From Nymphaea colorata (lineage: Eukaryota; Streptophyta; Magnoliopsida; Nymphaeales; Nymphaeaceae): a stretch of DNA of 64,000 bases. A program made the position numbers and the translations under genes. Below, piece after piece: positions 1-64,000 of the stretch (position 1 is the first letter of the stretch; each line of letters starts with the position of its first letter). Under the pieces are notes generated by a model. That model was not told the origin of the DNA, did not search any database, and saw nothing but the letters and a program-made list of their open reading frames with translations. Location of the stretch: positions 36,757,115-36,821,114 of the forward strand of contig NC_045138.2 of assembly GCF_008831285.2 (NCBI RefSeq), written 5' to 3'.

Positions 1-121
1 CCATCCTATTCTTTCATTTTTTGTAGCTTTGAATCCATTGCATCGTTGTTGGTACTTATTGGTTCTTTTGAGTTTTGACCTTTGTTTTGAAAACTTCCAT
101 GTACTTAATTTCTTACTGCAG

Positions 122-3100
122 TGAAATGTATACCAGAGAGACATACCCATGTAGGAAACAGACAAGAGATGTCTTCAGAAGAGACGTGTTGGATCGTGCA
201 TCATTTCTTCCTAGGAGAAGTCAGATGAATTCCAATAGTGTCTGTGGTTTATTGTTTCTTGGCAAGCGTAGGTACAATTCACAAAGTGGTGAAAGGGGTA
301 TAAGAGGTCTTACGGATAAGGTGATATCATACTCTAATGTATCCTTCCTTTCTGAACTGAAGCTTCTTTTGTATTAGGCAGTGACCAAGCATGGATTGCT
401 GAGTGTTATTGCATTCATAGTATGACTTGCTGCTAATTATCAGCACAGACAGACTTAGTGAAGTATGTCTCAAAATGGAAAGGAATACATAAACTCAACT
501 TTGAAGTATTCTGGATTTTATCTTCGAGAAAGTAAACCAGAATATTTCCTATGGATTGTCTCTATAGGTTTGAAATACTTTATTATCTTGTCAGGGAACC
601 CGTTCAGGAAAACATTGTGCGAGTGAAATTTGTTCATGAGGACTTATAGACATGCTTAAAAATCTCATGCCTGTGTGCCCGACTCAGTTGTGTTGGCTTT
701 ATTGATTGGTTGATTTGCGTTACTATTATGGTGCTGCTAAGTAAAATCTTAGCATCTACTAAAATGAAGACTTAGAAAAGTTAACAAAAATATGAAGAAA
801 AAACTTTTAGAAGGTTTCTAAAATGATGTAAAGCAAAGTTAAGCATCTTAGCGTGCTTTTAAGTAGTTGGTACACTGAACGTTCTACAATTCCTGTCCTC
901 ATTTATTCCTTGTATTAGGGACATGGTTATCTGTTTTTTCACTATGCTGGAGACAATACTTTTTTCTCTGTCACTTCATTCATTTCATTGTCACATATAT
1001 CGTGTTTGGGAATTATACAGCGAGGAATTTCTCGAGTATACTACAACAAAGTTGTATATCACAGGAATATCTCAACAAATTTTTTAAAAATTGAACACAT
1101 TTAAAAATCCTGAAAATTATAAAAAAATAAAATAAATAAGAAATTAATAAAAAATATGAAAAAACACAAAAAATGCATATGATATGTGTTTTTTTCATTT
1201 TTTTATATTCTGGCATTTTTTTAAAAAAAGACGCTTCTTATTGCCGTTGTATACGGCTGACTTATTTTTTGCATATTTAACGTGTTTCGATGAACTCGCG
1301 ATATTTGTGACAGTTATTCATTTTACTTCTCGAACTTGTTCTTTGTTACCTTATATTTTTTACTTCACTAATTTCTTTGTTATCTTTGGCCTCTATCAAT
1401 GTTGTAAACAATTTATCGCAACCTGTATCAGTCAGGCTAATAGATCCATTCTATTGTAAAAATAAAATATTGTATCATAGAATTAATTTTTTAATTCAAA
1501 AAAGTCAGAAAAATATCGAAAAACTCAGAAAAAATAAGGAGAAATCAAGAAAAAAATTGTGGCAGATTCCATGCAATAGAATTAGTGCTTTCATGATTCT
1601 TTATAGAAGAGCCTATGTTTGTCTTCCAAATAAGAAAAAATGTTATATGACCATTGACCATTAAGTTATTTTAAGACTCCAAGGAGTATAAGTTATGCAC
1701 AACAAAAAATTATTGATTTTGCAACCCATTTGACCATCTTTTAAAGAATGAGAATAGTCATTCATATAATGCCAAAAAGAAATTCACAGCCAAGGTTTAT
1801 TATAGAATTTATTCAAGCCAACACAGGCAATAATGTTAATATCAAGTTTAAACTTTAGAGCATATTACAATCCTTTTTAGGTGCTTAGATTTGTTTGGCA
1901 CATAATCTGTGTAGCATCTATTAGCAACTCCATACATGCTCACAAATTACATATTACTATGCGTTGCTGAATCCTAGAGATTGGGTGATACATGTTATTC
2001 TTCTCGAAAATACTTTTAAAAGTAAAATTGACAGCTCATAGTCACATTGTTTAAATAAAAAAATCAGAAAAGTTGAGAGAAAAAAAATTATGGCACCAAC
2101 AAAATTAGAATTTTTATAGTTTTGACCTATGTGTATCGCGTATCATACAATCCAGGCTCTGTATCATACAATTTGTATGATACATATATGATACACTACC
2201 TATTTATGTTACTGCTGGTGTACCCTATTGTAAAATCAGAAAAAGAGATAATACGTACAACACTGGCCTCTATTACATTGTCAGGTTGAACCAATCAGGT
2301 TCTCGATAGCTTCTGATGATGGCCATGATTATGGATGTCATGTACTCATCTATGTATTAGGAACTTGCGTGATACCTCCAAATAAACTTTGTGTTTTTCT
2401 TGCATGGATTATTTGCCAGACCTCCTTGCTTCTAGATTAAGCTTGTGTCACTGTTTGATTTCTCAACACATGAGATATCCTATGAAACTGTTAGTAATGC
2501 AGTTGAATTGCTTCCATCTACATTTTAACTACATGTCCAGCATATTTGGTGTTTTCATTTTCTTCATGTGTTAAATCTTCATGTTATTATTGTTATGTTA
2601 TGGTGCTTTAACTTTTTCTGGTGGTGCAGTGTCTTGGGGAAGCGCCTCATTTTGTAAAGATTGTGGAGGTTGGGCCAAGGGATGGATTGCAAAATGAGAA
2701 GGATATTGTCCCTACAGATGTAAAGATTGAACTAATCCACAAACTTGTTTCTTCTGGGTTGCCAGTTGTTGAAGCTACAAGCTTTGTCTCACCAAAATGG
2801 GTACCACAGGTATAACTTCCTCAATCACCCCATTTTGTTGTGGCCTTGTGTTGTAACTTTAACTTCTCAATCACCCCATTCTGTTCTCACCTTCTGTTGT
2901 TTGTTTGGACCTCACACTTGATGAACTCATAGCAGTATATTGGTTGTGTCTTATAATGATATTTATCTGAAATTATAGTTATTTTTCTCAGATAAACTGT
3001 GAGAATGAGCATTATAAGCTTGTCTCATGTGGTGCCCATTTTGATAGCGCAGGAAGTAGCTAGATGAAAAGAATGAAACAGTTGTGTATGTCAGCTGATT

Positions 3101-6048
3101 TTGTATGTTCTTACCAACTACAAAGAAATGCAAGTAGACAATATTCGCTTAGACACCACACCCGATGAGAAAATGGCTGATTGCGCTACAAATAACATTG
3201 TTGCATCAGTTAAGTAGCTCGTTGAACGTCAAGAATCAAACTTCCATTGGAACCACTGATCCTTAGCCTTTTCTGCCTTTTATTAGTAGCAAGAGATATG
3301 ACTTGAAAGTTGAAGTTTGCTTATAATGTCTTGTATCATTATGCTATCACCTGGGTTTAGGCTGTTGAGCAGGTGCTTTTCTGCGTTAATCATCATTAGG
3401 TTTAATGATGTTGGTATTTGAAAATTTCTTTTGCATAAATTGTCTTTTTTTTTTGTGCTTGCACTTGTGTATATTCATGCATGTGCTACTAAGATGAATT
3501 ATTGGGAGACTTTTCTTTGCCGTTGCTTGTGCCAACTGAAAAAGGGAAACTTTTGGCCCTTGTTTGAATAGATAAATATAGTGGAGTACTTGCATTAATC
3601 TTTCCAAGTTTTGCCTCTCCTCCAACAATCGAGCCAGGCCCAAAATCTATTACTGCTGAACCACATTTACAAGAAAATGCATGACACTGATTATGTTATT
3701 TTTCGTTCTTTAGAGAAAAATCAAGTTGACTATATTTTCATGATTAATGAGTTCCATTATTATGTTCCACTGATGAATATAAAACAAGCATAGTGCAATT
3801 AAAGAGATGATTTGCAGTTTGATTTTTTCATTTACTACTTGTGAGTTGTGACTTGTATCGTATGCTTATGGTAAAATATTGAGAATAGATTAAGCTAAAC
3901 ATAACAGAAAGAGTTGGCACTTTTATTGGTGTCTTCTTAATGACTTTAATATGTCAATTACAGCTGGCAGATGCCAAGGATGTAATGAACGCTGTTAAAG
4001 ACATCAAGGGAGTGCAACTGCCTGTTCTTACACCAAATATGAAAGTTAGTTTATTTTAATTCTTTTATTACACCTTTCTGTTCAGATCATTATAATCTCA
4101 ACTTTCAGAATCCGGGATGAATCATGCTGAAATGCAGGGTTTTGAGGCTGCCATTGCAGCTGGTGCAAAGGAAGTTGCCATTTTTGCATCAGCATCTGAA
4201 TCATTTTCCAAGTCAAATATTAATTGCAGCATTGAGGAGAGCCTGTCTCGATATCGTGAGGTTGCTTCTGCTGCAAGAAGACTCTCAGTTCCTATCAGAG
4301 GGTATGCCAGAGTTGTGCTAGATAATTAATAATTTAATATTTAAGCTCCTTATTTAGAATTTGCAGACAGATCGTTTTTTTTGAACTATAATCTGAAGCA
4401 TGGATCAAGGGCTGCACCACTTGTGGCTTTCTTTTTATCCTAAGAAATTGTTTGTGTTTCAACGTGACAGATATGTATCTTGTGTGGTTGGGTGCCCTGT
4501 TCAAGGGTATGTCCCTCCTTCAAATGTAGCATATGTTGCAAAGGAGCTTTATGATATGGGCTGCTTTGAGATCTCTCTTGGTGATACTGTCGGTGTTGGT
4601 ACTCCTGGTATGCTCTCATGCTGAATATCTTTAAGATTAACTCTCTCTTTGCATGGTGACATATGTAGGTCCGTACCAGTAGACATGATCGATGCCTTCC
4701 TATTCCTTTTCTGCCTACAAGCAAACATGGTTAACTTTTCCACGTAGACTATGGGTTCTTTCTTTTCAATATTATTTTTACAATTGACATTGTCCACATT
4801 TAGTTTTATCGGTTTACTTTACTAGTTTATCTTTGCATTCTCTTCCATCTACAAGTGCATCTAGGCAACCCTGTCTATCCCTTTGGATTGGGTATGGGAA
4901 ACTGATGATCTTAAGCTTCCTATTAACTGTGACTAGTTTATCCTTGTGTTATATTCCATACAAAAGCAGGTTTAGGCGAACCTGTTCACGCATGGGCTTG
5001 TATATGTCATTATGATCTCAAGCTTCCTCAGCAATGCAGTGTCGAGCAAGTGTCTCATTTATCATTCCCTTGGTTTAGAAGATTCCATGCGATAATGAGT
5101 TGCCTGAGTTTGAAGGAACCATGTAGCTTCCATTCCATTTTGGGTTGTTGGCTATTAGCTGAATTTAAAACTAATTGGTGTCCTGCAAAATGGTTGGGAT
5201 ATTGCACCGTTTATGCTGGTTTCTTTTCCCTTCTTTTTTTACTTTGTTTGGAAAGTCAAGCCATTTGATGGTTCACTGGTTAAGAGCCATATTTATCTCT
5301 GCGTTCTATTTTCATGGATTTGATAGAGACTTGCACAGGGTCCTTCCTCCTTACATGCTGTACTGTTTCTTAATGTGGCCAATCCGGTTGAGCTGCCAAA
5401 AAATGCACTTGCATGTACACCTCTATGCAATACAAGTTGGTCCACAAGAAACACAAATTCAAAGTTATCGATGTCCATTTCTTTTGGGCTCTTGGACTCT
5501 TTATTTTGGCTGACCATGAGCTGAATCCGTAGTATCAGACATCTAGATAATCTTGTGGGGTAATAATTGCATATTGATTTCCTTTGTTGGTCTCAGGTAC
5601 TGTAATTCCAATGTTGGAAGCTGTGATGGCTGTTGTTCCGGCAGAAAAACTTGCCGTCCATTTCCATGATACCTATGGTCAATCACTCTCTAATATCCTG
5701 GTGTCTCTCCAGGTACTGCATTGGGTTCTGTTTCTGGTAAATTTGTTAGTAATGCTTTTTTCTGTTTCATTTTCACTCATCAGTCTTTCCTTTAACCAGA
5801 TGGGAATCAGCACTGTGGATTCATCTGTTGCTGGGCTTGGGGGTTGCCCATATGCTAAGGGCGCTTCTGGTAATGTGGCTACTGAAGACGTTGTATATCT
5901 GTTGAATGGGCTTGGGATAAGGACTAACGTGGACTTGGGTAAGCTGATGGCTGCTGGAGATTTCATCTGCAAGCACCTGGGCCGTCAATCTGGATCCAAG
6001 ACCGCCATTGCTTTGAGCAGGCTCACATGCGATGCCTCTAAGATTTGA
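122..6048 (+). CDS. HMGCL: Hydroxymethylglutaryl-CoA lyase, 5'-partial, seven exons in window
   Basis: Cleaves HMG-CoA to acetyl-CoA and acetoacetate, the last step of leucine breakdown, normally in mitochondria. Exons: 122-320, 2630-2809, 3964-4044, 4138-4301, 4471-4607, 5597-5712, 5800-6048 (stop TGA 6046-6048). All junctions are GT-AG and phases close. Catalytic landmarks are visible: [12 protein letters not shown] at the barrel start (catalytic Arg-Asp), [14 protein letters not shown], the metal-binding His pair in [10 protein letters not shown], and the family signature [17 protein letters not shown] with the active-site Cys in the last exon. The first visible exon follows a ttactgcag acceptor. 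Its QTRDVFRR region resembles the variable leader before the lyase domain of plant enzymes, so one or more upstream exons probably lie outside the window; the ATG at 126 is internal or an alternative start. From it the protein is 373 aa. The protein ends ASKI. Exon 4 starts at the GGT codon at 4138 (GFEAA), not at an AG 29 bases upstream. Confidence 0.93.
321..2629 (+). other. HMGCL intron, 2.3 kb, with AT-rich dispersed repeats
   Basis: Phase-0 intron between the leader exon and the first lyase-domain exon. No gene seen inside. About 1060-1640 and 2040-2260 are very AT-rich, with A/T runs, a cattttt-ggcattttt core and repeated gtatcatacaat words. Similar stretches recur in the ECM29 introns, so this is probably decayed repeat sequence. 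Confidence 0.6.
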
Positions 6049-8459
6049 TGAGACAAAATTATTATATATCGGGATCATAAGCAGAAAATGAGTCTGCATT
6101 TAAGCATGTAAAAAATCTATAGGCATATGTATGCCTCATCCCTATGCAAGTGGGGTTAGGTTATATGAGGACGATGGTTATTGATCTTTGTGATCATATT
6201 ATGTATAACAGATGAATAAATTGAACAAAAAAACTGTGAGAACATTTTTAAGGCTATAAAATTCGTAAATGCAATAGGGTCAATTTCTTCGTTTGCTTTG
6301 CGTTAACTTCTTGTCTTATCGTGCATGATAGAACAAGGCCTCTTCAGTTATGGAATAAAACTTCGGAAGGTAAATAAGTTTGAGGAAGAATTTTCCTACT
6401 ATTTACCTTTGCTTTTGTTTTTGTTTTCCTGTTGACCCTTGCCGATGTTGATAAACCAATTGTGAGATGTTCCTGTGAAGGTAAGGAGAAAATATAAGAC
6501 AGGCATACTAAACGTTTAATGTTAATTGGAAAAGATTTATTTCGTCATACTTGATTCCTAAAGCATCAATAAATGGGTGCAATTGTGGAAAGAACGTGAA
6601 ACACTGTCTGGCAGTCAATCGGTCGTTCGTGGATTTCCGTACCCTGCATGTTCATCACTTCGAGCCTGCAATCTTGTTCACACTGATGCTATTACAAAAG
6701 TTGGAGATTCTGAGAACAAAAACTATAATTAGGCCCTTTCGTTTTTTTTTTTTAATATTAATATAAAAAATGAGGTGCAAGCGAGAAGCGAGCAAGATCT
6801 GTCTATCCAAGCGAGGAGTTGGTTTCAAGATTTCCAGAGCTCAAGGAGGCCAATAATTCAATAGTGGGGAGTGCATCTTATATAAAAAACTGGCAGGAGT
6901 CTCACTAGTACTGGCTTCTCAGGTAAAAGGAGTGCTAAGAAGCCTGCAGCACTAGTTCTTATGGGCAGTTGTCAAGTTTATTCTGTTAGTTAATCGTGGC
7001 AGTTGCCAACAGGAGCTTCCTCTCATTGGTAACATGTAGATTCAAAATTGAACCTCACAGCGGTACAAGCTCAAAGGTCAGGACCTTCGCCCTCAGAAGC
7101 CAAAGCACTCGTCAATTTGGGGTCGGACCACCCATATAACGCGAACAATTATGGGTGAGGCGTACCTCCTAGAAATTTTCAAGCCCTTTGAATGCTCGTT
7201 GCAGGTTCATAACTGAGGGGGCCGAAATGGAGTTCCTTACTGAAAAAATTGAAAGGCGTAGCAGCTTAAATTACTCTCGTTTGTTTGGTTTCTGTTACTC
7301 AATCGAACTAACAACAGATCGGATTCAGCGTGGTTTTTAGATAATGTCAGATAGGTTTAAATCCTGAGATCAGCCAGCTACTTTTCACATTTTAACACAG
7401 CTACTCTTTCCTTCTCAATCATAATCTGATGAGCGGTTTAAATGATCGGGGACGTTAGGATTAAGGGCGGACAATACCCAACAGCACTACAATATTCCGT
7501 CATCCTCGATAGGGTTTCAGGTCACCAATCACTTGGCACCCCATGTCCGTTCTCATGCATGAATGCTGGTTTTCTAAAATTTCGGAAGACAATGCCAAGT
7601 GTGTAGGCAGATCGTGTTTGGATTAAATTTAGGTACAACATCTGACTACTTGGAAATTTATCTAGTTGAATTTGCATTTAGATTACAAACACCAAATGGA
7701 ATTCTTATTTTTTGCATAAAACCTGATTCAGATATGCATCGAAGGCAGTCATTTGAAAGTTTTAAGAACTTGAGCGTGCTTTGTAAATTGTTCCTTTCCT
7801 CACAATGATCCACATTGACTTCTTCCTCGACGAAGGGTGGTAGCCGTCCAGGTGAAGATTCCGTTACGCTCAGGCCTCCTTCGGCCAGGGTGCTAGAGGA
7901 GACTCGACTTGGTCGTCCAAAAGTGCAGTTTACTGCCAATCGGAGTGTTGATGCCAGTAAAAATCACGTCGCTTGAAGTTTGCCCTAAAATCATTAATGC
8001 AGCATGACATGAACCGACACTAAGAGCACTAGTTTTCATAATTAAATTCATTCACAATCTTGCATTGATCTTACTCACACCAGTCATTTCAATTCGTCCA
8101 CATTTCCAGCCTGTAAACAAGCAAAACAAAATTCTGAGAGGCCCCTGATTCCCGTTCTCATCATGCACAAGGGGGCCAAAGGAGCACAGATGCCAAAAAA
8201 CCTTCTATCCGTGTCAATCATATGAACGTTGAACGTACTCTCTTGTTCATGTGTCTTGTTCTCGTCTCTCCACTCCACTTATCATCCGATCCGTCTAACT
8301 TCCTTCTTCCTCTTAGTCTTGGGATCCAAAACGCCGATTCGCAAGTCAATTCGAGTGACAAGATTGCTGATGCTTTCCCCTTCAACGTTTTTGTGCATGT
8401 TCGAAAAATAAAAGGGAAATCTGTAACACAGCAGGGGTATAAGAAAGCACATCCATTTG
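6049..8459. other. Convergent spacer between HMGCL and RPC4
   Basis: Holds the 3' UTRs of two genes facing each other. No ORF here has recognisable family sequence. A gtttggattaaatttaggta stretch at about 7616 resembles the edge of a small repeat, but no matching second end was found. Confidence 0.5.
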
Positions 8460-11400
8460 TTATGGGTGGTCGTCAAGGTTGAGACTGAACATGCTCTCAA
8501 TGTCTGGGGTCACGACGGCGCGTTTTGTGAGTTCGCCGAGATTGCAGAAGTGCTTCTCTTCAGTGTTGATCACGCACACGTCTTGCGCAAAAGAGCACTC
8601 TGGGCTAGATGAAACCTGCAACCACCAACACAAAAAGTCAGCTTTGAATGCACTCAGAACCACAAATGAATCTACACGTGCACTCTTGATGATGACAATG
8701 ACGCAGGAAATTGGGCAATAATAAACACGTTTCCGATGAACTTAAAGCAGGAAGCTGTTCTACAATCACGTCCTTGACGAAGGTAAGAACCAACGATAAT
8801 GTACTCAATCGAATCGAAGCTCCCGATCTCATATTGGAATGTGACACCGACTCGCCAAGTTAGCTGTGTTTTGGCCATGTTTCTGTTTAATCTGCGTGTA
8901 CACTTGTCCACACGGTTTGTAAATGAGACTCTCCACTACTCCATCAGGCTGTAAAGGTAGCAAAAAGTTTCCCAACACAAATTCGACTGAGTTGCTACTA
9001 GGAAATGAACATCATATATGGAGACATCTGCCACCACAGTTGGCAGGCAAGGGGGTTGCAAGGATATAAAAAGTGGCCGTAATCAACAAGATATCTGTGT
9101 GCTAGCTACTTTTAGCATGGATGGTTCAGTATATGTAAGTTTGTATACAACCACGTACATTAATCAACAAGATATCTGTGTGCTAGCTACTTTTAGCATG
9201 GATGGTTCAGTATATGTAAGTTTGTATACAACCACGTACATCTGCATGGTTCGGGATGTGAATGCACACGCAGGGTTCACGATATTTGGATGTTATGATC
9301 AACTTCTTTAGTCCTGACGTAGTGGTCAAATAAATGTCACATGAAATATTTTCACCATAGCTGATGGATCCAAAATACACTTAATAATACCACAAGCATA
9401 AACACATAAACATGGTTTCGCGACAAATCATTGAACGGACCATGTACGCAGAGGGTCCTTTCTAATTTTCATGCTGAAACAGATGCATATTGAGCCAAAG
9501 GGCCTGGGTCCTAATAGCATTAGTTAGAAGTTAATGTAAACACTGAGCCGCACTTCCTCCAGAAAGCGTCTTTCCTACCATAGTGATGTTTAATGAAGTA
9601 TGCCTAATTAACGCAGGCAAAACAAGAGTACCTTGACATTCAGACGAATTTAAGCAAATGAAACACAAGAAACACATGAAGAAGGCGCAACTTGCAGAGG
9701 AAAAAAAAAACTGGAAATCCTTCAGAATGTATTTCTGTGTGTGTGTGTGAGAAAGAGAGAGAGAGAGACAAACATCAAACAGAGCATCTCCAATTTTCAT
9801 TTTGATGGTGCCATTTTCGTATACCATCATTTTCCCCACAGAGCCTGCCTGTAGATCTTGTAATTTGCAAGCTATTTGTGACCTAGAACCGGGGTCAGCT
9901 TCTTCTTCTTTACCCACGGCAGTAGCAGATCGTTTGAGCAAAGGTAAACTCACGGGAAACTGAAACAGGAACATCTGTGGTTCTGCCTTGTCCTCCTGTA
10001 TGGTAAAAGTTTAGCCTGAAAATCGCATACACAGAAAAGCTAAAACATGACTATTGCCATGTAACACATCATGCAACTTAACCATCAAACCAAGCTCCAC
10101 AGCTGCCTTTAGAGATTCTTCATCAGAAAGATTTGATGCAGAGGCTTCTCCAAACTCCTTTTCATCAAGAAGTTCTAGCGTACATCAAGAAAAAATGTTA
10201 TATCATAAAAATCACTCCACAAAATAAATTAAGCATTTTTACCAACGAAAGCAACAAGACTGCTGAAAACGATAAACATACCAGGATCCCCAGAGTATGG
10301 CCGTCTCAAAGGAACGGAAATAGGATAATATGAATAATAGTTCTGCAGAGGAAACACAAATAATTACCATTTGTGTCCTTTCCATAAGAGAGTTCATAGA
10401 AAAGGTTTTATGATGCAAGACAGAAACTTTGTTTCAAAAGGAAAAGATGCCACTCACAAACGGTTCTTCATATTCATCTTCAACTGCTGAGTCTGTGGAT
10501 CCATTTCCATCTGCATGAAATGGCCATTGGATGAAAGATACCGTGAGCATACACAATACAACATATATATATGTGTGCGTGTGTCAAGAAAAGAAGAGAT
10601 GGAAGTTACACTACCTAAAGCAGAAGCTGATTGGATGGATGTGCTCCTTGCGCCAAATCTGATCTGCTGTGGCCTGGAGGAACCAGCTGATTGACCATAT
10701 CCAAATGCAACTTGCACTGGTGCAGCTGCCAAAAAAAAGAAATGAAAATGAGAAACAAGAATAATTGCACACTATACCTCCAAGCATATTTCTTGTGTCT
10801 TAATTGTGACCACATGCATATGCTCTCACTAAGACAAACTGAAAGGTCCACCAGAACAGTTTGTACAGAGGCTATAAGATCAACATAACATCACAGTTCA
10901 ACCAAAACAATCTTACAAAGCAGGATCTTAAGGTCACCACCCTCTGTGCAAACCGAAGCAAGTAAAGGCTCTGAAGAGTTGTTTACAGCCATGGGGTTTT
11001 AAGTTGCCAGAAATGAAACTAACTAACTACCAAGTGTCATGTCTCGGGCGCAGCTTCCACATGTTAGAAATGCATAAAAGAGAAAGGAAGTTAAGGTTCG
11101 CATATATTGGAATATAGGTTATGTTTTTTAAAGATAACTGAAAATGAGACCTAATGTTTGTAGGTACATTCACAAGGTCAACAGGTAATGACGACACCAG
11201 ATGAATGCTTCCGAACAAAATTAGCAGGCCCTGACACCCCGTAGGTTGTACACTTCCAAATTCCAATACAATAACTTAGATCTCGATCATGTATTGCACT
11301 ATCAACTTTGAAGTTCTGACGTCCACACCTTTTCCTCATTTCCCCTCTCATGTCACAAAAAACACATGCATGCACATATGCAGAAACACATGCCAGCGTA

Positions 11401-13293
11401 TGGTGGTTCAGAACTATATTGGACCATTACAGCTCATAGCAATCAATTGAAAGTCATAAGTAGATACTATTGTTTGTGTGATGTAAACATTCAATGCAAG
11501 ACTAACCAGATAGATAGTTAATTAGGTTGATTAAACTAAATTGCAGGTTCCGCCATGATCAATGCAATGATGGACCAACCAAAATACCACAGTGGGGAAG
11601 ACGAAGATGGGAACAAACAGTTTGAAGCACAATGTTGGAGGTAAATCATCACATCAAGACAGTGATGAACAAATCAACCATGACATTTTTTAATGACATC
11701 CATTTTTTGTTTTTCAGATTTATATAGATTAATACCAAAGTTTATTACCCTTGCAGAAGAATCCAATTTCTTCATCAACAAATCTTTAAGAAATAAGAAA
11801 ATTCAAGTAAAAAATGAGTTTAAAGAAAAATCTGCAAGTTTTTTGTATGAAGAAGTGGATATATCCTTGGAGAAAGAGAAATATTTAGTCCAAGAAGACA
11901 AGAAACGTCCACCAGAAATCAAAGTGAGAAAAAAAAACAACGAATTGGTATGATTACTGCTGGAACGAAATTTAGCAGAGTTGTGTAAAGAAGGCTTGTC
12001 TTCAGTAAAGAAACCAATCTTCCAGGATGATAGAGGGCATAACAACTTCCAGGATACAAAAAGGGCTTTTTGCTTCAAAGAGAGAGACTCATGGGATAAA
12101 GATCAAAATGTCTATGCTAGTAAACAGCAAATAAAACAAAAGAGGTTGTTGAAGATTCTAGCTATCCAGGGTGAGACTCTAGGTTCACAAAGCTGCATTG
12201 ACAGATCCACGGACTCTCATAAAGAATTTGCTCTAGGTAATTTTTGTAAAGGAAAAAGATTAACTCACGAAGTAAAGGCTTCCATGAAGGACTCCAGAAT
12301 CAAAATAAAACACTTTTAAGTTTTATTAGCCTAGGACTCGATGATTGTTTGGTCAACTTTAAGCATGTAGTTTGTGAAATAGGTTAAAACGAACAAAATT
12401 ATTCCATGTTCCTGCGTCATTTGCTATTCATTATACCAATTCAAGTATAGGGATTAAAACAAATAGTCCTTTACCAACATAAACTCTGCTGTTATGCTGA
12501 AATCCATGCAAGGCTCAAGTTTTAATGGAAAAGGATAACGGTGAGTTCAAAATTGCTCATGGGAAAAGAGGTGAAACAAAGATTAAAGACAAACATAACC
12601 TATTAACAAGAAAACACACAGGAACTCCAAGAATGTGGATTCCTCATTTGGCAGAACAGATATGATCGCCTAATGGATCAGTAGATTTTTGCGTAAAAAA
12701 GAAACATGACTATAAGGTGTACCCTTTCTCTCAGTTTTGTTTTTTCTACTCCTCGGGTCCTCCTGAGATTGCTGCACAGTCCAATTTAACAACAAGTGTT
12801 AATCACTAAAAGTAGACGACCGAAAGAAATGAAGTAGGATGGATAGAACACGACCACGCAGCCGCAATCAAGAGCCCACTTTCAATCCTTCAGGACCTTC
12901 GCGATGCATATCAGGTGAAAAAGGTTATGATGATAGGAATTTAAGTACCTTCACGAGCTTGAGCAATTCATCAGACAAAGTTGCATCACCTAACTCAGCC
13001 ACTTCACTGAAGAAGGGAAAAATAATTATATACAATTTTTAAAACAGAACATGGGAGAGACAGATAGAGAGAGAGAGAACAGAATCAAACGAAAAGCTGC
13101 AAGTCAGGTGAACTCACGATTTAGGGGCAACAGGTTTAGGCGGTTTCCGTGGAGGGATTTTTGGTTTGAATTGGAACTGCAAGACATAACATACATGTTC
13201 AAGTGCAAATTTGGAGGCCAACTTATACAGCAATTAAAAGAAGCCGAATATTGAACTAACCATTGCACGGCGATTGTTGGAGTTATCTCCCAT
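8460..13293 (-). CDS. RPC4: DNA-directed RNA polymerase III subunit RPC4
   Basis: Pol III subunit that pairs with RPC5 in the initiation/termination subcomplex; nuclear. Ten exons, 5' to 3': 13293-13261, 13176-13118, 13006-12949, 12771-12723, 10725-10615, 10510-10458, 10342-10282, 10174-10083, 9995-9774, 8615-8460. They total 894 nt, a 297-aa protein, close to plant homologues. The ATG has good context (gtcATGG) and begins MGDNSNNRRAM. The basic N-terminus (FQFKPKIPPRKPPKP), a charged spacer and APVQVAFGYG lead to PISVPLRRPYSGDPE, LLDEKEFGEAS and FLFQFPVSLPLLKR. The conserved C-terminal domain follows: GKMMVYENGTIKMKIGDALFD, then INTEEKHFCNLGELTKRAVVTPDIES (given here in pieces of the same domain). 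Every codon split across an intron restores the expected residue. An acceptor-like ttttgtag just before the ATG suggests a 5' UTR intron. The 2-kb intron 10726-12722 holds an unrelated opposite-strand ORF. Confidence 0.92.
9081..9242. repeat. 81-bp near-perfect tandem duplication
   Basis: Two adjacent copies (9081-9161, 9162-9242), each starting aatcaacaagatatctgtgt and ending ccacgtacat. Lies in the last RPC4 intron. The near identity suggests a recent duplication. Confidence 0.95.
11693..12319 (+). other. Unidentified ORF with one stop, inside an RPC4 intron
   Basis: On the strand opposite RPC4, one frame stays open from 11693 to 12319 (about 208 codons) except for a single TGA at 11951-11953. 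The product would be Lys/Glu-rich, with blocks such as KNEFKEKSASFLYEEVDISL upstream and KQQIKQKRLLKILAIQGETL downstream of the stop. I recognise no family, membrane segment or catalytic motif. It could be a decayed insertion (retrocopy or transposon fragment) or chance openness of A-rich DNA, since A-rich sequence gives few stops on the A strand. No function can be assigned. Confidence 0.3.
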
Positions 13294-14030
13294 GACTGCT
13301 CCTACAAAATTTTACAACTTAGACTCAAACTTTGTGGTTTTTTAATACAATTCAAAGCAGTTGGCAGACAAAACTGGTTGTCAAGTCGCCATTCCCAATA
13401 AGGCCAAGTAGTTCGACATGCCACATGGAAGTCAGAAAGCGATAATCAGTAAACAGAGTAATTCGACTAAAATGAGGCATGTTCTATCAGTTCAAGAGCA
13501 CCCAAAGAACTTGTAGGATGACCAGGTATATAGACCAGTCCAAAGCTCTTTATCTTTCGAGCATAAAAATAACCGACGGCCCACCAGAGAGCCCTTTCCA
13601 ACTGAGCGAGAGAGAGGGAAATACCCTCTTGACCTGCCAAACAAGAGAGGGCTGCGACACCCCTAGTAACCAGAAGGGTGCCACGGCGCCCTTCCCGTTC
13701 AGAGAGAAAGAAAAACGAGGGTGGGAGAGACCTTTGAAGGATGAAGACGCCAGTGAACAATACAGTGAAGGACGCCGGCAAACAATACAGTGAAGGACGC
13801 TGACAACGAGGAGCAGCTTCGTGAAAGGGCAAATCGGAGGAGATTTGGGGCGACGGAACTCTTCGCTCCACAAAATCTCCTTTTGACGGAAATAAATTCT
13901 CTTTTTTAACAAGGAACCCCAGTGAAAAACTTTCTTCTCATGTTTGTTTCCCAATAAGAACTATCATTTTCCAGGCAAGATGAAGGTTGAAACTAATGGT
14001 GCCTTAGATCAAAGCTTGGTTCTATAAGGG
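13294..14030 (-). promoter_or_regulatory. RPC4 5' flank and probable 5' UTR
   Basis: Upstream of the RPC4 ATG. A pyrimidine-rich tract ending ttttgtag lies 8 bases before the start codon and looks like the acceptor of a leader intron. The probable leader exon is in the more GC-rich 13550-13900 stretch. A 20-base word (aacaatacagtgaaggacgc) is present twice with a 25-base period at 13756-13775 and 13781-13800. No clear TATA box was found. Confidence 0.4.
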
Positions 14031-14380
14031 CCTGTTTGATTGTCGGGTGAAATTTAACGTGGTAAATTTACCATAGTAAATTTTTCTGAAAAAATTTGCA
14101 TGATGAAATTTCTCTCTCTTCCAATCTGAAGCTCTGTTTGATGCACAAGAAGAATTTAATGTGGTAAATTTAACCCTGTTTGATGCACATGAATAATTTA
14201 ACGTGGTAAATGTTGTTTTTTTTTTCTTCTCCTCCCATGTAGAATGTTGTTCAACGTGACTGCGTCTTTCCCAGTTGCATGAGATTCGCCATATACCTCG
14301 GCAAACTCATCATAGTATCTCCATACTTTTGGCCCTCTGTACTTTTTCCTATTCAGATATTTCTAAAAAAATTCATGTGT

Positions 14381-14799
14381 TCATATATGACACAAACAAA
14401 AACATGTGTGACAAAACCTAACAGTATGAATTGTATAATTTACCTCAATGTAGTCATTCCATACTTGGGGGTCGACCTCAATACATTTGTTAGTTGGGTC
14501 GTAGCCAAACCCACTTGTATTCAACATTTCCTTCATCACTGACAAGTTGGGTTTGGACTTCAATTTGTTTTTTATTTTGTCTTTAGTGAATTTAGGACCA
14601 GATCTTTCAATCATGCTTTTTTCAATAGCTGTGTATGCTCCATCATGCTTTTTTCAATAGCTGTGTATGCTTTAGGCTTCAAACCTCCACCAGATTTCAT
14701 GTCATGCATGCGTGACTGCTCCACAAGAAGCTAAACTAAGTAATCAATTTGTGGTTCAGTCCACGTAAGATTTTCCCCTGAAGGACCGCTGTCTTCCAT
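14381..14799 (-). pseudogene. Broken Myb/SANT-like DNA-binding ORF of the transposon
   Basis: Starts at the ATG 14799-14797 (MEDSGPSGENLTWTEPQIDY). It shows the layout of a Myb/SANT-like (Myb_DNA-bind_3 type) domain: WTEPQIDYLV, LLVEQ, GLKPKAYTAIEKSM, FTKDKIKNKLKS, LNTSGFGYDPTNKCIEV and VWNDYIE, then a plausible donor (gag|gtaaat) near 14444. Two lesions break it. One is an in-frame TAG at 14731-14733. The other is a 32-base tandem duplication (14610-14639 copied at 14642-14671), which shifts the frame because 32 is not a multiple of three. In PIF/Harbinger elements this ORF binds the ends and helps the transposase. The family call is from motif order only. Confidence 0.6.
14610..14671. repeat. 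32-bp-period tandem duplication in the transposon ORF
   Basis: Thirty identical bases (tcatgcttttttcaatagct and flanks) occur at 14610-14639 and again at 14642-14671. This is the frame-breaking lesion in the Myb-like ORF. Confidence 0.95.
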
Positions 14800-16204
14800 G
14801 GTAACGTTTTCTACAAAAAGAAGTTGTTCTGTCTATGAAGATGAATCAAAACAGGTCTGAAGTGCAGTAAACATTTTCAACACTAGCCGTTCAAATGTGG
14901 CATTTAAGGTTCTCTTCTCGGCCTTTTTACTCTTTTAACCGTAAAAAATAATAGAAATAGAACATGCACAATAGTTGATCTCACAGCTGTTCTTAGTTTA
15001 TGACTTAGAATCTCTCTCGCATAGCATGGTCAGTTAAGTGCTAATCTTTTGCACCCAAATGTCGTAGCTCAAGTGGTAATCAATGATTACAATGAATAAA
15101 ATAGAGTTACTCTATACGAAGTTTCACAGCAGGAAATGGGAAAAAATTATTTTACTGTCTTTTGGCTTTCTTCTGCAACGCAAGACTTAAAACAAGCAAA
15201 CCAACAAAGAATTCCAGAATTCAGTTTCACAAACTCAGCCACAGGAAATGACAGAAATACAGGCATCTGGGTCTGATTTTTCCATCCCTCCATTACACAA
15301 TATAGCAAAAAATAAAATTGAAATTTGAACTAGATAAACTCAAGGTATAAGAGATGGCTACAGAAATCAGCAATGCGAAACGAAGGAATTCAAAAACTAT
15401 GATGAATGAGAAAAATAAAAAACTAGAGGAATGCCCTAATCGGTGGTTCAGAAGTTTGCCCTGACGCGAGAGAGAGAGGAATTTACCTGGCAGATGTCCC
15501 TCCTGCTCGACCCTGGCAATGAAAGAAGGTTAGAGAGATGTCTGGCTAGCTCGATCGTGGCGGAGAAAAAAGGCGGCAGAACGGTGACGGAATGAGAGAA
15601 TGTTACAGAAAACTCTCAACAGCATATAGGTATGGTCAACAAAATCGATCGTAGAAAGAGAGAGAGACTCTCCCACCTCTTGACGAGAAGAAAAAATTGT
15701 GTTAAGAAGCCCTAAAAAGCAAGGGGAACAATAAAGATGAACAATCGATAGATTACCACTTGCAGCAAACTAAGATGCCTCTTGCAAACCCTAGAATGAA
15801 TCAGATGGATCAACGATAGGGAGGAGAGCCACAACGTCAATTTGATACGAGATCTGGCAAGCAGTAAGAGGGAGATTAAGTAGACAAGAGGGAAAGGGAG
15901 AAAGAGAAGTCATCAGCAAGAGCAAGAGAGAAAGCGAACCGGCGGAGGAGCGGAGCGGCGACGCCTCTGGTGCAACGGTGAGAAGGCAGGAATGAGGGGT
16001 GCTATACGGGCTTCGAAAAGAAAATGTGGAGCTCCATTTTACGTTAAACGGGTGAAATTTCACCCCGTTTGTTTCAAACGTTTTCAGTCGGGCGGGTCAT
16101 ATTTCAACATCTTCCAGATATTTCACCCCACCCTAAGGATCCGAATCCAGACCACCCATTTAATGACTACATGACAGAGCTGCATTTAAACAAATTAGTC
16201 GTAT

Positions 16205-16206
<2 letters not shown>

Positions 16207-16238
<32 letters not shown>

Positions 16239-16330
16239 GTTACAGATAAATATATAAAAGAAACTCTTTTTCTTAGTGGCTGACATAAGTGAATGCATAG
16301 CCAACCATGTAATTGTTTGTCACCTTCCCG

Positions 16331-16364
<34 letters not shown>
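16207..16364. repeat. GA and TA microsatellites
   Basis: A (GA)n tract at 16207-16235 and a (TA)n tract at 16332-16364. Confidence 0.95.
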
Positions 16365-16366
<2 letters not shown>

Positions 16367-18571
16367 CAACTTTGAATGGAAATATCAAATAAAATTAGGT
16401 TCTGGTCGTTCCCCAAGTACAGAAGAACTTAATATCTGTACACATGCTTACTGAGGATCCACCCTTATCTTCTGAGTCCTATGTTGATCAGTTCTTTTCA
16501 TGGGTTAATTTAAATATTATGCTATGTTGGTTGGCTGATGATCTTACACCATTCCGTGGTGAAGAATCGTTTGCCGCTTTCTATTAAAACTTCAAGCCGT
16601 ACGACAGAGGATGAGATTCATGAGCACACAATTTTTTGAATTTTTCCAAACTACAGGGTAGTTGCAAATTTTGCATAGATTTGGCTCATCAACCGCCTAA
16701 AGACGCAAGTATGGAGTAGTTTCATGCTTGTGGTAAAAAACCGGAAGCTACTTTCTAGTCAAGAACTCTCTGGTTATATGCATGTAACATGCTCTTTAAC
16801 ATCTACCATCAATAAACAGACAATGACGATGACGATGACAATGAATGACTTATTTTCACCATCTTCCATGGCCATGGCCATGATGCAATGCAGCCATAAC
16901 ATGCATCCATCCCCATGTCACGACCGCTTCCGAATCGGGATTGATGGCACCTTACATGATGATGGTTACATGTCATGTCATGGTGATTGAGTGGGGAAAA
17001 AAAAAAATCTGACAGTCATTACTCTAACACTAGCATACCAGAGAAGCACATGCCGATGACATAAAAATGAATACCTCCCGAATAAACATTTTTCTCATAT
17101 TTTTTAAATTAACAAATTTCAAAAATGCCCTAACGTTTTTGTGAAATTGTGCAATCACCCCGAAACTTCAATACAATTATACAATTGGGTTAAAGTTAAA
17201 AGTTGAAATGTTCAACGGTCAGCCTTTTGTGATAAGAATATTAATATGTGTGAATACTGACCATTTTAATTATTAGTTGAGCCAGAAATATAAACCTAGA
17301 ACCAGACTTGAACTAGTTGCAAATTAAAACCCCTTGTCTGTATTGCATCTTGGGGTTTCCCAGTAGCAAATTTCTGCGAGATTCAAACTGAGACTGCTCC
17401 TCTGACACTCATAAATCCGCCTCTGACATTCATATTCCATCTTCTTCATGATTTAATGATTTGGGTGTTCCTCTTCCTACCTGGATCCCAAAGCAACTTT
17501 AAATCAAGAAGGGAAAGTCCATTGATTTCAGCCTCTCATTCAATCGCCGTCTTCTGAATGATTTTAAATTTCAAATTCATGTCAGTGATATGCGTGGCCA
17601 TTCTTTTCGTTAACAGTTTTCACATGTTTTAGTCATTGTGCAATATTAACCTTTTTTTTTTATAGTTGAACACTATTATATGTGCATCTGACATGCATTT
17701 TTCTACTCCATTGGGTAAAATCTTCATACCACTCACGGAATTGAATTGAAATAGTAACACACGACCAATGTTTAATCAATTTGAATTTGGGACAGCTATT
17801 CGAAATGAAACTCTTAAAAGAAATATTTATTATTTTAATATCAGCGGATACATAACTATGTCTTTTGGATTGTAGCAAGAACGATACGAGGAAACCGCAA
17901 CGGCTCAGACTGTAGATCATCTAACTCCAAGACGGCCACAGCTCATCCTCATCATTGTCAACTCTTTTGGATCTAGCTGATCAGCCCAAAATTTTGACCC
18001 AGGAAACCAGGGGAATCTTTGAAATTTCAATGCCAAACAGGACTTCAGCAAATTCTTTGGGTAGTTCCATTCTGCAATTATAAAGTGAACAAAGTTAAGA
18101 CTTTTTTTTTGCCAATTATAACTCGCATCTACTTATCGTCACATGGCCAACATGCGTTGTATCCAAGATCTTAGTTTTTCCTATAAAACTTGAAAGGCCG
18201 ACCTACTTGTGAACCTCAATTTTTTCCTTCTTTTCTATTCATGTGCAACATTTTCTAACCGTACTATACGTCACTAAACATTTTTAATGTCTCTTTTATT
18301 TTCAATGCATATTTAATGAAAACCAAACCTTCGACTCTAGAGTCTTTTTCTTTTTTTAATAAATGAAAAATCAGATTCTAACGCGGTTTTCGGCCTACAA
18401 AATATTCTACCCGGTGCATGAAAAAACATAACTTTGTTTTCATCTTCATCTTTCTGGACGAAATTAATATCATACTTGTGATATACTTACTTTTCATCAG
18501 AAAAGCACTTATTCGTTACGAGATATATAACTATCTCATCACAGTTTCCAGTACGCCTCATGGAAATGCAC

Positions 18572-18573
18572 AG

Positions 18574-18599
<26 letters not shown>
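18572..18599. repeat. (GA)n microsatellite
   Basis: Uninterrupted GA dinucleotides, 28 bases. Confidence 0.95.
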
Positions 18600-18604
<5 letters not shown>

Positions 18605-19412
18605 AGGTTGACGATGGCGATAGTCGAAAGCATTAATGAGCTTTAATTAATTACTGGTTGTATTTCGATGGCAGCTCAGATATATTGTCCGTTCTCATTA
18701 TAATTTATTCCACAGTCCATCCACGACTCTACGATCATAATGGTGATGTTGATGATGATGGTACGACGACGACGATGATGATGATGTTGGTGGTCGGAAA
18801 AGCCAGATGTCATGCAGAGTTAGTCACCATGCATCTCCGCTAGCTGGTGCATGTGTTCATGCAGGCATGCATGCTCTTCCCCAATATCTCTTCTTTCTTG
18901 TCATGAAAATATGTGCATTTGAGCTCTCGAATGCATTGCCTTCCTGTCTGAGCTCTTCTGTTCCACTTCCGGCGAAGACTTCATTATATCCTAGGAAGCA
19001 AAAACAGGGGAAAAGAAAGGAAAAGAAGACAGGCCATGTGATATATAGTCCTCATCCTTTTCGAGTTTCCTTCTAACGATGCACAGATTTTCATGGGAAG
19101 GACAGATCCCTGCAGAAGACTAGAGAGAGTAAATGAGGCAAATTTCTTGGGGCTGCCTCATTGGCCATCCCCAGACTTGGGTTGAATGAGGCATTGAATG
19201 CATTGAGGCGCTTAAAAGGGAGGGAAGGGTGTCCCTTCTTTTGAAGGGCAGTAGGATCGAAGAGACCTTCAATTGCCCTGACATGGGTGTCCCCAAACGT
19301 GTGCCCGTCTTCCCCTCTCTCACATGTTCCTTAGGTACTGCCCTTCCTTGGCCAGCCCCCCTTTAGCCCTCTCCCGTCTCCGTCTTTGGGGTTTATGATC
19401 TGCACCTGCTTC

Positions 19413-19426
19413 TAGGGTTTAGGGTT
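19413..19426. promoter_or_regulatory. Telomere-like box
   Basis: The sequence tagggtttagggtt is a telo-box type motif, common near transcription starts of plant growth and translation genes. It sits beside a GC-richer patch, but no recognisable coding exon follows on either strand, so it may be only an interstitial telomere-like repeat. Confidence 0.35.
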
Positions 19427-22400
19427 GGTCGAAAAGGTCCGCCATGGTGATAAATGAATGAATCACCTGTTAGAGATGCCGGCCAGTGGGTGGAAAACTT
19501 TTGCCTTTTTTAAAATGCTTTCTTTCATCACTTGTTCACTTAAATGTGTGTTGGAAGATCTATGCATGCAATATGAAGGGTTTGAAAATTGTTGACACAT
19601 GCAATCAGTAGAGTAAAGAAGGTTCTAAATACCAATTGGACACAGACAGTCATACATATAAATATATGAACCGGCTTCTTTTCAAGCCAACTTGGTCCAA
19701 AACTTTTATGTTTTACCAACTTGAGACTATTGTATCTACCTATGGGCAGCAAAGTGTACCTTGCAAATGGTATCTGCAGTCTTTGGCAGAGAACTCATTC
19801 TTAATACAACAGGTTATAAATTCTGTTAACAAATCCTGTTTGCAGAGATATTAATTAGTTGGCTGTATGGCTCTCTTCATTCGAAGCAGCCTCTTGTTTT
19901 CCGGTAGAAATGTGCTAGATTCTGATTGGAAGAGTTAAAAGCCTGGAACCCACCTCCATCCTTTGCATGGGAATTGCCAAGGCACCGGTTGCAACTGAGA
20001 GAGCAGAGGCCTCGCCAAAATTATGAGAGGTAAAACGATGGTGCGGAAGGAAAATGTGCCGTGTCAGAAATGGTGACACTCAGATATAACAACACTTATT
20101 CCTTTGCAGCCTCTGTACCAATTTACCAAGCATAGAAATAAATGCAAAAATAAAGTCATAGTTGCTTTCTAGGCGGGTACGGCTCATTCATGTCATTCAA
20201 TGCCTCCGAGTCCTTAGCTGTTCACGCTATGCTCGCCGTGGATGGGATCGAGATCGAGTTCACCAAACATTGCGGAAGAGATCTTGAACTTGGTAGCGTT
20301 TTAACGATTGATTTTGTGAACTTGGAGCATCGATACTTCAATTATATATCCTGAGTTTTTGTTAGGAAAAGGTGGTTGAGATGATCCAATTGTTTGTGTG
20401 TAACTGCGATTAATTACTACATCCATAATGAGCCAATTGTTTATCAGATCCTTATCATTCTCTCTTCATAATCGTGATCAACTTAAGAAAATATTATGCG
20501 TATAGGCCCATCAGAGATTGGTGCAGTGATATCTCAAAGTCTGGGTCTCTAGATATTGAAAATCAACGGCCGACGACGGAAACGCCCACATTTGGCAGAC
20601 AGATCGTCCTGTAAAGTAGACGTTGACAGGTTGAGTTAGATCCATGATCACTCAGAAGTCAGACATGATTCATTCTAAGTATAATTTGGAAGAAAAGGAA
20701 ACGTATGTTTTCAGTATATTCTAATCCTCTTTAGGTTCTACTTTATTACTATAATTTGAAAGCCACCAACGTGACTTGCAAGGGGGATTTTGCAGACCCA
20801 CCAACAAGGAAATTTCACATCTTTTAGAATATCTTTATCATGAAAAATCGAATAAATGTTTTATTTCAAGTTTGGGACTTTGTTGACCGAACTTTTACTA
20901 AGATACGTGTTGGGAGACTTTCTGTTTTTATGTGAATAATGCGTTGGCATTTTGGAAAGTTAACTAACTTTCAAAGCAAGCAAAGTTGAGGAAATCATTA
21001 TGTCACAGCCTACCCTTCAAGCTGCCTCTTAAAGGTCCATCCATTGAGAAAATTTTTAAAATTAAAAAAGAAAGCTTGTCTGCTAAAGATTGTTCAACTC
21101 AATCGGATTTTTCGGTACCAACTTCCTTATGTCATGATTTCGTCAAAGAAACCTATGATCAGGCAAGGTACGCGACCCAGATCACGGAATCGAGTGGAAA
21201 AAACACAACCAAGTTCATGAACTCGATCACAATGTTTTTCTATTGCAATCACATTATAGGTGATGATGAACTCGGCCTCTTTATTGCATAGTGACCGATG
21301 ATGCGCGCGAGTCTTGCTCCTTTGGATCTAAAGGGAGAAACTTTGGATCTTGGTCATCATTCAGGTGATGCCGAATGTCCCAACTTGCTACACTTTTGAC
21401 CGTGCGAACTGAAAATCAAATCAAACAGTCTTGAATCCCAATGAGAGTCACATACTCCCAATAAAATTTGGCTCACATTCCCACAAAAAGCTGAGGCAAA
21501 TCTCTATTACCAGATATGGATTAGTAAAATTACTGCGGTTAAGCGCCTTTTTTTGTTAGAGGGAGGGGAAGAATGTTTCCCCTTTCTTAGCATCTGACCT
21601 TTTGTCTGCTGTAAATTCATCTGTATAAGGACCACCGCAGACGAAGACACCCTAAACGAAAAGTGATCAGAAGCTAGCTTCGACCAACATGGTAGAATCC
21701 TCTTAATGGGGGCTTCATCAGTCACAACGGATCAAGAAGCTGGTCATGATCTCCCTTCTCGACCAAGCCAAGATCCTCACTGCCACTGGAGTGGGCGCTG
21801 TGGGGCTTTCTGGATACACCATTCTTCTCAAGCCAACACAGACAGAATCGTGTAATTCTTCTCAAACAAACACACAGACAGAACGCGTCCACCTATCTTG
21901 AGTTCGAGACTTCGAAATATCAGGTGCGGTTCCTTAATTAGAAGGAAAAAGGAAAAGAAAGTACCCAAGTTCGATGGTGCTTCCAAAATGTTTGTTTGAA
22001 CTTCATGAATGGCAAATGAAGCCAAACGAGAAGGGAGAGCAGAGGTGAAGAGTGTCACAGACCCATGTTTTAAGGGAAAGGGACCCTTCCAAGCTGACTG
22101 ATGTGTCTCGTGGTATGGAAAGAGTGCCAAGAGCTTTGTCCTCTTCACAGATACTGTTGTCCATCCTGCCTGCTAATTCACATCCATTTTGGCATCTTCC
22201 ACTCAATAATTGAATTCTGAACATGTAAAGGGAAAAGGGGTTCCTAATCACATCTTTGACGTATTGGGTTTTCTCATAATTTTGTTTTGTTCACAATTCA
22301 CAAGACTTGATCGCCAAGAGAGAGAGAGAGAGAGAGCTTGTAACTTTAAGTCCTACCAACTTTTCTCTTCCAACCTCAGAATCCATCAAAATATGGAACC

Positions 22401-22715
22401 TGTCCATATGAAAGCTGATGGTGCCAAGAGGAATCAAACAAAAACCAATTTTGCATAAGAGTATCAGAGAGAAAGGAACAGCAGCGGCAAAAAAATGTAG
22501 CGGTATCATAAACAGGAAAACCCCTGTGCATGCAGCAAACGAACTCCAAACTGCTCGACTGTAGAAAAATTTACATTTTTGAGAAAAAAAAATGCCATCT
22601 CTAATGCAGTACATCATCCTCAGATTGAAAAGAAGGGGTAAAAAAAGCGGGGGAAAAGGGATTTGGTGTAGAAGAGAAGAAATAAGAAGAGGCGGTCAGG
22701 GATTCCCATGGCCGG

Positions 22716-22976
22716 CTACCTGTTATGCAAAGGATTAGAACCAGTGGGCGTCCTCCTTTTATCACCAACAAGAAGCCCATCTCCACCATCTCCTCTGTCA
22801 GAGCCGTCTCCACTCACAGCAGAAGCTGGACCGAAGTATGAAAAGGACCCAACTTTGAATCTTGTGAAGCTGGAACCAGAAGCCATGGAGTTGGAAGCCA
22901 GAGCGAGAAACGGACGCCCTGTCGATGATAGAACCAGGAAGAAAAGGCAACAAGCAAGTGGATATCTCAAGCCCAT
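22716..22976 (-). CDS. CLE-type secreted signalling peptide precursor
   Basis: An 86-aa single-exon precursor of an extracellular plant peptide hormone. CLE peptides are cut from the precursor, hydroxylated on Pro, and bind CLV1/BAM-type leucine-rich-repeat receptor kinases. Residues 1-27 form a signal peptide (MGLRYP, then the hydrophobic core LACCLFFLVLSS, then a small-residue stretch ending ALA). A low-complexity Ser/Gly/Asp region follows. At the extreme C-terminus is the 12-residue CLE motif RRTPTGSNPLHN (bases 22757-22722), preceded by DK and followed by one Arg and the stop. Gly6, Asn8, Pro9, Leu10, His11 and Asn12 match the consensus. Ser7 replaces the usual Pro, as in CLE20 and CLE40; Thr3 is unusual. 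I chose the ATG at 22976 for its strong context (agcATGG); an in-frame ATG 11 codons upstream has weak context. Which CLE subgroup it belongs to cannot be told from sequence alone. Confidence 0.85.
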   Translation of the reverse strand: MGLRYPLACCLFFLVLSSTGRPFLALASNSMASGSSFTRFKVGSFSYFGPASAVSGDGSDRGDGGDGLLVGDKRRTPTGSNPLHNR

Positions 22977-23407
22977 GCTTTCCTCTCTGGGCTGGAAATT
23001 GAAAAACATGAAAAAGGATCTTGTCCTGCTCACAAACCCCCAAAAACAGAAAGGAGCGAAGAAGCTTTGTAACGCCTAAGAGAAGGCTCCTTGTGCTTTT
23101 CTTGGAGCCCCTACTAAAACCAGAGGAAAGACTGCAATTTTGAACTCAGATCCCCATGAGAAGAAGTTGGTCTGTTTGCTTTCAATGGCTTTTAAATCTG
23201 TAAGGAACAAGACCGCCTGGGATTCTGGAACTTGTTCGGTCAATGGCTCTAAGGCACATGCAGTGGCGATAGAGAGAGTGAAATTCAATTTGCTGCAGCT
23301 GCTTTTGGAACCTTCTGAACCAGCGCCCATTTGACTTTTATCTGCAGATTCTACCACCACCTATGATGCCATGAGAAGAAAAAGAAACTCAGGATGAGGA
23401 AGATCGC

Positions 23408-23444
23408 TTTCTCTCTCTCTCTCTCCCGCTCCCTCTCTCTCTCC
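23408..23444. repeat. CT-rich tract upstream of the CLE gene
   Basis: Imperfect (CT)n, read as GA on the CLE coding strand, about 430 bp upstream of the chosen ATG. GA/CT tracts are frequent in plant promoters and leaders. Confidence 0.8.
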
Positions 23445-26236
23445 CCCTGCGGCGTTAATGGGTAGACAGATGGATCCCAAGGAAGATAGTGGTCAATTTC
23501 AGACCCAGCTAAGCGGCAATCCTTTTATTGCCAAAACATATGGCATGTTAATATCGTTATTAGTGGCAAATTCACTTATAAATATTTTTTTTCCAAAGTC
23601 ATGTCAATGCTGGAGGGAGAGAGATGTAAGATGTTCCTATTTCATAACTACTAATTTGTTTATTCTTTTATTAGCAAGTTAGGTACATTTTTGCAAGATT
23701 ATATCCCATATTTACTATAAAGTAACTAATAATTATTATTTTAGCAGAGTTAGGTAAATTTTTGCAAAGATTATATCAAATTATTCCATACCATGCGTCG
23801 AAAGCTTAAAGGGCTGCTCATATTGACCACACAAATTATTACAGAATCAAACAAACGAAGGAAAACTGAGCAAGCTTACTATGTCGATGAGTTTAAATCA
23901 CAATAGTCAATATGAAGTAAAATGATTCATTAATTTGAGCCCCTAGGAGCAAACAGTGTCCGATAACAAGAATGCTGTGTTGTTAGGATCGTGTGTTTAT
24001 GTGGTGGGAGAATGCCCATTCAGCCGCCTCATAACTGTTCTCTTGACCTTGGAAAACGATTTTTGATGATCTTCAACATTTCACACATATAACCAAACAT
24101 GCTCTAAGAATTTCCTATAGTTTTAACTAGTTTCCCCTCAGAAAAAAATGCATAGTAGATGCCCTGGCTTACGAAGAAAAGTTCACCTAACTTCAGATGG
24201 AGGGTGATGATATTCTGCCTTCTTTTCTCTTGTCTTCATGGTTCAGGGCTGCTTCGACTTCGACTTGTGTAAGAGATTGACGCCCATGCGGATCGAACCA
24301 GTCTTCCGATCACTGCCCCATCTGCCTAAGGGAACAGTCATAATTATCCGCGTTTCTCGTTGCCACCAGTAATGTTATCAACGATGCAAAAGATTAATAA
24401 TCTACTTCATCACATCATGATCGACACATTCACGGGTGTCTGTTTTGGAGAAAAATTTTGGCATCTTCTATAATCTGAAAGCTATTAGACCCCCATGCAC
24501 ATTGAAGTGCCATTCGTCTCCTTAATATGAAAGTAGTACATAATTGGCCAAGACAAAATACAGATGGAGACAGGACCGCCCATAAACTAAAAATAAAAGA
24601 GGAGTCGTATCTGAAAAGTTAGCTTCTAACATCATTCTCACTACGAAACACATAAGAAAGCCGGAATCACATCATTCATATATATATATATATATATGTC
24701 AGAGATAATATGATTCAGCAGTTGTTTTTGCTCCTGGGACTGGCCCACCCCAAAAGTAATTCTCAAAAGTTACTGCGAGAAATTACCGGGCAAGGGCTTT
24801 GCTCACCTGACTGGAGATGGATCTGAAATTCCCAATCCATGACGTTCAAGTCGAAGTTGGTCAGGGCCGTGTTACCTAACCCTCCTGGATGCTGATAAGG
24901 GGCAAAAAATCTACTGCACCGAAATAAGATTTATGCTATGGTATGCGGTTGTTGATTTTGCATATAAAAAGTGAATAGTGCCCAATTGACCCTTAATTTG
25001 TCATTAATTAATCACGGCTAGAGAAAGAAATAGACCACAAAAAAAGAGAGAGGAATGAAATAATTCCACCGTTCCATTAATAATTTGGAATGAGTATATA
25101 TATAGTAGCAGGTTGGAACTTTGTGGCAGCGTGTCCATTTAAATAGATCAAAATAATACACACGCGCATATGTGTAGTTCTATTAACTTGCAGTTGCAGA
25201 TTATAAAACTGTGGAACTGGAATAACTTTTTCACCAAATCTACAGCGACGGGGAGATGCGTGCGATGAAGTTGCATTGCATGGTTTAAAAAAGTCCTTGT
25301 CTGGGCATCTTTGAAACAAGGGATTTAAGATCCAACTAACGTTTTCCCAAGCACCTTCACCTAACTTAGGAGGCACCCGAACACGCCTTTAAATACATGT
25401 AATGAAGGCAAAACAACAAGTGAACTATAAACAATGCCATGGAATTCTAATTTAATGGAAGCACCCAAGAAAAGCTCAGCATTTGTGTGCCATGGTAGCT
25501 AGTCTCCATTTTGGTGTTTGCTTCACCTGTATTTTAGATAAACATTAATAATATATTATTATTATTATTGGGAAAAAGAACTATAATGGAGAAAAGGGTG
25601 GGCATGGGTTGAGACAGGCACGGCCAGGTGGTGGTAAAAGGTTTGGTAGCATTGATTCAGGTCCCCCCCCCACTTTAATTGTGATTGTGGAAGAATTGCC
25701 AGTGAACAATTTTGCTATGAAATGATTGCCTCTTTCGTTTATTTCCTTTCTTTTTTCTTAATGTATACCTCAAAGAAAGAAAGAAAATGCTGTACAAAGC
25801 AGAGCATAGGCTGTTCCCTGACTCGTACACGCTATATAGGCGGACCAACTTCTTCAAGACCCATCTCATTTTGGTACCCTTTATTTCTTGCATCTTTTAT
25901 CATACCTATATATATATATATATATATTATATAATGACTACAGAAAGACACCTAACCATACATGCGTGTTTCTCTTTTAACTTCATTGTATAACTAAAGG
26001 CAATTAAATAGGACATGAGAAAGTTCGACGGTACAACATCCTTTCATACTCTGAAATCCGGTGAAAAAGGTCGATATTGGAGAAGGGTCTGACTCAGTAA
26101 TTTAAAACTCGGTGAAATGACATCCTAGTGAAAGGATGCCGACCTGATCGATCTTCCAACGCCGATAAAGAGTCGAGAAAAGAATTTGGTGCGTTAGAAA
26201 ATCCACCAATCTCAATATGTTACGCAGTTAAGCATA

Positions 26237-26264
26237 CATCTCTCTCTCTCTCTCTCACCACACG

Positions 26265-26298
<34 letters not shown>

Positions 26299-26301
26299 TG
26301 T
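26237..26301. repeat. Long GA/TC inverted repeat (hairpin)
   Basis: A (TC)n arm ending in caccacac meets gtgtgtgtgtg and a (GA)n arm, closed by acatc/gatgt. The two arms are complementary over roughly 25 bp with a very short loop. Confidence 0.85.
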
Positions 26302-26744
26302 ACCAGATACTTAAGGTTAAACAGATAGGAAACACTCTTAGCCTTGAAGCTTTTTTATATGGATGGTTAATAACAAAGTAATAACAAAAAAGTGTGAATT
26401 AATATTAAATAATAAAAATAGCCCATCACATATTTCTCTTTAGTTTTCACTCAACCACAGATTTGTAAAAGATCACTGGTTGAGATTCTTTATTATCTAT
26501 CTAACATATATGTATCTAGCACCTACCAGTATATATATGTATATAGAGCACGTTAAACGATAAGAAACAATCTTAGCCCAGGCTAATGATTGGAAGAAAA
26601 CATGACATTTTCATCATTTACTATTAGTTCATACATTTTTCTTGTTTTTTTCTCAACAATTGATTTAAAAAAAAAAAATCAAGAGCTGAAAGTGTTTCTT
26701 AACCATCTAATTACGTGTCTAAAGCCTACCATTCTTCTTCTTCT

Positions 26745-26750
<6 letters not shown>

Positions 26751-26794
<44 letters not shown>

Positions 26795-26920
26795 GTAGCA
26801 CATGACCGATCACACCTTATCATATATATATATATATATATAGTAGCACATGACCGATCACACCTTATCATATATATATATATATATATATAGTAGCACA
26901 TGACCGATCACACCTTATCA
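26751..26920. repeat. CT/TA microsatellite with three-copy 30-bp minisatellite
   Basis: A (CT)n then (TA)n run leads into three identical copies of a 30-base unit beginning tagtagcacatgaccgatca (26793-26822, 26841-26870, 26891-26920), separated by (TA)n spacers of about 20 bases. Confidence 0.95.
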
Positions 26921-27655
26921 AAAGCACTTTGAAAAATGATTTTGAGTTAAATTTAGTTGCTGGCTACTAGAACGCCTTGATGGAAGCGTTTTATCAGAGT
27001 GATCAGAGACAAGGAACGCGTAGTATGTATGGCGCACCGACACGGTGATCAGCTAAATGCTGCAGCTTCTTGATTCATGGTAGGTGAATGTTAGGTCCAT
27101 TTCAAGTTCAAATGCAGCCACCAGTGACGCGTTTTCCTGCTTCCACAAGCCAAGGTTGTGCAATTTGACATACATTAAGGACTAGAGGGAGGGTTGTACC
27201 AACTAAGGAGGTTCTGCATTTGAGACAACTTTCGGGCCCCTGTCAGCCTGCAGCATGCCTGCTCGAGACGCCATGAAAGAAGACAAAAGAGCTTGGAGTT
27301 TGAATTCCTCTCTCACAGACGAACAAAATCAAGTGGGCCGTGAAAACGATCGGTGCCCAACTTCTCATTTTCGGTGCCAAGGTGGCCGTTGAGGCTTATC
27401 TGCAACGGGTGATTAAGATATACACATATACATGTGCGGATCTGATCCACTGCTACTCTGTCATAATTTTCTACTAAATCTCAGAGTTTGTGGCGTAATT
27501 GCGTGGGGGAATGAGACCAACAAGTACTCTGCAACAAGACTTCCTCACATGGTGCTTTCAAAAGTTATATTCAAACATTTTCTGAAGAGAGAAATAATCT
27601 GTTGACGACTTAGATGTTAACAAAGCATTAAGCAATTAAAAAGGGCAAGGACAGC

Positions 27656-27662
27656 AAAAAAA
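27656..27662 (-). terminator. Pol III T-run terminator of tRNA-Glu
   Basis: Seven T on the coding strand shortly after the tRNA 3' end. Confidence 0.85.
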
Positions 27663-27668
27663 CGGAAG

Positions 27669-27742
27669 TTCCGTTGCCGGGATTTGAACCCGGGTCGCCT
27701 GGGTGAAAGCCAGATATCCTAACCGGACTAGACGACAACGGA
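27669..27742 (-). tRNA. trnE-UUC: tRNA-Glu (UUC)
   Basis: Reading the minus strand, the acceptor arms tccgttg and caacgga pair fully with discriminator A. The anticodon loop is CTTTCAC (anticodon TTC) in the stem TCTGG/CCAGG, and the T arm is cccggGTTCAAATcccgg. It is 74 nt with no intron. The internal B box GGTTCAAATCC and an A-box-like segment (GTCTAGTCCGGTTAGG) support Pol III transcription. Seven T follow within about 12 bases of the 3' end (plus-strand A run 27656-27662), a standard Pol III terminator. CCA is not encoded, as expected for a nuclear gene. Confidence 0.97.
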
Positions 27743-29039
27743 TTGATGCGTGAGCTTTGAAAAAAATGCAAATATCACATGCCCACTTATTTTACGCATA
27801 CCCTCATGCTAATAACTAATGCATGAAAGATTGCACTTATGGTTTCTACCGATTTGGTTGGATAAAATTTTATCCAGCCAAGAAGCATATTAAATCTTTA
27901 GCAATTAACTAATTTCGCTGGCATGATCAGATTTACCATTAGAAATCTCTCTTTTTTTCTCTCTCTCTCTCCCTCTCATGTGTGTGTGTGTAGGCGCGCG
28001 TGTGCAAGAGCTCGCACGCGTGCATGTGTTGCAGGCCTGCAGGCTTGGTATGGTGGGGGATGGAGGAGGCAAGTGTGGGGCTCATGCATGCAGTTTTAAT
28101 GCAAAAGCAAAGGCCTTTCTGCAGGGGCTGGCTGTGGTTTTCCCCCGCTTCATCTCTAATTTCCTCGTTTTCACCTACAAGGCATCGAGAGAAGTTTGAA
28201 GATATCAATCTCTCTCCATCAACACTTCATTGACCCAAGTGACAGTGATGAGCTCCACTTTACCCATTGCGCAGGCATTTTGAATGGACGGCGTTCTTTC
28301 CACGGTGTTTTCATCTTCTTCTTTTTCTTTCTGTTTTTTTTATCCCTAATAACAACAAAGTGATGCATTATAAAGTTGCATCAATCTGTCTCTTGTCACA
28401 ATGTTCCAAGATAGAAACCCAAAAGCAAGAATTTAACTGATCTGAATACACCACCCATCTTCTCTTTTTTCCAGATAACTGTTTACATCACATGCCATTA
28501 TGCCATGTTCTTTTTTTTTTGGGATAAATTAAACAACAGAGCTTAGTCCTCTGTTCTATAAAGCATTCATTCTCGACTAAGTGATAGCATTTCTAAGAAC
28601 TCTAACTGCGTGAGTTGATTTGGCATCTCTGTAGAGGAGATAAGTTCTGATTTACATATCAAAACTTCGGAAGGTGGTGCAATGGAAATTGATACATAAA
28701 GGCTTTCAGAGCAAAAGAGGCATCATAAAAATCTTTTCTTCGTTGTTACTTGTTCATCTTACAGAGGGAGAGAGAGCTGAGAGAGAGGTAAACCATGAAC
28801 ATGATAAAGGTGGTAGCTTGGCAGGGGTGCCTGATCGGATGTGCACGCCCTCCTTCCATGCGTTGAAACTTTTCCTGCTCTCTAGAGAGAGAAAATAGCA
28901 TTTACTACATTCAATTTCATTATAGCATGCCATCTCTGCAATCCCTGGCGATCGTTTCGTGGGCATCACATGAAGCAAAAAAATGAAAAAGAAAAAAGAA
29001 AAATAAACCATGCATGTCCAAAAGTCTCTTTTTTTACTG

Positions 29040-29422
29040 CGTTTCTGGAAGACTTGCAAGTCTTCGAGCCATGAGTGCGTTTCTCCAATGCTCGAGCAAT
29101 CGTGAAAAACTCAGCTGCTTGGTGGTAGATCACAGGTTTTGAGTACATGCTGAAGCAAGTACTGTCTTCAAAAACTATTGATGAAGCAGGGGCGACCTTC
29201 GAGAGCATTTGCGCTCTTATCAGGCTTGCAGATGCGTTCAAGTTTGCGTACAAATCAAGCAACGCGTTGCCCTGGCTAGTTTGTGCTTTACATTACCAAG
29301 CTACAGCTCCTGATGACTTGATACGCACTACAAATAAAAAAACTTTTAAGTCAGAAATATATATGCATTTAGTCTTTGAGGTTTTGAATGATACGACCAG
29401 ATTAGCAGCTGTTAGAATCTAA
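29040..29422 (+). pseudogene. Possible decayed coding fragment, unidentified
   Basis: The frame open from 29147 (MLKQVLSSKTIDEAGATFES, then CALIRLADAFKFAYKSSNAL) reads like real protein with balanced composition. It extends upstream only through stop codons (RAIVKNSAAWW-stop-ITGFEY). I cannot name the family. It may be a broken gene copy or chance; the opposite strand is also open here. Confidence 0.25.
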
Positions 29423-30492
29423 CACATATATATAGAAAGCTGTCCATTCATTTCAAAGCATGCACTTACCTAACAAGATTTACACATAGAACCATGTGAT
29501 ATATGCTAATTTCTAGCTTTCTTAATACAAGAACCACGTCCACATAATTTATTTTGTGAGACAACTCAAGAATTTCTGAGTCAGGCTGTCCAATGATGCT
29601 ACGCGTCTTTCTGATCTCCATTTAAGAGTCGGGCATGCCACTATAGCTCTGACTATGGAGCTTCCAAACCAGCGCAAAGAGAGATTGGCTTGCACAAGAA
29701 GTGAAATCATGAGATTTGAATGAGACTGCCAGTGAATTAGAAATCTAATGTTAATTTTTGCTAAATTATTCTTCATATATTTTTCCATTATTTCAAGGAA
29801 TTCAACACCCTAGCTGATCCAACTCAAAATCTGAATTTTATAGCACTGGTGACTTTGCCATGTTATTTTCCTCAACCATCGTTGTGTTATTGCGTTTCTT
29901 CATCACAAGCAAAGAAAGTTCGAGAGCTACACGAACCCAAAAAAGTTGTTGCAGCATCTGATATTTCAAAAGTGCATGCTTCTTGAAGGGTGACCACAGG
30001 AATCACTATTTTGGTTATTGTACCTGTAATTTCTTGGCATGATAACTTGATAAGGAGAACAATTGGGCAAATTTTCAAGACGAAGAAGCTGCAAACTTGA
30101 TCTCCACATCGCTACTACCCATGTCTTCGGAGTCTAACATTTGTTCGATATCCACGACATGAACTCAGATTGTTTATTTTAATAGCCAAATCCCAATTCA
30201 CTGGACCAATTTCAGTGGTGGAAGTGGGACTGCTTCTGCATTGAGGCACAAGCAAAATTATTTGACTCGGAATCAGGTTTAGATCGACTAACTTCAAATC
30301 ATTTGTCTCATTAAGGGTGTCTAATTTTTTGGATTCTTATATCATTGATCAACTTAAATCTCAAAACAGGCCAAACCTTTGATGTATAAGAATACGACTT
30401 TGAAGGTTTTATGTCAAAGGCAATTTCTCCTAAGTAAACATTAATTGGTTAGATTTTTAACTGAACTCCAGTAGAGTTGCACCTGATTCTGA

Positions 30493-30682
30493 ACCAAACG
30501 CCATGTACAAGGTTCAGTAAAAATTGTAAAATCCACGTCTGGTTGAATACCTTCTTAAAAAAAAATATTTGATTTCACAAACATCCGAACAAAACACCAT
30601 ATACAGGATTCACTAAAAATTGTAAATAGCACATCTGATTGAATGCCTTCTTAAACAAAAATATTTGATTTCACAAACATTG
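30493..30682. repeat. About 97-bp imperfect tandem duplication upstream of CPN10
   Basis: The words aaaattgtaaa, ttgaat-ccttctta and atatttgatttcacaaacat occur twice in the same order about 97 bases apart. Confidence 0.85.
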
Positions 30683-30973
30683 GAACCCTGTTGAACTCAG
30701 TTCTGACATGGGCTTTCATAGACCAAATTAAAATTGGATCCAGTACTGGTTCGATGTAACGGTCCCTACCCGAACACTTGAAAGGAACCTGCGAACCCTA
30801 GTTTCCCAGTGATGAACGTGCCCACAAGCTAAACCCCAGTTGTGTAGTGTCAGCACGTGGTAAGGCACGCTAAAACCCTACCTGTGGCCTGAAGTCGACT
30901 GTGAACCATAAAACCTCGTTCTCTCTCCGCAACTTCTGCACACGCACGACGCCTGACCGGAGAGGAAAGAGCA

Positions 30974-33900
30974 ATGGCGAAGCGTCTCATTCCAAACCTG
31001 AACAGGGTTCTGGTGGAAAAGATTCTGCCTCCCTCCAAAACCAACGCCGGCATTCTGCTCCCAGAGAAGACCACCAGAGTAAAGAGCCTCAATCCGTCTC
31101 CTTCGTCGTTTCTGCTTTGTTGGTGTTGCTTGTTTCTCTTGGAAGTGACTCTCTGATCTTGGTTATTTTGATCGTTGTCCATGTTTCTTTTGCCCACTTG
31201 ATGGTAGCGGCGATTCTTTCATGTTCAGCCATCTCTCTCTTCTTTGTTTACTCTCTCTTGATTCAAATTCTCTTGTCTCTCGCTCTCTAACTAATTAGAT
31301 TTATCCCGTTATGGTCGACCTACTTCCCCTTCCCGGAGAGTTGTTTCCTTTGGCAATTGGAGTAGAAACTTTTTTGCGCAGTTTCATATGGCTACTATTC
31401 TTGAGCTATTGCAATGGTTCTCTACTTGTTATCAGTTTCCAATCTCTTTTATGGCTTCTGTAGACTATGCTTTCAGGATACAAAAATGGTGATCTTTTTT
31501 GCGTATTTGGTATGTTTGTTCGTTGGTAAATCCTGAACTTCTATGTTTGGTGTTTTCAGGGGATTTAGCGTCCTCACGGAAGGACGGTTTCTTATGTTGC
31601 GGCTGTGAATTTTCTGGTTGCATTTATTTTTGCCTTTTTCTATAGTTCGGAAAATGTTATGTCATGATTGATTTTCTTCCTATTTGATTGATTTAGTTGA
31701 ACTCGGGGAGAGTGGTCGCTGTTGGTCCAGGTGCTCGTGATAGAGACGGCAATGTTATTCCTGTTTCTGTGAAGGACGGGGACACTGTGTTGTTGCCTGA
31801 ATACGGGGGGACTGAAGTAAAGCTCGGCGATAAAGAGTAAGCCCTTTCAGCGGTTCTCCTTACTGCATCTTATTTCAGTTCTTTCATGGTTTTTTTTTTG
31901 GGTATTCTCCATGCTTTTGTTGCTTCCGAAGATTAAGCGATTTAAATAATTTAAAAGCTGAAAGATACTTGTTGCTTATTTTGAGTCTTTGACCACCTTC
32001 TCTACTTTCCTGCCCGTGAGTTGCTTAAACGTTAGAACTGTTTGGTTCATTTCATGCTTTGATTTGTCCAAGAGAAAAATTGCTGGCAGAAATCTGTGCA
32101 TATATAGGAGGTTATAGATAACCTTTATAAATATTAATGTTCTCATCATCGTTGATAATACAGACACCACTTGCAAGTTTCCGATTGGATTGCCAGCCAT
32201 CAGTAACTTCGTCCATATATCTTTTTAAAATCTCAGGATTTCCATGCTTTGTTTTTGTTCATTTTAGTCCTTCGTCGTATTTGATGTAGGTCATACTTTC
32301 TATTCTAGGTCTTGGCAGGGGATCTATTTCCCTTTAGTGTGATATAGGTTATGGAGATACTGAACTAGACAAATTTAAACCTACTAGAGAAATTTGGAAT
32401 ATGAAACTGTTGCTAACTCACCATTAGGCAGGTCTATGTGGGCTAAAGATTTTATTTTTAGAATCAGCTAAGTTGTGATTTTTGTTGATTTCTCACTAGT
32501 TTATCTAATCTGACATGTATGTTCCCCATGGAGGAACAAGTTGACATTCTCTTATTTGCCAAAAGCCTTGAAAAACCACTTTGTCTTCTTTTTTATCCAT
32601 TTCATATTTTCTATTCTATTTCCCTTTAGTGTGATATAGGTTATGGAGATACCTGAACTAAACAAATTTAAACCTGCTAGAGAAATTTGGACTATGAAAC
32701 TGTTACTAACTCACCATTAGGCAGGTCTATGCGGGGTAAAACTTTTATTTTTAGAGTCAGCTAAGTTGTGATTTGTGTTGATTTTGGACTAGTTTATCTG
32801 ATCTGGCAGGTATGTTCCCCATGGAGGAACAAGTTGACATTCTCTTATTTGCCAAAAGCCTTGAAAAACCACTTTGTCTTCTTTCTTTCCCATTTTTTGG
32901 ATTCATCGAGTCAGCCGTTTCGTCTTTCGTCTTTGCTAGCCTAGTTTTGCTTTCTAGACAAGCATTACATGTTTGTTGATTCTGCTGAACAAGTCCAACC
33001 TATAACACATTTTTGCTTGGCGTTTCTTTTGAGTATGATTACTGAAGACCTATCTTTCATTTTTTGTACACAAAATTATGCACAATGAAGATAAGAGGAT
33101 ACAAACATTACCTCAACCAATTAGTTGCCATCGTGATTTATAAGTACAATCTGGCGATAAATGGATTGGTTCACTTACAATTTGGATGATTAGCTTACAA
33201 GGAACACAATATGGCGATAAATGGACTGGTTCACTTACAATTTGGATGATTAGCTTACAAGGAATTCTTTCTTAGACCAGTTTAATCTTTTAGAAAAGTT
33301 AGCCTATAAGCTTCTTTTTTTCCTGTCCGCAGCCTCTATGCTCAGTTTTCATGCTGACGTCTATTAAATTATTAATACACCATCGTGGTCTACTCGGTCA
33401 TTTGAACCACTATTTGTTGATTGAAACCAAATTCACTACCGGCCTTGATCTCATTGGGCTGCTAAAGGATACAAACATGCAGTTATAAAATGATGTCGTT
33501 TCAAGAAGTTACAATACGTTTTTGGTGGTCTAAGAACTAAAAACTTGAGGTATATTTCCTGATCAGATGTAATATCTAATTTTCTTTTCATACTCTAGCT
33601 TTGGCATGAAGCTCTTATACTTTAGCCCCTATTGAAATGCTGATCTTGCGATGTGCTTCTAATCTGCAAACATTGATTTTTGGGCCTTGACTGTGCTATA
33701 TGTAAATAATATCTCCAATGGATGTTATATATGTGAAAGACTACAGGCGGATTGATTGTGGAATCAACACGTCTGGTCTTTTCTCCCTTTGTAACTTCTA
33801 TTGTTAGCTAAGAATCCATATCTTCACCGTGGGCCTTAGTCACTAGAAATATGTTAAGGGGTTACAAACTTATAGGTTCTGTATCTATTAAATATCAGCT

Positions 33901-34195
33901 GAAAGCTAACCCACCTTGCAATGAATGTCGTCTTCCTGTTTAAGACACCATCTGTGACGAAACTTTTCTGAAAACTGAGCTTCCTGATATCTCCTCTTAC
34001 ATCCTTAATTCACGGTGGTCTTGAAGCTTCTCCTTATCGTATTTCATAATGGGTATGCAATCCGTGTGGATCATTCTTATCCTAAAGCACAACATTAGTA
34101 ATCAATCATGACTCTGATTATTTAAGTAAATATTCTCTTGTTGCAGGTATCATCTATTTAGGGATGAAGACATCTTGGGGACTCTGCATGATTGA
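30974..34195 (+). CDS. CPN10: 10 kDa chaperonin (mitochondrial HSP10/CPN10)
   Basis: Co-chaperonin lid of mitochondrial HSP60; a heptamer that caps the folding chamber. Three exons: 30974-31078, 31697-31836, 34147-34195 (stop TGA), 294 nt, 97 aa, the normal length for a single-domain plant CPN10. Exon 1 encodes [20 protein letters not shown] and the mobile loop [14 protein letters not shown], which binds HSP60. Exon 2 encodes the beta-barrel [39 protein letters not shown] and VKLGDKE. Exon 3 ends [15 protein letters not shown]. The junction after exon 1 is phase 0; the second splits a Glu codon (GA|G). There is no cleavable presequence, as usual for HSP10, whose N-terminus itself targets mitochondria. 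The ATG follows a short leader with no upstream ATG in the last 100 bases. It has one barrel only, unlike the double-domain plastid CPN20. Confidence 0.96.
32324..32886. repeat. 292-bp-period tandem duplication in CPN10 intron 2
   Basis: Copy 1 at about 32324-32594, copy 2 at about 32616-32886. Both begin ctatttccctttagtgtgat and end aaaaaccactttgtcttctt. They differ at scattered bases. Confidence 0.95.
33145..33264. repeat. 60-bp tandem duplication in CPN10 intron 2
   Basis: Two adjacent 60-base units containing tggcgataaatgga and ttcacttacaatttggatga, differing at only a few bases. Confidence 0.95.
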
Positions 34196-35392
34196 TGTAC
34201 AAGTCATCTTGATCAAGAGTTTAAGTAATACGCTTTCTTGCTCCGTCGAAACTCTTCTGATTTTGGTTTAGGCACTTGCCAATATGGTTAGCGTGCCAAA
34301 CTGTAACTTGCACATTGCTGATGGAAGGACAACCCTGTACGATCAGCTTTCTTACCCCAGTTTTTCTATGAAATATACGTGAGCAAACATTTTTTGTTAT
34401 TGTAGTTCATACATTTTCTTGGTTTCTGAATTTCATAAAGTGGCCGGTGATCAGCCTTTTCTGGAAATTGGCAAACGGTGTCGCAAGCTTATCAAGGTAA
34501 TGGTGGCTGTCAACGATGTGATCAATGTTGACAAGGCTGATGCAAGTTATTAATTTCTGTTTATTAAATCGATTTAAAAAAGACGATACGGGCTGACATT
34601 TGGCTTTTTAAAATTGTATCAAAGTGCTTACTTCTCTCTTTTTGTATGGATTCAGTTTAAACTTTTTCTCAATTCGAGTAACACATTATGTTTCTCAAGA
34701 GCTGCGAGATGGAATTGAGAATACAAAATGGCAGCTCGATAAAGCCTCATTACTGGGCATTCATAAACATGGGCACTCGTTTTTTTAAGAAAAGTAAGGG
34801 CGCTGGCCTATAATTGGGAATTCTGCTTTCTGGAAGAATGAAGCTCGTTGCAGCCTTTAAATTTCGTAAATAATTTTGATGTTCCTGCAGTTCAACGCGT
34901 GTCACCTGATTATCTTCGTCGCCCAGCATCTTCCTGATGTATTAGAGCCACATGGTTTTAGCTACCTTTCTTAAGTTTAATGCTTTCAAAATAAATTTCC
35001 ACTTAACAAATTAAAAATACGCAATGTTGTTGCTATCTCATTTTAAAAGGGGCCGATATGGGTTGAAACGACTTGTTCAGGTTTATCTATTTCATCGAGC
35101 ACACCAACTTTCACTTTTCAAGTAATCAAAGACCAAGGACGAACTGCGTATGATGCACTAAAGTTGAATCTAGACCAGAACCTTGCGAATCTACAGGTAA
35201 AACTGCAGCAGGTTCGTATTCAACCAGTTCCTAATGTAAATATAGAACTGTAGAATGATCATATTCAGTTACTTCCAGATGCAAGTACCCGGGACACGAG
35301 GGTGGAACGATACAGATTTTCAATTTTACTCAGGACACATAAGATTAAGAGCTTTAGATTATGGAAGTCATAACCGCACGCGGAGAGAGAGA

Positions 35393-35427
<35 letters not shown>

Positions 35428-35828
35428 TTCATGTAATTTAAGATTTAAATGCCCATTGGATGATTCATCATCAGGTCTTACTGCTGCTCATAACACGGCC
35501 TGTGTCAGGAATTCCATTTAAACTAGAGTTCCGCTATTTCAGAAGATGTGTTCAACACAGTTAAAAGTGGCAACAAGCACGGAACCAGAATGCCATCTTC
35601 ATTCATGTCAAAGACAATCTTTCTATACTTTGAGCTCAACAAGTATACCCACAAAAAATAAAGAGATCATCGAGTACAGTAGTGACGTAGAACTTTTTTT
35701 TTTAAGAAAAAGGGACCTAGCCTGGCCAATTGTCCGGTCAATCTTCCGGATGGAGGGAGGATTCTTTTCCCGACCATCTGAACTCATTTCTTCATACATC
35801 TGAAGAAAAGGCGGCTAGTACGAGTTCG
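34196..35828. other. Convergent spacer between CPN10 and the 76-aa protein gene
   Basis: Contains the CPN10 3' UTR. No gene recognised. It carries an interrupted (GA)n tract at 35382-35427. Confidence 0.5.
35382..35427. repeat. (GA)n microsatellite
   Basis: GA dinucleotides with one interruption (gataga). Confidence 0.95.
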
Positions 35829-37338
35829 TTAGGAACCTTGTAACGCGCCTTGCAATGCCTCTTGACCTTCCCCGCTCTCATCTGCAATAGAAAGTCCAAA
35901 ATTACAGCTTGACAACCACAACAGCAGCAGGGAATGAAAACGCTTATTGCAATCATTGAGAACGTTTACAGCATAAGGAAGGACAACAACAATGTCATTT
36001 TGGCCACTACGACGAGGAGAAAGAGTGTGGAAAGCAATCAATGCATTGCACGTTTTACAGGAGAAATTCCAACAAACATCATATACTTTTGACAAAAACC
36101 GGTCGAGCACACTAGTATGTCAAACTACTTTAAAGGCCAGCTCTCTTCATTGATTTGAACTAGCAAAAATTAATTATTTTTGTATTTACAGCAAGGAATA
36201 TAAAGCTAAAATGACAATTCGTTGATGTTGGTCGCAGTGGAAAACTGATTATTTTGAATTCCAAGCAAGATCATGGTACCCAACCAGAATTCGGACATAC
36301 GCGTCTTATTCTTGAGAATCTCCTAAACCGCCATAAACCTTCCATGTGCAAGTATGGCTTGATAACACCTAAAAATGTGAAAAAGAAAGGTCATCGTATA
36401 TATTGAACTCAACATAACAAGAAATAGTTGCTCAGCGGTGGTAGGACGTGAAACGAGGATGGAGATCTGCTAGGCTACGAGCCTGGCCAGTTTTGGGCTG
36501 TTAACACTTGACCTGTATCAGGCTATACCAACCTGGACGTGAACAGAAAGTTCGAAATCCTACGGCAAATTGTTTAGGAATTTTTTCAGTCATATCAATT
36601 ATCAACGCCTCCAATCCAATCCATCCAACAAAGAGAGCTACAATTAAGAAACCAAGGGGAACCCCACAGGGCACAACCCGCATCACTCTCGCAACTTTTT
36701 TTTTTTATCAAAGGAGCAATTTATGAATTGTAATAACTAGGAAAGGTACCGTGGGCGTCGACATCTCCACCTTCTTGCTTGTCCGGCTTTGCATCTTGTC
36801 CTTGAGTTGGCTGAAAAAACACGCGGATGAATGAGAACATAAGAAGCTTATCGGGAAACAAATCAAACATATACAAAATCACATTCCCAGTTTCTTTTAC
36901 CTCATTGTCTTGCATTATTGAAGCGATCAACCTCGATGCCTCATCGTCCGCCTGAAACCCAAACATGCATTATTCAAGTCAATGGCAGAAATTTCAAAAC
37001 CGCTTGCACGAATGCAGATCGAGCTATCGAATTCATTTTCCCGACAGATAAACAACAGAAAGGAAACCACCAATCTGAAACTTTGAAATAATGCGTAAGA
37101 ATGCTTGTGACAACCCCACAATCATTGAACGACCGCCAATCATCGGAAAGGAAGAGTCTCGACTCCCAACATGACCAAGAACCCAGAACTCTGATATTTT
37201 GTTTCGTTGCACCAACAAGAAAAGAAATGATACCAAATTATAGGAATGGAGACAAAGCGGTTCGGTAATTACGCAGAAAGAACGCGAGCGCACGACGGGG
37301 AAAAGACAGAGAAGACGTCGGAACTCGGCCTCATCCAT
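35829..37338 (-). CDS. Small 76-aa protein, four short exons, family unknown
   Basis: Exons 5' to 3': 37338-37273 (22 codons), 36951-36901 (17 codons), 36810-36750, 35881-35829 (stop TAA). All introns are GT-AG and phases close; the last junction restores an Asp codon (G|AT). The protein starts MDEAEFRRLLCLFPVVRSRS followed by FC, then ADDEASRLIASIMQDNE. It ends in a hydrophilic Gln/Gly/Asp-rich tail (PTQGQDAKPDKQEGGDVDAH, ending ALQGALQGS). There is no signal peptide or membrane segment. The N-terminal block looks conserved (an amphipathic EFRRLL helix then LFPVVRSR), and I believe similar short plant proteins exist, but I cannot name the family or function. Some relatives may be longer, in which case this could be a shortened C-terminus or one splice form. 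An out-of-frame ATG 37 bases upstream opens a 14-codon ORF overlapping the start. Confidence 0.62.
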
Positions 37339-37375
37339 TGCTTGCACGAATAGGAAGTTCTTGAAGCGTTGGCAT
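37331..37375 (-). promoter_or_regulatory. Upstream ORF overlapping the start of the 76-aa protein
   Basis: ATG at 37375-37373 begins MPTLQELPIRASNG. It stops at a TGA that overlaps the main start region (ATGGATGA). If it is in the transcript, it would be expected to limit initiation at the main ATG. The transcription start is unknown. Confidence 0.4.
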
Positions 37376-38531
37376 TTTACCACCTCTGCTGCTCGGGATC
37401 AAAGAGGGTTCGGTTCAGTGCAATAGATCGATCCGACAGTATTTGCCATTACGGGTCCACGGTATGGGTTTTGACATATTTGCTTTTGTTGAACTGTTCT
37501 TTTGTTCGAGATGTCCGACGACGACGATTTCAGGGGTAAATGGATGTAGGCATTAAACATTAAAAATTGGATTCTTTCCTTCGCATGTTTTTACATGTTA
37601 CACATTTTCTTTCCTCTTTTTGATCGTTCACCGCAACGACGTGTTGGCTACACCGTATTTTGCTCCTGGTCTACACAGGGCCTGTTCGTTCTTGCTGGAC
37701 GATTTGCATTAGAGTAGAGATCTGGAATTGTTCGAACCGTATCTATATTATCTTTGGAAGAGCCTTGTCTTCCAATTCTGAGGATTGCCATCAAGTAATC
37801 GTTCATAATGGTCGGATCCCAAACTTGTTCACTGTTGGGGACCGAAGACATTGAGGTTCCGGATCCGTGTGTAGGTCCCATTCTGGCCCACTCGGGTCCT
37901 GATACAGAAAATGTCCTAGCGAATGAAACTCCGGTCCTAAACTTGCGTCCGTAAATCAGAAAATTCACATGACAGCCACTTGCCCAAACCCCAATAAGAA
38001 AACCCAGAACCTTTCCAAGCACTCGGATCAGACGCCCATAGAGGATTACTACATGGATCAGATCACCTTAAACCATAAAAATTTTATTAAACCAATAACT
38101 TATCATCCAACATGCACCTCTGACATAATTTGGTAGAACTGCCCATGGGCATCCATCAACATCCAAGATGCGTCACATTGAATAGTCCGATAGAACAGTT
38201 TCGGGGAGACGCCAAGCTTAGCCGATTGAGGTGGTTTTGACAATTGAACGAGCTCCAGATGCAGGATCGTGTAGAAACTGATTGAATTCGGTTTGGCAAT
38301 CGAATGGGCTCCAGATGCAGCATCAAGTTCAAAACATGGAGAAACTAGTTGGCTGGATGGATTACTAAGAGTATAGTGCTCGTCACTTGAGTGCCAATAA
38401 AGATATGATTCGACTGGGTGCGGAAAACATTTGCCCATGGGTGGCTTGGTGGATCAAGCCGAATGCAAATGCTTCTGCTAGAGAAGGTGCTCTCCACATT
38501 TTTCTGGACAAAGTCAAGCGGAGCATGGTTT
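37376..38531. other. Spacer between the ECM29 3' end and the 76-aa gene
   Basis: Holds the upstream region of the 76-aa gene and the ECM29 3' UTR. A gggcctgttcgttcttgctg stretch at about 37679 resembles a transposon end. A 28-base imperfect direct repeat (ctccagatgcag core) lies at 38241-38268 and 38297-38324. The 124-codon minus-strand ORF at 37648-38022 shows no recognised motif. Confidence 0.45.
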
Positions 38532-62764
<24,233 letters not shown>

Positions 62765-64000
62765 CTGAAAATGAAAAGATATACAATGTGAAGCTATAGA
62801 CAACCAGGTAAAAAATCAACTTCAAGAGCACATTTAATAGACATAGGTTTGTACAAACTTGACATCAGAAATTTCTTCTAAACTGAAACTGGATAAATAA
62901 GAAAGGTAAATACATTTCCACCACGAAGCATATCACATAGAAACTTTTTACCATGCAATAAGTGATAATGCCTGTGTAACTCCACTGGATGTCTAAGAAG
63001 ATTAATGTTAAAGAAAGGAAACACAGAGAATTTTTCTTAGAATATATGATACATCATTTGAGCTTAGGAGAAGAAACAAGTTCCCAAAACCCATGAATGA
63101 TGTACGCTGTTCCATGTAAGACCTTGTTTTGGATAGCAAAAGAATAAAAATTATTAATATGGAGATGCTTTTCTGATACTGTTGACCCCAACCAACCAAA
63201 GAAATCAGTGAGATGCACTAAAAGTCTGCACTTTGGATATAAACTGTTTATCACAAATGCTGAAGAGAATATTGTGAACATGATCCATTAGCAAGGCAAG
63301 TGTAATGGGTAAAAATACCACGGACATGGGATAAAACTTGTGGAAGAGCATAAATGAATGGAAAAGTGGTAAAATTCTTTTTTTCCAGCTGCATTCTTTT
63401 CAAAGTAGCAAGAAATCTTTATTGGAAAGATTTAGTAACCACACTTGCAAACTGCAAATTATCCAATATGTGCTTCCAAGTTCAACGGGGGTATAAACTA
63501 CAAACATTAATTCTTAAAGAAGAGAAGGATAATCTTGAGAAAAATTTAACTTTTTGAAAAAGTTTGCATGGGATCAAACTGATATATTGATTGTTTATGA
63601 TGGGCGGACAGACATCCAAAGGCATCCACTATCTAACTTTATTGCCCTTGCATATGATGTATCAATGGTGGGTAAAAACACCATTGAGGCATGTTATAGT
63701 ACCTGTGAAAGAGCAGAAATGGAATGAAAAGTAGGAAGTTTTTTTTTTTTTAGTTGCATTCCTTTCAATGTAGCAAGAAACCCTTATTGGAAAGAATTTA
63801 GCAACCTCACTTGCATATTGCAAATTACCTAAACATGTGCCTCCGGGTTCAGAGAGCCTATGAACATCAGTTCTTAAAGATGAGAAGAATGATGTTGAAA
63901 AGAAAAAAACTTTGAAAGAAGTTTGCATGGGATTGAACTGATCTATCAATGATTGAAAGAAACCTAGACTAGAGAGAATTACAAGTTCCCAAAGTGGGAG
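62765..64000 (-). other. ECM29 upstream intron, continues past the edge
   Basis: No further ECM29 exon was found on the minus strand up to the right edge. The next upstream exon must end in phase 1. The stretch contains a tandem segmental duplication at about 63304-63958. Confidence 0.55.
63304..63958. repeat. About 363-bp-period imperfect tandem duplication
   Basis: Copy 1 at about 63304-63590 and copy 2 at about 63667-63958 share in order tgggtaaaaa-acca, ttgcattc-tttcaa-gtagc, tattggaaaga and gtttgcatgggat. Copies differ at many bases and by small indels, so the duplication is old. Confidence 0.85.

Follow-up and report, generated by a model that had tools for sequence, protein, structure and literature searches.

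Positions 22716-22976 of the window (the whole 64,000-nt stretch of Nymphaea colorata DNA that was analysed) are open for translation on both strands, which raises the question of which strand carries a gene and what the product of that gene would be. The original prediction placed there a minus-strand ORF of 86 aa that ends in RRTPTGSNPLHN, a dodecapeptide of the CLE type, plus one Arg, and its coordinates, strand and length proved exact. The longer plus-strand ORF that it described over the same bases is likewise present (22708-23079, 123 aa).

Layout of the minus-strand gene

The minus-strand ORF encodes the precursor MGLRYPLACCLFFLVLSSTGRPFLALASNSMASGSSFTRFKVGSFSYFGPASAVSGDGSDRGDGGDGLLVGDKRRTPTGSNPLHNR. 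Its parts and the features around it are listed below, each with its evidence; the paralogue is a second gene of the same genome, on contig C9.

22716..22976, minus strand: CLE precursor coding sequence, 86 aa plus stop; homology to the C9 paralogue opens at this ATG and continues for 8 nt beyond the stop
22896..22976, minus strand: signal-peptide-like N-terminus MGLRYPLACCLFFLVLSSTGRPFLALA, residues 1-27; weight matrix, with ALASN retained in the paralogue
22758..22895, minus strand: variable pro-region, residues 28-73; when aligned with the paralogue, it has diverged further than the motif
22722..22757, minus strand: CLE dodecapeptide, residues 74-85; matrix score, and seven codons that differ from the paralogue, six of them silently
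22749..22751, minus strand: codon of Thr3, ACG; the C9 paralogue has Val (GTG), two nucleotides apart
22719..22721, minus strand: C-terminal Arg; also retained in the paralogue (codon CGG), trimming expected from the literature
23007..23009, minus strand: upstream in-frame ATG, probably not the start; weak context, unconserved 11-codon extension
22708..23079, plus strand: overlapping ORF, 123 aa, judged spurious; sub-cutoff Pfam match, lower codon score, stop in the paralogue
23239..23343, minus strand: conserved non-coding block of 105 nt, 263-367 nt upstream of the ATG; 78% identity to the upstream region of the paralogue

Initiation at the ATG at 23009 would lengthen the precursor to 97 aa. 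That ATG has T at both -3 and +4, a weak context, while 22976 has a strong one with A at -3 and G at +4; moreover, the 11 added codons are not conserved in the paralogue and have a negative codon score. The start at 22976 is favoured, as the homology to the paralogue begins there. The resulting protein has the build of the CLE family, that is, a small precursor with a variable middle and a C-terminal motif followed by a short basic tail, and its size, motif and one-residue tail fit the statistics printed for 2156 CLE candidates (PMC7552357). In a Pfam search, no family was matched by the frame as either 86 or 97 aa.

The motif was scored on a matrix of 71 distinct dodecapeptides (84 in total) from published tables, which comprise 16 Arabidopsis peptides (the full list of one paper, not the whole family), 34 from tomato and 34 from Populus. 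Some table rows and some duplicates are omitted, Populus 13-mers were shortened to 12 residues, and one Populus gene number is incomplete; a radish table and a table of nematode mimics were left out of the matrix. RRTPTGSNPLHN scored 32.2, inside the 20.5 to 42.2 range of the tabulated peptides (17 of the 71 score at or below it), yet the second-best 12-mer across the six frames of the window reached 9.6 and the maximum among 60 simulated windows (Markov-1, with matched first-order base transitions) was 17.5. The motif thus lies far above chance, and a chance origin is very unlikely. The residues shared by most CLE members (R1, G6, N/D8, P9, H11 and N/H12) are all found in the 12 C-terminal residues before the Arg.

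A signal peptide had also been proposed, and the N-terminus agrees with it: on a simple eukaryotic weight matrix, the CLE ORF read from its first ATG ranks first among the 162 ATG-started ORFs of 50-200 aa in the window (score 8.8), its hydropathy is 2.52, and the ALASN stretch is kept in the paralogue. Since 14 of the 162 ORFs pass the joint signal-peptide cut, this evidence taken alone is modest. Cleavage is predicted by the matrix after residue 20; by the A-x-A rule, it would presumably fall after ALA27 instead.

The sister gene on C9 and the choice of strand

The precursor was searched against the window's own genome (407.77 Mb, 783 contigs). One other match was found, at C9:6269734-6269988 (62% identity over residues 1-86), which ends in RRVPTGSNPLHNR and carries the dodecapeptide RRVPTGSNPLHN. 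The two genes have start and stop in common and are similar in signal peptide and motif, and their nucleotide similarity runs from ATG 22976 to 8 nt beyond the stop, with 71% identity in the coding region. For the CLE frame, dN and dS were 0.26 and 0.78 (NG86) or 0.24 and 0.90 (YN00); the differences at codon positions 1, 2 and 3 numbered 21, 20 and 32 in 85 codons, a third-position excess (P value=0.04; one-sided binomial test). The dN/dS of this frame, at 0.33, is the lowest among all six frames, with 24 silent codon differences. Six of the seven codon differences within the dodecapeptide are silent, and the sole amino-acid change is at residue 3; the residue directly before the dodecapeptide is Lys in the window gene and Glu in the sister. 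On this basis, which consists of one paralogue plus printed dodecapeptides, the comparison indicates that the minus frame is constrained and the motif conserved under selection. Conservation of the 12 C-terminal residues in a relative, on which the original prediction depended, was seen in this paralogue (11 of 12 residues kept).

In the frame of the plus-strand ORF, the same comparison gives a dN/dS of 0.54 and counts 11 silent differences; the sister has one stop there. With 85 codons, the dN/dS margin of the CLE frame over the plus frame appears moderate, and the gene is assigned to the minus strand, as predicted, because of the CLE motif, whose changes in the sister are mostly silent, and of the stop that breaks the plus frame. 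Codon usage agrees weakly: on a codon score trained on pieces of ECM29-like and HMG-CoA-lyase-like reading frames picked by eye, the CLE frame scores +0.063 per codon, within the range of 15 left-out exon pieces from neighbour genes (-0.026 to 0.165), whereas the full plus ORF scores -0.049, outside this range. Where it covers the CLE gene, the plus ORF scores -0.022, barely within the range, and the codon test is a weak one.

The overlap itself is real but expected. When synonymous codons were drawn at random for a fixed CLE protein, 14.5% of the recodings left the plus frame open, as against at most 0.07% for the other two antisense frames; for a fixed plus protein, 31% of the recodings left the minus frame open, and a loose CLE motif arose in 1%. 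The way in which the two frames relate is thus enough to account for the overlap, and the plus ORF is best taken as a by-product of the CLE gene. That the plus ORF is instead the real gene and the CLE frame a coincidence is scarcely credible: it is the longer of the two at 123 aa, shows a weak match to Pfam DUF7028 (E 0.014) and is in part similar to the sister locus (52% over 96 aa), but the match, at 15.8 bits, falls under the cut-off of 27, a resemblance of this kind is shown by any frame over conserved DNA, and its codon score (-0.049 versus +0.063), the internal stop and higher dN/dS (0.54 versus 0.33) of the homologous frame in the paralogue, and its openness in 14.5% of recodings of the CLE protein all speak against it.

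The similarity between the minus-strand gene and its sister extends to the conserved upstream block, whose identity (78%) exceeds that of the coding regions (71%); the block may be a shared regulatory element. An upstream ORF of 84 codons, whose ATG at 23330 is inside the block, was considered and rejected as a conserved peptide: its ATG and first codons are kept, yet the paralogue stops after MGAG. A scan for TATA(A/T)A over 1.1 kb upstream found none, and a weak candidate, TATTTATAAG, is located at about 23580; if transcription starts near 23550, several upstream ATGs fall in a long 5′ leader.

Within 260 kb of C9, the CLE gene, the upstream block and an exon at 37269-37342 are matched with order and orientation kept. 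This exon reads MDEAEFRRLLCLFPVVRSR, and its ORF, for which no Pfam family was found, shares 79% identity over 29 aa with a C9 stretch that is located 36 kb from the sister CLE gene in the same orientation. Two further short C9 matches are not collinear: 14065-14191 matches the far end of these 260 kb at 75.8%, and 22 aa from 63728-63829 match as well. The arrangement is suggestive of a duplicated block that harbours the window gene and its sister. A whole-genome duplication with a Ks peak at about 0.9 is reported for Nymphaea colorata in PMC7015852, and the dS of the pair (0.78-0.90) is close to that printed value.

Other genes of the window lie across 4096-10010, 30905-31153 and 38535-57447. 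They include HMG-CoA lyase exons (plus strand; Pfam HMGL-like for 5578-6045), an exon of RNA polymerase III RPC4 (minus strand), a Cpn10-like first exon (plus strand; under the Pfam cut-off) and ECM29-like exons (minus strand; recognised by eye, with Pfam matches only under the cut-off). A tRNA-Glu gene with anticodon TTC is located at 27668-27742 on the minus strand, a 243-nt tandem duplication (92%) lies at 32360-32895, and 26772-26920 holds an AT-rich array of ~50-nt units.

Relation to known CLE peptides

The closest peptides in the published tables are from tomato (PMC9670457): SlCLE32 (RRVPTGSNPLHN), identical to the dodecapeptide of the C9 sister, and SlCLE48 (RRIPTGSNPLHN), each of which matches the window gene at 11 of 12 residues. 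In this comparison of dodecapeptides, the window gene has Thr3 where SlCLE32 and SlCLE48 have Val or Ile. SlCLE32 is described in the same paper as more highly expressed in shoots and raised under drought. Populus PtCLE44 (KRKVPTGSNPLHN, printed as (K)RKVPTGSNPLHN; PMC4776436) shares 10 of 12 residues, among them Ser7 and the NPLHN end, and differs by Lys2 and Val3; its listed length is 74. Arabidopsis CLE20 (RKVKTGSNPLHN; PMC5538625) has the TGSNPLHN core and Ser7 in common with the window gene (9 of 12 identical), but carries Lys2, Val3 and Lys4 and hence no Pro4. The PTGS core is common to the window gene and Arabidopsis CLE40 (RQVPTGSDPLHH; PMC5538625, PMC13082318), yet, unlike the printed CLE40, the window gene has an NPLHN end and a one-residue tail. 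Ser7 and the NPLHN end are thus found together, and by motif the gene seems better placed in the GSNPLHN type (SlCLE32/48, PtCLE44, CLE20). An identity with CLE40 is not favoured: the end is not DPLHH, and a separate locus of the genome (L047) encodes RQVPTGSDPLHH.

This locus was among those from a genome-wide search with a CLE pattern, which returned 22 matches versus two for a backward-pattern control. By eye, from position 1, the upstream frame and the nearness of a stop, 15 of the 22 were classed as CLE-like (window gene and C9 sister included) and seven as chance, a number above the control count of two; the pattern was exact, and the count is confined to the classes that fit it, which excludes, for instance, TDIF types and peptides with K/R/Q at position 10. 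Besides L047, the CLE-like loci include RRVRRGSDPIHN, RRVPNGPDPIHN and a third GSNPLHN-Arg locus, RFIPTGSNPLHN (L029). Three others, with DPLHH/NPLHH motifs, lie within ~32 kb (L041-L043; G000:C1:15106386-15138560) and have the appearance of a tandem cluster, which may be of CLV3 type; their tails end in GSP(R/K)KPQTP, and one of them has Ser for Arg at position 1. Pattern matches in viral contigs (131) and in bacterial or archaeal contigs (591) yielded no confirmed CLE relative.

The window gene is almost certainly a nuclear plant CLE gene whose 86-aa pre-propeptide would be secreted and release its dodecapeptide for CLV1/BAM-type receptors. We infer the steps from what is usual in the CLE family, and the biological role likewise: the signal peptide would be removed from the pre-propeptide upon secretion, N-terminal proteolysis of the propeptide would yield RRTPTGSNPLHN as an extracellular ligand, Pro4 would be hydroxylated, and the trailing Arg would be trimmed by a SOL1-type carboxypeptidase, as is described for the C-terminal Arg in CLE processing (PMC13082318). 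The ligand would then be perceived by leucine-rich-repeat receptor kinases of the CLV1/BAM type.

Two remarks on residue 7 in the original prediction held: Ser7 is common to CLE20 and CLE40 in the printed peptide list (PMC5538625), and a second hydroxyproline site is absent from RRTPTGSNPLHN, since with Ser at this residue the second site for hydroxylation and arabinosylation is lost. Published evidence on the importance of residue 7 for receptor binding appears mixed. In the TDIF-TDR work, the side chains of Hyp4, S5 and Hyp7 lack significant contacts and their replacement by alanine has little effect, but for CLV3 that paper cites an enhancement of binding and function by arabinosylated Hyp7 (PMC5383425); for CLE9 with Pro in place of both Hyp, binding to BAM1 is unimpaired according to the authors, the printed values being ~5 nM and 100 nM (PMC8847575). 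Subtilases are reported to cut inside CLE40 at RQVPT-G-SDPLHH, and the peptide is protected when the proline close by is hydroxylated (PMC13082318). By analogy, RRTPTGSNPLHN may contain an internal subtilase-sensitive site, and, because the PTGS core is the same, Hyp4 may protect it.

Residue 3 and the fate of the duplicated pair

Thr3 had been called rare, and the counts agree. It occurs in none of the 71 tabulated peptides (position 3 is V in 44, S in 12, I in eight, A in six and P in one), none of 18 radish rows and none of the 14 other CLE-like loci of the same genome (12 V, two I); two Globodera nematode mimics, RVTPGGPDPLHN and RVTPGVPDRQHR, carry it in the table of PMC8618561. In the open-licence literature (image tables and supplements being outside reach), no paper was found with the core TPTGSNPLHN or TPTGSNPL, and likewise none for other Thr3 forms. 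A single base error does not explain the residue, because ACG and GTG differ at two nucleotides.

Position 3 belongs to the N-terminal part of CLE peptides that, by analogy with studied ligands, helps to anchor them on receptors. The change V3P in CLE9 shifts the printed BAM1 binding value from 100 to 3000 nM (PMC8847575), and in TDIF, binding to TDR falls significantly when H1, E2 or V3 is replaced by alanine (PMC5383425). As this position helps anchoring, an altered receptor selectivity of the Thr3 peptide is plausible; Thr3 is of more interest than Ser7, since position 3 matters more clearly in the TDR and BAM1 work.

The window gene is probably an ordinary, functional plant CLE-type peptide gene, and the alternatives concern what Thr3 does in it. 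One is that the gene functions and that Thr3 changes its choice of receptor relative to the Val3 sister, a functional divergence after duplication. Residue 3 is the sole amino-acid difference between the two dodecapeptides, and it contributes to anchoring in the TDR and BAM1 reports; yet Ser or Ala is common there (18 of the 71 tabulated peptides), so the site tolerates small residues, and such a change would be possible but on the doubtful side. The allied proposal, in which one copy came by Thr3 after a whole-genome duplication and would yield a natural ligand variant with shifted receptor selectivity, is rated slightly lower still. A less probable alternative, which we consider unlikely, is a decaying copy in which Thr3 reflects relaxed constraint after duplication while the C9 copy holds the function. 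Thr3 is indeed unlike all 14 other CLE-like loci of the genome, and its codon carries two nucleotide differences from the sister, but the frame, start, signal-peptide-like N-terminus, stop and Arg tail are all intact, the remaining six codon differences in the dodecapeptide are silent, and dN/dS over the pair is 0.33, a pairwise ratio that does not assign changes to one copy.

The probably functional CLE gene of the window is an added member of a well-known family, with Thr3 as one unusual residue; by sequence comparison the genome holds it as a duplicated pair, the other copy of which keeps Val3. Short secreted-peptide genes are described as often overlooked in annotation (PMC9670457), and a CLE gene under a longer opposite-strand ORF is worth placing on its correct strand. 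The GSNPLHN type, found here in the water lily Nymphaea colorata, is present in an early-diverging lineage of flowering plants, and paralogues whose dodecapeptides differ at residue 3 alone constitute a natural single-residue test of CLE receptor specificity.
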